A stretch of DNA of 64,000 nucleotides. It comes from Tyzzerella sp. An114. GTDB lineage: Bacteria; Bacillota; Clostridia; Lachnospirales; Anaerotignaceae. How positions within the stretch are numbered: position 1 is the first letter of the stretch; every line of letters begins with the position of its first letter. A program made the position numbers and the translations under genes. The stretch is from positions 1-64,000 of the forward strand of contig NZ_NFLT01000009.1 in the NCBI RefSeq assembly GCF_002161055.1, in the 5' to 3' direction. Positions 1 to 64,000 of this stretch are shown piece by piece. A model generated the notes under the pieces. The model did not search any database and was not told where the DNA came from. It saw nothing but the letters and a program-made list of their open reading frames with translations.

Positions 1-1224
1 AGAGTATTAGAAGTAGTGACAACACCAGAAGATGAAAACTGGGTATATGATACAACAATCTATAACTTCACAGTAAAAGACGGAAAAGCGTCAGTACAGG
101 CTGGAATAAACTTTGTAAACAAACTTAAAGATGATTCACCTGTTATTGGTGGAGATATTAAAGTTGTATTTAATAAAGGTAATGCTGGAAATATTGAAAA
201 CTTCCCAGATGGTTCTGTTGCAGTAGTTGTTGATAAAGGAACAAAACTTGAAACAAAAGATGTACCTAATATTATACCTGATACAAATTATAGATTTGTA
301 GGTTGGAAAGATGATGCAACAGGTACAATTTACACATCAGAAAATATACTTGAAATAGTTGTTGAAAATAATATGTCATTTACTGCACAGTATGAATATA
401 CTGGAGGTTCAAGTTCCGGTGGCGGTGGAGGTGGCTCTGGAAGTGGAAGAACTATCGAAGATGAAGATGTTCCATTAGCAAACCTTAACCTTGAAGACCA
501 CTTTGGATACGTTGTAGGTTATCCTGACGGAACAGTTAGACCAAATGACTATATTACACGTGAAGAAGTTGCTACAATATTCTTCCGTCTTATAGATGAC
601 TATTCAAGAGAAGAATATTGGTCAACAACAAATAGTTATACTGATACAGTTCCAACAGATTGGTCAAACAATGCTATATCAACTCTTGAAAAATCAAATA
701 TTATTTCTGGATATCCTGATGGAACATTCAGAGGTGACAATTATATTACAAGAGCTGAATTTGCTGTAATATCAGCAAGATTTGATGAAACACCTTATGT
801 TGGTGACGACTTATTTACAGATATATCCGGTCATTGGGCACAGGAATATATAAACAGAGCAGGTAATAGAGGTTGGTTACATGGTTATTCCGACGGAACA
901 TTTGCTCCAAATAAGTATATTACAAGAGCAGAAGCATTCACTCTTATAAATGCAGTTCTTGGACGTACACCAAATGATGAAAGTCTCTGTGATGGAATGG
1001 TAACATTTAGCGATAATCCAAAAGGTACATGGTATTACGCTCAAATTCAGGAAGCTACAAACTCACATAATGTTGCAGAACCTGTTGAAGGTGAAACAAA
1101 TGAAGTTTGGACAGAAGTAATTCCTATGAGAGATTGGAAAGCTATTGAACAGCCTTCAAACAAAACTTTCATTCCAGACCCATATGCACCAGAAATTCCT
1201 GATTTATCAGAAGTTACTGAATAA
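1..1224 (+). CDS. S-layer-homology (SLH) surface protein, 3' part only
   Basis: The frame is open to the left edge (base 1), so this is the C-terminal part of a longer gene. About 400 residues are visible. They hold an InlB B-repeat/Flg_new-type beta domain (around residues 50-130, with the typical FVGWKDD...FTAQYEY pattern), a glycine/serine linker (GGSSSGGGGGGSGSG), then three SLH motifs with cores GYPDGTVRPNDYITREE, GYPDGTFRGDNYITRAE and GYSDGTFAPNKYITRAE. SLH triplets anchor proteins non-covalently to secondary cell-wall polymers, so this end should sit in the wall with the missing N-terminal part outside. A strong terminator follows. The function of the upstream part cannot be seen. Confidence 0.9.
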   Translation, partial: RVLEVVTTPEDENWVYDTTIYNFTVKDGKASVQAGINFVNKLKDDSPVIGGDIKVVFNKGNAGNIENFPDGSVAVVVDKGTKLETKDVPNIIPDTNYRFVGWKDDATGTIYTSENILEIVVENNMSFTAQYEYTGGSSSGGGGGGSGSGRTIEDEDVPLANLNLEDHFGYVVGYPDGTVRPNDYITREEVATIFFRLIDDYSREEYWSTTNSYTDTVPTDWSNNAISTLEKSNIISGYPDGTFRGDNYITRAEFAVISARFDETPYVGDDLFTDISGHWAQEYINRAGNRGWLHGYSDGTFAPNKYITRAEAFTLINAVLGRTPNDESLCDGMVTFSDNPKGTWYYAQIQEATNSHNVAEPVEGETNEVWTEVIPMRDWKAIEQPSNKTFIPDPYAPEIPDLSEVTE

Positions 1225-1247
1225 TAAAAATTTGATATAATTTTTTG

Positions 1248-1275
1248 GGACGGCTTAAAAGCCGTCCTTTTTTTG
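1248..1275 (+). terminator. Rho-independent terminator of SLH gene
   Basis: Seven-base-pair GGACGGC/GCCGTCC stem with a six-base loop, followed by seven T, starting 24 bases after the stop. Confidence 0.9.
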
Positions 1276-1308
1276 TGTTATAATGTTTGAAAAAAAGGAG
1301 GAGTTAAA

Positions 1309-1665
1309 GTGGCAATAAACTTTATATGTTATTCTAAATGTAGCACTTGTAAAAAGGCTAAAAAATGGCTTATTGAAAATGGAATTGAATTTGATGAAAG
1401 AGATATAGTTATAAACAAACCCACAGCAGATGAGTTAAAGTTGTGGATAGAAAAGAGTAATTTGTCTATAAAGAAATTTTTTAATACAAGTGGAGTTCTT
1501 TATAGAGAAATGGGACTTAAAGATAAAATAAATGATATGTCCTTTGATGAGCAAATAGAAATTCTTTCTAGTGACGGTAAAATGGTAAAAAGACCTATTT
1601 TAATTACAGATAATAATGTTCTTGTAGGTTTTAAAGAAAAAGAATGGGAAGAAGTTTTTAAATAA
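1309..1665 (+). CDS. ArsC/Spx-family thioredoxin-fold protein
   Basis: 118 residues with a GTG start behind AAAGGAGGAG. The N-terminus has the thioredoxin-fold redox pair C-x2-C (YSKCSTCKKAKKW), and the conserved KRPILI segment of the ArsC/Spx/YffB family lies near the C-terminus. The length is typical. In this family the first Cys is a redox or arsenate-handling residue, and Spx relatives bind RNA polymerase. Nothing here shows arsenic genes nearby or an Spx-type partner, so the exact role is open; annotation as arsenate reductase would be over-specific. It has its own ribosome site after a terminator and is followed by an independent promoter. Confidence 0.8.
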   Translation: MAINFICYSKCSTCKKAKKWLIENGIEFDERDIVINKPTADELKLWIEKSNLSIKKFFNTSGVLYREMGLKDKINDMSFDEQIEILSSDGKMVKRPILITDNNVLVGFKEKEWEEVFK

Positions 1666-1669
1666 ATTG

Positions 1670-1698
1670 TTGACATAAACTATAAAAAATGGTATTTT
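1670..1698 (+). promoter_or_regulatory. Sigma-A promoter for ZTP-riboswitch transcript
   Basis: TTGACA (1670-1675), 17-base spacer, TATTTT (1693-1698). The predicted transcript start is about 1705, directly in front of the aptamer. Confidence 0.75.
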
Positions 1699-1704
1699 AA
1701 AAAT

Positions 1705-1776
1705 GGTTATACGACTGACGGAAGTGGAATAAACCACATGAAGTATAGCATAGTAATAGGCCGACCGTCTGGGCAA
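1705..1776 (+). ncRNA. ZTP (pfl) riboswitch aptamer
   Basis: The sequence matches the pfl/ZTP consensus. A 5' strand CGACTGACGG contains GACGG (1717-1721), which pairs with CCGTC (1765-1769). A small hairpin GTGG-AATAAA-CCAC lies at 1724-1737, followed by the family hallmark GGCCGACCGTCTGGGCA at the 3' end. This class senses the purine intermediates ZMP/ZTP, which accumulate when 10-formyl-tetrahydrofolate is short, and normally turns genes on. Here it precedes a formate/nitrite-family channel, which fits one-carbon supply. Confidence 0.85.
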
Positions 1777-1801
1777 AAAGTCCGGACTGTCGCCTTTTTT
1801 T
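1759..1801 (+). terminator. Riboswitch-controlled terminator
   Basis: GGCCGACCGTCTGGGC can pair (with G-U pairs and bulges) with GTCCGGACTGTCGCC, followed by seven T. The 5' arm is the same 3' half of the ZTP aptamer, so ligand binding and termination are mutually exclusive. This is a classic ON-switch layout. Confidence 0.8.
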
Positions 1802-1850
1802 GTGGGACAAACGGGCTTTTCCGATTATTTTTGGAAAGGACTGATTTTTT

Positions 1851-2612
1851 ATGTATTATGATGATTTTAAAAAGGTTTCTGATGGAGCTTCTAAAAAAGT
1901 TGATTTTATGAATAAGTCAATTTTAGGCTATGGTGTAAGTTCTATTTTAGCAGGAATATATATAGGTCTTGCTGTTATACTTGTAAATACCATAGGTGGT
2001 GCACTTCCTTCAGGTGCTGCAAAAATACTTATGGGAGCTGGCTTTTCTCTTGGTCTTTGTCTCGTTGTCATAGGTGGGGCAGAACTTTTTACAGGTAATG
2101 TTTTTTCAATGACATCAGGTATTTTAGATAATACAATTAATGCTTTTAATGGTATAAAACTTCTTGTTATATGTTATATTGGAAATTTTGTAGGTTCAAT
2201 TATTACAGCTTTATTATTTTATGCAGGTGGAGGGCTTAAAAGCGAAAATATAGCTCTTTTTATAAATAATTCTTCTTTATCAAAAATGTCTATGTCTAGT
2301 ACAGATATATTTTTTAAAGCTATACTCTGTAATATGCTTGTGTGTTTAGCTGTATGGTGTGCTACAAGATGTAAAAGTGAGTCTGGTAAAATAATGATGA
2401 TATTTTTATGTATATTCGCCTTTGTAGTTTCAGGCTTTGAGCATTGTATAGCTAATATGACTCTTATGACAGCTTCAATGCTTTCACCTTTTGCAGAGGG
2501 TGTTACATTGTCAGGATTTTTACATAATATTATATTTTCAACATTGGGAAATATAGTGGGAGGCAGTGTTTTTGTTGCTTTACCTTATTTTATAATTTCA
2601 AAATATAGATAA
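1851..2612 (+). CDS. Formate/nitrite transporter (FNT) family channel
   Basis: 253 residues, six predicted membrane segments, and the FNT signature GGAELFTGNVFSM around residue 75. FNT proteins are pentameric channels for formate, nitrite or related small anions in the cytoplasmic membrane. The ATG follows GGAAAGGA. The upstream ZTP riboswitch points to formate: ZTP rises when formyl-folate is limiting, and formate feeds formyl-tetrahydrofolate synthesis. The substrate is therefore inferred from context, not from residues. Single-gene transcript closed by a terminator shared with the convergent fructose operon. Confidence 0.88.
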   Translation: MYYDDFKKVSDGASKKVDFMNKSILGYGVSSILAGIYIGLAVILVNTIGGALPSGAAKILMGAGFSLGLCLVVIGGAELFTGNVFSMTSGILDNTINAFNGIKLLVICYIGNFVGSIITALLFYAGGGLKSENIALFINNSSLSKMSMSSTDIFFKAILCNMLVCLAVWCATRCKSESGKIMMIFLCIFAFVVSGFEHCIANMTLMTASMLSPFAEGVTLSGFLHNIIFSTLGNIVGGSVFVALPYFIISKYR

Positions 2613-2619
2613 TAAAAAA

Positions 2620-2646
2620 GCGTGTTTTTACGGAACACGCTTTTTT
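2620..2646. terminator. Bidirectional terminator
   Basis: GCGTGTT/AACACGC stem flanked by A6 on the left and T6 on the right. It serves the FNT gene on the plus strand and fruA on the minus strand. Confidence 0.85.
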
Positions 2647-2698
2647 CAGGTAATTTACAAAGGTATATTGTAGAAAGGGGATTGCATTATAATATTAA

Positions 2699-4589
2699 TT
2701 ATTTTGTTACTTTTTTCTTTAAAATTCCTAAAAGTATCATTCCTACTATTGAACCAACAACAAGAGATATAAGATATCCACCGCTGTTTCCAATAACAGG
2801 TACTACGAATATTCCACCATGAGGTGCTCTTAATGTACATCCAAAGAACATTGAAAGTCCGCCGGCTACTGCTGCATGCTGCACCTATTGCACATGAAGG
2901 AATTACTCTTAATGGGTCTGAAGCTGCAAATGGAATTGCACCTTCTGTTATAAATGAAAGTCCCATAATATAGTTTACAGGGCCTGATTTTCTTTCTGCT
3001 TCTGTAAATTTGTTTTTAAAGAATGTTGTTGCAAGAGCTATTGCAAGAGGTGGAACCATACCACCAATCATAACTGCTGCCATAATATCATACTGTCCAC
3101 TTGCTATTGATGCATTACCAAAAACATAAGCTGCTTTGTTTATAGGACCACCCATGTCTATTGCCATCATACCGCCAAGTATTACACCAAGAAGAACTTT
3201 ACTTCCTGAACCCATAGCGTTTAATGTATCAAAAAGCATTGTGTTTATAGCACCAACAGGTGGATTTATTATAAATATAATTATTGCTCCTATAAGGAAT
3301 ACACCGAATAAAGGATAAAGAAGTACAGGTTTTAATCCGTCAAGGCTGTGTGGAAGTTTGTCAAATACTTTTTTGAGTAATAACATAAGATAACCAGCAA
3401 TGAAACCTGCTATAAGTGCTCCTAAAAATCCGCTGCCGCCCTGATTTGCAAGATGACCACCAACAAAACCTACTGCTAAAGCTGGTCTGTCTGCAATACT
3501 CATTGCTATAAATCCTGCAAGTACAGGAAGCATAAATGAGAATGCACCATCACCTACTGATTTTAAAAATGCAGCAAATGGTGTGTTACTTCCGAAATTA
3601 CTTGGGTCTATTGTGAAATCGTCAAAGAGGAAAGCTAAAGCTATAAGTATACCGCCTCCAATAACGAATGGTAACATATGTGATACACCGTTCATAAGAT
3701 GCATATATATTTGATGTCCAATGCTTCCGCCAGCTTTTTCACTGCTGTCATCTTCACTGTGGTCAGCATGGAATATTGGTGCATCCTCTGCCATAGCACG
3801 TTTTAAAAGTTCTTCACCTTTATGAATACCGTCTGCAACTTTTGTCACTATTACTTTCTTTCCGTCAAAACGGTTCATTTCAACTTTTTTATCTGCTGCA
3901 ACAATTATACATTTTGCGTGTTCAATTTCTTCTTTTGTAAGTACATTTTTTGCTCCGCCAGAACCGTTTGTCTCAACTTTTATGCTGATACCCATTTCTT
4001 CCCCTTTTTTCATAAGGTTTTCAGCAGCCATAAATGTATGAGCAATACCTGTTGGACAAGCTGTTACTGCAAGAACATCATAAAATTCATTTGTTTTTGC
4101 TGGAGTTTCCTCTGCATATTCTTCACTGAATTTTTTTCTTTCAGCTTTATCTATTACATCAAGATATTCTTCTGCTGTTTTGGAGTTCATAAGATTTTTT
4201 CTGAAATCTTCGTCCATTAAAAGCATTGAAAGACGCTGTAAAACTTCTATATGAAGGTCTGCACCTTCTGCTGGTGCTGCAATCATAAAGAAAAGATTTG
4301 ATACTTCTCCGTCAAGAGCCTCATAATCAACACCACTAGGAACTGTCATTGATGCAAGTCCAGGATTTTTAACAGCTGAAACTTTTGCATGAGGTATTGC
4401 TATACCGTCTCCAATACCTGTTGTTCCTGATGCTTCTCTTGCTAAAATTCCTTTTTTATAATCTTCTTTGCTTGAAAGATGTCCGCCTTTGTCCATAAGC
4501 TCAACAAGTGTGTTTATGGCATCATCTTTTGATGAAACAGAGGCGTTAAGCATTATTGATTCTTTTTTCAGCAATTCTGTTATCTTCAA
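2699..4589 (-). pseudogene. fruA: Fructose-specific PTS EIIABC, frameshifted near the C-terminus
   Basis: TTG start behind GGAGGAG. Domain order is EIIA (residues 1-150, phospho-His67 in GIAIPHAK), EIIB-Fru (about 168-265, phospho-Cys178 in VTACPTGIAHT) and EIIC membrane domain (from about 295). Reading is normal to about residue 570 (FAASDPLRVIPSCAIGAA). A perfect 7-bp tandem duplication (TGCTGCA at 2870-2876 and 2877-2883) then shifts the frame. The correct C-terminus (AVAGGLSMFFGCTLRAPHGG... to KKKVTK) continues in another frame to the stop at 2699, while the shifted frame runs on as non-homologous sequence to 2655. Removing one copy restores a normal length of about 627 residues. The last EIIC helices are lost, so the protein is probably inactive unless the repeat slips. 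Last gene of fruR-fruK-fruA. Confidence 0.9.
2870..2883. repeat. 7-bp tandem duplication in fruA
   Basis: TGCTGCA occurs twice in direct succession. It is seven bases long, not a multiple of three, and is the only cause of the fruA frameshift. Confidence 0.9.
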
Positions 4590-4606
4590 AATAACTCCTC
4601 CTTGAT

Positions 4607-5509
4607 TTATAATCTCTTTAAGATTTCTAAAACTTCTTCTTTTGTAGCTAAATATTTTGAAAAAGCACTGGCACTTCCAGTTGCAACACCTGTTTTGAAT
4701 GCTTCTTCATAGCTTCCATTATTAAGATATCCTGCAATAAATCCTGCAACCATTGAATCTCCAGCACCTACTGAGTTTACAACTGTTCCTTTTGGTGCAG
4801 CACTTTTGTATATTTCGCCATTTTCTGTAATCATTATTGCACCGTCTCCGGCTCTTGATATAAGAACATTTCTTGCTCCCATATCCTGAAGTTTTTTTGC
4901 ATACTCTATTATTTCTTCTTCTGTTTTGAGAACAACTCCAAACATTTCTCCTAACTCATGGTTGTTTGGTTTTATAACGAAAGGATTGTATTTAAGTACA
5001 TTTAAAAGTAAATCCTTTGTGGCATCAACTGCTATTTTAATACCTTTATTTTGGAGCATTTCCATTATTTTTTCATATATATCCTGTGGAAGTGAAGGTG
5101 GAACACTTCCTGCAAGAACAAGAATGTCTCCCTCTTTAAGCTCTCTAAGTTTACTGTAAAGCATTTCAAGTTCATCAGCACTTATTGAAGGACCTGTGCA
5201 GTTTATTTCTGTTTCTTTATCTGCTTTTATTTTTACATTTATTCTTGATAAACCTTCTCTCAATTCTATAAAATCTGTGTTTATGCCAAATTCTTTTGCT
5301 CCATTTTCAATTTCTTTTCCTGTAAATCCAGCAATAAATCCAAGAGCGACATTTTCAAAACCAAGATTTTTAAGTACAGTGGACACGTTTATTCCTTTTC
5401 CACCGCTTAAAATCATTTCTGATGAACTTCTGTTTGTCTCACCCATTTTGAGATTTTCAACATTTATAATGTAGTCCAATGATGGATTAAAAGTAACAGT
5501 ATAAATCAT
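4607..5509 (-). CDS. fruK: 1-phosphofructokinase
   Basis: 300-residue PfkB-family sugar kinase that phosphorylates fructose 1-phosphate, the product of the PTS, to fructose 1,6-bisphosphate. Family marks: N-terminal MIYTVTFNPSLDYI, GGKGINVS in the substrate site, and the ATP/catalytic-base motif NSVGAGDSMVAGF near residue 250. The GGAGG ribosome site lies inside the end of fruR and the start is 1 base after the fruR stop, so translation is coupled. Between regulator and transporter, the standard Firmicutes fruRKA order. Confidence 0.95.
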   Translation of the reverse strand: MIYTVTFNPSLDYIINVENLKMGETNRSSSEMILSGGKGINVSTVLKNLGFENVALGFIAGFTGKEIENGAKEFGINTDFIELREGLSRINVKIKADKETEINCTGPSISADELEMLYSKLRELKEGDILVLAGSVPPSLPQDIYEKIMEMLQNKGIKIAVDATKDLLLNVLKYNPFVIKPNNHELGEMFGVVLKTEEEIIEYAKKLQDMGARNVLISRAGDGAIMITENGEIYKSAAPKGTVVNSVGAGDSMVAGFIAGYLNNGSYEEAFKTGVATGSASAFSKYLATKEEVLEILKRL

Positions 5510-5510
5510 A

Positions 5511-6257
5511 TCATATTACCTCCACTACTTCTGTTTCTTTTCTAATATCTTCGTCAGTCAGCTTATCTGTTATTATAATTGCCTCTGATAGTTTACCAAA
5601 TGTTACTGATGATATTTTGCCAAATTTTGATGAGTCACAGAGTATATAGCTTTTTCGGCATTGGGCTATTGCTCCTTTTTTGGTTAATGCTTCTGTAACA
5701 TCAGGTGTGCTTAAATTTGCTCTTTTTGAAACACCATTTGCTCCAAAAAATCCTTTTGTAAAGTTATATTTCTTGAGATTTTCAACTGTTTCATTTCCAA
5801 TAAGAGCTTCTGTTGTATTCTTAAATTCTCCTCCAGTTACAAATACCTTAAAACCTCTATTTGAAAGTTTTACAGCATGAGTTATGGCGTTTGTTACAAA
5901 AACAGCACTTTTTTCTGTTATATAGTCAATCATAAATTCTGTTGTTGTGCCTGCGTCAATGTATATAAAATCATTTTCTTCTATCAAAGAGGCTGCATAA
6001 GCTCCGATTTTTTTCTTTTGTTCTTTGTTAAGGTCATATCTTACAGAGACCTCAAAATCTTTTGTATTATAGTCCATATCAATGGCAGTTGCTCCGCCAT
6101 GTACTTTTATTAATTTTCCCAATTTATGAAGAGCATTAAGGTCTCTCCTTATTGTGGACTCTGAGGAGTTTAATAATTCAGTAAGTTCCTGTACAGTAAC
6201 TGATTTCTTTTCGTCAATAATTTTTAAAATCTTATTGAATCTTTCTTCGGTTAACAT
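5511..6257 (-). CDS. fruR: DeoR-family regulator of the fructose operon
   Basis: 248 residues from ATG at 6257, chosen over an upstream in-frame start because GGGAGAGGATAAC sits directly before it. The N-terminal DeoR winged helix (LTEERFNKILKIIDEKKSVTV, then SESTIRRDLNALHKLGKL) is followed by a sugar-phosphate-binding DeoRC domain with the typical DAGTTTEFM and TNAITHA segments. DeoR-type FruR proteins repress fru operons and are released by fructose phosphate. The four operator-like elements upstream support autoregulation of fruRKA. Confidence 0.92.
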   Translation of the reverse strand: MLTEERFNKILKIIDEKKSVTVQELTELLNSSESTIRRDLNALHKLGKLIKVHGGATAIDMDYNTKDFEVSVRYDLNKEQKKKIGAYAASLIEENDFIYIDAGTTTEFMIDYITEKSAVFVTNAITHAVKLSNRGFKVFVTGGEFKNTTEALIGNETVENLKKYNFTKGFFGANGVSKRANLSTPDVTEALTKKGAIAQCRKSYILCDSSKFGKISSVTFGKLSEAIIITDKLTDEDIRKETEVVEVI

Positions 6258-6292
6258 GTTATCCTCTCCCTGTAATAATAATATACCACCAA

Positions 6293-6344
6293 AAACAATC
6301 AAAATCAATCACATTAATGCATATGAAACAATCAAAATCAATCA
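6293..6344. promoter_or_regulatory. Two direct FruR operator repeats
   Basis: Identical 19-mers AAACAATCAAAATCAATCA at 6293-6311 and 6326-6344, 33 bp apart (about three helical turns, same face). They lie between the likely fruR start of transcription and the gene. Confidence 0.7.
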
Positions 6345-6354
6345 TGTTTCTTAT

Positions 6355-6384
6355 ATAATATGACGACAGTTTTGGGTTTTTCAA
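6355..6384 (-). promoter_or_regulatory. Likely promoter of fruRKA
   Basis: On the minus strand TTGAAA (6384-6379), 18-base spacer, TATTAT (6360-6355). The 19-mer repeats fall just downstream, as expected for repression. Confidence 0.55.
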
Positions 6385-6417
6385 CGTTTGTAATAAAATT
6401 ATATCATACTTTTAGTT

Positions 6418-6453
6418 GATTTTGACTGATTGAAAAATAAAACAGTCAAAATC
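6418..6453. promoter_or_regulatory. Inverted FruR-like operator pair
   Basis: GATTTTGACTG (6418-6428) and its perfect inverted copy CAGTCAAAATC (6443-6453), related to the 19-mer downstream repeats. They lie upstream of the fru promoter and could allow looping with the downstream pair. Confidence 0.5.
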
Positions 6454-6494
6454 CGTCAAAAATAAATGTGATAAAATTTATCGACATTTCTATA

Positions 6495-6522
6495 TTGACA
6501 TATTTGATTTAATATATATAAT
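6495..6522 (+). promoter_or_regulatory. Promoter of copA-csoR
   Basis: TTGACA (6495-6500), 16-base spacer, TATAAT (6517-6522). Near-consensus sigma-A promoter. Confidence 0.8.
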
Positions 6523-6530
6523 TAAATATA

Positions 6531-6554
6531 TATACCACACCCCCCTGGGGTATA
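6531..6554. promoter_or_regulatory. CsoR-type copper operator
   Basis: A GC-rich pseudo-palindrome TATACCACACCCCCCTGGGG followed by TATA, strikingly GC-rich against the AT background. It covers the expected transcription start just below the -10. CsoR operators have this TACC...GGGGTA architecture. The csoR gene itself closes the operon. Confidence 0.75.
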
Positions 6555-6567
6555 AAGGAGGCTTAAA

Positions 6568-9111
6568 ATGAAACAGAAATTTGATGTAACAGGTATGACT
6601 TGCAGTGCTTGTTCTGCTCATGTTGAAAAAAGTGTATGTAAACTTCAAGGCATTGAAAATGTAAATGTAAATCTTTTGCAAAATTCAATGACTGTTGAGT
6701 ATGATGATAATTTATGTAGCGATGATAAAATTATAAATGCTGTTATAGAAGGCGGATATGGTGCTTCTGTAAAGGGACAAAAGAGCAACAGTCAAAACTC
6801 TGAAGGTATAAAACCTATTGAGGAAGAAATGAAGAATATGAAAAAGAGATTGCAGTTATCATTTTTGTTTTTGATACCTCTTTTTTATATTTCAATGGGT
6901 CACATGATGGGCTTTCCTCTGCCTTCAATATTGACTGACCATGAAAATATAATGGTTTTTGCTTTGACACAGCTATTTTTGACACTTCCTATAATGTATA
7001 TAAACAGAAAATATTTTGAAGTTGGATATAAAACTCTTTTTATGAGAGCTCCTAACATGGACTCTTTAATAGCTTTAGGTTCGACTGCTGCGGCTGTTTA
7101 TAGTATATATGCTATTTTCCAGATGGGTTATCATATGGGACATGGTGAAATGGAAATTGCTCATACTTTCGCTATGGAGCTTTATTTTGAGTCTGCGGGA
7201 ATGATACTTACACTTATTACTGTTGGAAAATATCTTGAAACTCGCTCAAAGGGTAAAACATCTGACGCAATAGCTAAACTTATTGACCTTGCTCCTAAAA
7301 CTGCTATTGTTGAGAGGGATGGAAAAGAAATTGAAATATCAACTAATGATATAGTTTTAGGTGATATAATAATTGTAAAACCAGGAAAAAGTATACCGGC
7401 TGACGGTGTCATTATTGAGGGAAGTTCTGCTGTTGATGAGTCGGCTATAACAGGGGAGAGTATACCTGTTGAAAAAAATAAAGGTGATAAGGTAATTGGT
7501 GCTACTGTAAATAAATCAGGATATTTTAAATTTAAAGCAACAAAAGTTGGAGAAGATACAGCTTTATCACAGATTATAAAACTTGTTGAGGAGGCTTCCG
7601 GCTCAAAAGCTCCTATTGCAAAATTAGCTGATAAAGTTAGTGGTGTTTTTGTACCTGTTGTAATAACAATAGCAATTATATCTGCTGTTATTTGGCTTTT
7701 GGTAGGTCAAAGTTTTGCTTTTGCTCTCTCAATAGGAATTGCTGTTCTTGTAATATCTTGTCCATGTGCTTTAGGTCTTGCAACACCTACTGCTATAATG
7801 GTTGGAACAGGAAAGGGAGCTGAAAACGGTATACTTATAAAGTCTGCTGAGAGCCTTGAAATTGCCCATGAGATAGATACTATAATACTTGACAAAACAG
7901 GAACTATAACAGAGGGTAAACCGAAAGTGACAGATGTTATACTTGCTCCTGGAGTTTTTGAAAATAAACTTTTAAGACCTGCCTATGCTATTGAAAAGGC
8001 TTCTGAACATCCTCTTGCTGATGCTGTCACAGAGTTTGCAAAATCAAAAAATATTGAAGTCGACAGTATAGAAAACTTTACAGCTGTTGCCGGTCAGGGA
8101 GTTTATGGATATTATAATGGTAAAAAAATATACTCTGGTAATATTAAAATGATGATTGAAAATAATATTGATACAAAAGGTCTTGAGATTGATGGAGAGA
8201 GACTTTCAAAAGAGGGAAAGACACCTTTATATTTTGCTGAGGAAGGAAAAATACTTGGTATAATAGCCGCTGCTGATGTTATAAAATCTACAAGTGAAAA
8301 GGCTGTACAAGAATTTATAAATATGGGTATTGATGTTTATATGCTTACAGGTGATAATAAAAATACAGCTGAAGCTATAAGAAAACAAGCGGGAATACCT
8401 CATGTTGTGGCAGAGGTTTTGCCACAGGATAAAGAGAGAGAAGTAAGACGTATACAGGAAAGTGGAAAAAAAGTTGCCATGATAGGTGACGGTATAAATG
8501 ACGCTCCTGCATTGGCAAGGGCTGATGTTGGTATTGCCATAGGTGCCGGAACTGATGTTGCAATAGAGTCTGCTGATATTGTTCTTATGAAAAGTGACTT
8601 GCTTGACGCAGTTTCTGCTATACAGCTTAGTAAAGCTGTAATAAAGAATATAAAAGAAAATTTATTCTGGGCGTTTTTCTATAATACAATAGGAATACCC
8701 CTTGCTGCTGGAGTATTTTTCAGTAGCTTTGGTATAAAATTAAATCCTATGTTTGGAGCTGCTGCAATGAGTTTAAGTTCATTTTTCGTTGTGTCTAATG
8801 CTTTAAGACTTAAACTTTTTAAGCCTTCTTTCAAAAAAGGTGAAAATGTTTATAATGATAAAGAAATTGAAAATAATAAAACAGATGAAAAGGAGATAGT
8901 TATTATGGAAAAAACAATGATTATTGAAGGTATGATGTGTAACCACTGTACAGGTAGAGTTGATAAAGCTTTAAATGATATTGAGGGAGTTACTGCAAAA
9001 GTAAGCCTTGATGATAAAGCCGCATACTGTACACTTTCAAAAGATGTTGATGATGAAGTTCTCGTTCAGGCTGTTACTGATGCAGGATATAAAGTAATTG
9101 ATATAAAATAA
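6568..9111 (+). CDS. copA: Cu(+)-exporting P1B-type ATPase with N- and C-terminal HMA domains
   Basis: 847 residues. N-terminal HMA domain with GMTCSACSAHVEK, eight membrane helices, actuator loop TGES, metal-binding CPC in helix 6 (SCPCALGLATP), phosphorylation site DKTGT, HP locus (SEHPLADAV), TGDNKNTA and GDGINDAPALARADVG. The CPC motif identifies a Cu(I)/Ag(I) pump that exports from the cytosol. Unusually, the last 68 residues are a second complete HMA domain (GMMCNHCTGRVDKAL) after a charged linker, resembling a fused CopZ chaperone. An internal ATG with its own ribosome site precedes it. The ribosome site AAAGGAGG follows the CsoR operator. Upstream of csoR, 15 bp away. Confidence 0.95.
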   Translation: MKQKFDVTGMTCSACSAHVEKSVCKLQGIENVNVNLLQNSMTVEYDDNLCSDDKIINAVIEGGYGASVKGQKSNSQNSEGIKPIEEEMKNMKKRLQLSFLFLIPLFYISMGHMMGFPLPSILTDHENIMVFALTQLFLTLPIMYINRKYFEVGYKTLFMRAPNMDSLIALGSTAAAVYSIYAIFQMGYHMGHGEMEIAHTFAMELYFESAGMILTLITVGKYLETRSKGKTSDAIAKLIDLAPKTAIVERDGKEIEISTNDIVLGDIIIVKPGKSIPADGVIIEGSSAVDESAITGESIPVEKNKGDKVIGATVNKSGYFKFKATKVGEDTALSQIIKLVEEASGSKAPIAKLADKVSGVFVPVVITIAIISAVIWLLVGQSFAFALSIGIAVLVISCPCALGLATPTAIMVGTGKGAENGILIKSAESLEIAHEIDTIILDKTGTITEGKPKVTDVILAPGVFENKLLRPAYAIEKASEHPLADAVTEFAKSKNIEVDSIENFTAVAGQGVYGYYNGKKIYSGNIKMMIENNIDTKGLEIDGERLSKEGKTPLYFAEEGKILGIIAAADVIKSTSEKAVQEFINMGIDVYMLTGDNKNTAEAIRKQAGIPHVVAEVLPQDKEREVRRIQESGKKVAMIGDGINDAPALARADVGIAIGAGTDVAIESADIVLMKSDLLDAVSAIQLSKAVIKNIKENLFWAFFYNTIGIPLAAGVFFSSFGIKLNPMFGAAAMSLSSFFVVSNALRLKLFKPSFKKGENVYNDKEIENNKTDEKEIVIMEKTMIIEGMMCNHCTGRVDKALNDIEGVTAKVSLDDKAAYCTLSKDVDDEVLVQAVTDAGYKVIDIK
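8905..9111 (+). CDS. copZ: Possible nested CopZ copper chaperone (internal start in copA)
   Basis: Within copA and in the same frame, AAAGGAG (8888-8894) lies ten bases before ATG 8905. Translation from there gives 68 residues, starting MEKTMIIEGMMCNHCTGRVD, the length of free-standing CopZ, with the Cu-binding C-x2-C. The site falls in the flexible linker. It is inferred that the ribosome could make both the full ATPase and free chaperone; only the domain and the ribosome site are seen. Confidence 0.4.
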   Translation: MEKTMIIEGMMCNHCTGRVDKALNDIEGVTAKVSLDDKAAYCTLSKDVDDEVLVQAVTDAGYKVIDIK

Positions 9112-9126
9112 TTTTTGGAGGTTTTT

Positions 9127-9390
9127 ATGCAAGCAGACAAAAACCAAATTAAAAGACTTTTAAAAACTGCTTCCGGTCAGTTGGAAGGCATTATGAAAAT
9201 GGTGGATGATGACAGATATTGTATAGATATTTCAAATCAAATATTGGCAACAGAGGCTGTTTTAAGACGTGCTAATAAAGAGATATTAAAAGCACATATG
9301 AAGTCTTGTGTTAAAAATGCCATTGCTGAAGGTGGCGGAGATGACAAAATAAATGAAGTCATTGATATACTTGATAAGATTTCAAAATAA
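9127..9390 (+). CDS. csoR: Copper-sensing repressor CsoR
   Basis: 87 residues from ATG 9127, six bases after GGAGG; an in-frame TTG at 9115 would precede the ribosome site and is rejected. All-helical CsoR/RcnR (DUF156) family. The Cu(I) ligands Cys32, His57 and Cys61 have the exact spacing (25 and 4) of the C-H-C set of copper CsoR, rather than that of RcnR or FrmR. It binds DNA when copper-free and releases it on Cu(I) binding. It ends the copA transcript and very likely acts on the GC-rich operator at 6531-6554. Confidence 0.93.
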   Translation: MQADKNQIKRLLKTASGQLEGIMKMVDDDRYCIDISNQILATEAVLRRANKEILKAHMKSCVKNAIAEGGGDDKINEVIDILDKISK

Positions 9391-9398
9391 ATATTTTA

Positions 9399-9434
9399 AA
9401 GAAAATCAGATATAAATCTGATTTTCTTTTTTTT
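9399..9434 (+). terminator. Terminator of copA-csoR
   Basis: AGAAAATCAGAT/ATCTGATTTTCT stem followed by a long T run. Confidence 0.9.
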
Positions 9435-9446
9435 GAAGTTTTTTTC

Positions 9447-9455
9447 TGATATAAT
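9447..9455 (+). promoter_or_regulatory. Possible extended -10 promoter of cbiK
   Basis: TGATATAAT: an extended TGn element before a perfect TATAAT (9450-9455), 31 bases before the start codon. No clear -35 was found. Confidence 0.4.
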
Positions 9456-9485
9456 CTTAAATAAAAATTTATTAAAGGTGATAAT

Positions 9486-10262
9486 ATGAATACAGCTATA
9501 CTTGTTGTTAGCTTTGGAACAAGCTACAAAGACACTTTAAAGAAAAATATTGAAGCCCTTGAAAAAGATATACAGAAAAATTTCCCAGAGTATGAAGTAA
9601 GACGTGCTTTTACAAGTGGTTTTATAATAAAAAAACTTAAAGAAACCATGAATATTGAAATTGATAATGTTGAAATTGCCCTTGATAAACTTAAAAATGA
9701 TGGATATGAAAAAGTTGTGTGTCAGCCAACTCATATTATGAATGGTTTTGAATATGAAAAATTTAAAACTATGGCAGAGAGCAAAAAACATATGTTTAAA
9801 GAGATTGTTATTGGAGAGCCTTTACTTTATGGTACAGAAGATAATCAAAAAATTGTTGATTGTTTGAAATGTGAATTTGAAAATAGTAATGATAATAATG
9901 CTATTGTATTTATGGGACATGGAACAGGTCACCCAGCAAACAGTATATATGCTGCTATTGATTATATGATGAAAGACAGAGGATTTAAAAATGGATTTAT
10001 GGGAACTGTTGAAGGTTATCCGGAAGTGGAGTCTGTTATAAGTGCATTAAAGAGAGAAAGTTATAAAGATGTAATATTAACTCCTTTTATGCTTGTGGCT
10101 GGGGACCATGCTGTCAATGATATGGCAGGAGATGAGGAGGACTCATGGAAAAATATATTTGAAAAAGAAGGTTTTAATGTTAATTGCATAATAAAAGGTT
10201 TAGGAGAGTATAATTCTATAAGAAAATTGTATATAGATAAGGTAAAAAATATTTTAAATTGA
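9486..10262 (+). CDS. cbiK: Sirohydrochlorin cobaltochelatase (anaerobic type)
   Basis: 258 residues, the usual CbiK length. N-terminal ILVVSFGTSYKDT, the metal/catalytic histidines in MGHGTGHPANS (about residue 145) and VAGDHAVNDMAGDEEDSW (about residue 207), and the conserved QPTHIMNGFEYEK. It inserts Co(II) into sirohydrochlorin for anaerobic cobalamin synthesis; some relatives insert iron or nickel. No other corrin gene is in the window, so it stands alone with its own promoter and terminator. The metal is inferred. Confidence 0.88.
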   Translation: MNTAILVVSFGTSYKDTLKKNIEALEKDIQKNFPEYEVRRAFTSGFIIKKLKETMNIEIDNVEIALDKLKNDGYEKVVCQPTHIMNGFEYEKFKTMAESKKHMFKEIVIGEPLLYGTEDNQKIVDCLKCEFENSNDNNAIVFMGHGTGHPANSIYAAIDYMMKDRGFKNGFMGTVEGYPEVESVISALKRESYKDVILTPFMLVAGDHAVNDMAGDEEDSWKNIFEKEGFNVNCIIKGLGEYNSIRKLYIDKVKNILN

Positions 10263-10361
10263 TGTATTATAAATATTTACATAGTTCCAATTTAAGGATA
10301 TAATATTTTTTATAGTTGTTAGGATTTTTTATCTTAGCAATACTCCATCACACCAATAAAG

Positions 10362-10398
10362 CAACCCTACTGCTCCTCACAGTAGGGTTGTTTTATTT
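10362..10398 (+). terminator. Terminator of cbiK
   Basis: Perfect 11-bp CAACCCTACTG/CAGTAGGGTTG stem with a seven-base loop, then TTTTATTTT. It lies 100 bases past the stop. Confidence 0.85.
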
Positions 10399-10410
10399 TA
10401 AATACTTTAA

Positions 10411-10439
10411 TTGACGGTTAAAAATCATTATAATATAAA
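10411..10439 (+). promoter_or_regulatory. Promoter of DUF815 gene
   Basis: TTGACG (10411-10416), 17-base spacer, TATAAA (10434-10439). Confidence 0.6.
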
Positions 10440-10481
10440 TATACAGAATACAGTTTTAATTAATATTATGGGGGAATTGTT

Positions 10482-11684
10482 ATGGAGAAAGCAGAAAAAA
10501 TTAAAAGTGCTATATATTCTATGGTTATATTCAGAAATTTATTAAAAGACCCTGTTATAAATAAATTTATTGATATGACAGAAAATATGGATAAAGATGT
10601 TTCAGAAGCTGTTAGAGCTTATTCTGAGTTTGTATCAAAACTTTTTGAGAGTAATATTAATTTTAGTGATTATATACTTAATATTGTTCTTGAGGACGAA
10701 AATATATATATGCTTAAAAAATCTCAAAATAATGATGTTGATACAATACTTGAAGATTGCCTTTTAAATGAACTTAAAATACTTGAAAATTTAAGTAAAG
10801 TTACAAGTGCTGAAATAAAATCAGAAATACCATACAGTGGATTTTTTGCTGATTGGAGAACATCAGATTATGACTTTGTAAAAATTTATAAAGATAGAAT
10901 AAAAAATATACATTCTCATGGATACGGTATATTTGCAAAATATCATACATTTATGCTTAAAGAAACTCCAGAGGGAACAAGTATTGTTCCTGTTAAAAAT
11001 CCAGATAAAACAAGACTTTCTGATTTAGGTGGATATGAAAGAGAGAGAAAAGCTGTTATTGATAATACAATAGCACTTATAGAGGGAAAACCAGCTGCAA
11101 ATGTTTTGCTTTATGGTGATAGTGGAACTGGAAAATCTTCAAGTGTTAAGGCTATTGCTAATGAGTTTATAGATAGAGGTTTAAGACTTATAGAACTTAG
11201 AAAAAATCAGCTCAGACTTATGCCTGACCTTTTAGATACATTAAGTTTAAATCCTTTAAAATTTATACTTTTTATAGATGACCTTTCTTTTACTCAAAAT
11301 GATGATGATTTTGCTGCTTTAAAAGCTATATTGGAAGGCTCTGTTTCTGCTAAGGCGGGAAATCTTGCTATATATGCTACAAGTAACAGAAGACATCTTA
11401 TAAAAGAAAGCTTTGGAGATAGAGATGGTGACGACCTTCATGTTAATGATACAATACAGGAACTTGTATCATTAAGTGAACGTTTTGGCCTTACTGTAAC
11501 ATTCCAAAAACCAGATAAAGAAAAATTTATTGAGGTTGTAAATGGTCTTGCTGACAATTATGGAATAAAAATGGATAGAGATGAGCTTGCTTTTAAAGCT
11601 GAAAGTTATGCTGTAAGAAGAAATGGACGTTCTCCACGTATAGCAAAACAGTTTATAGAGATGATAAAATCTGAAGAAGAATAA
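10482..11684 (+). CDS. DUF815-family AAA+ ATPase
   Basis: 400 residues. An N-terminal helical region of about 150 residues is followed by the DUF815 AAA+ core: DLGGYERERKAV, Walker A GDSGTGKSS (about residue 212), Walker B LFIDDLSF, sensor-1-like IYATSNRRHL, and a C-terminal lid with RRNGRSPRIAKQFI. The family is widespread in bacteria without an established job; it is a predicted cytosolic ATPase. The ATG follows GGGGGA. It is monocistronic and followed by a long gene-free stretch. Confidence 0.85.
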   Translation: MEKAEKIKSAIYSMVIFRNLLKDPVINKFIDMTENMDKDVSEAVRAYSEFVSKLFESNINFSDYILNIVLEDENIYMLKKSQNNDVDTILEDCLLNELKILENLSKVTSAEIKSEIPYSGFFADWRTSDYDFVKIYKDRIKNIHSHGYGIFAKYHTFMLKETPEGTSIVPVKNPDKTRLSDLGGYERERKAVIDNTIALIEGKPAANVLLYGDSGTGKSSSVKAIANEFIDRGLRLIELRKNQLRLMPDLLDTLSLNPLKFILFIDDLSFTQNDDDFAALKAILEGSVSAKAGNLAIYATSNRRHLIKESFGDRDGDDLHVNDTIQELVSLSERFGLTVTFQKPDKEKFIEVVNGLADNYGIKMDRDELAFKAESYAVRRNGRSPRIAKQFIEMIKSEEE

Positions 11685-11871
11685 AATCCGTATAAAATTA
11701 TATAATTAAGTATACACCTTATTGTATACAATAAATAATGGGTTTTTATAAAGTTAAAAAATGTAAAAAAATATGTGTGTTTTAAATTTATTTTTTATAT
11801 ATTTTATATGTTGACTAAAAGTGTTAAATGGTGCAATATATAAACATAAATTAAATAAGTAAAAAGACAAT

Positions 11872-11920
11872 GGCGTCAGATAAAATACATTTGAAATGTA
11901 TTTTGTTTGATGCCTTTTTT
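11872..11920 (+). terminator. Long terminator-like hairpin
   Basis: GGCGTCA...AAAATACATTT pairs with AAATGTATTTT...TGATGCC, followed by six T. It lies 190 bases after the DUF815 stop, so it may end that transcript or a short RNA in the gap. Confidence 0.6.
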
Positions 11921-11937
11921 ATTTGATTTATATTGAT

Positions 11938-11965
11938 TTGAATAATTTTTGGTAATATGTAGAAT
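11938..11965 (+). promoter_or_regulatory. Candidate promoter for ncRNA
   Basis: TTGAAT (11938-11943), 16-base spacer, TAGAAT (11960-11965). The predicted start is about 11972. Confidence 0.45.
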
Positions 11966-11971
11966 GAATAA

Positions 11972-12175
11972 AATTCTGCTTATTATATAAAAAAAGAACC
12001 TCCAATCTTTTTTTAGCCTGAAGTCATTACTGTACCCTTTATGGCTGTTTTATATCATTTTTTTCTCCTACAAATGATTTGCCCGAAAAGACAGTCAAAG
12101 AAGTAATGATTTAGTTATATATTTATTCCCATATATAACTTTATAAAAGCCTTAATTCCCCGATTAAGGCTTTTT
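11972..12175 (+). ncRNA. Candidate structured small RNA with three C-rich loops
   Basis: No coding frame fits. A rod is formed by 11 bp (12021-12031 with 12102-12112), 9 bp (12043-12051 with 12088-12096) and 7 bp (12054-12060 with 12072-12078), closed by an 11-base loop containing CTCCT. A perfect 9-bp hairpin follows (12114-12122/12131-12139, loop ending TTCCC). Then comes a terminator stem (12149-12156/12163-12170, loop TCCCCG) with T5. C-rich loops complementary to Shine-Dalgarno sequences are typical of Gram-positive regulatory RNAs. The interrupted rod also recalls 6S RNA, but I could not match its consensus. Confidence 0.5.
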
Positions 12176-12182
12176 ATATTGC

Positions 12183-12215
12183 AAAAGACACCCTTTTTTT
12201 AAAAGGGTGTCTTTT
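12183..12215. terminator. Terminator of the secreted protein gene (bidirectional hairpin)
   Basis: AAAAGACACCCTTTT pairs with AAAAGGGTGTCTTTT. It lies about 50 bases beyond the stop of the minus-strand gene. Confidence 0.7.
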
Positions 12216-12265
12216 GATTGTTGTGTGATGTATGTTTAATTAGGTTTTGGGGACTATTTAATCAA

Positions 12266-13258
12266 TTATTTTAAAAATTCAGATATTTCTGATGAAACTA
12301 CCATGCTACCGTTTTCAAGAGCAACTGGTAATGTAAATGTTTTTGCTTCACCATTTACTGTGTAAGCTGTGCTTCCAAGTGTAACAGATATTGATACACC
12401 ATCTTTTTCAAGTACAACAGGAGCTTCATTTGATGTCCATTTTACTTCAAAACCAGCTTCAACAGCTGTATCTCTTAATGCAACAGCAGTAGCAGCAGGT
12501 GTTTCAATAGCTTTTGTATCAACATTTGTAGTATTGTCAACAGCAGGTGTTTCTATTGCTGGAAGTAAAACTACTTTGATAGGTGTTGTCTGTGCTGGAA
12601 TACTTCTTGTTGATGCTCCATAAATTACAAGAGCGTCGCTTCCTTTAATATCTTCTGCTGTAAGAATATTTTTTGTTCCTGTGATTGATACTATTGATGT
12701 ATCTTCTGCAATGTTAAGTTTAAGTGTGTTGTCTTCATTTACAAGTTCATCGTTGAATTTTCCTGTCATTACAGTTGTTCCTTCAGCATTCATAACAAAT
12801 CCAACTGCTGATGGTGTCATTGGAGGAATACTCATTGTCATTATTGAGTTTGAAGGAAGTACAGCTGTTATTTCCATACCTTCTGTAAGGTCTTTAACAG
12901 TTTTGATGCTTCCGTCTTTTGCATCATAAACAACTGTTGCTGTTGATGTTGTAAATACCATTCCCATATCTTCGTTTTCAATTGTTATTGTAGCAAATTC
13001 GCCATCTTCTTTTGTTTCTGTTGTTATAGTTGTGATTTTTCCAGCTTCTGTTGTGTATGCTTTCTGTACTTCAACTGGTTTATCAGTAGCTGTTTCGTTT
13101 ATAAGCATAATTCCGTCTTCAGCAGCTTTCTCAGCTGTCTCAGCAGATACAGGGTCACCGTAACCAACTACTGTTGAGTCTTCAGCAAAAGCTGTCATTG
13201 AAAGTACAGAAACTGCCGCCATTGTTGTTAATATAAATCTTCCTAAATTCTTTTTCAT
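12266..13258 (-). CDS. Secreted protein with copper-amine-oxidase-N-like C-terminal domain
   Basis: 330 residues behind AAAGGAG. Sec signal peptide MKKNLGRFILTTMAAVSVLSMTAFA (cleavage after AFA), then a beta-rich region of about 190 residues with no family I recognise (TTSTATVVYDAKDGSIKTV, TGTKNILTAEDIKGSDALVIYG). A Thr/Pro-rich linker carries AIETPA twice. A C-terminal domain of about 75 residues (SVTLGSTAYTVNGEAKTFTLPV...GSMVVSSEISEFL) resembles the stalk domain found in many clostridial secreted proteins. No enzyme motif is visible. Probably extracellular and wall-associated. The domain match is by pattern only. Confidence 0.75.
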   Translation of the reverse strand: MKKNLGRFILTTMAAVSVLSMTAFAEDSTVVGYGDPVSAETAEKAAEDGIMLINETATDKPVEVQKAYTTEAGKITTITTETKEDGEFATITIENEDMGMVFTTSTATVVYDAKDGSIKTVKDLTEGMEITAVLPSNSIMTMSIPPMTPSAVGFVMNAEGTTVMTGKFNDELVNEDNTLKLNIAEDTSIVSITGTKNILTAEDIKGSDALVIYGASTRSIPAQTTPIKVVLLPAIETPAVDNTTNVDTKAIETPAATAVALRDTAVEAGFEVKWTSNEAPVVLEKDGVSISVTLGSTAYTVNGEAKTFTLPVALENGSMVVSSEISEFLK

Positions 13259-13485
13259 AGTAAATTCTCCTTTTTATATAAATAATTAAATCTAGTTTTT
13301 CAATGTTTACATTAATACAGACGGGACATATTTTATTTTGTTCCACATTTTTAAAAAATTTTTTTATTTTTTTTAAAAATATTATTTTAATGCAATTAAT
13401 TCTTTGGCTTTATGGAAAAATATACTTATTTATGATATATTTTAAGTTACATAAAATCTTTTTTAATTTAGAAAGAGGGTAATTT

Positions 13486-15894
13486 ATGAAAATACGAAGC
13501 AAAATGTTTGCTGTTATAATAATATTTTCTGTTCTTCCTGTTATTTTGGTTTCCTTTATAATAAATCATACATATAACAAAAATACAGAAGATGAAATAC
13601 TTGAGAGTCTTAGTTCCTCTGTGCATATATATGAGAGTACAGTGGAATCATTTTTTGACCAAAAAAAGTTAACACTTGATACAATATCAAATATTACAGA
13701 AGTAAAAGATTATATTTTAAATACAAATGAAAATTTGAATTATTATAACCATGAAAGTTATGTTCATATTAAAGATGTAATAAATTCATGTGTTGATAAT
13801 GGTGATTATATAATTGCAATTGATATAGTAAGTAGTAATAATCAAGTTGTTTTTTCAAGCAAAGATAGACATGAAAAAAATATTTCAAAATTTGAAAAGG
13901 CTAATAAAATGAAAAGCACAGAATATAAAGGTGTTGTTTATTCTGATGCAAATATTGAGAGTGATACAGGAAAAACAATTTTTTCAATAGGTGTTCCAAT
14001 ATATTATGCTAATGAATATATTGGATATTCTACAATGAGTATAGACTTGGAATATCTTATAAGACTTTCTGACCAATCAGAATTTTATAAAACAGGTTAT
14101 ATATCTGTTATAGATTCTCAAAATTTTTCTGTTGCTTCAAAAGGTCCTTATGTAGGAAATTATATAAATGAGATTTCTTCAGATGCAAAAAATACTTTTC
14201 CTAAAGAATGGAATGCAGTAACTGAAAAGGGTGAGGATGAAGGATTTTTCTCCTATTACATTGATGGCATTAAAAAAATAGCCTTTTATAGTAATATAAA
14301 TAAAACTGGTTGGTATGTTGTGGGTAATGTAAATATAGATGAAGTTTTTGCCCCTCTTAATGTGACAAGTAAAGTTGTTGTAATGTTTGTTTTTGTAATA
14401 CTTATTTTTGATGCAATAGCATTTTTTATTTATATGAGAAGTATAACTATACCTATGAAAAAAATGACCATAGCCACAGAGGGTGTATATAAAGGTGATT
14501 ATAGTATACGAATGGAATATGATGAAGACAATGAGTTGGGACTTATAGCAAAAACATTTAATAATCTTATGGATAACATACAGCTAAATACAAACAAACT
14601 TAAAAATCTAAACAATGATTTTAGTATACTTACATCTAATATTCCAGGAGGAATGATAAGATGTACCGTTGATGAGTTCTGTGAACTTTATTTTGTAAGT
14701 GAAAGTTTTCTTAAATTAATGAAGTGTTCAAGAGGAGACTTGGAATACGCTTATGACGGAAGATATATGGAAATGATACATCCTGATGATGTAGATTATG
14801 TTAGAGATATAGTTTTGGACATTAAAGAAGATGGTGATATTGAAGATATTGAATATAGAATAGTTCGTCCTGATTCTTCAATAATATGGGTTAAAGATAG
14901 AAGTAGAGTTGTAAGTGACGGAAATGGTAAGAGATGGATGTATACAATTCTTATAGATATAACCGTTGATAAAATGTATCAGGAAGAGTTTAAAAAGAGC
15001 GAAGAAAGATTTTCTAAGATTGTAAACTGGTCTGATAATATTATTTTTGAATGGGATAGCAATAGAGGAAATATTGGTGTTTCTGATAATGTTAGATTTA
15101 AAATAGGTTATAATCCTTTAAGACTTTCATCAGATGGAAAATCAATAGAAGTTGATGGCATATTCCCAGAAGATAAAGAAAAATTCTGTAATATGTTTGA
15201 CCGAATATTTAAAGGAGAGCTGGGAATAGAGGAAGATGTAAGATTTAAAAAGAAACCTGAAAATACTTATGCATGGTTTAAAGTTAAAGTTGGAGCTTTG
15301 CGTACTGATGGTAACAAAATATATAAAGTCATAGGTATAATTTATAACATAGATAATATAAAAAATCATGAAAATATAATAAAGGGACGACGTGACAGTT
15401 TTACAGGATTTTATACAAGAGAAGGTATGCAACTTGTTGTTGATGATGACATAACAGAGAGTCTTGAGGTTGTAAAAAAAGCAGTAATAATATTTGATAT
15501 AAGAGGATTTAACCACCTTAAAGAAGTTATGGGTATAAAATTTTCAGAAGCTGTAATAAGCGATATTGCTGGTAAATTATCTAGTGCCTATGATAAAAGT
15601 GATGTTATAGCTAGAATAAGTGAGAGTAGATTTGCTGTATTTACGAAATTTGCCGCATCAAAAAGTATGCTTATTGTCAATATAAATGAGGTTATGGATA
15701 CATTAAAAAGTATATACAGGAATAGTGAATTAGAATGTTCAATACAAGTATGTGTAGGTGTCAGTCGATACCCTAAAGACGGAGAAACATTTGAAGCTCT
15801 TTATCAGAAAGCAGAAACAGCTCTTTTTGAGGCAATAGAAAAGGGAAATGGTAAATATGTTATATATGAAGAAAATGAAAAGCAAATGGATTGA
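13486..15894 (+). CDS. Membrane sensor: Cache-HAMP-PAS-PAS-degenerate GGDEF
   Basis: 802 residues. Membrane helix at residues 6-28, extracellular double-Cache-type sensor (about 35-290), second membrane helix (about 300-322), HAMP (TIPMKKMTIATEGVYKGDYS), two PAS regions (about 380-500 and 510-630), then a C-terminal GGDEF-like domain (RDSFTGFYTREGMQ..., FDIRGFNHLKEVMG). The catalytic signature that should read R-x-GGDEF is R710-ISESRF, so both glycines and the acidic pair are gone. Diguanylate cyclase activity is not expected; the domain may bind a nucleotide or a partner. Ribosome site GAGGG. A LysR gene follows after 24 bases, probably co-transcribed. Confidence 0.88.
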   Translation: MKIRSKMFAVIIIFSVLPVILVSFIINHTYNKNTEDEILESLSSSVHIYESTVESFFDQKKLTLDTISNITEVKDYILNTNENLNYYNHESYVHIKDVINSCVDNGDYIIAIDIVSSNNQVVFSSKDRHEKNISKFEKANKMKSTEYKGVVYSDANIESDTGKTIFSIGVPIYYANEYIGYSTMSIDLEYLIRLSDQSEFYKTGYISVIDSQNFSVASKGPYVGNYINEISSDAKNTFPKEWNAVTEKGEDEGFFSYYIDGIKKIAFYSNINKTGWYVVGNVNIDEVFAPLNVTSKVVVMFVFVILIFDAIAFFIYMRSITIPMKKMTIATEGVYKGDYSIRMEYDEDNELGLIAKTFNNLMDNIQLNTNKLKNLNNDFSILTSNIPGGMIRCTVDEFCELYFVSESFLKLMKCSRGDLEYAYDGRYMEMIHPDDVDYVRDIVLDIKEDGDIEDIEYRIVRPDSSIIWVKDRSRVVSDGNGKRWMYTILIDITVDKMYQEEFKKSEERFSKIVNWSDNIIFEWDSNRGNIGVSDNVRFKIGYNPLRLSSDGKSIEVDGIFPEDKEKFCNMFDRIFKGELGIEEDVRFKKKPENTYAWFKVKVGALRTDGNKIYKVIGIIYNIDNIKNHENIIKGRRDSFTGFYTREGMQLVVDDDITESLEVVKKAVIIFDIRGFNHLKEVMGIKFSEAVISDIAGKLSSAYDKSDVIARISESRFAVFTKFAASKSMLIVNINEVMDTLKSIYRNSELECSIQVCVGVSRYPKDGETFEALYQKAETALFEAIEKGNGKYVIYEENEKQMD

Positions 15895-15918
15895 TAATAA
15901 ATTTTTAGAGGTGATAAA

Positions 15919-16812
15919 ATGATTGACCAAAGATTTATAACATTCCTTGAGCTTTGTAATACTATGAATTATACAAAAACTGCAAAAAATCTTCATATGA
16001 TACAGCCTGCTGTAACTCATCATATACACTATATAGAAAGTCTTTATAATATAAAACTTTTTACATATACAGGTAAAAACCTTAATATTACAGAACAAGG
16101 CAAAGTTTTGAGAGAACTTTTAAGAAGTTTATATAATGATAGTGTAAAAATTGAAGAAAAAATAAAAGAATTTCCCTTTATAGGCAAAAAAATAAATTTT
16201 GGTGCTACATTAACTATTGGGGAGTATGTAATGCCTATACCTTTAAGAAATTATATTATAAAAAATCCTGATGCTAAAATTATAATGCAAGTTGATAATA
16301 CAGAGATGCTTATAAATATGATTAAAGAGGGAAAAATAGATTTTGCCATAATAGAGGGAAAGTTTGATAAAAATGATTATGATTACAGGCTCTTTTCAGT
16401 GGAGGAGTTTATAGGTGTTGTATCTCCAAAACATAGATTTGCTAAAAAAGAGATTGAGTTTTCAGATATTTTTAAAGAAAGATTTATAGCAAGAGAACCA
16501 GGTTCAGGTACAAGAAGTATTTTTGAGGATTATCTAATAGAACAAAACAGAAGTATTAACAGTTTTGAAAGTTATATGGAGATAGGTAATCTTAATACAA
16601 TAAAAAATCTTGTTAAAGATAATATGGGAATAACATTTCTTTATAAAGCTGCGGCAAAGTCGGAAATTGAGAGGGGAGAACTTTGCCAATTGAATATAAA
16701 AAATTATTCTATAAAAAGGGAATTTAATTTTGTAGCTTTAAAAAATTCTATGTTTATACAGGAATATACAGAATTTTTTGATTTCTGTAAAAAAATATAC
16801 ACTGATTTGTGA
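15919..16812 (+). CDS. LysR-family transcriptional regulator
   Basis: 297 residues, ribosome site AGAGGTGAT. N-terminal winged helix (FITFLELCNTMNYTKTAKNLHM, QPAVTHHIHYIESLYNIKLF), linker helix, then a LysR substrate-binding domain with the typical GATLTIGEYVMP and AREPGSGTRSIFEDYL segments; the latter is close to the CysB/CysL-like anion-binding pattern. The effector is unknown. It sits between the Cache sensor and a sodium-coupled transporter, either of which could be its target; promoter evidence is lacking. Confidence 0.9.
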   Translation: MIDQRFITFLELCNTMNYTKTAKNLHMIQPAVTHHIHYIESLYNIKLFTYTGKNLNITEQGKVLRELLRSLYNDSVKIEEKIKEFPFIGKKINFGATLTIGEYVMPIPLRNYIIKNPDAKIIMQVDNTEMLINMIKEGKIDFAIIEGKFDKNDYDYRLFSVEEFIGVVSPKHRFAKKEIEFSDIFKERFIAREPGSGTRSIFEDYLIEQNRSINSFESYMEIGNLNTIKNLVKDNMGITFLYKAAAKSEIERGELCQLNIKNYSIKREFNFVALKNSMFIQEYTEFFDFCKKIYTDL

Positions 16813-16857
16813 TTTTGTATTTACAAAAAAACATAAACAATATATTATTTAAAGGAT

Positions 16858-16900
16858 GGCTTTTAAAATGTATTTATATACAAAAAATATTTTAAAAGCC
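16858..16900 (+). promoter_or_regulatory. Leader hairpin before the NSS transporter
   Basis: A perfect 12-bp inverted repeat, GGCTTTTAAAAT and ATTTTAAAAGCC, with a 19-base loop, not followed by a T run. It ends 9 bases before the AAAGGGGGA ribosome site, so it may be a processing or regulatory element rather than a terminator. Confidence 0.45.
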
Positions 16901-16924
16901 TTAAAAATAAAGGGGGAATAAATT

Positions 16925-18304
16925 TTGGAAAAAAGAGAAAACTTTGCCTCAAGGCTCGGTTTCCTGCTTATTTCTGCAGGCTGTGCCATAGGTATAGGAA
17001 ATGTTTGGAGGTTTCCTTACATAACAGGTCTTTATGGTGGTGCAACATTCGTACTTATCTATTTATTTTTCTTACTTGTACTTGGTTTACCTATTATGGT
17101 AATGGAATTTTCCGTTGGTAGAGCAAGTAGAAAAAGTGCTGCACTTTCATTTAATGTTCTTGAACCAAAGGGCACAAAATGGCATGTATACCGTTATTTC
17201 GGTATGTTAGGAAACTATGTACTTATGATGTTCTACACAACAGTAGCTGGCTGGATGCTTTATTATTTCTATAAAATGGCAACAGGCGGATTTGTTGGAC
17301 TTGATACAGATGGCGTAAGTAATATGTTTGGAAACATGCTTTCACAGCCTGGAACAATGACATTTTGGATGATTATTGCTGTATTAATCGGTATGGGCGT
17401 TTGTGGAATGGGACTTCAGAATGGTGTTGAAAAGATTACAAAGACAATGATGACTTGTCTTCTTTTCATAATGATAATACTTGTTGTTCGTTCTGTAACA
17501 CTTCCAGGAGCTTCAGAAGGTCTTAAATTTTATCTTATACCAAGTCTTAATAAAATAATGGAGCATGGTGTTAAAGAAGTTGTATTTGCTGCTATGGGAC
17601 AGGCTTTCTTTACATTAAGCCTTGGTATTGGTGCTATGGCTATATTTGGAAGCTATATTGATAAAAGCCACAGACTTACAGGTGAAGCTATAAATGTTAC
17701 AATACTTGATACATTTGTTGCATTCACATCAGGTCTTATAATATTCCCAGCTTGTTTCGCTTTTGGTCTTAACCCAACAGAAGGCCCAAAACTTATATTT
17801 GTGGTTCTTCCTAATATATTTAACTCAATGGCTGGCGGAAGATTTTGGGGAGCTTTATTCTTTGTATTTATGTCATTTGCAGCTCTTTCAACTGTAATTG
17901 CTGTTTTTGAGAATATAATTTCTTTTGCAATAGACCTTTGGGGTTGGACAAGAAAAAAAGCTGTTATTATAAATCTTTTTATTATAATAATAGTTTCAAT
18001 ACCTTGTGTACTTGGATATAATTTATGGTCATCATTCCAGCCTTTAGGAGAGGGAAGTGCAATACTTGACCTTGAGGACTTTGTTGTAAGTAACTGTTTA
18101 CTTCCACTTGGTTCTCTTGTATATCTTGCTTTCTGTACATCAAGATATGGCTGGGGTTGGGAAAACTTCACAAAAGAGGCTGATGAGGGTATTGGTATAA
18201 AATTCCCTAAAGGCACAAGATTTTATGTTACATGGATACTTCCACTTATAGTTCTTATAATATTCTTTGTAGGACTTTTCCAGAAACTCAGTTTCTTAAT
18301 GTGA
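16925..18304 (+). CDS. Sodium:amino-acid symporter, NSS (SNF) family
   Basis: 459 residues, TTG start behind AAAGGGGGA. Eleven to twelve predicted membrane helices; the helix-1 signature SAGCAIGIGNVWRFPYITG holds the unwound Na/substrate site of LeuT-fold NSS transporters. Bacterial NSS members carry hydrophobic or small amino acids with Na(+). The next operon encodes L-serine dehydratase, which makes serine uptake a reasonable guess but not a proven one. Monocistronic, with a strong terminator after it. Confidence 0.9.
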   Translation: MEKRENFASRLGFLLISAGCAIGIGNVWRFPYITGLYGGATFVLIYLFFLLVLGLPIMVMEFSVGRASRKSAALSFNVLEPKGTKWHVYRYFGMLGNYVLMMFYTTVAGWMLYYFYKMATGGFVGLDTDGVSNMFGNMLSQPGTMTFWMIIAVLIGMGVCGMGLQNGVEKITKTMMTCLLFIMIILVVRSVTLPGASEGLKFYLIPSLNKIMEHGVKEVVFAAMGQAFFTLSLGIGAMAIFGSYIDKSHRLTGEAINVTILDTFVAFTSGLIIFPACFAFGLNPTEGPKLIFVVLPNIFNSMAGGRFWGALFFVFMSFAALSTVIAVFENIISFAIDLWGWTRKKAVIINLFIIIIVSIPCVLGYNLWSSFQPLGEGSAILDLEDFVVSNCLLPLGSLVYLAFCTSRYGWGWENFTKEADEGIGIKFPKGTRFYVTWILPLIVLIIFFVGLFQKLSFLM

Positions 18305-18311
18305 TATTATT

Positions 18312-18348
18312 AAGGCATACCAAAAAAATTGGTATGCCTTATTTATTT
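18312..18348 (+). terminator. Terminator of NSS transporter gene
   Basis: AAGGCATACCAA/TTGGTATGCCTT, 12 bp, followed by ATTTATTTG. Confidence 0.8.
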
Positions 18349-18387
18349 GTCATAAAAAAGGGGTAATATATTTTATATACTGTACAA

Positions 18388-18416
18388 TTGATTTATATTC
18401 ATTTGATGTATATAAT
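18388..18416 (+). promoter_or_regulatory. Promoter of sdaAB-sdaAA-kptA inside an inverted repeat
   Basis: TTGATT (18388-18393), 17-base spacer, TATAAT (18411-18416). The outer parts form an imperfect inverted repeat, TTGATTTATAT and ATATAATCAA, which frames both promoter boxes and could be an operator. Confidence 0.6.
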
Positions 18417-18485
18417 CAAATTAAAGACAATTTTAATTTTTTGTGCGTTGTATAAAGACAAATTTATTTTAATGGAGGTATGTAC

Positions 18486-19148
18486 ATGAATATAAGTATA
18501 TTTGATGTAACAGGTCCTGTTATGATAGGCCCTTCAAGTTCTCATACAGCAGGTGCTGCAAAGTTGGGAAGAATTGCAAGACTTATTGCCGAAAGACCTT
18601 TTAAAAAAGTGTCTTTTGGTCTTCATGGTTCTTTTGCAGATACTTATAAAGGACATGGAACAGATATTGCTCTTGTTGCTGGTGCTCTTGGAATGTTTGA
18701 GTACGATGAGAGATTGGCTGATGCCTTTGAAATAGCTAAAAAAGAGGGTATTGAGTATGATTTTTATACAACAGAGCTTGATGATATGCATGAAAATTCT
18801 GTAAAGATAACATTTACATTTGATGACGGAAAAGAGTGCAATGTTTGGGGTTCTTCAATAGGAGGAGGACAGATAAAAATAGTTAGAATAAATGAGTTTG
18901 ACACAGAGTTTAATGCCACAGCCCCAACATTAATTATAAATCAGTATGATAAAAAAGGTGTTATAAGTAATATATCAAAGGTACTTTTTAATCACAATAT
19001 AAATATTGCTGTTATGAAACTTAGTAGAACAGCAAGGGGAAAAAATGCTTGTACTGTAATAGAAACTGATGGTGAAATACCAGAATGTGTTGTAAATGCT
19101 TTAAGAGAAATTGAAAATATTATAAGTGTTCAGGCAATAAATGTATAA
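18486..19148 (+). CDS. sdaAB: L-serine dehydratase, iron-sulfur type, beta subunit
   Basis: 220 residues from ATG 18486. GGAGG ends 7 bases before it but only one base before the other in-frame ATG at 18480. Motif DVTGPVMIGPSSSHTAGAAKLG is the conserved substrate-side loop of two-subunit serine dehydratases; an ACT domain occupies about residues 145-220 (APTLIINQYDKKGVISNISKVL). With SdaAA it converts L-serine to pyruvate and ammonia in the cytosol. First gene of sdaAB-sdaAA-kptA. Confidence 0.93.
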   Translation: MNISIFDVTGPVMIGPSSSHTAGAAKLGRIARLIAERPFKKVSFGLHGSFADTYKGHGTDIALVAGALGMFEYDERLADAFEIAKKEGIEYDFYTTELDDMHENSVKITFTFDDGKECNVWGSSIGGGQIKIVRINEFDTEFNATAPTLIINQYDKKGVISNISKVLFNHNINIAVMKLSRTARGKNACTVIETDGEIPECVVNALREIENIISVQAINV

Positions 19149-19172
19149 TTTTGTGATTAAGGAGGTTTTTTG

Positions 19173-20048
19173 ATGAGTTATAATAATATAAGTGAACTTT
19201 TTAATATGGCAGAGGAAAGAGATGTTCCTCTTTCACAGATAATTCTTGAAACTGAATCAGCTTTAACAGAGTGTTCCTATGATGATATATATAAAGAAAT
19301 GGAACGAAGATATGAAGTTATGAAAAGCTCTGCAAAAAATGCTCTTTTTGAGGCTAGAAAAACAGCAGGAGGTCTTATTGAGGGTATAACAAAAACTCAT
19401 TATGATTACACAGTTAAAGGTGACACATTAAGTGGTGATTTTATAAATAAAGTAATGGCTAGAGCTCTTTCTTGTAGCGAGGTCAACGCATCTATGGGTA
19501 AAATATGTGCTGTACCAACAGCCGGCTCTTGCGGTATAATACCGGCAGTTATAATATCTCTTGAGGAAGCCTTAAATCTTTCAAAAAAAGATGTTCTTGA
19601 TGGTCTTTTATGTGCTTCTGGAATTGGTGCTGTAATAACAAGAAATGCTACTGTTTCCGGTGCTGAAGGTGGTTGTCAAGCTGAATGTGGCGTTGCTGCT
19701 GCTATGGCTGCCGCTGCTGCTGTTCAGATGAAAGGGGGAACAAGAAGTCAGTGTGTTGAGGCTGTTTCAATAGCTTTAATGAATGTTATGGGACTTGTTT
19801 GTGACCCTGTTGCTGGACTTGTTCAAGTTCCTTGTGCTCAGAGAAATGCCTCACAGGCTGTAAATGCCATTATAAGTGCTGATATGGCGTTAGCTGGAAT
19901 GAAAAGTATTATACCTGTTGACCAGATTATAGAGGCTATGTATAAAGTAGGTAAAATGCTTCCAATGGAATTGAAAGAGACTGCAAAAGGTGGTATTGCC
20001 CATACTCCCGCAGGTAAAGCCATATTTAGAGAAATTTTTGGGAAGTGA
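19173..20048 (+). CDS. sdaAA: L-serine dehydratase, iron-sulfur type, alpha subunit
   Basis: 291 residues from ATG 19173, seven bases after GGAGG. Carries the [4Fe-4S] cysteines in PTAGSCGIIPAVI and GAEGGCQAECGVAAAMAAAAA and in LVCDPVAGLVQVPCAQRNA. The cluster polarises the serine hydroxyl and makes the enzyme oxygen-sensitive, fitting an anaerobe. Works with the beta subunit encoded just upstream. Its stop overlaps the ribosome site of kptA. Confidence 0.94.
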   Translation: MSYNNISELFNMAEERDVPLSQIILETESALTECSYDDIYKEMERRYEVMKSSAKNALFEARKTAGGLIEGITKTHYDYTVKGDTLSGDFINKVMARALSCSEVNASMGKICAVPTAGSCGIIPAVIISLEEALNLSKKDVLDGLLCASGIGAVITRNATVSGAEGGCQAECGVAAAMAAAAAVQMKGGTRSQCVEAVSIALMNVMGLVCDPVAGLVQVPCAQRNASQAVNAIISADMALAGMKSIIPVDQIIEAMYKVGKMLPMELKETAKGGIAHTPAGKAIFREIFGK

Positions 20049-20053
20049 TTTTT

Positions 20054-20593
20054 TTGGCTAGAAATAAATTAAACAAAAAAAGTAAATTTTTAAGTCTTAT
20101 ACTTAGACATAAACCGGATTTGGTAAATATAACTCTTGACAAAAAAGGATATGCACCTGTTAAAGATATTTTGGAAAGTCTTTCTTTGACAGCTTTGGAG
20201 CTTGATGAAATTGTTGAAACTGATGAAAAGGGAAGATATAGCTATAATGATGATAAAACAAAAATAAGAGCAAATCAGGGACACAGTATAGATGTTGAAA
20301 TGGATTTTAAAGAGGATATTCCTCCAGATGTGCTTTTTCATGGAACAGCTACAAAATCATTAGATAATATATATAAAAGAGGTATAATGAAAATGGGAAG
20401 ACAGTATGTGCATCTTTCTAAGGATTATGATACAGCTGTAAAAGTTGGAAAACGCCATGGAAATCCAATAGTTTTAAAAATAGATACTAAATCAATGCAT
20501 AATGACGGAATTTTGTTTTATATATCTGAAAATGGTATATGGCTTACAGAGCATGTTCCTCCAAAATATATAACAATAGCAAAAGCGGACTAA
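20054..20593 (+). CDS. kptA: RNA 2'-phosphotransferase, Tpt1/KptA family
   Basis: 179 residues from TTG 20054 (a GTG at 20045 is the alternative). Family landmarks in order: KFLSLILRHKPD, YAPVKDILESL, RANQGHSI, LFHGTATKSLDNIYKRGI and HLSKDYDTAVKVGKRHG. The yeast enzyme uses NAD(+) to remove the 2'-phosphate left by tRNA splicing; bacterial KptA has the same activity in vitro, but its natural substrate is not settled. It is coupled to sdaAA: the dehydratase stop lies inside the ribosome site. Confidence 0.9.
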   Translation: MARNKLNKKSKFLSLILRHKPDLVNITLDKKGYAPVKDILESLSLTALELDEIVETDEKGRYSYNDDKTKIRANQGHSIDVEMDFKEDIPPDVLFHGTATKSLDNIYKRGIMKMGRQYVHLSKDYDTAVKVGKRHGNPIVLKIDTKSMHNDGILFYISENGIWLTEHVPPKYITIAKAD

Positions 20594-20612
20594 ATAAAGT
20601 CCGCTTTTTTTT
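20583..20612. terminator. Bidirectional terminator
   Basis: AGCGGACT/AGTCCGCT stem overlapping the kptA stop, followed by T8. It separates kptA from the convergent UPF0291 gene. Confidence 0.85.
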
Positions 20613-20820
20613 ATTTATTTTTCTTTTGAAGTTTTCTTTTGTTTCCCTGTTCGTCCATTATATATGTTTTTTCAAGAATTTGTTCTATGAAATTTTTTCT
20701 AAAATTTTCAAGATATTTTTGTCTTAAAACTTCTCTTTCTTCAAATTCTTCTGGTGTAAGACCTTCTGTCTTTGCTTTTTTTGCAAGCTCATTTATTCTT
20801 TCAAGTACGCTTTCTCCCAT
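20611..20820 (-). CDS. UPF0291 (DUF896, YnzC-like) protein
   Basis: 69 residues behind TAGGAGGAT. Highly charged helical-hairpin protein with the family pattern RINELAKKAKTEGLTPEEFEER, then LRQKYLENFRKNF and MDEQGNKRKL. YnzC of Bacillus is the structural prototype; the function is unknown. Cytosolic, no membrane segment. Confidence 0.88.
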   Translation of the reverse strand: MGESVLERINELAKKAKTEGLTPEEFEEREVLRQKYLENFRKNFIEQILEKTYIMDEQGNKRKLQKKNK

Positions 20821-20901
20821 TTTAATCCTCCTAAAAAATAAAGCGAAACACTTTTTAAAATACTTAAAATAATATACATAAAATCAGTGAAAAAATCAAG
20901 T

Positions 20902-20928
20902 AAAAAGCGGAAAGGAAAACCTTTCCGC
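20902..20928 (-). terminator. Terminator of cytidylate-kinase-like gene
   Basis: On the minus strand GCGGAAAGG/CCTTTCCGC stem with a four-base loop and TTTTT after it. Confidence 0.8.
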
Positions 20929-20944
20929 TGTAATAAGCTATATT

Positions 20945-21547
20945 TTATTCTGCTTCTTTTAATTTTATAAAATCAATTAAAAGGTCAACAGTTTTATCTA
21001 TTCCCAAAAATCCGCTGTCTATTGTAAGGTCATAATTTTCAAGACTTCCCCATTTTTTGCTGGAGTAGAAATTATAGTAGCTTGCTCTTTTCTTGTCTGT
21101 TTTTAAAACATTTTCTTCAGCCTTTACAGTGTCAATTCCGTACTGTTCAATAGCACGTTTAACTCTTATATTAATATCAGCGTGAATAAATATATTTATA
21201 ATGTTAGGATAATCCTCAAGAGCATAGTCAGCACATCTTCCTATAATTACACAAGGTCCTTTGTCAGCAATACTTCTTATAGCATCGAACTGTGCCAAAA
21301 AGAGTTTATGGTTAAAAGGAAGGTTATCACTGCCATAGTTACCCATTACAAGAGAATATAATAAGCTGCTTGTAGGCTTTTCATCATTATGTTCAAATAA
21401 TTCTTCACATATACCGCTTTTTTTTGCAGCTACATTTAGTAACTCTTTGTCATAGAAAGGTACTCCAAGTTTTTCGGCAAGTTTTCTTCCTATTTCACGA
21501 CCACCACTGCCGTACTGTCTTCCTATAGTGATAATAGATTTTGTCAT
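20945..21547 (-). CDS. Cytidylate-kinase-like family protein
   Basis: 200 residues, GGAGG ribosome site. The P-loop is the family's GRQYGSGGREIGRKLAE, then PFYDKELL and a lid-like arginine region (RVKRAIEQYG). It belongs to the cytidylate_kin2 group, common in Clostridia and distinct from the essential Cmk. The substrate is not established. Monocistronic. Confidence 0.82.
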   Translation of the reverse strand: MTKSIITIGRQYGSGGREIGRKLAEKLGVPFYDKELLNVAAKKSGICEELFEHNDEKPTSSLLYSLVMGNYGSDNLPFNHKLFLAQFDAIRSIADKGPCVIIGRCADYALEDYPNIINIFIHADINIRVKRAIEQYGIDTVKAEENVLKTDKKRASYYNFYSSKKWGSLENYDLTIDSGFLGIDKTVDLLIDFIKLKEAE

Positions 21548-21884
21548 AAAAATCCCTCCAGTACAAATATAATATCCAATATTTTTAAAGGAATATTATA
21601 TTTTAAAGTTTATAGATTAAGTCTTAATATTCAAAAATATTATAACATATTCACAGCAGATTGTAAAATTTTTTAGTAGTATTAACACAAATACACAAAA
21701 TTTATTTTTTATTTATATTAAACTTTAATTTTATCATTTTTTTAAAAAACTTTCGTATATGTTTAAATTTAAAATAATGTGTATATTTTTAAATGCAATT
21801 TTATATATTTTAGCTAATAATTGAAAAATATATTATAAGGTGATATACTGATTTTATAAAAAACTGACGGAAAGGAACTGCTAA
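21548..21884. other. AT-rich spacer between divergent genes
   Basis: 337 bp of nearly pure A/T between the cytidylate-kinase-like gene and the DUF1576 gene. Only the promoter at 21821-21849 was recognised. Confidence 0.6.
21821..21849 (+). promoter_or_regulatory. Promoter of DUF1576 gene
   Basis: TTGAAA (21821-21826), 17-base spacer, TATACT (21844-21849). There is no sigma54-type GG-N10-GC element, although an activator-like gene follows. Confidence 0.65.
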
Positions 21885-23237
21885 ATGAACAAAACTTCAG
21901 ATAACGGGTATAAGTTTGCTTTTATATATGCAATTTTTTTTGCTGTAATAGGATTGATATTAGCTACACCAAAGGAAATATTTGATGGATTTGTAAAAAT
22001 TATGTTAGCAAACGACATTCTTATAACAGATTATTTCTATCTGGCAGGGGTAGGCCCTGCTCTTATGAATGTTAGTGTTGTAACTCTTGTTACTGTACTT
22101 ATAATGTATTTTAACAAGGTGCCTTTAAATGGAGGGGGAATACTGACAATAGGACTTATGTCAGGTTTCTCATTTTTTGGTAAAAATATTTTTAACATGT
22201 GGTTTATTATACTTGGTACATATATTTTTTGTTTGGTAAATAAAGAGAAATTTTCAAAGTATGTTATAATAAGCCTTCTTTCAACAGCTCTTGCACCTCT
22301 TATAAGTACAACATTTTTTTATGGTGGAGATGCCACTTTTAAACATATTATTACATCTGTTATATGTGGAATTATAATTGGTTTTGTTATGCCTCTTCTT
22401 GCTGCCCATACAGATAAACTTCTTCATGGACTTAGCCTTTATAATGGTGGATTTGCCATAGGTCTTTTGGCCCTTATAATGGTTCCTATTTTAAAGTCTT
22501 ATGGTTATGAATTTTCAACTACACTTAAATGGAGTGAAGGTTATAATATAGAGATATCAGCTATTTTGTATTCTATCTCCATATTGTTTGTAATAAGCGG
22601 TATAATGAGAGATAGAAAAAATGCATGGAATAATTATAAAAATATACTTAAACGTCCTGGAAGTCCTACTCATGATTTTACTGTTCTTGATGGAATGGAC
22701 GCTGTTTTGATTAATATGGGTATAAATGGTATTATATCAACAACTTATATACTTTTGATAGGTGGAGACCTTAATGGTCCTACGATAGGTGGTATACTTA
22801 CTGTAATAGGATTTGGTGCTAAAGGAAAACACGCAAAAAATATAATTCCTATAATGCTTGGAATAGCTCTTGGAGGAATAACAAAACAGTGGAACCCTAA
22901 TTTACCTTCTGCCCAGTTAGCAGCTCTTTTCGGAACTACATTGGCACCTGTTGCTGGTACTTATGGTTTTATCGCTGGAGTTTTTGCTGGATTTATACAT
23001 TCATCAGTAACACTTCATGCAGGTCTTGGATATTCTGGTGTAAATTTATATAATAATGGTTTTGCTGGAGGAATTGTTTCTATTGTAATGTTCCCTATAC
23101 TTTCAAAATACATAAAACCTAATGTATATTCAGACCCTTCACCTAGTATGATGATGTCAAAACTTAAGGATATTGATAAAATTTCAGATATGGAGAAAAG
23201 GCTTTCAGATATGGAAAAGGAACTTTCCAATCTTTGA
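21885..23237 (+). CDS. DUF1576 polytopic membrane protein
   Basis: 450 residues with about 12 membrane segments. Two related halves can be seen: SLYNGGFAIGLLALIMVPIL in the middle and NLYNNGFAGGIVSIVMFPIL near the end, suggesting an internal duplication as in many transporters. The charged C-terminal tail (DMEKRLSDMEKELSNL) looks like a short coiled coil. It matches DUF1576, a clostridial family of unknown function; a transporter role is inference. Ribosome site GGAAAGGA. The regulator gene downstream, on the same strand, probably belongs to the same transcript. Confidence 0.82.
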   Translation: MNKTSDNGYKFAFIYAIFFAVIGLILATPKEIFDGFVKIMLANDILITDYFYLAGVGPALMNVSVVTLVTVLIMYFNKVPLNGGGILTIGLMSGFSFFGKNIFNMWFIILGTYIFCLVNKEKFSKYVIISLLSTALAPLISTTFFYGGDATFKHIITSVICGIIIGFVMPLLAAHTDKLLHGLSLYNGGFAIGLLALIMVPILKSYGYEFSTTLKWSEGYNIEISAILYSISILFVISGIMRDRKNAWNNYKNILKRPGSPTHDFTVLDGMDAVLINMGINGIISTTYILLIGGDLNGPTIGGILTVIGFGAKGKHAKNIIPIMLGIALGGITKQWNPNLPSAQLAALFGTTLAPVAGTYGFIAGVFAGFIHSSVTLHAGLGYSGVNLYNNGFAGGIVSIVMFPILSKYIKPNVYSDPSPSMMMSKLKDIDKISDMEKRLSDMEKELSNL

Positions 23238-23309
23238 TAATTATTTTAAAAAAACATTAAGAGGGAAGGAGCTTTTGTTTTCCCTTGGTTAATGGAGGTA
23301 AAATTTAAA

Positions 23310-25220
23310 ATGGATATTTATAAACAAAAAATACTTGATAAGGCATATAAAAGATGCGAGGAGCGAAATCTTGAGCCTGAAAGAAGAATTGACCGAACAA
23401 CAATGGGCGAAAAAGAATTTGAAGAACTTCTGGAAAAGAAAGAGTTTCTTCTTGGAAGTGCAAGACCTTTCATGGAAAAAATATATAAATTCATGGAAGA
23501 TAAAAGTTTCCTTGTTTCTTTAGCTGATGAAAATGCAAGAGTTATAGAGGTTGTTGGTGAGACTGATATTAAAAATACTTGTGTAAGAAAAGGAATAGAT
23601 TGGTCTGAGTCAAATGCAGGAGTTAATGCTATATCTCTTGCTTTAAATGAGGCTAGGGCTGTTCAGGTTACAGGAAATGAGCATTACTGTAATGAACTTA
23701 AAATATGGGGTTGTTCAGCCTGTCCTATATGGCTTAATGGTGTTGTTATAGGTGTTATAAGTATTACAGGACCAAAAGAAAAAATTTATCCTCATACATT
23801 GGGAATGGTTGTTGCTGTGTCTTATGCTATTGAAAATATATTATATGTAAAAGAGAAAAATAATCAGCTTATAGTAAAACAAAATTTTCAAGATGCCATT
23901 GTTGAAGCTGTTAATGACGGAATGATAATAATTGATAAAAATGGTGTTATAACATACATGAACAGCGAGGCGGCAGACATACTTTATGTAAATAGAAATA
24001 CTTCTATTGGAAAACATATTTCTGATATTGTGAATTTCAATCCTATGATACTTGAAGTTTTAAAAACTGGTGTGGGATATGTTGAGAAAGAGCTTATTGT
24101 GAGAAATCCGACTGGTGCAATAATGCATCTTCAGAAAACGGCTTATCCTATAAAAGACGAAGAAGGAAATGTTGCCGGAGTTGTTGACACTTTCAGAAGA
24201 ATAAAGAAAGTTAAAAAAATGGTAAATGACATGGTTGGAAGCTATGCCAAATTTACCTTTGAAGATATTATAGGTAATGATAACAATGAAAAATTTATTG
24301 AGACATTAAAAATGGCAAGAATTGCTTCTCAAAGTACATCAAATGTCCTTATACAAGGAGAGAGCGGAACTGGTAAAGAGCTTTTTGCTAATGCTATACA
24401 CAATGCATCAACAAGAGCTGGACAGCCTTTTGTAACATTAAATTGTTCTGGAATACCAAGACAGCTTTTGGAAGGAGAGCTTTTTGGTGTTGAAAGAAAA
24501 TATGGAACAGAAAACTTTATAGAAGGTCGTCCAGGAAAATTTGAACTTGCCAATGGTGGAACACTTTTTATAAATGAAGTCAGTGAACTTCCTCTTGATT
24601 TACAAGTTAAACTTATGAAGGCTATACAGGACAAACGTATAAGCCGTATGGGTGGGGAAAATGTATTTGATGTAAACGTAAGACTTATATGTGCCACAAA
24701 TAAAGACTTGTCAGAGCTTTGTAGAGATGGCAGCTTTAGACAGGATTTATATTATAGACTTGATGTTTTAGGTATAAAAACAACTCCTTTAAGAGAGCAG
24801 AAAGACAGTCTTGACAAACTTGTTAAACATATAATAGCTATGATGAGTAAAAAACTTGGAAAAGATGTTCTCTCAATAGATGAAAGTGCTATGAATATAT
24901 TGAGACAGTATGACTGGCCGGGAAATGTGAGAGAGCTTGAAAATGCCCTTGAGAGAGCTGTCAATGTGTGTGAAGGTACAAGAATTATGCAACAACATAT
25001 ACCTTCATATATAAACATGACTATAAAAGACGGTGATGGTACAGATAAATCCGGTTCATCAGCTGTAAATAATTATGAAACCCTTGAAAATCTTGAGAAA
25101 AAACATATTATAACTGTTACAAGATATACTAAGGGTAATATATCAAAGGCGGCTGATATTTTGGGAGTTAGCAGAAATACACTTTATAATAAACTTAAAA
25201 AATATGAAATTGAAATTTAA
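23310..25220 (+). CDS. Sigma54-activator-like regulator lacking the GAFTGA loop
   Basis: 636 residues from ATG 23310, eleven bases after GGAGG (ATG 23292 overlaps that site). A GAF-like sensor (about 50-190, with NAGVNAISLALNEARAVQV) is followed by PAS (about 200-310), an AAA+ domain with intact Walker A GESGTGKEL (about 350) and arginine-finger region FRQDLYYRLDV, and a Fis-type HTH at the end (GNISKAADILGVSRNTLYNKL). The sigma54-contact motif GAFTGA is absent (VERKYGTENFIEG in its place), and the Walker B acidic pair reads N422-E423 instead of DE. It should therefore not open sigma54 promoters; TyrR- and HupR-like proteins of this kind act with the housekeeping sigma factor. Likely controls the DUF1576 gene. 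Confidence 0.87.
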   Translation: MDIYKQKILDKAYKRCEERNLEPERRIDRTTMGEKEFEELLEKKEFLLGSARPFMEKIYKFMEDKSFLVSLADENARVIEVVGETDIKNTCVRKGIDWSESNAGVNAISLALNEARAVQVTGNEHYCNELKIWGCSACPIWLNGVVIGVISITGPKEKIYPHTLGMVVAVSYAIENILYVKEKNNQLIVKQNFQDAIVEAVNDGMIIIDKNGVITYMNSEAADILYVNRNTSIGKHISDIVNFNPMILEVLKTGVGYVEKELIVRNPTGAIMHLQKTAYPIKDEEGNVAGVVDTFRRIKKVKKMVNDMVGSYAKFTFEDIIGNDNNEKFIETLKMARIASQSTSNVLIQGESGTGKELFANAIHNASTRAGQPFVTLNCSGIPRQLLEGELFGVERKYGTENFIEGRPGKFELANGGTLFINEVSELPLDLQVKLMKAIQDKRISRMGGENVFDVNVRLICATNKDLSELCRDGSFRQDLYYRLDVLGIKTTPLREQKDSLDKLVKHIIAMMSKKLGKDVLSIDESAMNILRQYDWPGNVRELENALERAVNVCEGTRIMQQHIPSYINMTIKDGDGTDKSGSSAVNNYETLENLEKKHIITVTRYTKGNISKAADILGVSRNTLYNKLKKYEIEI

Positions 25221-25226
25221 TTAAAA

Positions 25227-25252
25227 AAAGGACGCATTAATGTGTCCTTTTT
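25227..25252. terminator. Bidirectional terminator
   Basis: AAAGGACGCA/TGTGTCCTTT with loop TTAA, followed by TTATTTTTT. Between the convergent regulator gene and leuB. Confidence 0.85.
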
Positions 25253-25261
25253 ATTTTTTAT

Positions 25262-26341
25262 TTATTTCATTACTGTTTCAGCGATTATATCGCCCATTTC
25301 TTTTGTGCCTACTGCTTTCATGCCTTCGCTCATAATATCTGGTGTTCTATAACCTGCTTCAAGAACTTCTGTTACAGCATTTTCAATAGCTTCAGCCTCT
25401 TTATCCATTTTAAATGAATATTTAAGCATCATTGCAGCTGAAAGTATTGCAGCAATAGGGTTTGCTTTGTTCTGTCCTGCAATATCAGGAGCAGAGCCAT
25501 GTATAGGTTCATACATTCCAAGACGTCCTTCTCCTATGCTGGCTGAAGGAAGAAGACCTATTGAACCTGTTATCATACTTGCTTCATCAGAAAGTATATC
25601 TCCAAACATATTTGATGTTACTATTACATCAAACTGTTTTGGATTTCTTACAAGCTGCATTGCTGCATTATCAACATACATATGAGAAAGTTTAACTTCT
25701 GGATATTCTTTTGCAACTTCCTCAATAGTTTTTCTCCAAAGTCTTGAACTTTCAAGAACATTTGCTTTATCTACACTTACAACATTTTTATTTCTCTGCA
25801 TTGCTACATCGAAAGCATTTTTTGCAATACGTTTTACTTCTTTTTCGCTGTATGCTTCTGTGTCATAAGCTTCTTCTCCGTATCTTCCCTGTCTGTATCC
25901 TCTGTCACCAAAGTATATACCGCCTGTAAGCTCTCTTACTATCATTATATCAAGACCGCCTTCAACGATTTCAGGTTTTAAAGGACAGGCATCAGCAAGA
26001 GCCTTGTGCATTGTAGCAGGTCTTAAGTTTGTAAAGAGACCAAGTCCCTCACGAAGTCCTAAAAGAGCTTTTTCAGGACGGTTTGAGCCTTCTACATTAT
26101 CCCATTTTGGACCACCAACAGCACCAAGCATTACAGAGTCAGATTTTTTACATATTTCAAGAGTTTCTTCAGGAAGGCATTTTCCAAACTCATCAATAGC
26201 ACAGCCTCCAGCCTTAACATATGTAAAATTGAATGTATGATTAAATTTTTCGCCTATTTTTTCAAGTACCTTGACAGCTTCCCCTGTAACTTCAGGGCCT
26301 ATACCGTCTCCAGCAACAACAGCTATATTAAATTCTGCCAT
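25262..26341 (-). CDS. leuB: 3-isopropylmalate dehydrogenase
   Basis: 359 residues. Oxidises and decarboxylates 3-isopropylmalate with NAD(+) to 2-oxoisocaproate, the third step of leucine synthesis. Motifs: [27 protein letters not shown], the substrate segment [29 protein letters not shown], metal-binding [11 protein letters not shown] and [18 protein letters not shown]. Last gene of leuACDB, start after GAGGTG. Confidence 0.96.
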
Positions 26342-26360
26342 TTATTACACCTCTTTTTTG

Positions 26361-26855
26361 TCAGTCGTTTATTTTTCTCTTTGTGTATTCAACAAGACCA
26401 TCATTCTCCATTATTTTCTGTATAAATGGAGGGAATGCCTGTGCCTGATATGTTTTGTTTTTTGTTATGTTTGTTATTATACCTGTATTGAAATCAATTG
26501 AAACTTCATTTCCTTCTTCAATATCTTTTGCAGCTTCATCACATTCAAGTATTGGAAGACCAATATTTATAGCGTTTCTGTAAAATATTCTTGCAAATGT
26601 TGAAGCTATTACACAGCTAACTCCTGCACATTTTATTGCAAGAGGTGCGTGTTCACGAGATGAACCACAGCCAAAGTTTTTGTTTGCAACAATAATATCG
26701 CCTTTCTGAACTTTATTAACAAAGTCTGCATCTATATCAATCATACAGTATTTTGCAAGCTCCTCACCGCTAGAAACATTAAGGTATCTTGCTGGTATTA
26801 TAACGTCTGTATCAACATTGTCTCCGTATTTAAAAACTCTTCCTTTTGCTTCCAT
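26361..26855 (-). CDS. leuD: 3-isopropylmalate dehydratase, small subunit
   Basis: 164 residues, the short form typical of anaerobes and archaea-like LeuD. Swivelling domain with [27 protein letters not shown] and SIDFNTG. Forms the isomerase with LeuC. Its ATG overlaps the leuC stop by one base (TAATG), so the subunits are translationally coupled. Confidence 0.95.
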
Positions 26856-28126
26856 TATTCAATTACCTCCAATTTATCAGGGTCTGTTATTTTTCCTGTT
26901 ATTGCAGAGGCTGCTGCAACAGCAGGGCTTGCAAGATAAACTTCACTTTCAACATGTCCCATACGTCCAACAAAGTTTCTGTTTGTTGTTGAAACACATC
27001 TTTCACCTTTTGCAAGTATTCCCATGTGTCCACCAAGGCAAGGGCCACAAGTTGGTGTTGAGAATATTGCTCCAGCTTTGATTATATCTTCAACATATCC
27101 AGCTTTTATACAGTCAAGATAAATTTGCTGTGTTGCAGGAATAACTATTGTTCTTACACCTTTTGCAACGTGTCTTCCTCTTAAAATATCAGCTGCAATT
27201 TTCATATCTTCAAAACGTCCATTTGTACAAGAACCGATTACAACCTGGTCAATTTTTACATCTCCAGCTTCATCAACTGTCTTTGTGTTTTCTGGAAGGT
27301 GAGGGAATGCAACAGTAGGTCTTAATGTACTTAAATCTATTGTATATTCTGCCTCATACTCTGCATCTTCATCAGCTTCAAAAACTTTATATTCTTTGTT
27401 TGAATGTTCTTTTACATATTCTATTGTAAGGTCATCAACAGGGAATATACCGTTTTTTGCACCGGCTTCAATAGCCATATTTGCTATTGTAAATCTTCCG
27501 TCCATTGATATTTCTTTAATTCCTTCACCAACAAATTCCATTGATTTGTATAATGCACCGTCAACACCTATAAGACCTATAATGTGGAGTATAACGTCTT
27601 TACCACTTACATTCTTAGGCATTTTTCCAACAATATTAAATTTTATTGCAGAAGGTACTTTAAACCATGCTTCACCTGTTGCCATACCTATTGCCATGTC
27701 TGTACTTCCTATACCTGTTGAGAAAGCACCTAAAGCACCATATGTACAAGTGTGAGAGTCAGCACCGATAATTACATCTCCTGGTACAACAATACCTTTT
27801 TCAGGGAGAAGGGCGTGTTCAATACCCATTTCACCAACGTCAAAGAAATTTTTGATTTCTTTATCAAAGGCAAATTCACGGCTACATTTACACTGTTCAG
27901 CAGCTTTAATATCTTTGTTTGGTGTAAAGTGGTCAAGTACAATTACAACTTTGTCTTTATCAAAAACATTTTTTGCACCTGTTTTTTTAAATTCAGGTAT
28001 TGCAACAGCTGTTGTTATATCATTTCCCATTACTATGTCAAGTTTTGCCTGTATAAGCTCTCCAGCTTTAACACTTTCAAGACCTGCCGCATGAGCAAGT
28101 ATTTTTTGTGTCATTGTCATTCCCAT
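26855..28126 (-). CDS. leuC: 3-isopropylmalate dehydratase, large subunit
   Basis: 423 residues, aconitase superfamily. Cluster-ligand cysteines in [13 protein letters not shown] and [33 protein letters not shown] binds substrate. With LeuD isomerises 2- to 3-isopropylmalate through a [4Fe-4S] cluster. Ribosome site GAGGAAT follows the leuA stop by 3 bases. Confidence 0.96.
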
Positions 28127-28129
28127 TTT

Positions 28130-29815
28130 TTATTCCTCCTCTGTCTTTTCCATGTCTCTAAGCATTTTATTTACTGTACTTACAACGGCACGAAGTGAAG
28201 ATTTGCTTACACTGCTTGATGTACCTGCTCCGTAATATCTCTTACCATTTTCTCCTCTTGTCTCAATGTATGAAATAGCTCTAGCTTTTGTACCAAGCTC
28301 CATTGAGTGACCACGATAGTCTATAATATCAATATGTATATTAAGGAAATCTTCAATAGCACGACAGAATGCAGAAACAACACCGTTTCCTTCTCCTGTT
28401 ATAAAGTGTTTCTCACCCTTATAAAGTATTTCTGCCTCTATGTTTACTATATCCCAATCACTGTCAACTGTTGTTGAACGATGTGTTGTAAGCTGGAATG
28501 GTGTTCTTATATCAACATATTCCTGTTTGAATATTTCATAAATCTTTTCTGGACTTACTTCAGACTGTAATTCATCTGAAACATGAGTTACAACTGCTCC
28601 AACGTCTTTCTGGAAAGATTTTGGCATATGGAGACCATAGTTCTGTTCAAGTATGAATGTAACTCCACCTTTTCCAGACTGGCTGTTTATACGGATAATT
28701 GGGTCATATGTTCTTCCAACATCAACAGGGTCAATAGGGAGATATGGAACTTCCCATCTGTCTGGATGTTTTTTCATAGCTTCCATACCTTTTCTTATAG
28801 CATCCTGATGTGAGCCAGAGAATGCTGTATATACAAGTTCACCAGCATAAGGATGTCTTGGGTGCACGTTCATTCTTGTTGAGCTTTCATAAATTTCTAT
28901 AAGATCATTTATGTTACTAAAATCAAGTCCAGGGTCAATTCCCTGTGTAAAAAGGTTCATACCAACATTCATAATGTCACAGTTTCCTGTTCTCTCACCA
29001 TTTCCAAAGAGTGTTCCCTCAACTCTGTCAGCTCCTGCCATCATAGCAAGTTCTGTTGCTGCTACGGCTGTTCCTCTGTCATTATGAGCATGAAGGCTTA
29101 TTATAACGTTTTCTCTGTTTTTAAGGTTTCTTCCCATATATTCAATTTGGTCTGCATAGAGGTTTGGTGTTCCCATTTCAACAGTTGAAGGAAGATTTAT
29201 TATAACTTTCTTCTCTGGTGTTGGTTCCCATACATCTATTACAGCGTTACATATTTCAGCAGCAAAATCCATTTCTGTTCCTGTAAAACTTTCAGGTGAA
29301 TATTCAAATGTGAAATCTGTTTCAGGATATTTTGCAGCCATTTCTTTAACAAGTTTTGCACCGTATACAGCAAGGTCTATTGTCTGTTCTTTGCTGTTTC
29401 CAAAAACAACATCTCTCTGAAGTGTTGATGTTGAGTTGTAAAGATGAACAACAGCTTTTTTAACTCCTCTTAAAGCCTTAAAAGTTCTTTCTATAATATG
29501 TCCTCTTGACTGTGTAAGAACCTGTACTGTTACATCATCAGGTATAAGTCTGTTTTCTATAAGTTCTCTTGTAAATTCGTATTCTGTATCTGAAGCGGCA
29601 GGGAAGCCTATTTCTATTTCTTTAAATCCTGTTTTTACAAGGAAGTTGAAAAAGTTCAGCTTTTGATTAAGTCCCATTGGAGTTTCAAGGGCCTGATTTC
29701 CATCTCTAAGGTCAACACTACACCATATAGGAGCTTTTTCGATTTTTTTGTTAGGCCAAGTTCTGTCTTTTAAATCAACTGTTTCATAAGGTCTGTATTT
29801 CTGATAATTTTTCAT
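28130..29815 (-). CDS. leuA: 2-isopropylmalate synthase
   Basis: 561 residues, the long fungal/actinobacterial-like LeuA2 type. TIM-barrel catalytic domain with WCSVDLRDGNQALETPM and metal-site SLHAHNDRGTAVAATELA, then a C-terminal LeuA dimer/allosteric domain (from about 430). Condenses acetyl-CoA with 2-oxoisovalerate, the committed step of leucine synthesis, normally inhibited by leucine. First gene of the operon, controlled by the T-box upstream. Confidence 0.96.
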   Translation of the reverse strand: MKNYQKYRPYETVDLKDRTWPNKKIEKAPIWCSVDLRDGNQALETPMGLNQKLNFFNFLVKTGFKEIEIGFPAASDTEYEFTRELIENRLIPDDVTVQVLTQSRGHIIERTFKALRGVKKAVVHLYNSTSTLQRDVVFGNSKEQTIDLAVYGAKLVKEMAAKYPETDFTFEYSPESFTGTEMDFAAEICNAVIDVWEPTPEKKVIINLPSTVEMGTPNLYADQIEYMGRNLKNRENVIISLHAHNDRGTAVAATELAMMAGADRVEGTLFGNGERTGNCDIMNVGMNLFTQGIDPGLDFSNINDLIEIYESSTRMNVHPRHPYAGELVYTAFSGSHQDAIRKGMEAMKKHPDRWEVPYLPIDPVDVGRTYDPIIRINSQSGKGGVTFILEQNYGLHMPKSFQKDVGAVVTHVSDELQSEVSPEKIYEIFKQEYVDIRTPFQLTTHRSTTVDSDWDIVNIEAEILYKGEKHFITGEGNGVVSAFCRAIEDFLNIHIDIIDYRGHSMELGTKARAISYIETRGENGKRYYGAGTSSSVSKSSLRAVVSTVNKMLRDMEKTEEE

Positions 29816-29911
29816 ATTAAAAAATCTTCCTTTCCACTCTTAATTTCCCCAAAATCAAAGTTAAAGTTTAAAAAAATTTAATTTCCCCCAAAATTAAATG
29901 TTCTTTAAATC

Positions 29912-29952
29912 AAAAAAACCTTTCATCTCTATTATATTAGAGATGAAAGGTT
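29912..29952 (-). terminator. T-box terminator of the leu operon
   Basis: On the minus strand AACCTTTCATCTCT pairs with AGAGATGAAAGGTT, followed by seven T. Confidence 0.9.
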
Positions 29953-30185
29953 ATATAACACTTCCACGGTACCACTCTTATTTACTCCCAGTTGGAGTAC
30001 ACTCGTCAGATACTTGAAAAAAATCGTATATCCTGTTCTTTTAACGGTGAACCTCCGGCACAGCCTATAATTTCTTTCAGTGTGCCACTCCAAGGCGAGT
30101 TCAAAACATTTTGGAATACTGTCTTTCACCAACCGACAGCTCTCTGAATTCCTCCATGAATTTACTATTCCTTTTCATAGTGTTT
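29912..30185 (-). ncRNA. Leucine T-box riboswitch
   Basis: Read on the minus strand. The hallmark AGAGTGGTACCGTGG (29978-29964) precedes a terminator. The stem I region contains AGAGAGCTGTCGGTTGGTG, and the specifier loop reads GAACTCGCC with CTC (30099-30097), a leucine codon. Uncharged tRNA-Leu should stabilise the antiterminator through the T-box bulge. Specifier and downstream leuACDB agree. Confidence 0.93.
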
Positions 30186-30206
30186 ATCTTGATTTTTATA
30201 TGAGAT

Positions 30207-30235
30207 AATTTATCACAATTTAATGACGGTGTCAA
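30207..30235 (-). promoter_or_regulatory. Promoter of the leu leader
   Basis: TTGACA (30235-30230), 17-base spacer, TAAATT (30212-30207), just upstream of the T-box. Confidence 0.6.
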
Positions 30236-30319
30236 TAAAATCAATACAATTTTTTTGTATATTCTGTATAATTTACACTAATATAAAAGTATATTGATTT
30301 AGTAAACCGTTGTACTTAT

Positions 30320-31096
30320 TCATTTTACATAAAGTTTTTTGTTTATAACTGTTACAGATATAAAATACCATATTATACCCATAACAATACAATATATAAT
30401 AGAAGCTATATTATACATATTAAATGATGATAATAATTCACTTGCCTGTGTCAGCTCTGTTAAGTTATCAAAATTATAAAGTATATTTCCGAATGAAAAT
30501 TCTATGAAAAGACTTTCAAGCTGCATTATTATAAAGTATAAAACAATGCCAAATATAACTCTAAATCTGTCAAATATACTTATATGGGCTATTGATATTA
30601 CAGCATAAATTTTTATTATTTCAACTATTGTTGCTAATACACACATAAATCCAAAAAGTAATAATGATAAAAATATATTATATCCGTAATAATTAAATAA
30701 ATATATTATGTCCGATATATGTATGTTTACACTCATAAAAAATATAAATATACATAATATACCACATAAAAGTGTCAATATTCCCATTATAATGGCTGAA
30801 ACTATTTTTGATAAAACTATTTCCCAAGGTTTGACAGGAAGTGTATTTAATAAATAACCTTCGTTACCATAAATACTTTTGCTATATCTTTTTAATATAG
30901 TATAAAAATATACAACTATTGCACCTATTATTATAAATGATGTAGTCATACCAAGTATTCCAAGTATAATATCGTTTTTAAATCTTGTATTTGCTGTTCC
31001 AAGAGTTAAACCACAAGCTAAAATCATAACAATATCTATTATTAGTATTGATTTATATATTGATTTTAAATCATATTTTAAAAGTTTGAAAAACAT
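30320..31096 (-). CDS. ABC transporter permease, ABC-2-like
   Basis: 258 residues, six to seven predicted membrane helices, with NEGYLLNTLPVKPWEIVLSK between the second and third, a pattern typical of permeases paired with YtrB-like ATPases. Its ATG overlaps the stop of the ATPase gene (TAATG). The substrate is unknown; with GntR/YtrA control, envelope-stress or antibiotic-response export is the usual context. Last gene of the three-gene unit. Confidence 0.82.
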   Translation of the reverse strand: MFFKLLKYDLKSIYKSILIIDIVMILACGLTLGTANTRFKNDIILGILGMTTSFIIIGAIVVYFYTILKRYSKSIYGNEGYLLNTLPVKPWEIVLSKIVSAIIMGILTLLCGILCIFIFFMSVNIHISDIIYLFNYYGYNIFLSLLLFGFMCVLATIVEIIKIYAVISIAHISIFDRFRVIFGIVLYFIIMQLESLFIEFSFGNILYNFDNLTELTQASELLSSFNMYNIASIIYCIVMGIIWYFISVTVINKKLYVK

Positions 31097-31791
31097 TATT
31101 TATACACCTCCCTGAAAAGTTCGTCAATAGACATTCCTTTGTCTTCTCTTATAATGTCAACATATTCATTTAAAACAATAGTTCCATTTTTTATAAAAAG
31201 AGCTTTGTCAAATATTCTTTCAACATCATGTATAAGATGTGTTGAAAGTAAAATTGAGCTTTTTTCATTATAGTTTTTTATTATTGTGTCAAGTATATAA
31301 TCCCTTGATGCTGGGTCAACTCCTCCAAGGGGTTCATCAAGCATATAAAGTTTTGCGTCTCTTGACATAACCATTATAAGCTGTAATTTTTCTTGCATGC
31401 CCTTTGACATTGTTCCTATTTTTTGTGTTTCTGAAAGTGAAAGGTCTATCAACATATTTCTTGCCTTTTCTTCATTGAAATCAGCATAAAAATCTTTAAA
31501 TATTGATATTGCATTTTTTGCTGTCATGTTTTTGTCGAAATATGTTTTCTCAGGAAGATATGAAATTACTGATTTTGTATGTATACCTATATTTTCATTG
31601 TCTATTTTTAAGTCTCCTGAGTATTCCTTTAAAAGTCCTGCCATTGTCTTTAAAAGTGTTGTTTTTCCGCTGCCGTTAGGTCCAAAAAGTCCTACAATTT
31701 GACCTTCTGCTATTGTAAAACTTATATCTTTTAAAACAGATTTTTTTCCATAGCTTTTTGAAAGATTTTTAATTTCAACTATATTTGCCAT
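31096..31791 (-). CDS. ABC transporter ATP-binding protein
   Basis: 231 residues from ATG 31791. The in-frame GTG at 31803 lies on the AGGAG ribosome site and is less likely. Walker A GPNGSGKTTL, signature MSKGMQEKLQL (a degenerate LSGGQ, common in this subfamily), Walker B LYMLDEPLGGVDP and switch His in LLSTHLI. It powers the permease encoded next and follows the gntR stop by one base. Confidence 0.9.
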   Translation of the reverse strand: MANIVEIKNLSKSYGKKSVLKDISFTIAEGQIVGLFGPNGSGKTTLLKTMAGLLKEYSGDLKIDNENIGIHTKSVISYLPEKTYFDKNMTAKNAISIFKDFYADFNEEKARNMLIDLSLSETQKIGTMSKGMQEKLQLIMVMSRDAKLYMLDEPLGGVDPASRDYILDTIIKNYNEKSSILLSTHLIHDVERIFDKALFIKNGTIVLNEYVDIIREDKGMSIDELFREVYK

Positions 31792-31792
31792 A

Positions 31793-32161
31793 CTATTTTT
31801 CACTCCTGCTCATATTTTTAATTTTTTCAATGACTTCATCTTCTGTACAGCCTATTTTTTTCATATACTCCATAAATTTTTCAAGCTCTTTTTCAGCTAA
31901 TATATTTCTAAGCTCCACAATAACCCCTCCATCATTTGTTATAAATCTTCCAGAAGTTCTCTCTGCAAAAACAAGATTTTCACGCTCAAGCTCTGAAAAT
32001 GCTCTCTGCATTGTATTTGGATTTACACCAAATTCTTGTGCCATATCCCTTACAGATGGTAATTTGTCTCCTGCTTTTAGATTTCCAGAAGCTATCATTA
32101 TTTTTATTTCATCTATTATCTGTATGTATATAGGAAGATTGTTATCGAAATCTTTTTTCAA
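31793..32161 (-). CDS. GntR-family regulator, YtrA type
   Basis: 122 residues from TTG 32161, ten bases after AAGGAG; a GTG at 32170 sits too close to it. Winged helix (IYIQIIDEIKIMIASGNLKAGDKLPSVRDMAQEFGVNPNTMQRAFSELERE, visible in pieces) and a short C-terminal dimerisation tail typical of YtrA proteins, with no large effector domain. Transcribed with the ABC exporter it precedes; the perfect palindrome over its own promoter is the expected operator. Confidence 0.92.
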   Translation of the reverse strand: MKKDFDNNLPIYIQIIDEIKIMIASGNLKAGDKLPSVRDMAQEFGVNPNTMQRAFSELERENLVFAERTSGRFITNDGGVIVELRNILAEKELEKFMEYMKKIGCTEDEVIEKIKNMSRSEK

Positions 32162-32173
32162 TAGTATCACGCT

Positions 32174-32215
32174 CCTTGTATTATTGTATTAACCTCTTAA
32201 TACAATAATACAAGG
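32174..32215. promoter_or_regulatory. GntR operator: perfect 19-bp inverted repeat
   Basis: CCTTGTATTATTGTATTAA (32174-32192) and its exact inverse (32197-32215), separated by CCTC. It covers the -10 box, the start of transcription and the gntR ribosome site. Confidence 0.8.
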
Positions 32216-32233
32216 ATTATGTTTAGTTGTCAA
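32205..32233 (-). promoter_or_regulatory. Promoter of gntR-ABC operon
   Basis: TTGACA (32233-32228), 17-base spacer, TATTAT (32210-32205). The -10 lies inside the palindrome. Confidence 0.75.
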
Positions 32234-32373
32234 TAGTCTTAAGAATTTTGAAATAATTTATATTATTGTATTTTTATAAAAACATTTTTTAGTTTTATTG
32301 ACATATATATACAGTGAAATATAATGATAATTTGTGTTTAAAAAATAATAAAAATGGGGTGTGTAAATAAGAA

Positions 32374-33717
32374 ATGACAGATTATGAAAAAATAAATCAA
32401 AAAGGTTATCTTCAAAAGATGATTTGGCCTATATTTATAGAGCTTATACTTCAGATGCTTGTTGGAAATGTTGACCAGATAATGGTTGGAAAATATTCTG
32501 CAAATGCTGTTGGAGCAATAGCAAATGCCAATCAGATTATGAACCTTCTTATAATTATATTTAGTGTTATATGTACAGCTACTACAATAATAATTTCATT
32601 GTATCTTGGAGCAGGGGATAAAAAGAAGGTTGAACAGACATATACATTATCAATTTTTGTAAACTTTATATTCAGTCTTATAATAAGTTTTGTTTTTCTT
32701 GTTTTTGGAAGACAAATTTTAGAGTGGTTAAAAGTACCTTATGATATTATAGGAGAAACTGAAAGTTATATTAAAATAATAGGAAGTTTTATATTTTTAC
32801 AATCAATATATTTAACTTTTGGTGCAATACTTAGAAGTAATACATTTATGAAATATAGTATGATTGTTTCTTTCATTGTAAATGCAATAAATATAGGAGG
32901 AAACTTTATACTTATAAATGGTTTTGGAAATATACCAGCAATGGGAGTTGCTGGAGCGGCTGTTTCAAGTAATATAAGCCGTTTTATAGGTGTAATTGTT
33001 ATATACATAATATTTAGAAAGAAAACAGGAGCAAAACTTAGACTTTCTCATATATATCCTTTCCCTTTTGGAGAATTCAAAAAACTTATGGGCATAGGTA
33101 TACCTTCTGGTGGAGAGTCTCTTTCTTATAATTTATCACAGATTGCAATTCAAAGAATGATAAATACTTTTGGTTCCGCCATAATATCAACAAAAGCATA
33201 TGCAAGTATATTTGCAAATTTTTCTTATGTTTATGGTGCAGCTGTTTCTCAGGCTGGTCAAATAATGGTTGGATATCTTATAGGAGCTGGAGATGTTGAA
33301 AATACAGAAAAAAGAGTTTGGAAAACATTAAGAATTGCAATGATTACAGCCTTTGTAATATCTGTTGTTATATTTTTTATAAGTGATTATTGCTTTGGAT
33401 TTTTTACAGATAATAGGGAAGTAATAGAGCTTGGAAAGAAAATAATGTTTATAGATATATTTCTTGAATTGGGGCGTTCATGCAATATGATATTTGTAAG
33501 AGCATTAAGTGCTGCGGGAGACATAAAATTTCCAATCACATTGGGAATAATAAATGTTTGGCTTGTAGCTGTTCTTGGAGGATTTATACTTTCAGAAGTT
33601 TTTGGTTTGGGACTTGTAGGAATATGGATTGCCATGACTGCTGATGAATGTATACGAGGAATTGTATTTATATTCCGTTGGAAAAGTGGAGTTTGGAAAA
33701 ATAAGAAAATAATATAA
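32374..33717 (+). CDS. MATE-family multidrug/cation exporter
   Basis: 447 residues, 12 predicted membrane helices in two related halves. Starts with WPIFIELILQMLVGNVDQIMVGKYS, the common N-terminal MATE pattern, and the second half has GIPSGGESLSYNLSQIAIQRMI. Such antiporters expel drugs or metabolites using Na(+) or H(+). The substrate is not predictable. Ribosome site weak (GGGGTG). Monocistronic, divergent from the GntR-ABC unit. Confidence 0.9.
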   Translation: MTDYEKINQKGYLQKMIWPIFIELILQMLVGNVDQIMVGKYSANAVGAIANANQIMNLLIIIFSVICTATTIIISLYLGAGDKKKVEQTYTLSIFVNFIFSLIISFVFLVFGRQILEWLKVPYDIIGETESYIKIIGSFIFLQSIYLTFGAILRSNTFMKYSMIVSFIVNAINIGGNFILINGFGNIPAMGVAGAAVSSNISRFIGVIVIYIIFRKKTGAKLRLSHIYPFPFGEFKKLMGIGIPSGGESLSYNLSQIAIQRMINTFGSAIISTKAYASIFANFSYVYGAAVSQAGQIMVGYLIGAGDVENTEKRVWKTLRIAMITAFVISVVIFFISDYCFGFFTDNREVIELGKKIMFIDIFLELGRSCNMIFVRALSAAGDIKFPITLGIINVWLVAVLGGFILSEVFGLGLVGIWIAMTADECIRGIVFIFRWKSGVWKNKKII

Positions 33718-33882
33718 ATTATTATTAAATGGGTTAAAATATAAGTAAATATATTTTATATTTATGGAACAAATTTTCACAACAAATTTTGTTTATTATT
33801 TTATACAAAACTGTTATTATATATAATATAACAGCTTTTTTAGTTACAAAGTTCTAATTTTATGCAAAAGTGACTTATTTTG

Positions 33883-33912
33883 TTGACATTCTTTACCTGT
33901 TCAAAGTATAAT
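33883..33912 (+). promoter_or_regulatory. Promoter of BTAD regulator gene
   Basis: TTGACA (33883-33888), 18-base spacer, TATAAT (33907-33912). Both boxes are perfect. Confidence 0.8.
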
Positions 33913-33965
33913 TATAATTGATAATTTCTAATTGACATAACGTTTAACGGAGGTGGCACGAGTTT

Positions 33966-35174
33966 ATGACCACAAATAAAGTCATTGACATTACGTTACT
34001 TGGGGAGTTTAGTCTTAACAATGCCAGTGAGGACTTTAATAAATTTATTAATCACAGTAAAAAAATGAGAATGTTTATCGAGTATCTTATTTTAAACAGA
34101 GAAAGACCAGTTCCTTTTGCAGAGCTTATAGAAAATTTATGGGGAAAAGAAAAAACTGATAAATCTTCTGGAGCTTTAAAAACAATGCTCTGCCGTTTTA
34201 GAAATTCTGTTGAAACAAATGAAATAGAAGAACTTGAAGACATAATCATAACAAAGAGAGGTTGCTATCAGCTTAATCCAGAGCTTTTATATAATATAGA
34301 TGCTGAAAATTTTGAAATGCTCTGTGTTGATGCTGAAAGATATTTTGATGAGCCTGAAAAATGTCTTGAGATATATAAAAAGGCTGCTGAAATATATAAA
34401 GGAAACCTTTTGCCGAAGTCTGCTGATGCAAATTGGGTTATTCCAAAAAGAAATTATTATAGCAATATATTTTTAACAGCAATGAGAAATGCAGTTTTTC
34501 TTCTTAAAGAGAAAAATGACCATGAAACTGTTGTTGAAATATGTAAAAAAGTTCTTGATATTGATATGTATGACCAGTATTTTAATTACGAGATAATAAA
34601 CACATATCTTGAACTTGGAAGAAATGATGAGGCTTTGAAACATTATAATTATATAACAAAGCTTTATTATTCAAAACTTGGAGTACAGATTGATGAGGAG
34701 ATAAGAAATCTCTATGGTAAAATAGTAAGTCTCCAGAAAAAGAAAGAAACAGATATAGACATAATACAGAAAAGTCTTGAGGCTGAAAGTGCTGAGAAGG
34801 GTGCTTTTATATGTGAATTTGGTGTATTTAAAGAAATATATCATCTTGAAGCCAGATGTCTTGAGCGTTCAGGTGGTACAATGTTTATGGCTGTAATGAA
34901 TATTGAGAGTACAGCCAGAAAAGCTATAAAACCTGAAAGACTTGATACAATAATGAAATGTGTAATAGATATATGTTGTAAGAGTTTAAGACGAGGAGAT
35001 GTTATATCAAGATATAGCCCTAATCAGGTTGTTCTTTTACTTCCTATGGTTAATGTTGAAGATGGTAATCTTGTTATGGACAGAATTATTAAGACATACA
35101 AGAGAGAATACCCTAAAGTTAACATTGACATTACTTATGACATAAGAGCAGTAAATCCGGATACCACATCATAA
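33966..35174 (+). CDS. BTAD (SARP-like) regulator with degenerate GGDEF-like domain
   Basis: 402 residues. Winged-helix OmpR/SARP-type DNA-binding domain (1-100: DITLLGEFSLN, FIEYLILNRERPVPFAELIENLW, GCYQLNP), then a bacterial transcriptional activation domain of TPR-like helices (105-245), a charged linker, and a C-terminal region (about 280-400) that follows the nucleotide-cyclase fold of GGDEF proteins (FMAVMNIES..., RRGDVISRYSPNQVVLLLP). The signature R-x-GGDEF is replaced by RYSPNQV, so no cyclase activity is expected. Ribosome site GGAGGTGG. A conserved small partner gene follows 20 bases later. Confidence 0.83.
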   Translation: MTTNKVIDITLLGEFSLNNASEDFNKFINHSKKMRMFIEYLILNRERPVPFAELIENLWGKEKTDKSSGALKTMLCRFRNSVETNEIEELEDIIITKRGCYQLNPELLYNIDAENFEMLCVDAERYFDEPEKCLEIYKKAAEIYKGNLLPKSADANWVIPKRNYYSNIFLTAMRNAVFLLKEKNDHETVVEICKKVLDIDMYDQYFNYEIINTYLELGRNDEALKHYNYITKLYYSKLGVQIDEEIRNLYGKIVSLQKKKETDIDIIQKSLEAESAEKGAFICEFGVFKEIYHLEARCLERSGGTMFMAVMNIESTARKAIKPERLDTIMKCVIDICCKSLRRGDVISRYSPNQVVLLLPMVNVEDGNLVMDRIIKTYKREYPKVNIDITYDIRAVNPDTTS

Positions 35175-35194
35175 TTTAAGGAAGGTGAATTTTA

Positions 35195-35647
35195 ATGCTT
35201 ATATCTATGAGTACAGGGGTTCCATATGATATATCAATATATACAGTCTCTATTGACAGCTATATGAATAAAAGTCTCAGAGGAAGTTTTATAAATAATC
35301 ATTATGGTGATGAGGTTAGTTTTAACTCAACTGTCGAAATGCTTTTTTCAATGGAACAAATAATGAATATGACAGGAAGTCCTAAAAAGTATGAGAAAGA
35401 CAGAAGTTTTTATGATAATGAAGACGAAAACAATAAATTTTCCGATGAAGATAAAAATAGACTTGTAAAAATAAGTGATTTTAACGAGTATGATAAAAAA
35501 GGCGATATTGCCACATTTTATATAAAAATACGTTTCCGTCAGAATGCTTCTTGGCAGGGTAATATTACTTGGAGAGAAGGCGGAAAAACAGAGGACTTTA
35601 GAAGTGTTTTTGAACTTCTTAAAATAATAGACAGTGTATTCAAATAA
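35195..35647 (+). CDS. Conserved protein of unknown function, partner of BTAD regulator
   Basis: 150 residues, ribosome site AAGGAAGGTG. No signal peptide or membrane span. A variable acidic middle (YDNEDENNKFSDEDKN) separates an N-terminal part with VEMLFSMEQIMNM from a C-terminal part with ATFYIKIRFRQNASWQGNI and FRSVFELLKIIDS. I recall similar C-termini next to BTAD regulators in Lachnospiraceae, but cannot name a family. Co-transcribed with the regulator; a role in the same signalling step is inference. Confidence 0.75.
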   Translation: MLISMSTGVPYDISIYTVSIDSYMNKSLRGSFINNHYGDEVSFNSTVEMLFSMEQIMNMTGSPKKYEKDRSFYDNEDENNKFSDEDKNRLVKISDFNEYDKKGDIATFYIKIRFRQNASWQGNITWREGGKTEDFRSVFELLKIIDSVFK

Positions 35648-35650
35648 ATT

Positions 35651-35681
35651 AAAAAAACGGCTTTTTAAAGCCGTTTTTTTT
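35651..35681. terminator. Bidirectional terminator
   Basis: ACGGCTTT/AAAGCCGT stem flanked by A7 and T8, between convergent operons. Confidence 0.9.
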
Positions 35682-36750
35682 ATCTCATCATTTCTATTTT
35701 TTTAATCATCTGTACAGGATTTACACTGTGTTTTACTGCATTATCATATGATATTTTACCATCAGTATAAAGTTTTAATATACTTGTATCCATTGAAATC
35801 ATATTTTCTTTTGCTGACGTCATTATAACATTGTCTATCTGATGTATCTTTGATTCACGAATAAGATTTCTTATTGCTGAATTTACAAACATAACTTCAA
35901 AGGCTGGTATAACTTTTCCATCAACAGTAGGGATAAGCTGCTGAGATATTACTGCACTTAATACCATTGAAAGCTGTACTCTTATTTGCTGTTGCTGGTC
36001 AACTGGAAAAGCATCTATTATACGGTCAATGCTGTTTGCTGCTCCAACAGTGTGGAGTGTTGATATTATCATATGACCTGTTTCTGCTGCTGTAACTGCT
36101 GTTCTTATAGTTTCAAAATCACGCATTTCTCCTACAAGTATTACATCAGGTGATTGTCTCATGGCTGCTCTTAAAGCTCCAACAAAACTTGCTGTGTCCA
36201 TTTCAAGCTCTCTTTGGCTTACAATGCTATTTTTATGTCTGTGAAGATACTCAATAGGGTCTTCAAGAGTTATTATATGACTGTTGCGTTTTTCGTTTAT
36301 TGCATCTATTATACATGCTAAAGTCATACTCTTTCCGCTGGCTGCTGGTCCTGTAACAAGTACAAAGCCTCCTGTTTTATCTGCTATACTCATTACATTT
36401 TCAGGTATGTTAAGTTTTTTATAGTCTGGAAGTTCAAAGCGTATTATTCTTATTACTGCTGCAAGAGAACCTCTCTGTTTGTATGTGTTTACTCTGAAAC
36501 GTGAAAGACCTGTAATAGAGAATGAAAAGTCATCATCTCCTCTTTCTGTGAGAAGTTTTGGGTCTCTGTTTCCTGCTAATTCATACATTTGAAGTATAAG
36601 TTTTTCTGTATCGCTAGGAAGAAGCTTTTCTCCTTCACTGTGATTTATTGTATTATGTATCTTGAATGATACAGGAATTCCGGCCACTATAAAGACGTCA
36701 GCTGTTTCAAGCTCAACAGCTCTTTTTAATATTTCAACTATATCTTTCAA
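35680..36750 (-). CDS. PilT-like type IV pilus ATPase
   Basis: 356 residues, TTG start behind AAGGGGA. GspE/PilT superfamily: N-terminal PAS-like domain, Walker A GPAASGKS, Asp box LEDPIEYLHRHKNSIVSQRE, Walker B DVILVGEMRD, His box TGHMIISTLHTVGAANSIDRI, and C-terminal AIRNLIRESKIHQIDNVI, which is diagnostic of PilT rather than PilB. PilT normally powers pilus retraction. Here it is the only ATPase of the locus and the last gene of the operon, so it may drive assembly as well; that is inference. Confidence 0.88.
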   Translation of the reverse strand: MKDIVEILKRAVELETADVFIVAGIPVSFKIHNTINHSEGEKLLPSDTEKLILQMYELAGNRDPKLLTERGDDDFSFSITGLSRFRVNTYKQRGSLAAVIRIIRFELPDYKKLNIPENVMSIADKTGGFVLVTGPAASGKSMTLACIIDAINEKRNSHIITLEDPIEYLHRHKNSIVSQRELEMDTASFVGALRAAMRQSPDVILVGEMRDFETIRTAVTAAETGHMIISTLHTVGAANSIDRIIDAFPVDQQQQIRVQLSMVLSAVISQQLIPTVDGKVIPAFEVMFVNSAIRNLIRESKIHQIDNVIMTSAKENMISMDTSILKLYTDGKISYDNAVKHSVNPVQMIKKIEMMR

Positions 36751-36769
36751 AATATTAATCCCCCTTTTT

Positions 36770-37231
36770 TTACTCTAATTCTGCATTTATATCAAAAAGC
36801 TCTAAATATCCACTGCCTTCATTTTCAGAAGCTTTTGAATAAGTAGTTCTCTCTTTCTCAATAAATCCTTTTGTATCATTATATAATAAAACTGTTTTTA
36901 AATCCATTGTATCATTTATAGGGACAGTTAATGTAAATGTTCCATTTTCTGTGTTTTCAATAGTACAATTATTTTCTTTTATAATGTTTTTGACATTTAA
37001 GTTTTCTATTGTATTTGATAATTTTATCTCAGAAACTATTTTTTCTGTTATTATATCAGCATCATTATATGATTTTATATAATCTCCTGTTTTAACTGAA
37101 AGATTGTAATCATTGTTTGCATGAACAAATGAAAGTACAGAAAATATTGATATACATATAACTATAAATATAGTTATAAGTGAAGTTATACCTATTGGTA
37201 TTGAAGGAAGATTTTTTCTTTCATTATTCAT
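36770..37231 (-). CDS. Single-span membrane protein of pilus-like locus
   Basis: 153 residues behind AAGGAGGT. A short basic cytosolic tail (MNNERKNLPS), a membrane helix at about 14-37 (GITSLITIFIVICISIFSVL), then a polar exported domain (NYNLS...TLTVPINDTMDL...). The topology equals that of the neighbouring pilin-like proteins. No canonical prepilin cleavage motif and no family I recognise. By position it is probably a minor structural subunit. Confidence 0.7.
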   Translation of the reverse strand: MNNERKNLPSIPIGITSLITIFIVICISIFSVLSFVHANNDYNLSVKTGDYIKSYNDADIITEKIVSEIKLSNTIENLNVKNIIKENNCTIENTENGTFTLTVPINDTMDLKTVLLYNDTKGFIEKERTTYSKASENEGSGYLELFDINAELE

Positions 37232-37247
37232 ATTTTTAAACCTCCTT

Positions 37248-37658
37248 TTAAATACCTGTTTTTATTGAGTATACAGGTTCTGTAATTTCATTTTCAAAAA
37301 AATTTATTGAAAAAACTGAAATATTATCCTCTTTATTTTCTGATATTTCAGCATGATATTTTGAAGTTTTATAATTGGAAGGATTTATATTTTCATTGAA
37401 ATATAATATTAAGTTTCCATTTTCTTTTGAGACATTATAATACTGTGAAAGTATATCTGTATTGCCATCAGAATATTTTAAACATTGTATTATATTTTCA
37501 CTTTCTATTGTAATTGCTGTATTTACAGAAGATTTCACTGATTTTTCGTAGGCGTTTGTAAATATATTTACAGATATTGCAGCACATATTGAAAATATGA
37601 GAACAACACCCATAAGCTCTGTAAGAAAAAGCAGTGAAGAGTTATTTTTTTTACTCAT
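37248..37658 (-). CDS. Pilin-like single-span protein with degenerate prepilin motif
   Basis: 136 residues; the ATG directly abuts the stop of the preceding gene. The segment LFLTELMGVVLIFSICAAI recalls the class III prepilin pattern GFTLIELMVVIAI, but lacks the Gly cleavage residue and the aligned spacing. The exported part is beta-like and polar (IQCLKYSDGNTDILSQYYNV). A pseudopilin that stays unprocessed, or is processed by an unusual peptidase, is the best reading; this is inference from pattern and neighbours. Confidence 0.7.
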   Translation of the reverse strand: MSKKNNSSLLFLTELMGVVLIFSICAAISVNIFTNAYEKSVKSSVNTAITIESENIIQCLKYSDGNTDILSQYYNVSKENGNLILYFNENINPSNYKTSKYHAEISENKEDNISVFSINFFENEITEPVYSIKTGI

Positions 37659-38144
37659 TTACTGTTCCTCCTTTATATTTACAATAAGTTTTCTTTTTCC
37701 TATATCTTCATATTCAGCTTCTATCTCCAAAAGCCCTTTATTTTTTTCACTTATAGTCAAATTTTTCATATCTGTTATATAAAGTCCACCGTCAAGAGGT
37801 ATATCATTTCCTACATCTGTGAATATTTCTCTTAATTGACCATTATAACAATATATTCTTGTTTCATACATCTGTCCTTCTATTTCCTCAGGTATTACAA
37901 GCATATCAACTTTTTGATATGTATCCATATATATTGATGATTTATCAGCAGCTTTTATTTTATTTGATAAATATATAAGACCTGTTCTAAGACTGTAATT
38001 TTCATTTGTTTTTTCTGTTACACTTTTATAAACTTTTGTTCCATACATAAGAACTGATACCGATGATAATGCAAATACAAGGAAAAGAATAAGTATTACA
38101 AGGGTATGCAGTCTATGACCATGTTTTGAACTTCTTATTTCCAT
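37659..38144 (-). CDS. DUF4860 protein of pilus-like locus
   Basis: 161 residues from ATG 38144 behind AGGAAAG (TTG at 38150 is the longer alternative). Basic N-terminus with EIRSSKHGHRLHTLVILILFLVFALSSVSVLMYG, a membrane helix, then SLRTGLIYLSNKIKAADKS and an exported domain. It fits DUF4860, a Clostridia family found in such type II secretion-like loci with no known function. Overlaps the end of the upstream gene by a few bases only if the TTG is used. Confidence 0.78.
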   Translation of the reverse strand: MEIRSSKHGHRLHTLVILILFLVFALSSVSVLMYGTKVYKSVTEKTNENYSLRTGLIYLSNKIKAADKSSIYMDTYQKVDMLVIPEEIEGQMYETRIYCYNGQLREIFTDVGNDIPLDGGLYITDMKNLTISEKNKGLLEIEAEYEDIGKRKLIVNIKEEQ

Positions 38145-38146
38145 TG

Positions 38147-38467
38147 TCAATTCTTTCCTTTCCTTGAAACAAATATATCAGGTGGAATATTTCCGCCTCT
38201 ACTTTGATAATCGGCTATGTATTTGTCAGTGTCAAAAAGTATTCCGTAGTTTTTTGTAAGATATTCCATGTCAGGAGGAAAACTTCCCTCAGCTGCATAA
38301 CAGTGGAAAGCTGCTTTTTGTATTGCGTCTTCAATATATTTTTCTGTCTGTCCATCATTACTGTCTTGAGCTGAAATTGAAAAAAGATATATCATTCCTG
38401 AAAACAGTATAAAAAGAAATACTGTGATTTTTGAAAAATTTCTTTTTTTGTTTTTTGTAAATATCAC
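38147..38467 (-). CDS. Small exported pilin-like protein
   Basis: 106 residues, GTG start six bases after GAGGTGA. A basic N-terminus and a membrane helix (ITVFLFILFSGMIYLFSI) precede a compact domain with AAFHCYAAEGSFPPDMEYLTKNY...GGNIPPDIFV. The CYAxEGxxPP pattern recurs, from memory, in equivalent positions of Lachnospiraceae GspF-PilT loci. The function is unknown; it lies first among the four small genes, directly after the GspF-like platform gene. Confidence 0.72.
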   Translation of the reverse strand: MIFTKNKKRNFSKITVFLFILFSGMIYLFSISAQDSNDGQTEKYIEDAIQKAAFHCYAAEGSFPPDMEYLTKNYGILFDTDKYIADYQSRGGNIPPDIFVSRKGKN

Positions 38468-38480
38468 AATAAATCACCTC

Positions 38481-39527
38481 TTAACCGATAGAAGACATTA
38501 TACCCCAAACAGGCATCATTACTGACAAAAGAATTATTCCAACAAGTATTGAAAGAGCAATTACTATGGCAGGCTCTATTGATGATATAAGATTATTTAT
38601 TTTATTTTCTGCCTCTGTTGTATATTTTTCGGATATTTCTTTCATAACTTCTTCTGATGAACCTGTCTGAAATCCTATTGATAACATTGAAGCGTGTATA
38701 CTTTTTATAATTCCTGATGTTTCTAATGCTTCTGAAAAAGAGCTTCCGTTTTGTATAAGAATAACACAGGATTTTATTTTATCTTTTATTTTTGGATTAT
38801 CTGAAAGTTCCATTCCAAGTTCAAGGGCGTCAAAAGTGTCATATCCAGCAGACATTGTTAAAGCAAGAGCTGAAGTAAGTCTTGATATGCCTATTGCTTC
38901 TGATGTTTTTGAATTCTTTGTAAGTGAATTTCTTATGGCTGAAAGCTTTGCAGCTCCTTTTTCGTTTTTTGACATTATAAATACTACTATTAAAAGTATT
39001 ATAACAATAGCTGTTATATAGAGAGCTGCTCCTGAAAGAGCGTTGCCTATATTCATAATTGTTACTGCTGTTTTTGGCATTTCAGAGCCTAACTGTAAAA
39101 ATACATTTTCAAATATAGGAAGAACTTTTGTTGTAAGTATAAAAAGTACAATGAGAAGTATACCTGTCATAATAAGAGGATATGTTAAGGCACTTTTTAT
39201 TGTGTCTTTAAGCTCATCTTCTCTCTTGTAATATACATAAAGTTCATTTAATATTTTTTCTAAAGAACCTGTTCTCTCTCCAAGCATTACCATAGACACC
39301 ATATAATCAGGAAAACTTTCTGTTTCTTTTAAGGCTTCACAGAAAGGTGTTCCCATATCAAGACTATGACATATGTTTTCAAGAATTTCTTTACCTTTTT
39401 TTGAGTTTTCTTCATTTAAAACTATTCTTATACCGTCAGCTATTGGCATACCTGACTTTAAAAGCATTGATACTTCCAAACAAAATGCAGATAATATGTC
39501 TGCGGGAAGTGTTTGTTTTGAACTCAT
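38481..39527 (-). CDS. Type II secretion/type IV pilus platform protein (GspF/PilC-like)
   Basis: 348 residues, ATG after AAAGGAGCG. Two related T2SSF helical domains (about 10-130 and 210-330), each followed by membrane helices (LIMTGILLIVLFILTTKVLP; final IVIALSILVGIILLSVMMPVWGIMSSIG). Conserved GMPIADGI, GERTGSLEKILNEL and IGFQTGSSEEVM. Platform proteins in the cytoplasmic membrane couple an ATPase to pilin polymerisation. First gene of the six-gene unit that ends with the PilT-like ATPase. Confidence 0.88.
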   Translation of the reverse strand: MSSKQTLPADILSAFCLEVSMLLKSGMPIADGIRIVLNEENSKKGKEILENICHSLDMGTPFCEALKETESFPDYMVSMVMLGERTGSLEKILNELYVYYKREDELKDTIKSALTYPLIMTGILLIVLFILTTKVLPIFENVFLQLGSEMPKTAVTIMNIGNALSGAALYITAIVIILLIVVFIMSKNEKGAAKLSAIRNSLTKNSKTSEAIGISRLTSALALTMSAGYDTFDALELGMELSDNPKIKDKIKSCVILIQNGSSFSEALETSGIIKSIHASMLSIGFQTGSSEEVMKEISEKYTTEAENKINNLISSIEPAIVIALSILVGIILLSVMMPVWGIMSSIG

Positions 39528-39568
39528 TATTAATATTCGCTCCTTTCGAAGGCTTTTTATAAATACAA

Positions 39569-40477
39569 TTAATAAGCATATTTTGCAGTGTAATTACTTC
39601 CGTCTCCTATATACTGCTGAATTCTAATACTGTTTTTACTTGATGAAGCAAATGTTGGGTCCATAAGCTCCCATGATTTTCCGTCAAAGTATACAGCTTT
39701 ATCAATCCAGCCAACACCCTTTATATATACATTAATCCATGCATGGTAAAGACTTCCTGAGTATCCAACAACAAGTTTTGAAGGTATTCCCTGGCTTCTT
39801 AACATTGATGTCATAACAGCTGCATAATCAAAACATATACCTTTTTTGAGCTTTATTATCTCGTCAGGATTTGGAAGATAACCGCTTTGTACTGTTTGAG
39901 CCTTCTGTGTATCATATGAAATATTTCCTATTACGTAGTAATATATTTTTTTGAGTTTGTCAAGTTCCTCCGGTGTATCACTAACAAGTTTATCTGCAAG
40001 AGCAACAACATCAGAGTTTGAGTTAAAGTTTACATACTGGTTAGGATAGAGAAATGGTGAAAACTCATCTTTTATATTTACATTAAATGATGTGTTGTAA
40101 GCAGTTGAATATTTTGTGCCAGATATATTTTCATAAACTGTTACACTGTATTTTCCATTACCTTCTGCAAGAGGGAATGTCTCATAATTACCTTTGTTGT
40201 TTAAGTTGTATGTATAAGCTGCTCCACCTGATTTCTGTACAATACATTTTATTTTTTTATCTGTTCCACCTGTGTATTTTACCATTATATAACCTTCTGA
40301 AGCATTTGAAGCATCAACAGCAGCCTTTGAATTGTTGTATACTGTTGTTCCTGAAGCTACTGGCTGAGGTATAATTTTTGCACTGGCGTCTTCTCTATTT
40401 GCTACCCCGTTAAAAACTAAAATTCCTCCTAAAACTGCAACTGTTATTGCAGTATAAATTTTCTTTTTATTAATCAT
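39569..40477 (-). CDS. Secreted transglutaminase-like cysteine protease-fold protein
   Basis: 302 residues. Signal-type N-terminus (KKKIYTAITVAVLGGILVFNGVA), a beta-sandwich-like middle (about 60-135) and a transglutaminase-like core with the full catalytic triad Cys215 (KKGICFDYA), His245 (LYHAWINV) and Asp273 (LMDPTFA). Secreted members cross-link or cleave proteins at the cell surface. It lies 42 bases upstream of the pilus-like operon on the same strand with no visible terminator, so co-expression, and a surface substrate from that locus, is possible but unproven. Confidence 0.87.
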   Translation of the reverse strand: MINKKKIYTAITVAVLGGILVFNGVANREDASAKIIPQPVASGTTVYNNSKAAVDASNASEGYIMVKYTGGTDKKIKCIVQKSGGAAYTYNLNNKGNYETFPLAEGNGKYSVTVYENISGTKYSTAYNTSFNVNIKDEFSPFLYPNQYVNFNSNSDVVALADKLVSDTPEELDKLKKIYYYVIGNISYDTQKAQTVQSGYLPNPDEIIKLKKGICFDYAAVMTSMLRSQGIPSKLVVGYSGSLYHAWINVYIKGVGWIDKAVYFDGKSWELMDPTFASSSKNSIRIQQYIGDGSNYTAKYAY

Positions 40478-40721
40478 AAACCCACTTCCTTTTCCTTATT
40501 TCTATTTTATAAATACTATAATTTTACATTATTATGCTATATATTATATCATATAAAAGAATAAAATGGTAACAAAAATTAAAGAAAATTGTAAAAAACA
40601 TCAAAAATGTTACTATTAATAATAAAATAACATTTTTAAAATAATTTTTTATTTAAAAATACCATAGTTTATATGATATAATTTTTTGAGTTAAAATAAA
40701 AGTAATTTGAGGTGTATTTTT

Positions 40722-41666
40722 ATGGACAATTTTATATTCAGTCTTAATGCCACAGTACCTATATTTATAATAATATTACTTGGATATATTTTAAGACAAA
40801 AGAATTTAGTTAATGAAAATTTTGTAAATATAGGAAATAAAATTGGTTACATAATATTTCTTCCAGCATTATTATTTAAAGATATTTCGGGAGCGGATAT
40901 AAAAGGGGAATTTAATGTAAAATTTCTTATTTTCTGTATGGGAGCAACAGTTATAAGCATAGCTGTTATATGGATTTTATCGGAAATATTTATAAAAGAT
41001 AAAAAAATAATAGGAAGTTTTGTTCAGGGAAGTTTTAGGGGAAGTGCTGCTGTTTTAGGTATAGCTTTTGTTGAAAATATGTATGGAGACTCGGGAATGG
41101 CTCCTATGATGGTTCTTGGCGCAGTTCCTCTCTATAATGTTTTTTCTGTAATAATACTTACAATAAAATCTGAAAATAGTATTGGAAATGATAATCTTTT
41201 TAAGAAATCATTTATAAATATACTTAAAAATCCTATTATATGGGGAATTGTTGTTGGATTAACTTTTTCTGTATTAGAAATAAAATTACCTACAATGATT
41301 AATAAGGCTGTAAATAGTGTTGCATCTTTGGCAACTCCTTTTGCTCTCATAATATTAGGTGCAGGATTTGAAGGTAAAAAAGCTCTTGCTAAAATAAAAC
41401 CTACAATCGTTGCAACAGCTCTTAAACTTTTTATTATACCAGCTGTTTTTATTCCTATTGCCATGTATATGGGCTTTAGAAATCAAGAAATGATTGCAAT
41501 ACTTATTATGCTTGGTGCTCCTTCAACTGTAAGTTGTTATGTTATGGCTAAAAATCTTGGTAATGATGATGTTTTAGCCTCAAGTATAGTTGTTGCTTCA
41601 ACATTTTTATCTTCATTTAGTATTACAATGTGGATATTTATATTAAAAACTATGGGATATCTTTAA
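40722..41666 (+). CDS. AEC-family transporter
   Basis: 314 residues from ATG 40722 behind GAGGTG (TTG at 40707 precedes that site). Ten predicted membrane helices; conserved PIFIIILLGYILRQKNLVNE near the start and GAPSTVSCYVMAKNLGND in the second half. AEC (auxin efflux carrier) bacterial members export or import malate, lactate or amino acids; the substrate cannot be told. Monocistronic. Confidence 0.87.
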   Translation: MDNFIFSLNATVPIFIIILLGYILRQKNLVNENFVNIGNKIGYIIFLPALLFKDISGADIKGEFNVKFLIFCMGATVISIAVIWILSEIFIKDKKIIGSFVQGSFRGSAAVLGIAFVENMYGDSGMAPMMVLGAVPLYNVFSVIILTIKSENSIGNDNLFKKSFINILKNPIIWGIVVGLTFSVLEIKLPTMINKAVNSVASLATPFALIILGAGFEGKKALAKIKPTIVATALKLFIIPAVFIPIAMYMGFRNQEMIAILIMLGAPSTVSCYVMAKNLGNDDVLASSIVVASTFLSSFSITMWIFILKTMGYL

Positions 41667-41696
41667 GAGCTGTAAAATTTACAGCTCTTTTTTTGT
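41666..41696 (+). terminator. Terminator of AEC gene
   Basis: AGAGCTGTAAA/TTTACAGCTCT followed by T8, beginning at the stop codon. Confidence 0.9.
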
Positions 41697-41708
41697 GCAT
41701 ATAGTGAA

Positions 41709-41763
41709 TTGAAATTTTATGTAGTTATGTTATATTGATAGTAGATATATCGAGTATTGATAT
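41709..41763 (+). promoter_or_regulatory. Promoter and repeat elements before padR
   Basis: TTGAAA (41709-41714), 16-base spacer, TATATT (41731-41736). TATTGATA occurs at 41733-41740 and 41755-41762, 22 bp apart, a possible autoregulatory PadR site. Confidence 0.5.
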
Positions 41764-41782
41764 AGTTTGAGAGGTGGATTTT

Positions 41783-42097
41783 ATGGCAAGAGAGCAGCTT
41801 CAAACTCTTTCGGAGCCAATGTATTATATACTTCTTTCTCTTACAGAACCTCGTCATGGCTATGATATTATGACAAGAGTTTCTGAATTATCTGGTGGGA
41901 GAGTTGCTGTTGGGGCAGGTACTTTATATACTTTGCTTTCACGTTTTGAGAAAGAAAAAATAATATATCTTTATGCTGAGGAAAAAAGAAGAAAAATTTA
42001 TGCCCTTACCGAAAAAGGACTGGAAATTTTAAAGGAAGAATACAGAAGGCTTAAAACTATGGTTGATGATGGAAACTTTTTAGAAAATATTAAGTGA
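41783..42097 (+). CDS. PadR-family transcriptional regulator
   Basis: 104 residues from ATG 41783 behind GAGGTGG. Short subfamily-2 PadR winged helix: LSEPMYYILLSLTEPRHGYDIM, VGAGTLYTLLSRFEKEKII, then RRKIYALTEKGLEILKEEYRRL and a short tail. PadR repressors of this size are often transcribed with the membrane protein they control; here two DUF2812 genes follow within 16 and 13 bases. Confidence 0.92.
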   Translation: MAREQLQTLSEPMYYILLSLTEPRHGYDIMTRVSELSGGRVAVGAGTLYTLLSRFEKEKIIYLYAEEKRRKIYALTEKGLEILKEEYRRLKTMVDDGNFLENIK

Positions 42098-42112
42098 TAA
42101 GAGGTGATATAT

Positions 42113-43411
42113 ATGAAAAAAATATATATGGGAAATTTTACACCGATGGAATATAAATTGCTTGAGTCTTATTTGAATAGTTTAAGTTTTGATGATGGAC
42201 TTTGTATTGAAAGAGTGAAATTTGGCAGAGGGTATTTTTCAGAATGTGAAAAGGGAAAATATAGATACTGTACTGATATTATTCTTAACAATGTAAAGGA
42301 TATAAAAGGATATAGAGATTTTTATTCTGAAATGGGTTGGGAGTTTGTCTGTGAAATTAATAATATACAGATTTTTAAAAGTGAGACAGAAAAAAATCTT
42401 CCTCCTATACATACAGATGAAAAAATAGAAAAAGAAACAATTAAAAAATATCTTAAATTTAATACTTTAAGTTATATTCCAATAGTTATACTTATATTTT
42501 TACAGTTTAAAAATTTTAAATACACATATTTAATCCAAAATACAACTTTTATATCTTTTTTATTCGCAATAGGTATTGTGTGTTACTTTATATATGAAAA
42601 TATAAAATATTATGTTGATTATAAAAAAGTCTGTTATCTTATAGATAAAAAAGAAAATATAGTGAGAGAAAAAATTGAAAGGAAAATATTTATTAAAAAA
42701 ATAAGAGGTATACTTTATTTAATTTTAGTTTGTCTTTTATTATTAACTGTGGTTTCTGAAGCCTTTTCTGGAAACGGTATTGTTATATTTATGATTTTGT
42801 TCTTTTTATATATGTTTTTAGGTGGAACTATTTTAGCTTATATAAAGGCTAAGGATAATGGTAAAATCACAAAGAAATTTATTATTTCATCTGTTGTGTT
42901 TGTTGTATTTTCAATGACTGCAATTCCAGCCCTTGTTTTTTCAGGTTTGTTTTTTAACAATTTGAATATTGATGAAACAGTTATGCCAGAGGGCGGAAAG
43001 TATGCTAAATGTAGTTATATATATCCTGATGCAACAGTAAAAGAAAGTATGTATAGGGAAAGGAGTAGTTTGTTTGTTCCTAAAAGTTTAGACTACTGGG
43101 AGATCTCAAAAGATAATGATGTTGCTTTATCTGTAAGAACAGAATACTTTAATTGTATTAATAACACTATATCAAAATTTATTTTTGATAGTTATATAGA
43201 TGAATATAATGAATTAAATGAAGATAGATATTTTGATTTAAAATATAAACTTGAATATGTAGAACCTTCATTATTCGGTGTTGATGAAGCTGTTGTTGTT
43301 AATGATAAAAAAGCTATTTTATTGAAAGGCGATGAAATGTTTATTATAGAACTTGATACAGATATAACAACTCCTGAAAATATTGCTGTATGTAAGAGAG
43401 TTATACAGTAG
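42113..43411 (+). CDS. DUF2812 membrane protein, first paralogue
   Basis: 432 residues from ATG 42113 behind AGAGGTGA. N-terminal DUF2812 domain (about 1-105; GYRDFYSEMGWEFVCEINNIQIF, then NLPPIHTDEKIEKE), four membrane helices between about 120 and 285, and a C-terminal exported domain of about 150 residues. DUF2812 proteins are regularly paired with PadR regulators and are thought to sense membrane or surface conditions; the mechanism is unknown. Similar in layout and motifs to the next gene. Confidence 0.83.
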   Translation: MKKIYMGNFTPMEYKLLESYLNSLSFDDGLCIERVKFGRGYFSECEKGKYRYCTDIILNNVKDIKGYRDFYSEMGWEFVCEINNIQIFKSETEKNLPPIHTDEKIEKETIKKYLKFNTLSYIPIVILIFLQFKNFKYTYLIQNTTFISFLFAIGIVCYFIYENIKYYVDYKKVCYLIDKKENIVREKIERKIFIKKIRGILYLILVCLLLLTVVSEAFSGNGIVIFMILFFLYMFLGGTILAYIKAKDNGKITKKFIISSVVFVVFSMTAIPALVFSGLFFNNLNIDETVMPEGGKYAKCSYIYPDATVKESMYRERSSLFVPKSLDYWEISKDNDVALSVRTEYFNCINNTISKFIFDSYIDEYNELNEDRYFDLKYKLEYVEPSLFGVDEAVVVNDKKAILLKGDEMFIIELDTDITTPENIAVCKRVIQ

Positions 43412-43424
43412 AGGTGATTATAAT

Positions 43425-44693
43425 ATGGAAAATAAACGTATTAATATAAAGTGCTTTAATACAACTGAATATAAAATGCTTGAAGTGTTTTTAAATGGTC
43501 TGTATGATAAAGGACTTTATATAGAAAAAATAATTAATTATGAAATATATTTTTCAGAAAAACCAACTAAAAAATATATATATTCAACAGCTATAACAAA
43601 TATAAAAGATGAAGATGAAATTTTTGAGTACATAGACTTTTGTGAGAGTGTAGGTTGGGAATATATGTATGAAGTTAATGGTATATATATTTTTAGAAGT
43701 GATGTGGAAAAAAATTTACCACCTATAAATACAGATGAAAGTATAGAAAATGAGATATTTGAAAATAAAAACAAAAAAGATAGAAAGAATTTTATTTATA
43801 ATATTGTTATGGCATTTTTAACTTTTTTAGTGTTGATTTTATGCTTTAATTCAAAAGTTATTGCCCAAAATAAAAATTTATTTTTACTTATTTTAAATCC
43901 TATAATATTTATTACAGAAGCATGTTATTTGGTTAAAAATAAAATAGAATATAGAAAATTTATTGATATTGAAAGGGAAGAAGAACGTAAAGATTTTGTT
44001 TATAATGTTTTTAATGGGAGAAGTTATAAGACATTTATTATAAATACAATTTTATTTTTTATAATTTTACCTATAATTATATATTTCTTAATTAAAAAAT
44101 ATGTTTTTATTTTAGGTTATTTAATTGTTATTTTGTATGTTGTTATATCTATTATTTTTATGAAAAAGAATAGATATAAAGGTATAAATGGATTTTATAA
44201 AAAATTTAATCATGAGAAAGTTTCTTTAATATTTTCTGTTATTATTTTGATACTTGGCACTGGTATTGTGTTATCAAAAGATAAGCAATATAGTGTAATA
44301 TTAAATGAAAATGTTTTAAAGTGTAATTACATAGAAAGTAATATGACATCGGATTATGGTTTTGTTTTAGAAGAAGGAAGTCCTTTTGTCCCTAAGGCTT
44401 ATAAATATGTTGAAGGAAGCAGAGAGGGACTTATAGTTACAACAGAATATTATAAAGCTATAAACAGTATATTTGCTAAATCTGTGTATAATGGTTTTAA
44501 AATTAAACACAGAAAAAGTGATATTAATAAATTTGACGCTGATAAATTTAATGCTGATGAAGTTATTACTATTGATAAAAATATTGTTGTAATAAGAAAA
44601 GATTGTGAAGTAATAAGTTTTGGGATAGATGATACAGATAATATTGTGTCTGATGAAAATATAAAATTATTTAATAATATAATAAATGAATAG
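43425..44693 (+). CDS. DUF2812 membrane protein, second paralogue
   Basis: 422 residues from ATG 43425 behind GAGGTGA. Shares with the preceding gene the N-terminal TEYKMLEVFLNGLYDKGLYIEK, VGWEYMYEVNGIYIF and NLPPINTDESIENE segments, the four-helix middle and the C-terminal exported domain with FVPKAYKYVEGSREG. Sequence drift is greatest in the membrane part. A tandem duplication is clear. It ends the padR unit; the hairpin at 44700 lies 6 bases after its stop. Confidence 0.83.
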   Translation: MENKRINIKCFNTTEYKMLEVFLNGLYDKGLYIEKIINYEIYFSEKPTKKYIYSTAITNIKDEDEIFEYIDFCESVGWEYMYEVNGIYIFRSDVEKNLPPINTDESIENEIFENKNKKDRKNFIYNIVMAFLTFLVLILCFNSKVIAQNKNLFLLILNPIIFITEACYLVKNKIEYRKFIDIEREEERKDFVYNVFNGRSYKTFIINTILFFIILPIIIYFLIKKYVFILGYLIVILYVVISIIFMKKNRYKGINGFYKKFNHEKVSLIFSVIILILGTGIVLSKDKQYSVILNENVLKCNYIESNMTSDYGFVLEEGSPFVPKAYKYVEGSREGLIVTTEYYKAINSIFAKSVYNGFKIKHRKSDINKFDADKFNADEVITIDKNIVVIRKDCEVISFGIDDTDNIVSDENIKLFNNIINE

Positions 44694-44699
44694 GGATAA

Positions 44700-44743
44700 G
44701 CCTTCCTGAAATATTATATATAAAAAGCAGGGAGGCATTTTTT
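44700..44743 (+). promoter_or_regulatory. Hairpin holding the ribosome site of the deacetylase gene (or terminator)
   Basis: GCCTTCCTG (44700-44708) pairs with CAGGGAGGC (44728-44736), one G-U pair, followed by ATTTTTTATG. The 3' arm contains the GGGAGG ribosome site of the next gene, eight bases before its ATG. Confidence 0.65.
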
Positions 44744-45559
44744 ATGTTTTTTGTTTTTAGTTTAAAAAGTTTTTTGAAAAAATCTGTAATTTACATAGTT
44801 TCGGGTATACTTATATATACAGCATTTAATTTTTTAGCAAAAAAAGATACAGAAACAGCTATGGCGGATAAAAAATATTATATTGCCATAATAATAGACG
44901 ATTTTGGATATTCGGGAGAGGGTACAGATGAAATGATAAATCTACCTATAAAATTTACAGGTGCTGTTATGCCCTTTTCAAGTTCTTCTTCTGATGACTC
45001 TGAAAAACTTGTAAAAGCAGGAAAAGACACTATTGTTCATATGCCTATGGAAAGTCTTACAGGCAAAAAAAGTTGGGTTGGTGACAAGGGTGTTTTTACA
45101 AATATGAGTGATGAGGATATAAAATCAACAGTTAATGAAGCTTTTGGAATTGTTAATGGAGCTGTTGGACTTAATAATCATATGGGTTCTGCTATTATGG
45201 AGGATAAAAGAGCCTTGTCAGCTGTTCTTGATGTTGTGTCAGAAAAAGGACTTTTATTTGTTGATAGCATGACTACACCAAATTCAAAAGCTGAAGAACT
45301 TTGTAATGAAAAAAATATAAAACTTATAAAAAGAGATGTTTTTCTTGACAGTACAGATGATATAAATAAAGTTAAAGAAAATTTATTAAAGGCTGAAAAA
45401 GTAGCTCAAAACAAAGGATATGCTGTTGCAATAGGTCATGTTGGACCTGATGGTGGAATGGTTACTGTTAATGGTATAAAGGAGCTTTATTCCGATATGG
45501 AAAAGAGAGGAGTAGAGTTTGTTACAGTAAGTGAGCTTGGTGAAATTATTGGAAAATAG
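44744..45559 (+). CDS. Divergent polysaccharide deacetylase family protein
   Basis: 271 residues. Membrane anchor or uncleaved signal at residues 10-32, then the divergent (YibQ-like) NodB-fold domain: KYYIAIIIDDFGYSGEGTDEM with the metal-site Asp pair, IVHMPMESL, GLNNHMGSAIMEDKRAL with the His, LLFVDSMTTPNSKA and AIGHVGPDGGMVT. Expected to deacetylate a cell-wall sugar polymer outside the membrane; relatives in Gram-negatives are of uncertain activity. The gene stands alone. Confidence 0.85.
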   Translation: MFFVFSLKSFLKKSVIYIVSGILIYTAFNFLAKKDTETAMADKKYYIAIIIDDFGYSGEGTDEMINLPIKFTGAVMPFSSSSSDDSEKLVKAGKDTIVHMPMESLTGKKSWVGDKGVFTNMSDEDIKSTVNEAFGIVNGAVGLNNHMGSAIMEDKRALSAVLDVVSEKGLLFVDSMTTPNSKAEELCNEKNIKLIKRDVFLDSTDDINKVKENLLKAEKVAQNKGYAVAIGHVGPDGGMVTVNGIKELYSDMEKRGVEFVTVSELGEIIGK

Positions 45560-45638
45560 TAATTTTATAAATTTTTATATATAAAAACACAATTAAAAAC
45601 AGTGTTTTGTATACGTAAAATGTACATCTGTATTTAAG

Positions 45639-45755
45639 TTATCAACATTATCCACGGATTTATCCACAGATAACAATATATTGTGTTTTTGATGAAACTT
45701 TGACAAAATACTGTATTTTAGGGAAATGTATAAAAATATAAAATATTTATCAACA
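45639..45755 (+). promoter_or_regulatory. Cluster of DnaA-box-like 9-mers
   Basis: TTATCAACA (45639), TTATCCACG (45648), TTATCCACA (45660, perfect consensus) and TTATCAACA (45747), all in the same orientation; the first three lie within 30 bp. Confidence 0.6.
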
Positions 45756-45817
45756 ATTATGTACATAGAATAATTATTTTGTATTTAATTTAAAAATATG
45801 CATTAAAAGCAAAAATA

Positions 45818-45850
45818 AAAAGGGGACGGCTCTGCCGTCCCCTTTTAAAA
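45818..45850. terminator. Strong bidirectional terminator
   Basis: Perfect 13-bp AAAAGGGGACGGC/GCCGTCCCCTTTT stem with loop TCT, between convergent genes. Confidence 0.9.
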
Positions 45851-45884
45851 CATAATAAGTAAATTCTAAAAATATATATTAAAA

Positions 45885-46415
45885 TTAATTAAAAGACTTA
45901 AGATATAAATTAACAGCTTCAAGATAATTTATAGTTCCATTTTTCATATCAAGTTTATATTTTTGTTCAAAGGCATTATAAGGTATTGATTTTCTTCCGC
46001 CCTTTTGGGCTGCATCCCAATATTTTTTTAATGTCTCAAAAGGCAAAAAATATATCTCATTAATTTTAGAAAAGTTTACAAGAAGAAAGGCAACTCCTCT
46101 CTGTTTTATAAAGTCCTCCATAAATTCCATTTGGTGAGAGTGTATATTTTGTATAGGAAGATGTTTTTGTGCAGTCTCTTTGGCATCAAAACATAAAGGA
46201 ATACCCTGTGCTGCACCTATATAGTCAACGGTACTTTGTTTATCAAAATATGCAAGGGTTATAGTATGTTTTTTATTGTCAACTTCTATGGGTGTTATGG
46301 GAGTAGGTATTTTTTGTATAAGTGCTATGTTTTTTTGTCTGTATATATCATTTGAAAAATTTATGAGTTCCTCAAATCCACTTCCTCTTAAGCCTCGTGA
46401 ATTCCAATATCCCAA
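45885..46415 (-). CDS. recU: Holliday junction resolvase RecU
   Basis: 176 residues from TTG 46415, eight bases after AGGAG (GTG 46424 overlaps that site). The catalytic nuclease segment STVDYIGAAQGIPLCFDAKET carries the Asp/Glu/Lys set of RecU; N-terminal NSRGLRGSGFEELINFSNDIY and C-terminal ISYLPF-like PLPFETLKKYWDAA also fit. It resolves recombination intermediates and is Firmicutes-typical. The usual partner ponA is not adjacent. Monocistronic here. Confidence 0.88.
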   Translation of the reverse strand: MGYWNSRGLRGSGFEELINFSNDIYRQKNIALIQKIPTPITPIEVDNKKHTITLAYFDKQSTVDYIGAAQGIPLCFDAKETAQKHLPIQNIHSHQMEFMEDFIKQRGVAFLLVNFSKINEIYFLPFETLKKYWDAAQKGGRKSIPYNAFEQKYKLDMKNGTINYLEAVNLYLKSFN

Positions 46416-46586
46416 GACATTCACTCCTTTCAGATTTAAAGTATATCATAAAAATATGGTTTTAAATAACTTTTTATTGTTTATATACGTACTTTTATTT
46501 AAAAATATCTTTAATAGAGATTTTAAAGACATTGTGTATAATATTTGATATAATAACTCATATTCTGATATAAAGGAGGTTAAATT

Positions 46587-47975
46587 ATGCTTAATAAATC
46601 AGTTGTTGAAAATACAATATCAGCAGCACTGTCAACAGGCGGTACTTTTGCTGAAATTTTTATGGAAGATACAAAAAGAAGTAGCATTTCTATGGTAAAT
46701 GGAAAAGTTGAAAAGGCTTTTTCCGGTATAGATTATGGTGTTGGAATTAGAATTTTTAATGGTACAAATGCTGTATATGCCTTTACTAATGATACAAGTG
46801 AAAAAAGTCTTGTGGAGACTGCAAAAAATGCTGCTGTTGTTATAAAGAATGGAAAAGGCGATGGAAAGGTTATGGATTTCACTAAAAAGGAATTTGATAA
46901 CCGAAACATTATAAAAATAATGCCTAATACAATAGATAAAAAGAGAAAAGCTGAAATTTTAAGAACAGCATCAAATGCGGCTTTTTCATATAGTGATGTT
47001 ATATCTCAAACACGTTCTGGATATGCTGATGTTTGCCAAGATATATTTATAGCAAACTCAGAAGGTCTTTGGACAACAGATAGAAGGGTTAGAAGTCGTT
47101 TTACAATAGAGGCTGTTGCATCTTCTGAGACTGAAAAACAAAGTGGAAGATTTAGCCCTGGAGGTTCTTTGGGCTTTGAACTTTTTGACACAATAGATGT
47201 TGAAGAATTGGCAAGGGAAGCCGCTAAAACTGCTGTAACAATGCTTAATGCTAAAAATTGCCCTTCTGGTAAAATGCCCGTTGTTATAGATAACGGTTTT
47301 GGTGGTGTTATATTCCATGAGGCTTGCGGTCATGGTCTTGAGGCAACTGCTGTTGCAAGAAATGCTTCTGTTTTTGCAGGGAAATTAGGTCAAAAAATAG
47401 CCTCTGATGTTGTCACTGCCATAGATGACGGAACTATTCCAAATGGTTGGGGCTCTGCCAATATTGATGATGAAGGAAACTTTTGTCAAAGAAATGTTTT
47501 AATTGAAAATGGTGTTTTAAAATCATATCTTATAGATAAATTAAATGGTCTTAGAATGGGCATGTCGTCAACTGGCTCTGGAAGACGTGAAAGTTATCGT
47601 TTTGCTCCTACATCTCGTATGACAAATACATTTATTGCAGCTGGTAAAAGCACTCCTGATGAAATAATATCAAATACAGAGTATGGTCTCTATGCAAAAC
47701 AAATGGGTGGTGGCTCTGTTGACCCTGCCACAGGTGCTTTTAATTTTGCTGTTCTTGAAGGTTATATAATAAGAAATGGAAAAATATGTGAGCCTGTTAG
47801 AGGTGCAACTCTTATAGGTAAAGGCTCTGATATACTTACAAAAATTGATATGGTTGGAAATAATGTTCTTCGTGCACAGGGTATGTGCGGAAGTATAAGT
47901 GGTTCTATACCTGCTGATGTAGGTCAACCTATGATAAGAGTAAGTGAGATTACAGTAGGCGGAAGAGGTGAATAA
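46587..47975 (+). CDS. tldD: TldD-family metalloprotease
   Basis: 462 residues, ribosome site AAAGGAGGT. The zinc site HEACGH lies at residue 244 (IFHEACGHGLEATAVARNAS), with the downstream Cys-containing end (RAQGMCGSISGSIP). TldD carries the active site of the TldD/TldE heterodimer, which degrades or matures small peptides such as microcins and modified peptides. Followed by its partner after three bases. Confidence 0.93.
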   Translation: MLNKSVVENTISAALSTGGTFAEIFMEDTKRSSISMVNGKVEKAFSGIDYGVGIRIFNGTNAVYAFTNDTSEKSLVETAKNAAVVIKNGKGDGKVMDFTKKEFDNRNIIKIMPNTIDKKRKAEILRTASNAAFSYSDVISQTRSGYADVCQDIFIANSEGLWTTDRRVRSRFTIEAVASSETEKQSGRFSPGGSLGFELFDTIDVEELAREAAKTAVTMLNAKNCPSGKMPVVIDNGFGGVIFHEACGHGLEATAVARNASVFAGKLGQKIASDVVTAIDDGTIPNGWGSANIDDEGNFCQRNVLIENGVLKSYLIDKLNGLRMGMSSTGSGRRESYRFAPTSRMTNTFIAAGKSTPDEIISNTEYGLYAKQMGGGSVDPATGAFNFAVLEGYIIRNGKICEPVRGATLIGKGSDILTKIDMVGNNVLRAQGMCGSISGSIPADVGQPMIRVSEITVGGRGE

Positions 47976-47978
47976 AAA

Positions 47979-49331
47979 ATGGATTTTGTTACACTTAGAA
48001 TAAAAGTTAAAGAGGAAGCTGAAAAACGTGGTTTTACAGATTGGGAGATAACTTTCTCAGGTTCTCAGGGTACTGACCTTATGGTTAGAAATGGACAGGT
48101 TGACCATTTTGAAAATAGCATACAACATGGTATTGCTTTTAGGGGAAATGTTAATGGAAAAACAGGTTATTCCTATTCTGAAAAAATAGATGATGATGCT
48201 ATTTCTTATCTTATAAAAGAGGCCTTTGATAATGCCCAAATTATTGAGGAGGAAGCTGAAATATTCTTTGAGGGAAGTGAAAGCTATCCAGAAGTAAATA
48301 GTTATAATGATGACATTGAATGTATTACACCTGAAAAATTAATTGAAAATGCTGTTGATATGGAGAAATCTCTTTTAAATTCATCTGAATATATGAAAGC
48401 TGCTGACTATTGCCTTTGTGGAAAGTCTAGTGGTGAAAGTTTTATGGCTAACAGTAAAGGTCTTAATCTTCAGTTTAAACAGAATATGGCTGTGGGCTAT
48501 ATAAGTGGAATTGCCGAAAATGATGGAGATATAAAAACTGGCGGAGAATATTGGTATGGTTGTGATATTGAAAAATTTTCTCCAAAGGAATTGGGCGAAA
48601 AAGCTGGTAAAAAGATAGTTTCACATATGGGTGCAAAAAGTATTCCTTCAGCTGAAATGAATGTTGTTTTTGAAAATGAGGCTATGTCTGATATATTAGC
48701 TACATTTTCAGGTGTATTTTTTGCGGAAAATGCTCAAAAGGGATTTTCAATGCTTGAAGGTAAAAAGGGAACTTTAATAGGTTCTGAAATTCTTAATATA
48801 AAAGATGATGGAATATGTGAAAAAAGCGGTTATTCAATACCTTTTGACAGTGAGGGCGTTGCTGTTCAAAATAAATATGTTATTGAAAAGGGTGTTTTAA
48901 AAACTTTACTCTATAACCTTAAATCAGCCTCAAAGGATAATACAGTATCTACGGGAAATGGTTTTAAAGCCGGTTTAAAATCACCTGTTGTAACTACTTG
49001 TACAAACTTTTATATTGAAAAAGGAAATTGTACAAGAAATGATATTATAAAATCTGTTTGTGATGGTATTATAATTACAGATGTTACAGGTCTTCATGCT
49101 GGTGCTAACACAATTTCAGGAGATTTTTCACTTTCGGCAGAAGGGTTTTTAATAGAGAATGGAAATATAACATCTCCTGTTGAACAGATTACTGTTGCTG
49201 GAAACTTTTATGATATATTAAAAAATATTGAGAAAATAGCTGATGATGTCAAATTCAGTATGCCAAGTGGTATGGGCGTTTTTGGTTCTCCTACTGTTTT
49301 TGTTGGTAAAATGTCTGTTTCTGGTATGTAA
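47979..49331 (+). CDS. pmbA: TldE/PmbA-family partner subunit
   Basis: 450 residues of the same PmbA/TldD fold without an HExxxH motif, as expected of TldE. Marks: TDLMVRNGQVDHFENSIQHGIAFR at the start, PFDSEGVAVQNKYVIEKGVLKTLLYN and SGMGVFGSPTVFVG near the end. It should pair with TldD encoded 3 bases upstream. The pair could process a peptide; no peptide precursor was found nearby. Confidence 0.93.
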   Translation: MDFVTLRIKVKEEAEKRGFTDWEITFSGSQGTDLMVRNGQVDHFENSIQHGIAFRGNVNGKTGYSYSEKIDDDAISYLIKEAFDNAQIIEEEAEIFFEGSESYPEVNSYNDDIECITPEKLIENAVDMEKSLLNSSEYMKAADYCLCGKSSGESFMANSKGLNLQFKQNMAVGYISGIAENDGDIKTGGEYWYGCDIEKFSPKELGEKAGKKIVSHMGAKSIPSAEMNVVFENEAMSDILATFSGVFFAENAQKGFSMLEGKKGTLIGSEILNIKDDGICEKSGYSIPFDSEGVAVQNKYVIEKGVLKTLLYNLKSASKDNTVSTGNGFKAGLKSPVVTTCTNFYIEKGNCTRNDIIKSVCDGIIITDVTGLHAGANTISGDFSLSAEGFLIENGNITSPVEQITVAGNFYDILKNIEKIADDVKFSMPSGMGVFGSPTVFVGKMSVSGM

Positions 49332-49351
49332 ATTAGGTGTGTGATTTATTT

Positions 49352-49819
49352 ATGGATAAAGCTTATTATAAGTCGCCAATAGGGATTATTGAGGTTATTG
49401 GTGATGGTGAAAGTATAACAGAAATTCATTTTTGTGATTGTGAAATATCTGAAACATCTGAAATATATAAAATAAAAGATATACCCTTTTATATTGATGA
49501 TTGTATAAAACAGCTTTCTGAATATTTTGATAAAAAAAGAAAAACTTTTGATTTAAAATTAAATCCAAAAGGTACAGAGTTTCAGAAAAAAGTTTGGAAT
49601 GAGCTTTTGAAAATTCCTTATGGCGAAACAAGAAGTTATAAAGATATTGCCGAAAATATAGGAAATTCTAAGGCTGTTAGAGCTGTTGGCGGTGCTAATA
49701 ATAAAAATCCCATAGCCATATGCATACCTTGTCATAGAGTTATAGGAAAAAGTGGAAAACTTGTGGGATATGCTGGCGGTATTGATAAAAAAGAATATCT
49801 CTTAAATATTGAAAAATAA
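49352..49819 (+). CDS. ogt: Methylated-DNA-protein-cysteine methyltransferase
   Basis: 155 residues from ATG 49352; a GTG at 49337 is possible. Acceptor Cys127 in IPCHRVIGKSGKLVGYAGG, helix-turn-helix segment FQKKVWNELLKIPYGETRSYKDIA and the asparagine hinge ANNKNPIA. Repairs O6-alkylguanine by suicidal transfer to cysteine. Follows pmbA closely on the same transcript; the link with TldD/E is not obvious. Confidence 0.92.
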   Translation: MDKAYYKSPIGIIEVIGDGESITEIHFCDCEISETSEIYKIKDIPFYIDDCIKQLSEYFDKKRKTFDLKLNPKGTEFQKKVWNELLKIPYGETRSYKDIAENIGNSKAVRAVGGANNKNPIAICIPCHRVIGKSGKLVGYAGGIDKKEYLLNIEK

Positions 49820-49848
49820 AAAAATCGGGCTTTTGCCCGATTTTTATT
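49818..49848. terminator. Bidirectional terminator
   Basis: AAAAATCGGGC/GCCCGATTTTT stem, between convergent ogt and pepF. Confidence 0.9.
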
Positions 49849-49849
49849 T

Positions 49850-51613
49850 TTACATTGATATAAATTTTTCTATATCCCTTTTTAACATATCAAGGGAGGA
49901 ATGCCAAAAATCAATATTTGTTATATCTATGCCAACACTTTTTGCAACAGTTTTGATATCTCCCTTTCCTGTGTTTCTCAAAAGCTCTTTATATATTTTA
50001 GGGAATTTTTCTCTGTCTTTTTCATATAAAGCATAAAGTCCCTTTGCAAAAAGAAGACCGAAGGCATAAGGGAAATTATAGTAGTTATATTCTGCGTCAT
50101 AGTAATGAGGTTTGCATACCCACATATATTTATGCATATATTCAGAGTCAAGTCCTTTTCCATAGGATTGTTTTTGAGCCTCAATCATAATATTGCAAAG
50201 TTCATTTACAGAAAGTGGCCCATTTTTTCTTTCTTTAAATACTGTGTCCTCAAATATAAAACGACTTAATATGTCTATTATAACTTGTGAACTGTCTTGA
50301 AGGTCTGACTCAATTATCATTAGAGCTGTGTCCCTGTCAGCTTTTTCAAGAGCCGCATTTTTTACTATTATTTCACAAAATGTTGATGCTGTCTCTGCAA
50401 TAGGCATAGGATAATCACTGTTTAAATAAGTTTCATTGTCAAGACATTGTCCATGGTAACCATGACCAAGTTCGTGGGCAAGAGTTATAACATCGCTAAA
50501 ACTTCCTGTAAAGTTTGTAAGTATGCGGCTTTCTTTTATACTGTGGAGATTGTCACAGAATGCCCCTCCTCTTTTTCCCTCTTTTGGATATACATCAATC
50601 CAGCGGTTTTTATAGGCTTTTTCGGCATAGTCACCAAGTTCCTTTGAAAATTTTCTGAAATTTGTTATAACAAAATCCATTGCTTCCTCATAGGTGAATT
50701 TATAGTCTGTTTTTCCCACTGGAGCAAAAAGGTCATAGAAGGGTAATGAATTTTTGTGACCTAAAATTTCAGCTTTTTTGATAAAGTATTTTTCAAAGTA
50801 TGGTATATATTCTTTCATGGCTGAAATCATAGAATTTAATGTTTCCATATCCATTCCCGAATTTTTTACAGTCATTTCAAGAGGCGAACTGTATCCTCTC
50901 ATTTCACATTCTGTTATCACTTGTCCCTTTATACTGTTGAGACATGATGCTGAAACTTGTGATATTTTTTCGTAGGATTTAATTTCACTTTCATAGGCTG
51001 TTTTTCTTTTTTGGCTGTCACTTTCATAGGCAATATTTCTTGCCTCAGAAAGAGGTATTTCTTTTCCATCAATATTTACTGTATGATTTGATGTTATTGT
51101 ATCCCAAAGTTTTTCAAAGGATAAAGAACCTGTTATTTTAAATTTTGATATAACTTCTTCCTCTTTATCTGAAAGTAAATATTTAGAGTTTTCTATTATA
51201 TTTTTTAAAAAATATTTGTGTTCTGATATTATAGAAGATTTTTTGCACATTTCATCAGTATCTATATTTAGTGATGAAAACCATTTATTAAATTTTGTCT
51301 CTGGTAAAGATAACTCTGTAAGAATATTCTCTATTATGTCTAATGTTTTTAAGGCTTTCTCATCTGATGAGTTTGTTGATAAAGTAAGATTTGAAAAACT
51401 TGATAAACTTAAAGCTATATCTCCCAAAGTATTTTGAAGATTTATATATTTTTCTGTTTTTTTGATGTAATTATCATTTTCATTTAAAGAATTTTTTGAA
51501 AACTCTTTTATTTCATTTATTATGTTTTCAAGAGATTTCATGCTTTCTTTAAATTTATTACAGTTAAAATTATCATATAACTCTGAAAGACTCCAATTAT
51601 ATTTTTCATTCAT
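49850..51613 (-). CDS. pepF: Oligoendopeptidase F
   Basis: 587 residues, typical M3 peptidase length. Zinc motif HELGH in VITLAHELGHGYHGQ (near residue 379) with the downstream Glu in PMPIAETASTFCE. Cytosolic, no signal peptide; cuts peptides of about 7 to 17 residues. Ribosome site GAAGTGA. It stands alone. Confidence 0.94.
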   Translation of the reverse strand: MNEKYNWSLSELYDNFNCNKFKESMKSLENIINEIKEFSKNSLNENDNYIKKTEKYINLQNTLGDIALSLSSFSNLTLSTNSSDEKALKTLDIIENILTELSLPETKFNKWFSSLNIDTDEMCKKSSIISEHKYFLKNIIENSKYLLSDKEEEVISKFKITGSLSFEKLWDTITSNHTVNIDGKEIPLSEARNIAYESDSQKRKTAYESEIKSYEKISQVSASCLNSIKGQVITECEMRGYSSPLEMTVKNSGMDMETLNSMISAMKEYIPYFEKYFIKKAEILGHKNSLPFYDLFAPVGKTDYKFTYEEAMDFVITNFRKFSKELGDYAEKAYKNRWIDVYPKEGKRGGAFCDNLHSIKESRILTNFTGSFSDVITLAHELGHGYHGQCLDNETYLNSDYPMPIAETASTFCEIIVKNAALEKADRDTALMIIESDLQDSSQVIIDILSRFIFEDTVFKERKNGPLSVNELCNIMIEAQKQSYGKGLDSEYMHKYMWVCKPHYYDAEYNYYNFPYAFGLLFAKGLYALYEKDREKFPKIYKELLRNTGKGDIKTVAKSVGIDITNIDFWHSSLDMLKRDIEKFISM

Positions 51614-51846
51614 AAAAAATCACTTCCTCTTGTATAATTATAAATAATATAAATTATAACAGTAATTTTAGAATTTTAAATGGTATTAAAATAATGGGTT
51701 TATTAACAAAATTACCATAATTATAAGTGTTTGATATGTTATATATTTTGTATTTGTTATAAAATTGGAATTAATTCATATTTTATCTATGTAAATTTTG
51801 TTAATAGTATACAGTATAAAGCCATAAACTGTTATAAACTATGTAC

Positions 51847-51875
51847 TGGAAAAATTTATTTGTATAAAGTATAAT
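51847..51875 (+). promoter_or_regulatory. Promoter of the sulfhydrylase gene
   Basis: TGGAAA (51847-51852), 17-base spacer, perfect TATAAT (51870-51875). Predicted leader of only about 30 bases, too short for a SAM riboswitch. Confidence 0.55.
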
Positions 51876-51910
51876 AAAAACATAAAGTTTTTTAATAGGA
51901 AGAAGGTTAC

Positions 51911-53197
51911 ATGGCTATGAATAACAACTGGAATATAGAGACACAGGCAGTACAAGGAGCTTATGAGGCTGGAAATGCCCAGGCTCGTGTACTTCCTTTG
52001 TATCAGAGCACAACATATAGATATGATACCTGTGAGGAGCTTGCAAGTGTTTTTGACCTTGAACAAGATACTCCTATGTATACAAGACTTGCAAACCCTA
52101 CAACAGACGCTTTTGAAAAGAAAATCGCTATGATGGAAGGGGGAGTTGGAGCTCTTGCTACATCAAGTGGTATGGCTGCAACATCAATTGCAATTCTTAA
52201 TATTTTAAAGAGTGGTGACCATATTCTTGCTGCAAGCACAATATATGGCGGTTCTTTCACTCTCTTTACAACAACATTTAAAGACCTTGGAATAGAGGTT
52301 ACTTTATTTGACCCTGATATTGAAAAAGAGGAAATATTAAAACTTGCTAAACCTAACACAAAACTTATATTTGGTGAGACTATTGGAAATCCTCTTGTAA
52401 ATGTTCTTGATTTTGAGAAATTCTCAACCGTTGCTAAGGAGCTTGATATTCCTTTCATGGTTGATAATACATTTGCAACACCTTTCCTCTGTAAACCTCT
52501 TGAGCTTGGTGCTAATATTGTCCTTCACTCAACTTCAAAATATATTGATGGACATGCTTCATGCCTTGGAGGAATAATTGTAGATGGAGGAAACTTTAAC
52601 TGGGATAATGGAAAATTCCCTTGTCTTGTTGAGCCTGATGAAAGCTATCATGGTGTAAGCTATGTTAAGAACTTTGGTGCTTCTGCTTTCATTGTAAAGG
52701 CTAGAGCTAATGTTATGAGAAACATGGGAATGACACCTAGTCCTTTCAATTCTTTCCTTACAAACTTAGGTGCTGAAACTCTCCACTTAAGAATGGAAAG
52801 ACATTGTGAAAATGCTTTGAAAATGGCCGAATATCTTAAAAATCATGAGATGTGTTCATGGGTAAAATACCCAGGACTTGAGGGAGACAAGTATCATGAC
52901 CTTGCTAAAAAATACCTTCCTAAGGGTGCTAGCGGTGTTCTTACATTTGGTGTAAAAGGCGGTCGTGATGCAGGCAGAAAATTTATAAATGCCTTAAAAC
53001 TTGTTGCCTTAGTTACACATGTTTCTGATGTTAGAAGCTGCGTTCTTCAGCCAGCTAGTACAACTCATAGACAGCTTTCTGATGAGGAACTTATAAGCTG
53101 TGGCGTTTCTCCTGATATGATAAGATTTTCGGTAGGTATTGAGAACGTCGATGACCTCATTGCCGATTTTGAGCAGGCGTTCCAGTGTGCAAAATAA
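51911..53197 (+). CDS. O-acetylhomoserine sulfhydrylase (Cys/Met PLP enzyme)
   Basis: 428 residues, the length of MetY-type enzymes. PLP Lys210 in LHSTSKYIDGHASCLGG; N-terminal TQAVQGAYEAGNAQARVLPLY and YTRLANPTTDAFEKKIAMMEGG; C-terminal VSDVRSCVLQPASTTHRQLS. Joins O-acetylhomoserine with sulfide to give homocysteine. Related lyases such as MdeA share the motifs, so methionine gamma-lyase is the alternative. No SAM riboswitch or other met gene is adjacent. Confidence 0.88.
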   Translation: MAMNNNWNIETQAVQGAYEAGNAQARVLPLYQSTTYRYDTCEELASVFDLEQDTPMYTRLANPTTDAFEKKIAMMEGGVGALATSSGMAATSIAILNILKSGDHILAASTIYGGSFTLFTTTFKDLGIEVTLFDPDIEKEEILKLAKPNTKLIFGETIGNPLVNVLDFEKFSTVAKELDIPFMVDNTFATPFLCKPLELGANIVLHSTSKYIDGHASCLGGIIVDGGNFNWDNGKFPCLVEPDESYHGVSYVKNFGASAFIVKARANVMRNMGMTPSPFNSFLTNLGAETLHLRMERHCENALKMAEYLKNHEMCSWVKYPGLEGDKYHDLAKKYLPKGASGVLTFGVKGGRDAGRKFINALKLVALVTHVSDVRSCVLQPASTTHRQLSDEELISCGVSPDMIRFSVGIENVDDLIADFEQAFQCAK

Positions 53198-53215
53198 ATA
53201 AATATACCTGTTTTG

Positions 53216-53268
53216 AGAAGGTGTAATATGAACAGAAAGGGGTGAAGCTGCTTTTTGCAGCAAAAGGT
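53216..53268 (+). promoter_or_regulatory. Unusual glgB initiation region with mini-ORF and hairpin
   Basis: GAAGGTG precedes ATG 53228 of a five-codon frame (MNRKG, stop at 53243-53245). A hairpin GCTGC-TTTTT-GCAGC (about 53247-53261) then lies between GAAAGGGG and ATG 53269. Folding would bring the ribosome site close to that ATG. Confidence 0.4.
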
Positions 53269-55506
53269 ATGATTACAACTACAAGTGTAACTGAACTTTT
53301 AAAAATTGTTAATGTTGAACACAGTGACCCTCACCATGTACTTGGTATGCATGAAATTGATGAAGGTGAGAAAGGTGTGGTTATTGCTGTAAGACAGTTT
53401 ATACCACAGGCAAAATCTATTACCGTTGTTGATGCGGAAGATGAGACAAAAAAATATGACATGATAAAAATCCATGAGGACGGATTTTTTGAAGTAATTA
53501 TACCTGACAGAAGTCAGTGGTTCAAATACTACATTTCTGTTGTAGATTTTGAAGGCAATGAATGGGAAACTTATGACACATATAGCTTTGCTCCTACTAT
53601 GAGCGAGTATGACAGATATCTTTTCAATGCTGGAAATCATTATAAGATTTATGAAAAGCTTGGTGCTCATATAAGAGAAGTTGACGGTGTAAAAGGTGTA
53701 TCTTTTGCAGTTTGGGCTCCTAATGCTAAAAGTGTAAGTGTTATAGGTGACTTTAACAGTTGGGACGAAAGAAGAAATCAGATGAGAATTCTCGGTGAGT
53801 CTGGTATCTGGGAAATGTTCGTTCCTGGTCTTCAGGAGGGAGATAAATATAAATATTATATAAAATCTCAGAATAATGACACTTGCCTTAAATCTGACCC
53901 TTATGGTTTTTACAGTGAATTAAGACCTAACACAGCTTCAATTGTTTTTGACATAAATAACTATGAATGGGATGATAAAGAGTGGATTGATAGACGTGAA
54001 TTTATTGATGTTTATAATAATCCTATGAATATATATGAAGTTCATCTTGGCTCTTGGATGAGAGTTCCAGAGGAAGAAAACCGTTCTCTCACATATCTTG
54101 AAGCAGCTGACAGACTTGTTAAGTATGTAAAAGAAATGGGATATACTCATATTGAGCTTCTTCCTATTGAGGAGCACCCATTTGACGGAAGCTGGGGATA
54201 TCAGGTTACAGGATATTATGCACCAACAAGCAGATACGGAAATCCTAGAGAGTTTAAAGCCTTTGTTGACGCTTGTCATAAAAACGGTATAGGTGTATTT
54301 CTTGACTGGGTTCCTGCTCATTTCCCTAAAGACGCTCATGGTCTTGCTAAATTTGACGGAACAGCTTTATATGAACATGCTGACCCTAGAAAAGGCGAGC
54401 ACCCAGAATGGGGAACACTTATATTTAACTATGGAAGAAATGAAGTAAGAAACTTCCTTATAGCAAATGCTATTTATTGGATTGAAGAATATCACCTTGA
54501 TGGTCTCCGTGTTGACGCTGTTGCTTCTATGCTTTACCTTGACTATGGTAAGAGTGGCGGACAGTGGATACCTAACGAGAGAGGTGGTAGAGAGAACCTC
54601 GAAGCTGAAGAATTCCTCAAACATATGAACTCTGTTATAACAGGAGCTCACCCTGGTGTTATGATGATTGCTGAGGAAAGTACATCATGGGCTGGTGTAA
54701 CAACACCTGCACAGTATGGCGGACTTGGCTTTACAATGAAATGGAACATGGGTTGGATGAACGACTATTTAACATATCTTAAAAAAGATTGTATTTATAG
54801 AAAATATCATCAGAATAATCTTACATTCAGCCTTGTTTATGCATATACAGAAAACTTTGTACTTGTTCTTTCTCATGACGAAGTTGTTCATATGAAAGGT
54901 TCTATGGCTACAAAGATGCCTGGAGACCTTTGGCAGAAATTTGCAAACCTTAGAGTTGCTTATGGATATATGTATGGACACCCAGGAAAGATGCTTAACT
55001 TTATGGGTAATGAATTTGGTCAGTTCTCAGAGTGGAGCGAAGCTAGAAGCCTTGACTGGCACCTTCTTGAATATGACCACCATAAACAGATGCAGGACTA
55101 TATCAAAGACCTTAATAAACTTTATATTGATAATCCTGCTATGTGGGAAAAAGATTTTGATTACACAGGATTTGAATGGATTGAATGTGATGACGCAGAT
55201 AGAAGCGTTGTTTCATTTGTCAGAAAAGGCAGCAAACCTGAAGATGAGCTTCTCTTTATATGTAACTTTACACCTGAAACATACTTTGATTTCAGAGTTG
55301 GTGTTACAATTTCAGGAACATATAAAGAAATATTTAACAGTGATGAAGAAAAATATGGTGGAAGTGGCGTTGTAAACAGAAAAGAAATCAACAGTGATAG
55401 AATTGATTGGAACAGACGTCAGAACAGTATAAGCATAAAAGTTCCACCTCTTGGAGTTGCTGTTTTCAAGAGAACTCAGAAAGACAATATGCGTGACTAT
55501 AATTAA
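53269..55506 (+). CDS. glgB: 1,4-alpha-glucan branching enzyme
   Basis: 745 residues from ATG 53269; GTG 53242 in frame adds nine residues. An N-terminal domain N1 (HSDPHHVLGMHEI), CBM48 (VKGVSFAVWAPNAKSVSVIGDFN) and the GH13 barrel with region I DWVPAHFP, region II DGLRVDAVASMLYLDYG (nucleophile Asp), the catalytic Glu in IAEESTSW and region IV LSHDEVVH. Introduces alpha-1,6 branches in glycogen. No other glycogen gene is near, unlike the usual glg operon. The start is uncertain for the reason given in the preceding entry. Confidence 0.95.
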   Translation: MITTTSVTELLKIVNVEHSDPHHVLGMHEIDEGEKGVVIAVRQFIPQAKSITVVDAEDETKKYDMIKIHEDGFFEVIIPDRSQWFKYYISVVDFEGNEWETYDTYSFAPTMSEYDRYLFNAGNHYKIYEKLGAHIREVDGVKGVSFAVWAPNAKSVSVIGDFNSWDERRNQMRILGESGIWEMFVPGLQEGDKYKYYIKSQNNDTCLKSDPYGFYSELRPNTASIVFDINNYEWDDKEWIDRREFIDVYNNPMNIYEVHLGSWMRVPEEENRSLTYLEAADRLVKYVKEMGYTHIELLPIEEHPFDGSWGYQVTGYYAPTSRYGNPREFKAFVDACHKNGIGVFLDWVPAHFPKDAHGLAKFDGTALYEHADPRKGEHPEWGTLIFNYGRNEVRNFLIANAIYWIEEYHLDGLRVDAVASMLYLDYGKSGGQWIPNERGGRENLEAEEFLKHMNSVITGAHPGVMMIAEESTSWAGVTTPAQYGGLGFTMKWNMGWMNDYLTYLKKDCIYRKYHQNNLTFSLVYAYTENFVLVLSHDEVVHMKGSMATKMPGDLWQKFANLRVAYGYMYGHPGKMLNFMGNEFGQFSEWSEARSLDWHLLEYDHHKQMQDYIKDLNKLYIDNPAMWEKDFDYTGFEWIECDDADRSVVSFVRKGSKPEDELLFICNFTPETYFDFRVGVTISGTYKEIFNSDEEKYGGSGVVNRKEINSDRIDWNRRQNSISIKVPPLGVAVFKRTQKDNMRDYN

Positions 55507-55534
55507 AAGTTTTATGTTCTAGGGGATTTTATTA

Positions 55535-55563
55535 TTGACGTGAATTGTTTTTTTGTGTATAAT
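55535..55563 (+). promoter_or_regulatory. Promoter of rpsU-yqeY
   Basis: TTGACG (55535-55540), 17-base spacer, TATAAT (55558-55563). A leader of about 70 bases precedes rpsU. Confidence 0.8.
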
Positions 55564-55642
55564 TCTATAATGTGTGGTGAGAAGGAATATACAAAAATCC
55601 TCTTTCCGCCAACGAATCTCGCACCTGGAGGGAGGGAAATTC

Positions 55643-55819
55643 ATGTCAGAGGTAAAAGTAAAAGAAAATGAATCCTTAGATAGTGCTCTTCGCCGCTTTA
55701 AAAGAAGCTGTGCAAAAGATGGTATTATGGGAGAAGTTCGCAAAAGAGAACATTACGATAAACCTAGCGTAAAACGCAAAAAGAAATCAGAAGCTGCAAG
55801 AAAACGTAAATTCAGATAA
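55643..55819 (+). CDS. rpsU: 30S ribosomal protein S21
   Basis: 58 residues from ATG 55643, seven bases after GGAGGGAGGG; longer in-frame starts lack a site. Sequence [20 protein letters not shown], then [13 protein letters not shown], is the highly conserved basic S21. Sits near the anti-Shine-Dalgarno end of 16S rRNA in the small subunit. First gene of the pair with yqeY. Confidence 0.97.
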
Positions 55820-55845
55820 TTTATAATTTGCAGGAGATGACCATT

Positions 55846-56292
55846 ATGTCTTTAAAAGAAAGACTTTTGCAGGATATGAAAGACGCTATGAAAGCTAAGG
55901 ATACTGTTAGAAAAAATACGGTGCAACTTGTGCGTTCAGGCGTACTTCAGATTGAAAAAGACAAAAAAATTGAATTAGATGACGAAGGTGTTCTTGACGT
56001 TATAGCTAAAGAGCTTAAAAAACGTCGTGATTCTTTACCTGAGTTTGAAAAAAGCGGACGAACTGATTTAATAGAAAATCTCAACAAAGAAATAGAAGTA
56101 CTGTTGGGATACCTTCCAGAGCAGTTAACTGAAGAAGAAATTCAAGTTATTGTTGATGAAACTATAAAAGAAGTCCAAGCGGAATCCATGAAAGACATGG
56201 GTAAGGTTATGGCGGCGGTTACTCCTAAAGTTAAGGGCCGTGCTGATAACAAAATCGTAAGCAATTACGTAAAAAAATTATTACAGAAATAA
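55846..56292 (+). CDS. yqeY: GatB/YqeY domain protein
   Basis: 148 residues from ATG 55846 after CAGGAGAT. Helical YqeY fold: MSLKERLLQDMKDAMKAKDTVRKNT, LLGYLPEQLTEEEIQ and MGKVMAAVTPKVKGRADNKIVS. Related to the C-terminal tRNA-binding domain of the amidotransferase GatB; its job is unknown. Coupled to rpsU in most Firmicutes, as here. Confidence 0.95.
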   Translation: MSLKERLLQDMKDAMKAKDTVRKNTVQLVRSGVLQIEKDKKIELDDEGVLDVIAKELKKRRDSLPEFEKSGRTDLIENLNKEIEVLLGYLPEQLTEEEIQVIVDETIKEVQAESMKDMGKVMAAVTPKVKGRADNKIVSNYVKKLLQK

Positions 56293-56300
56293 AAATTTTT

Positions 56301-56332
56301 AGGGTACAGATTTTATCTGTACCCTTTTTTTA
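56301..56332 (+). terminator. Terminator of rpsU-yqeY
   Basis: AGGGTACAGA/TCTGTACCCT stem with five-base loop, then T7. Confidence 0.92.
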
Positions 56333-56411
56333 TGCCTAAAATTTGTAATCATTATATGTTTTAAAAAAGCATAATATTTTATATAAAATGTATTTTATGG
56401 AGGTTACAGCC

Positions 56412-56681
56412 TTGGGCATTGATATAAAAAGAAATTTTGTTGACTCTCTAAAACTTCCCAGAGAAGTTATATTGGACCTTCCTTTACTGTCTATGACTGG
56501 TAGAGAGGAGATTATAATAGAAAATTTTAAAGGTATACTTGAATATAGCAGCGATAAAATAAGAATAAACACAAAATGCGGAATATTAAAAATAACAGGT
56601 AAATCCCTTGTTCTTGGACAGGTGACTTCTGAATGTCTCAGTATAACAGGTGTTGTGTCTTCTGTTGAGTTTATTTCATAA
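56412..56681 (+). CDS. yqfC: Sporulation protein YqfC (YabP family)
   Basis: 89 residues from TTG 56412, eight bases after GGAGG; the ATGs further up lie on or before that site. YabP-type small protein: LPREVILDLPLLSMTGREE and LKITGKSLVLGQV. YqfC is a mother-cell sporulation protein under sigma-E in Bacillus and always precedes yqfD, as here. Evidence that the organism can sporulate. Confidence 0.9.
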   Translation: MGIDIKRNFVDSLKLPREVILDLPLLSMTGREEIIIENFKGILEYSSDKIRINTKCGILKITGKSLVLGQVTSECLSITGVVSSVEFIS

Positions 56682-56697
56682 AAAGGCGGGATAATTT

Positions 56698-57900
56698 ATG
56701 TTTTTAGCGTTGTGGAATTATTTACAGGGATATGTTATTATAAGAGTATCGGGTTTTTCTACTGAAAGGTTTGTAAATATGGCTTCTTATAGGGGCATTT
56801 ATATGTGGGATATGGATATGCAGGAGGGCTTTGTATATTTAAAAGTTTCCATATCCGGCTTTAAAATGCTTAAAGAATGTGCAAAAAAAACAGGTTGCCA
56901 TTTTGAAATAATTGAGAGGCGAGGCTTACCTTTTCTAATTCATAGATATAGAAAAAGAAAAATACTTACAGTAGGTATTTTTGCTTTTGTTATTTTTATA
57001 TATGTTTTATCGTCTTTTGTATGGAAAATAAATGTTGAAGGAAATGAAAGAATTTCCGATGAAGCTGTCATTGAAGCTCTTGATAAGGAGGGTATTTCTC
57101 CAGGAACTCTTAAATTTAAAATAGATACAAAATATGCTTCTAAAAAACTTATTGAGGAGTTTTCCGATATTTCTTGGGTTTCTGTCACTGTAAAAGGTAC
57201 TGACCTTTTTGTAAAAATAGCAGAGACAATAGAAAAAAGTGATATAAAGGATAATAGCCCTTGTGATATTGTTGCTAAAAAAGATGCAATAATAGAAAGT
57301 ATAGCTGTTTCTTCTGGTACACCTCTTGTAAAACAAGGTGATGTTATATATAAGGGTGATGTTCTTGTAAGTGGTGAGCTTATACTTAAAGACGGTGAGG
57401 AGGAAGTGGGCAGAGAATACACTGCTTCTGAAGCTTGTGTTTTCGGAAAAATATGGTATGAGTTTTATAATCAGGTGCCTTTAAGTTATACTGAAAAAGT
57501 TTATACGGGTAACAATAAAACAGATACATATATATCTTTAGGTGATGTTATACTTAATATTATTAGTCCTGATATAAAATATGAAAATTTTGATACAGAA
57601 AAAGTCTATGAAAAAAATATTTCAATAGGTGATTATAAACTGCCTATTTCTATTGTAAAAAACGTATATAGAGAATATAGAAATGAAGATAAGAAAAGAA
57701 GTGAACAAGAGGCAAAAGATATTACAGAGTATAAAATAGAGGAAAATATTTTTGAAAATGATTGTGAGGGGGATATAACAGAAAAAAATATTGAATATAT
57801 ACTCAAAGACGGTATTCTTTGTTCTAAAACAACGATTGCTGTAATTGAGAGAATTGACGAAAAACTTTTAAGGAGTGACTTAAAACTTGGAACAGACTGA
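56698..57900 (+). CDS. yqfD: Sporulation membrane protein YqfD
   Basis: 400 residues. An N-terminal cytosolic part (LWNYLQGYVIIRVSGFSTERFVN), one membrane span at about 82-102 (ILTVGIFAFVIFIYVLSSFVW), then a large outer domain (WKINVEGNERISDEAVIEAL, POTRA-like start). Sigma-E regulon member needed for efficient spore formation. Ends inside the start of phoH (14-base overlap), so expression of the downstream housekeeping genes is linked. Confidence 0.92.
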   Translation: MFLALWNYLQGYVIIRVSGFSTERFVNMASYRGIYMWDMDMQEGFVYLKVSISGFKMLKECAKKTGCHFEIIERRGLPFLIHRYRKRKILTVGIFAFVIFIYVLSSFVWKINVEGNERISDEAVIEALDKEGISPGTLKFKIDTKYASKKLIEEFSDISWVSVTVKGTDLFVKIAETIEKSDIKDNSPCDIVAKKDAIIESIAVSSGTPLVKQGDVIYKGDVLVSGELILKDGEEEVGREYTASEACVFGKIWYEFYNQVPLSYTEKVYTGNNKTDTYISLGDVILNIISPDIKYENFDTEKVYEKNISIGDYKLPISIVKNVYREYRNEDKKRSEQEAKDITEYKIEENIFENDCEGDITEKNIEYILKDGILCSKTTIAVIERIDEKLLRSDLKLGTD

Positions 57901-58849
57901 AAAAATTGTTGATATAAAAAATGAAAATATTTCAAATGTATTCGGACAGTTTGATAAAAATATTAAAAAACTTGAAAAAGAATATGGAGTTACTATTGTA
58001 AACAGAGGCGAAGGAATAAAGGTAAGTGGCGAGAGAATATCTTGCTTGAAAGCTGCAAATGTTCTTGAGGCGTTAAATCATCTTGCTGAAAAAGGCGAGG
58101 AGATTGGCGACCAGAATGTGGAATATTTTATGCAGAGTGCAGATGATGAGTTTGAACAGGTTGAAAAAATATTTGACGATTATATATGTTTAACTGTAAG
58201 TGGTAGACCTGTTAAACCAAAAACTTTGGGACAGAAAAAATATATTGACCTTATAAGAGATAATACAATAGTTTTTGGAATTGGTCCTGCGGGAACTGGT
58301 AAAACATATCTTGCAATGGCTATGGCAATAACTGCTTTTAAAAATAATGAGGTAAACAGAATAATACTTACACGTCCTGCCATAGAAGCTGGAGAAAAAC
58401 TTGGATTTTTACCTGGTGACCTTCAACAGAAAGTTGACCCTTATTTAAGACCTCTTTATGATGCTCTTTATGAAATTATGGGAGCTGAAAAATTTATGCA
58501 GAACATGGAAAAAGGTCTTATAGAGGTTGCTCCACTTGCTTATATGAGAGGTCGTACTCTTGATAATGCTTTTATAGTTCTTGATGAGGCTCAAAATACA
58601 ACTCCTGAACAGATGAAAATGTTCCTTACAAGAATAGGCTATGGCTCAAAGGCTGTTATAACAGGAGACCTTACACAGATTGACCTTGGAGAAGGCAAAA
58701 AATCCGGTCTCATTGAGGCTTCAAAGATTTTATCTTCTATTGATGATATTGGAATTATAAATCTTACAAATAGAGACGTTGTCAGACACCCTCTTGTACA
58801 AAAGATTATAAATGCTTATGAAAAATACGAAAACAAGAAGCGGAAGTGA
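57887..58849 (+). CDS. phoH: PhoH family ATPase
   Basis: 320 residues, TTG start after AAGGAG. A KH-like N-terminal region, then the PhoH P-loop domain with GPAGTGKTYLAMAMA (Walker A), RPAIEAGEKLGFLPGDLQQKVDPYLRPLYD and Walker B FIVLDEAQNTTPEQMKMFLTR. Predicted RNA-related NTPase; in Bacillus it lies in the same yqf order. Its start overlaps the yqfD end. Confidence 0.94.
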   Translation: MEQTEKIVDIKNENISNVFGQFDKNIKKLEKEYGVTIVNRGEGIKVSGERISCLKAANVLEALNHLAEKGEEIGDQNVEYFMQSADDEFEQVEKIFDDYICLTVSGRPVKPKTLGQKKYIDLIRDNTIVFGIGPAGTGKTYLAMAMAITAFKNNEVNRIILTRPAIEAGEKLGFLPGDLQQKVDPYLRPLYDALYEIMGAEKFMQNMEKGLIEVAPLAYMRGRTLDNAFIVLDEAQNTTPEQMKMFLTRIGYGSKAVITGDLTQIDLGEGKKSGLIEASKILSSIDDIGIINLTNRDVVRHPLVQKIINAYEKYENKKRK

Positions 58850-58854
58850 TTGAT

Positions 58855-60981
58855 TTGAAATTTTCTGAAAATTTTAGCAAAAAGGCAACACAACTTTTGA
58901 ATACTTTCCTTATTGTTGCCGCCATTGCTGTTACACTCCTTTCAATAACAACAGGTTCTTATGTTCAGGAAAAAGAAAATATTCAAGTAGGTTCGATTTC
59001 TTCAAAAAAGTATGTTGCTCCTGTTGACACTGTTGATACTGTGGCAACAGAAAAACTTAAAGAGGAAGCAAGAAACAGTGTCAGTCCATTGTATAAGCAT
59101 AATCCAGAAGTAGAAGAATCGAGTATTGATGCTGTTTCTGAATATTTTGATGAGCTTGATGAAATGATGAAAAGATATGATGCTGGGGAGAGTCTTGATA
59201 ACCTTATAAAGTCAACAAGCTTTAAGTTGCCTGTTGCATTATCATATTCTCAGTATATTATGTATAATTCCCTCAACAGATACCAGCGTTCAGAGTTTAT
59301 AGGTGATATACAGGAGATAATGCAATATGTATATGACCAAGGTGTCACTGATGACACAAAAACAAAATCTGATGAATTGGCAAATGAGAGAATGCAGTCC
59401 ACAGACTGGGATATATCTCTTAAAGAAATGGGAACAACTATAATGTCAAGTGCCATTAAGCCTAATCTTGTCCTTGATGAAGAAAGTATGGAGGCTGCAA
59501 GAGAGAAAAAGGCTTCTGAAGTTTCTGATGTTATAATAAAGAAAAATCAGAAAATTGTTGATGAGGGAGAAGTAATAACTCAAGATATATATGACCAGCT
59601 TAAGGTTTTAAATCTTATAGATGAAAGTAGCACTGATAGTGTTATTCCTATAATGGGAAGTATAATAATAACACTTCTTCTTTTTGGTGCTTCGGTTATG
59701 TATTTTATAAGCCAAAGAAAAAAATCTGTTTATAGACCAGATGAGAGTATTATGCTCTTTACAATATATATATTTACTATATTTATGCTTAGAATCTCCT
59801 CTCATCTTACAACATTCGTTTTTGTGCCTACGATGCTTTTTGCTATGCTTGTATCAATACTTATAGATACAAAGACATCTCTTATATTAAATGCATTTCT
59901 TGCAGTTATAGGTACATTTATATTTAATGGTGATATGCAATATGCATTGTATTTTGTAATTACAGGTACATTCTCAGCACTTTTTATGCAGTACACAGAT
60001 AAAAGAAATCGCATTATAATAGTTGCCTTTGGTATAGCTGTTATAAACTTTATTACTCGTTTTGCTTTAGGTCTATTTTTCCAAAATGGATATAATGCAG
60101 CTATTATAACTGAAAGTGGATATGCAGCTGTAATTGGAGTTGTATCTCTTATTATTACTGTTGGAAGTCTTCCTCTTTGGGAGGCAGTTTTTGAGGCTAA
60201 TACAACTATAAAACTTCTTGAACTTTCAAATCCTAACAATGAACTTTTAAGAAGACTTATGATAGAAGCTCCGGGAACATATCATCATTCCCTTATGGTT
60301 GCCAATCTTGCAGAGAGAGCAGCTCTTGATATTGAGGCAAATGCAACTCTTGCCAGAGTTGGAGCTTATTATCATGATATAGGAAAACTTAAATATCCTT
60401 TATATTTTAGTGAAAACCAAATGGGAGAAAATCCTCATGATAATCTTGAACCTCACAGCAGTGCTAAAATAATAATACAGCACGTTCAATCAGGAATTGA
60501 GCTTGCCAGTGAAAAGAGACTTCCTAAGTCTATAAAAAGCATAATTGGAGAACATCACGGAACAACTTTAGTTAAATATTTCTATGTTAAAGCTGTTAAA
60601 CAGTATTCTGATGAGGGTGTTAATGAGTCTGATTTTAGATATAAAGGTCCTATTCCTCAAAGTAGAGAGGCGGCAATCGTTATGCTTGCCGACACTGTGG
60701 AGGCAGCTGTTAGAAGTATTTTAAAAGGTGGAAATGATATTGCAGCAGCTGATAAGATTATAAAAACTCTTATAAAGGACAAGCTTGATGACGGACAGCT
60801 TAATGACAGTAGTCTTAGAATAAAGGACCTTGATATTATAAGACATTCTTTTGTAAAGGTTTTTGAAGGAATGTATCATGATAGAGTTTCTTATCCTAAA
60901 ACTGAGGAGATTAAAAAAGCTGAGGAGTATAATAAAAAGGTTCTTGAGAAAAAAGAAAAGGAAAATGGTGAAAATAAATGA
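58855..60981 (+). CDS. pgpH: 7TM-HD phosphodiesterase, PgpH type (c-di-AMP hydrolase)
   Basis: 708 residues from TTG 58855; GTG 58846, overlapping the phoH stop, is possible. An N-terminal membrane helix, an extracellular 7TMR-HDED domain (about 60-270), seven membrane helices (about 275-460) and a cytosolic HD domain: HHSLMVANLAERAA, the metal pair in YYHDIGKL, EPHSSAKIIIQHV and IGEHHGT. PgpH hydrolyses the second messenger c-di-AMP, lowering its level. Follows phoH as in the Bacillus yqfE-yqfF order. Confidence 0.93.
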   Translation: MKFSENFSKKATQLLNTFLIVAAIAVTLLSITTGSYVQEKENIQVGSISSKKYVAPVDTVDTVATEKLKEEARNSVSPLYKHNPEVEESSIDAVSEYFDELDEMMKRYDAGESLDNLIKSTSFKLPVALSYSQYIMYNSLNRYQRSEFIGDIQEIMQYVYDQGVTDDTKTKSDELANERMQSTDWDISLKEMGTTIMSSAIKPNLVLDEESMEAAREKKASEVSDVIIKKNQKIVDEGEVITQDIYDQLKVLNLIDESSTDSVIPIMGSIIITLLLFGASVMYFISQRKKSVYRPDESIMLFTIYIFTIFMLRISSHLTTFVFVPTMLFAMLVSILIDTKTSLILNAFLAVIGTFIFNGDMQYALYFVITGTFSALFMQYTDKRNRIIIVAFGIAVINFITRFALGLFFQNGYNAAIITESGYAAVIGVVSLIITVGSLPLWEAVFEANTTIKLLELSNPNNELLRRLMIEAPGTYHHSLMVANLAERAALDIEANATLARVGAYYHDIGKLKYPLYFSENQMGENPHDNLEPHSSAKIIIQHVQSGIELASEKRLPKSIKSIIGEHHGTTLVKYFYVKAVKQYSDEGVNESDFRYKGPIPQSREAAIVMLADTVEAAVRSILKGGNDIAAADKIIKTLIKDKLDDGQLNDSSLRIKDLDIIRHSFVKVFEGMYHDRVSYPKTEEIKKAEEYNKKVLEKKEKENGENK

Positions 60982-61448
60982 CAGTTCTTTTTGATAACAG
61001 ATATGAAGGCGAATTTGACGATGAATTTTTTTCTATGATTGAAAAAGTCGCTCTTTTAAGTCTTCAATATGAGGATTTTGATACAGATTGCGAGATAAGT
61101 GTTTCTTTTGTTGATAATGAAGAAATACGAGACATAAATAAAAGATTTAGAAATATAGACTCTGCAACAGATGTTTTAAGCTTTCCACAGCTTACTTTTG
61201 AGGAGGATGAAATTGCAGAGGTTAATGAAAATGATGAAATAATACTGGGGGATATTATAATATCAGTTGAGAGAGCAAAGGAACAGGCTGAAGAATACGG
61301 TCATTCCCTTAAAAGAGAGATTGCTTTTTTGACTGCTCACAGTATGCTTCATTTATTAGGTTATGACCATATGGTTAAAGATGAAGAAGAAGTTATGTTT
61401 GCAAAACAGAAAGAAATATTAAATATTGCAAATATTCCAAGAGTTTAA
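60978..61448 (+). CDS. ybeY: Endoribonuclease YbeY
   Basis: 156 residues. Zinc site H-x3-H-x5-H at His121, His125 and His131 (HSMLHLLGYDH), plus SATDVLSFP and LGDIIIS. Acts in 16S rRNA 3'-end maturation and ribosome quality control. Its ATG overlaps the pgpH stop (ATGA). Confidence 0.96.
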   Translation: MTVLFDNRYEGEFDDEFFSMIEKVALLSLQYEDFDTDCEISVSFVDNEEIRDINKRFRNIDSATDVLSFPQLTFEEDEIAEVNENDEIILGDIIISVERAKEQAEEYGHSLKREIAFLTAHSMLHLLGYDHMVKDEEEVMFAKQKEILNIANIPRV

Positions 61449-61481
61449 AGATTTAATAAATTAATTTGGGAGGCGGTTTTT

Positions 61482-61862
61482 TTGGATAATAGGGAACTTA
61501 TTGAAAAAGCAAAAGAAGCTATGAAAAATTCCTATTCACCTTACTCTAATTTTAAGGTGGGAGCTTGCCTTCTTTGTTCTGATGGTACTACTTTTACTGG
61601 CTGTAATATTGAAAATGCTAGTTTTGGCGGGACAAACTGTGCTGAAAGAACTGCTATTTTTAAAGCTGTATCAGAAGGTTATAGGGATTTTTCAAAAATT
61701 GCTGTTGTAGGTAGTGGAAATGATTTAACTTTCCCTTGTGGCATATGTTTACAGGTTATGGCAGAATTTATGATTGATGGTGAAGTTGTACTTGAAGATA
61801 ATAACAGTAATATAAAAACTTTTAAGGTTAGGGAGCTTATTCCCTATGCCTTTAATCTTTAG
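61482..61862 (+). CDS. cdd: Cytidine deaminase
   Basis: 126 residues, TTG start after GGGAGGCGG. Zinc ligands Cys53 (with catalytic Glu55 in NCAERTA), Cys86 and Cys89 (FPCGICLQ). Converts cytidine and deoxycytidine to uridines. The diacylglycerol kinase gene that usually sits between ybeY and cdd is absent here. Confidence 0.95.
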   Translation: MDNRELIEKAKEAMKNSYSPYSNFKVGACLLCSDGTTFTGCNIENASFGGTNCAERTAIFKAVSEGYRDFSKIAVVGSGNDLTFPCGICLQVMAEFMIDGEVVLEDNNSNIKTFKVRELIPYAFNL

Positions 61863-61879
61863 AAATTGAAGGTGATTTT

Positions 61880-62440
61880 TTGGCAGAAAAAAGCTGGGAA
61901 ATACTAGAAGGAGCTTGTCTTTCATGTAAAAAATGCAGACTTTGGGAGACAAGAACTAATGTTGTAATAGGTACAGGAAATAGAAATGCAGATATACTTT
62001 TTATTGGTGAAGGCCCAGGACAACAGGAGGATTTGCAGGGAATACCTTTTGTAGGACCTGCTGGACAACTTCTTGATAAAATGCTTACAGCAATAAACCT
62101 TACAAGAGATGATGTGTACATTGCTAATATTGTAAAGTGCAGACCTCCCGGAAATAGAGACCCTCACAGTGATGAACAGGAAGCTTGTCTCAATTATTTG
62201 AGATATCAACTTATGCTTGTTAAACCTAAAATTATTGTGTGCCTTGGAAGAATTGCAGCACAGGCTGTTATTTCACCGGATTTTAGAATAACTCGTGAAA
62301 GAGGTATTTGGCACGATAGAAAAGGTTATAAAATTATAGCTACATATCACCCTTCGGCACTTCTTCGTGATGAAAGCAAAAAACGTCCCGCTTGGGAGGA
62401 TTTTAAAAGTATAAGGGATATGTATCAAAGTATAAAATGA
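61880..62440 (+). CDS. Type-4 uracil-DNA glycosylase
   Basis: 186 residues, TTG start after GAAGGTGA. Iron-sulfur UDG family: N-terminal LSCKKCRLW with the cluster cysteines, catalytic GEGPGQQEDLQGIPFVGPAGQ, NIVKCRPPGNRDP and terminal YHPSALLR. Removes uracil from DNA. Placed between cdd and era, apparently co-transcribed. Confidence 0.93.
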   Translation: MAEKSWEILEGACLSCKKCRLWETRTNVVIGTGNRNADILFIGEGPGQQEDLQGIPFVGPAGQLLDKMLTAINLTRDDVYIANIVKCRPPGNRDPHSDEQEACLNYLRYQLMLVKPKIIVCLGRIAAQAVISPDFRITRERGIWHDRKGYKIIATYHPSALLRDESKKRPAWEDFKSIRDMYQSIK

Positions 62441-62460
62441 ATTTTTAAGGAGAGAATATT

Positions 62461-63366
62461 TTGGCAAATAAATTTTATTCAGGTTTTGTTTCACTTGTTG
62501 GAAAACCAAATGTAGGTAAATCTACACTTATGAACTGTCTTATAGGTGAAAAGATTGCAATAATTTCAAACAAACCTCAGACAACAAGAAATAAAATTAC
62601 AAGTATACTTACAAAAGATGATTATCAGGCAGTTTTTATTGATACTCCTGGTATTCATAAGCCTAAATCAAAATTAGGTCAGTACATGGTTAAATCTGCT
62701 GAGACAAGTCTTAATGAGGTTGATGTGGTTTTAATGCTTGTTGAACCTAGTGAAAAGGTTTGGGAGATGGACAACTATGTTATAGAAAAACTTAAAAATG
62801 TTAAAACTCCAGTTGTCCTTGTTATAAATAAGGTTGATACTGTTGAGAAAGAAACTCTTTTAAAGGTAATAGACACTTATAGAGCTTTATATAATTTTAC
62901 AGAGATTGTTCCTGTTTCTGCCCTTAAAGGCGAAAACACAGATACACTTCTCTCTGTAATTAAAAAATATCTTCCGGAAGGACCTCAATATTTCCCTGCT
63001 GATATGGTTACAGACCAGCCGGAAAGACAGATTGCCTCTGAGATTATAAGAGAGAAGGCTTTAAGACTTTTACAGGACGAAATACCTCACGGAATAGCTG
63101 TTGAAATAACATCAATGAAAAAAAGACAGGATAAAAATCTTGTTGATGTTCAGGCAACTATATATTGTGAAAAAGACTCCCACAAAGGTATAATTATAGG
63201 TAAACAAGGCTCTATGCTTAAGAGAATAGGAACTTATGCAAGACAGGATATTGAAAATCTTTTAGGTTCTCCTATAAATCTTCAAATTTGGATAAAGGTT
63301 AAAAAAGATTGGAGAGATAGCGACTTTTTACTTAAAAATTTCGGCTACGATTCAAAAAATATATAA
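62461..63366 (+). CDS. era: GTPase Era
   Basis: 301 residues, TTG start after AAGGAGAG. GTPase motifs G1 GKPNVGKSTL, G3 DTPGIHKP, G4 NKVD and G5 SALKGENT, then a KH RNA-binding domain (YCEKDSHKGIIIGKQGSMLKRI). Checks 16S rRNA 3'-end and 30S assembly, matching ybeY upstream. Confidence 0.97.
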   Translation: MANKFYSGFVSLVGKPNVGKSTLMNCLIGEKIAIISNKPQTTRNKITSILTKDDYQAVFIDTPGIHKPKSKLGQYMVKSAETSLNEVDVVLMLVEPSEKVWEMDNYVIEKLKNVKTPVVLVINKVDTVEKETLLKVIDTYRALYNFTEIVPVSALKGENTDTLLSVIKKYLPEGPQYFPADMVTDQPERQIASEIIREKALRLLQDEIPHGIAVEITSMKKRQDKNLVDVQATIYCEKDSHKGIIIGKQGSMLKRIGTYARQDIENLLGSPINLQIWIKVKKDWRDSDFLLKNFGYDSKNI

Positions 63367-63457
63367 AAATTTTTGAAATATTTTTCATAGAATATAAATC
63401 CGTTATCGGGAAAACATATAAATATATAATAGAGTTTATATGAAAGAGGTGCGGTAT

Positions 63458-63607
63458 ATGGATTTATTATGGAATATGTTTGAAAAAAGTGGTAATGTTG
63501 AAATTTATTTAAAGTATAAGGCTAGAGAAAAAAATGATTTTGAGTGTCTAAATAAAAGCGGTGTAGAGGTTTCTGGTTTTGGTGAAAACAGAGTTATAAC
63601 AATTTAA
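63458..63607 (+). CDS. yqzL: YqzL-like small protein
   Basis: 49 residues: MDLLWNMFEKSGNVEIYLKY and so on to the stop at 63605-63607, ribosome site AAAGAGGTG. Begins with the DFLWxLFEKTG-like pattern of YqzL and lies exactly where yqzL sits in Firmicutes, between era and recO. No known function. Confidence 0.82.
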   Translation: MDLLWNMFEKSGNVEIYLKYKAREKNDFECLNKSGVEVSGFGENRVITI

Positions 63608-63628
63608 TTTATAGCTTATTTTAAATGT

Positions 63629-63660
63629 ATCCCGTTAATTTTTTACGGGATATATTTTAT
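63629..63660 (+). terminator. Possible terminator after yqzL
   Basis: ATCCCGT/ACGGGAT stem followed by a T-rich tail (ATATTTTATTATTT). Confidence 0.6.
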
Positions 63661-63695
63661 TATTTACATATTTATAATATTGAAAGTGTGATATT

Positions 63696-64000
63696 ATGGC
63701 AGTTGAAAAAATACGTGGTATAGTCCTCAAAGAAATTAATAAAGGTGAGACAAGTAAAAATCTTATTGTTTTATCTAAGGGTATAGGTAAGATTTTTATG
63801 TATGCTAGAGGTGCAAGAAAATCAAAAAGCCCTCTTATGGCTTCAAGTCAGATATTTTCATACTGTGATTTTGTTGCTTTTGAAAATAAAAATTTTTATA
63901 ACATAAATCAGGCTGAAATAATAGATAATTTTTATAATATAAGAACAGACATTGAAAAACTTGCTTACAGTTCATATATTTTGGAGCTTGTTGAAAAAAC
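63696..64000 (+). CDS. recO: DNA repair protein RecO, 5' part only
   Basis: The first 101 residues before the window ends. MAVEKIRGIVLKEINKGETSKN and LSKGIGKIFMYARGARKSKSPL form the N-terminal OB fold of RecO; the region then runs into the helical part (YNIRTDIEKLAYSSYILELVEK). RecO loads RecA on SSB-coated DNA with RecR. Position after era and yqzL supports the call. The zinc-finger C-terminus is outside. Confidence 0.9.
   Translation, partial: MAVEKIRGIVLKEINKGETSKNLIVLSKGIGKIFMYARGARKSKSPLMASSQIFSYCDFVAFENKNFYNINQAEIIDNFYNIRTDIEKLAYSSYILELVEK

Follow-up and report, generated by a model that had tools for sequence, protein, structure and literature searches.

Does the stretch of 204 bases at positions 11972-12175 encode a structured small RNA, and if so, what might its C-rich loops do? 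The stretch belongs to a window of 64,000 nucleotides from Tyzzerella sp. An114, which is the whole piece of DNA analysed here. It lies between a gene for a DUF815 AAA ATPase (PF05673; 10482-11684, + strand) and a convergent gene encoding a Cu_amine_oxidN1 domain (PF07833; 12266-13258, - strand). The first-pass annotation had described it as free of genes, and this was borne out: no open reading frame of at least 40 aa lies within it, and we rejected a coding gene because the only two frames of at least 20 aa that touch it (25 aa on the - strand and 21 aa on the + strand) are not convincing. A short frame at 11870 that starts with ATGGCGTCRGAT, both here and in the second species discussed below, was likewise dropped; it has no ribosome site and, judged by eye, diverges after four codons. 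A cis-acting leader is ruled out, since the nearest downstream gene on the + strand begins at 13486, past a terminator-like hairpin and the convergent gene. Elsewhere in the window, a ZMP/ZTP riboswitch lies at 1701-1781, just 5' of a formate/nitrite transporter gene (1851-2612), and an ordinary T-box leader at 29936-30187 on the - strand, 5' of a 2-isopropylmalate synthase-like gene (28130-29815).

The stretch folds far more stably than expected from its composition. Its minimum free energy is -48 kcal/mol, compared with -24.5 +/- 3.8 kcal/mol in 200 dinucleotide shuffles (z -6.2), none of which folded as well. On the + strand, the predicted fold contains a first hairpin (11988-12015), whose loop carries CCTCC (11999-12003), identical to the core of the ribosome's anti-Shine-Dalgarno sequence. 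This is followed by a rod of stacked stems (12021-12112), built from a closing helix, an internal loop with CCC (12035-12037), a middle helix of 13 pairs (12038-12051/12088-12101), an internal loop TTGCCCGA (12079-12086) that holds GCCC (12081-12084), and an apical hairpin with CTCCT (12065-12069) in its loop. A perfect hairpin with CCC (12128-12130) in its loop occupies 12113-12140, and a last hairpin, with the loop AATTCCCCGATT and CCCC at 12158-12161, extends from about 12142 to 12178 (hairpin and T's at 12145-12175). Both the rod and the perfect hairpin had been proposed in the first-pass annotation and are found here, the latter with 10 Watson-Crick pairs where 9 bp had been given. Upstream, a conserved + strand hairpin, TAATA...TATTA with GYAGA/TCTGC inside (11953-11985), forms in the separate folds of both species with a single U-G to C-G change between them; this hairpin could belong to the 5' portion of the RNA or coincide with part of its promoter.

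When 60 relatives were searched at the DNA level, one clear orthologue emerged, in a second species of the same genus (G002), at 80% identity and E 2.7e-36. It sits in the same intergenic region, flanked by the same two genes, and the fold of its RNA has a z score of -7.0. In 40-column windows along the RNA, identity fluctuates between 0.55 and 0.85. The first hairpin and the closing helix hardly vary between the two species, the first hairpin having the same sequence except for the lengths of its A and T runs. In the middle helix, four of the 13 pairs changed on both sides, two changed on one side, and none is broken. With 10 substitutions on these 13 pairs, the random chance of sparing all 13 is 4.5e-05, an optimistic figure in that the helix was chosen after seeing it.

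We examined the remaining helices in two alignments. In a two-row MAFFT alignment, whose structure was the consensus that RNAalifold derived from those two rows, 40 pairs in four helices (79 cells) are standard in both species, so that the value of 100% paired arises partly by construction; shifting the partner by 1-3 columns as a control gave 45-55% paired. Across this whole alignment, four pairs changed on both sides, all in the middle helix, and four on one side. The covariation tool's shuffle control was matched by 30 of 500 shuffles, a control that is weak with two rows, and the covariation amounts to one comparison of two sequences. A second alignment used each species' own fold as well, and bears on a check named in the first-pass annotation, namely whether substitutions in relatives break the stems. 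For this one orthologue the outcome was mixed: of the 73 pairs of the window's fold that mapped, 64 remain standard in G002, and the middle helix is compensated, but nine are non-standard, with seven more pairs unmapped. Seven of the nine fall in the apical helix, which G002 replaces with an out-of-register stem, and in the lower stem of the last hairpin; the other two are 11952-11986 and 12031-12102, the latter an end pair of the closing helix. In G002 the last hairpin keeps an identical loop, with its upper stem partly compensated and its lower stem re-paired. Six pairs alternate between G-U and Watson-Crick from one species to the other, a pattern that fits an RNA read on the + strand only, because the same switches would be A-C mismatches on the opposite strand.

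The first-pass annotation had drawn attention to three C-rich loops. Those three runs, CTCCT (12065-12069), TTCCC (ending at 12130) and TCCCC (ending at 12161), do lie in loops, but the total is six: the unpaired C-runs are the CCTCC, CCC, CTCCT, GCCC, CCC and CCCC located above. An automatic definition likewise counts six C-rich loops in the window and six in G002, whereas 500 shuffles of each averaged 2.35 and 2.33, respectively, with a maximum of five and none reaching six. The total of unpaired C's is not unusual, at 25 in the window versus 24.3 +/- 1.9 in shuffles and 24 in G002 versus 26.7 +/- 1.9. Their clustering in the loops of so stable a fold, on the other hand, is unusual.

These loop C's are also kept between the species. 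The six runs contain 20 C's, of which G002 retains 19, compared with 7 of 13 paired C's (Fisher p 0.008) and 12 of 22 G's; the run in the loop of the 12113-12140 hairpin is displaced by one base (TTCCCA versus TCCCGA). The claim is limited to the C's, which are retained in the loops while the middle and last stems change; loops in general are not better conserved, as over all columns 108 of 133 paired and 49 of 58 unpaired positions are conserved, about equal proportions. Unpaired, conserved C-rich motifs in a structured RNA, a mark of the C-rich-loop antisense sRNAs of low-GC Gram-positives (a functional kind and not a homology family), are found in both species. The compensatory changes in the second species and the kept loop C's support the original proposal of a structured RNA with C-rich loops, and we consider it very probable that the locus is a real, conserved, structured RNA.

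Where this RNA begins and ends can be narrowed to a few alternatives. A promoter-like element had been noted in the first-pass annotation, but it does not stand out from chance: a consensus scan of 11650-12300 lists 4 promoter-like sites versus 5.8 expected from shuffles, and the 24 bases just upstream of the stretch (11926-11949) have no counterpart in G002. Further upstream, a promoter-like block, TTGACT-17-CAATAT (11811-11839, + strand), is conserved in the G002 alignment, at 78% identity compared with 45-62% further upstream. The scan lists this block in neither species; it is a possible promoter of a longer RNA. Between it and the RNA, the terminator scan finds a hairpin with a T-run (11872-11920, + strand) in the window, and its G002 counterpart keeps the stem base and the T-run but is not listed as a terminator. 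The conserved block followed by a terminator-like hairpin (11811-11920) could represent another, very short RNA or else the 5' region of the RNA described here. Two readings result. Either 11811-11920 stands apart, as a short RNA of its own or as the tail of the DUF815 message, in which case a second, weak promoter would lie near 11950, where both species have TGnTAATA, or there is a single RNA, about 370 bases long, that has a hairpin at its 5' end.

At the 3' side, the terminator of the first-pass annotation stands in part. In the window the last hairpin is indeed followed by T's (12145-12175), but the T-run is missing in G002, so this hairpin may terminate transcription in the window and not in G002. 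The next hairpin (12182-12216, + strand) is listed as terminator-like in both species and is probably shared as a terminator with the convergent gene. The RNA would therefore measure about 200 to 370 bases depending on its 5' end, with its 3' end at either the 12145-12175 hairpin or the 12182-12216 terminator.

How widely is the locus distributed? The DNA search, which covered 60 relatives, returned matches in 7 genomes, the window's own among them; those beyond its own locus and the G002 orthologue were short, covering 28-62 query bases, and were taken for chance. A covariance model (R1) built from the two sequences had hits at E <= 1 in 3 of 58 genomes of the family, namely G000, G002 and, weakly, G027 (25.9 bits, E 0.09); the G027 match, a hairpin just before a gene start without CCC runs, was judged to be chance. 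With strict search filters, and in order and class sets that are draws from larger groups, the model had hits in 2 of 392 genomes of the order and in 1 of 391 of the class, this last being the window's own. Laxer filters yielded no clear copy in the third member of the genus (G001), where the matches had E 5.8 and 9.4, and one extra match in G002 at E 6.3, which was judged to be chance. An exact 20-base piece was found in a genome contig database on G002's contig and on one Bacillus contig, which the model matched over 22 bases only; a search of viral contigs with two exact patterns gave no match.

In the third member, with a genome 90% complete, the order of the two flanking genes is preserved (L059, G001:C149). 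Its DUF815 gene and the convergent gene are separated by 53 bases between stop codons (our own count), mostly one terminator-like hairpin, versus 581 bases in the window; the RNA and its upstream block are missing as a unit at this place. The window's DUF815 protein is 84% identical to that of G002 and 77% to that of G001. Either a gain before the split of the window's genome and G002 or a loss in G001 might account for this. Most likely, the RNA is lineage-specific, being found in one genus among the genomes searched.

No family of Rfam 15 reaches its gathering score on the stretch; the 22 matches up to E 10 within 11680-12270 are all below their gathering scores. LhrC, RsaE and RNAIII are families present in Rfam, and neither these nor the other described Rfam sRNAs match at the gathering score. 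The structure, its conservation in one other species, the strand and the lack of an Rfam family at threshold are thus computed properties of the locus.

To place the loops in the context of translation, we compared them with 302 start sites drawn from 384 kb, or 14% of the genome, a set whose Shine-Dalgarno counts are biased upward, since sites without a recognisable Shine-Dalgarno sequence were left out and start codons were chosen for the best one. GGAGG occurs at 126 of the 302 sites, GGGG at 49 and GGGGAATT at 6. The earlier statement that sites are mostly GGAGG was therefore overstated, although GGAGG is the commonest class. GGGG-type Shine-Dalgarno sites (for example, at 10470-10478 and just before 16925) form an unusual class, for which we know of no reason. 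Exposed CCUCC, CUCCU and UUCCCC would meet many of these start sites, as judged by complementarity, while the GCCC loop suits them poorly, its longest match being 7 bases at 2 of 302 sites.

Two candidate targets flank the RNA itself. The DUF815 start site contains GGGGAATT (10471-10478, + strand), which is perfectly complementary to 8 bases in the last loop, and this match is present in both species; the start site of the convergent gene is complementary to the CUCCU loop. Among 22 orthologous start sites in 80 kb of G002, three keep a match of at least 7 bases, two of them in the flanking genes. G001, which is without the RNA, has both sites too, so there is no sign of co-evolution and both are candidates only. 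Complementarity to start sites is in any case expected of any C-rich loop.

On balance, we favour, with moderate confidence, a lineage-specific, trans-acting antisense RNA that would act through several loops on translation starts. Helices would hold six C-rich sequences unpaired (CCUCC, CCC, CUCCU, GCCC, CCC and CCCC), these loops would start base-pairing at G-rich Shine-Dalgarno sites in several mRNAs, and the pairing would block ribosome binding and repress translation without Hfq. Separate transcription, pairing with Shine-Dalgarno sites and repression are the steps that we infer. Such an action would fit the anatomy of the RNA, the published sRNAs of the same build and the undetected Hfq: a search that found Hfq in 5 of 14 control genomes found no Hfq gene in the three genomes of the genus. 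A bolder version is improbable: a multivalent anti-Shine-Dalgarno mimic whose six loops might fit the start-site classes GGAGG, AGGAG, GGGGAAUU and GGGAAUAAA, so that one RNA could meet many mRNAs and restrain initiation broadly, the whole locus being acquired or lost in one piece within a genus.

The same loops could instead be read by a protein or another partner, and not by pairing with start sites. Some motifs are conserved beyond the C-run itself, TTGCCCGA and AATTCCCCGATT being identical in G002, which exceeds what a generic anti-Shine-Dalgarno core would need, and the poor fit of the GCCC loop to start sites points the same way; no partner is known, Hfq and CsrA being the candidates looked for, and we regard this reading as unlikely. 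The position of the RNA, on the same strand as DUF815 and directly 3' of it, together with the lack of a promoter above chance, would also suit a stretch that lacks its own promoter and derives from the DUF815 mRNA, either as part of its 3' end or as an RNA processed from its 3' UTR. Yet the terminator-like hairpin at 11872-11920 stands in between, the conserved promoter-like block at 11811-11839 precedes the RNA, and G001 does without the stretch, which together leave this origin rather improbable.

Two further readings concern known regulators and are both very improbable. The first-pass annotation gave a 6S-like RNA, binding RNA polymerase, as its main alternative. Like 6S RNA, the RNA here is rod-shaped, presumably stand-alone and of similar size; in contrast, none of the 22 matches found in 11680-12270 at up to E 10 is to the 6S model (RF00013), and the genome's 6S RNA lies on another contig (C12), where it scores 68.7 bits, above the cut-off. 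As for a CsrA sponge on the - strand, the reverse complements of the C-rich loops would present GGAGG, AGGAGA, GGGAAU and GGGGAAU in loops, and the window's - strand does beat shuffles (z -3.9). This strand loses the middle helix, however, and the G-U pairs favour the + strand; in G002, the - strand retains the helix but folds at -47.8 kcal/mol, compared with -53.3 kcal/mol for the + strand. The window's genome has no CsrA above the cut-off (18.5 bits only), although G002 has one, so the combination typical of CsrB/RsmZ-like sponges, GGA loops on the transcribed strand and CsrA in the genome, was not found. CsrA is patchy within the genus, being present in G002 (C6:102514-102663, 71.6 bits) and below the cut-off in the window's genome and in G001.

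The multi-loop antisense reading thus leads to comparison with described RNAs. Our searches for publications on sRNAs of such Clostridia turned up no report of a comparable RNA, and the papers found on the general kind do not name this one. With the six-loop locus in two of the three genus genomes examined and not at this place in the third, the genus offers a natural comparison for mRNA control; even if this is one more genus-specific sRNA, no Rfam 15 family covers it. Overall, the RNA looks like an example of a known style, the C-rich-loop antisense sRNA, and not like a new kind. LhrC1-5 of Listeria monocytogenes are described as carrying three redundant CU-rich sites in loops or single-stranded parts, which bind G-rich sequence before the start codon, with Hfq not required (PMC4132741). 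The RNA here resembles them in its redundant CU-rich sites, but LhrC is reported with three sites and five gene copies (PMC4132741), whereas this RNA has six C-runs in one copy and no listed sequence match to LhrC. IsrR of staphylococci, as reported, has three C-rich regions, is Fur-regulated and acts independently of Hfq (PMC9410917); the two share single-stranded C-rich regions, a terminator (a putative one here) and an AT-rich host, and differ in the number of C-rich regions and in that nothing here points to iron. In Staphylococcus aureus, accessible UCCC loops of RNAIII and the Rsa RNAs are described as pairing with Shine-Dalgarno sites (PMC3861533). RNAIII, at 514 nt, encodes a peptide, while the RNA here has no convincing open reading frame; what it has in common with RNAIII and the Rsa RNAs is the display of C motifs in several hairpin loops.
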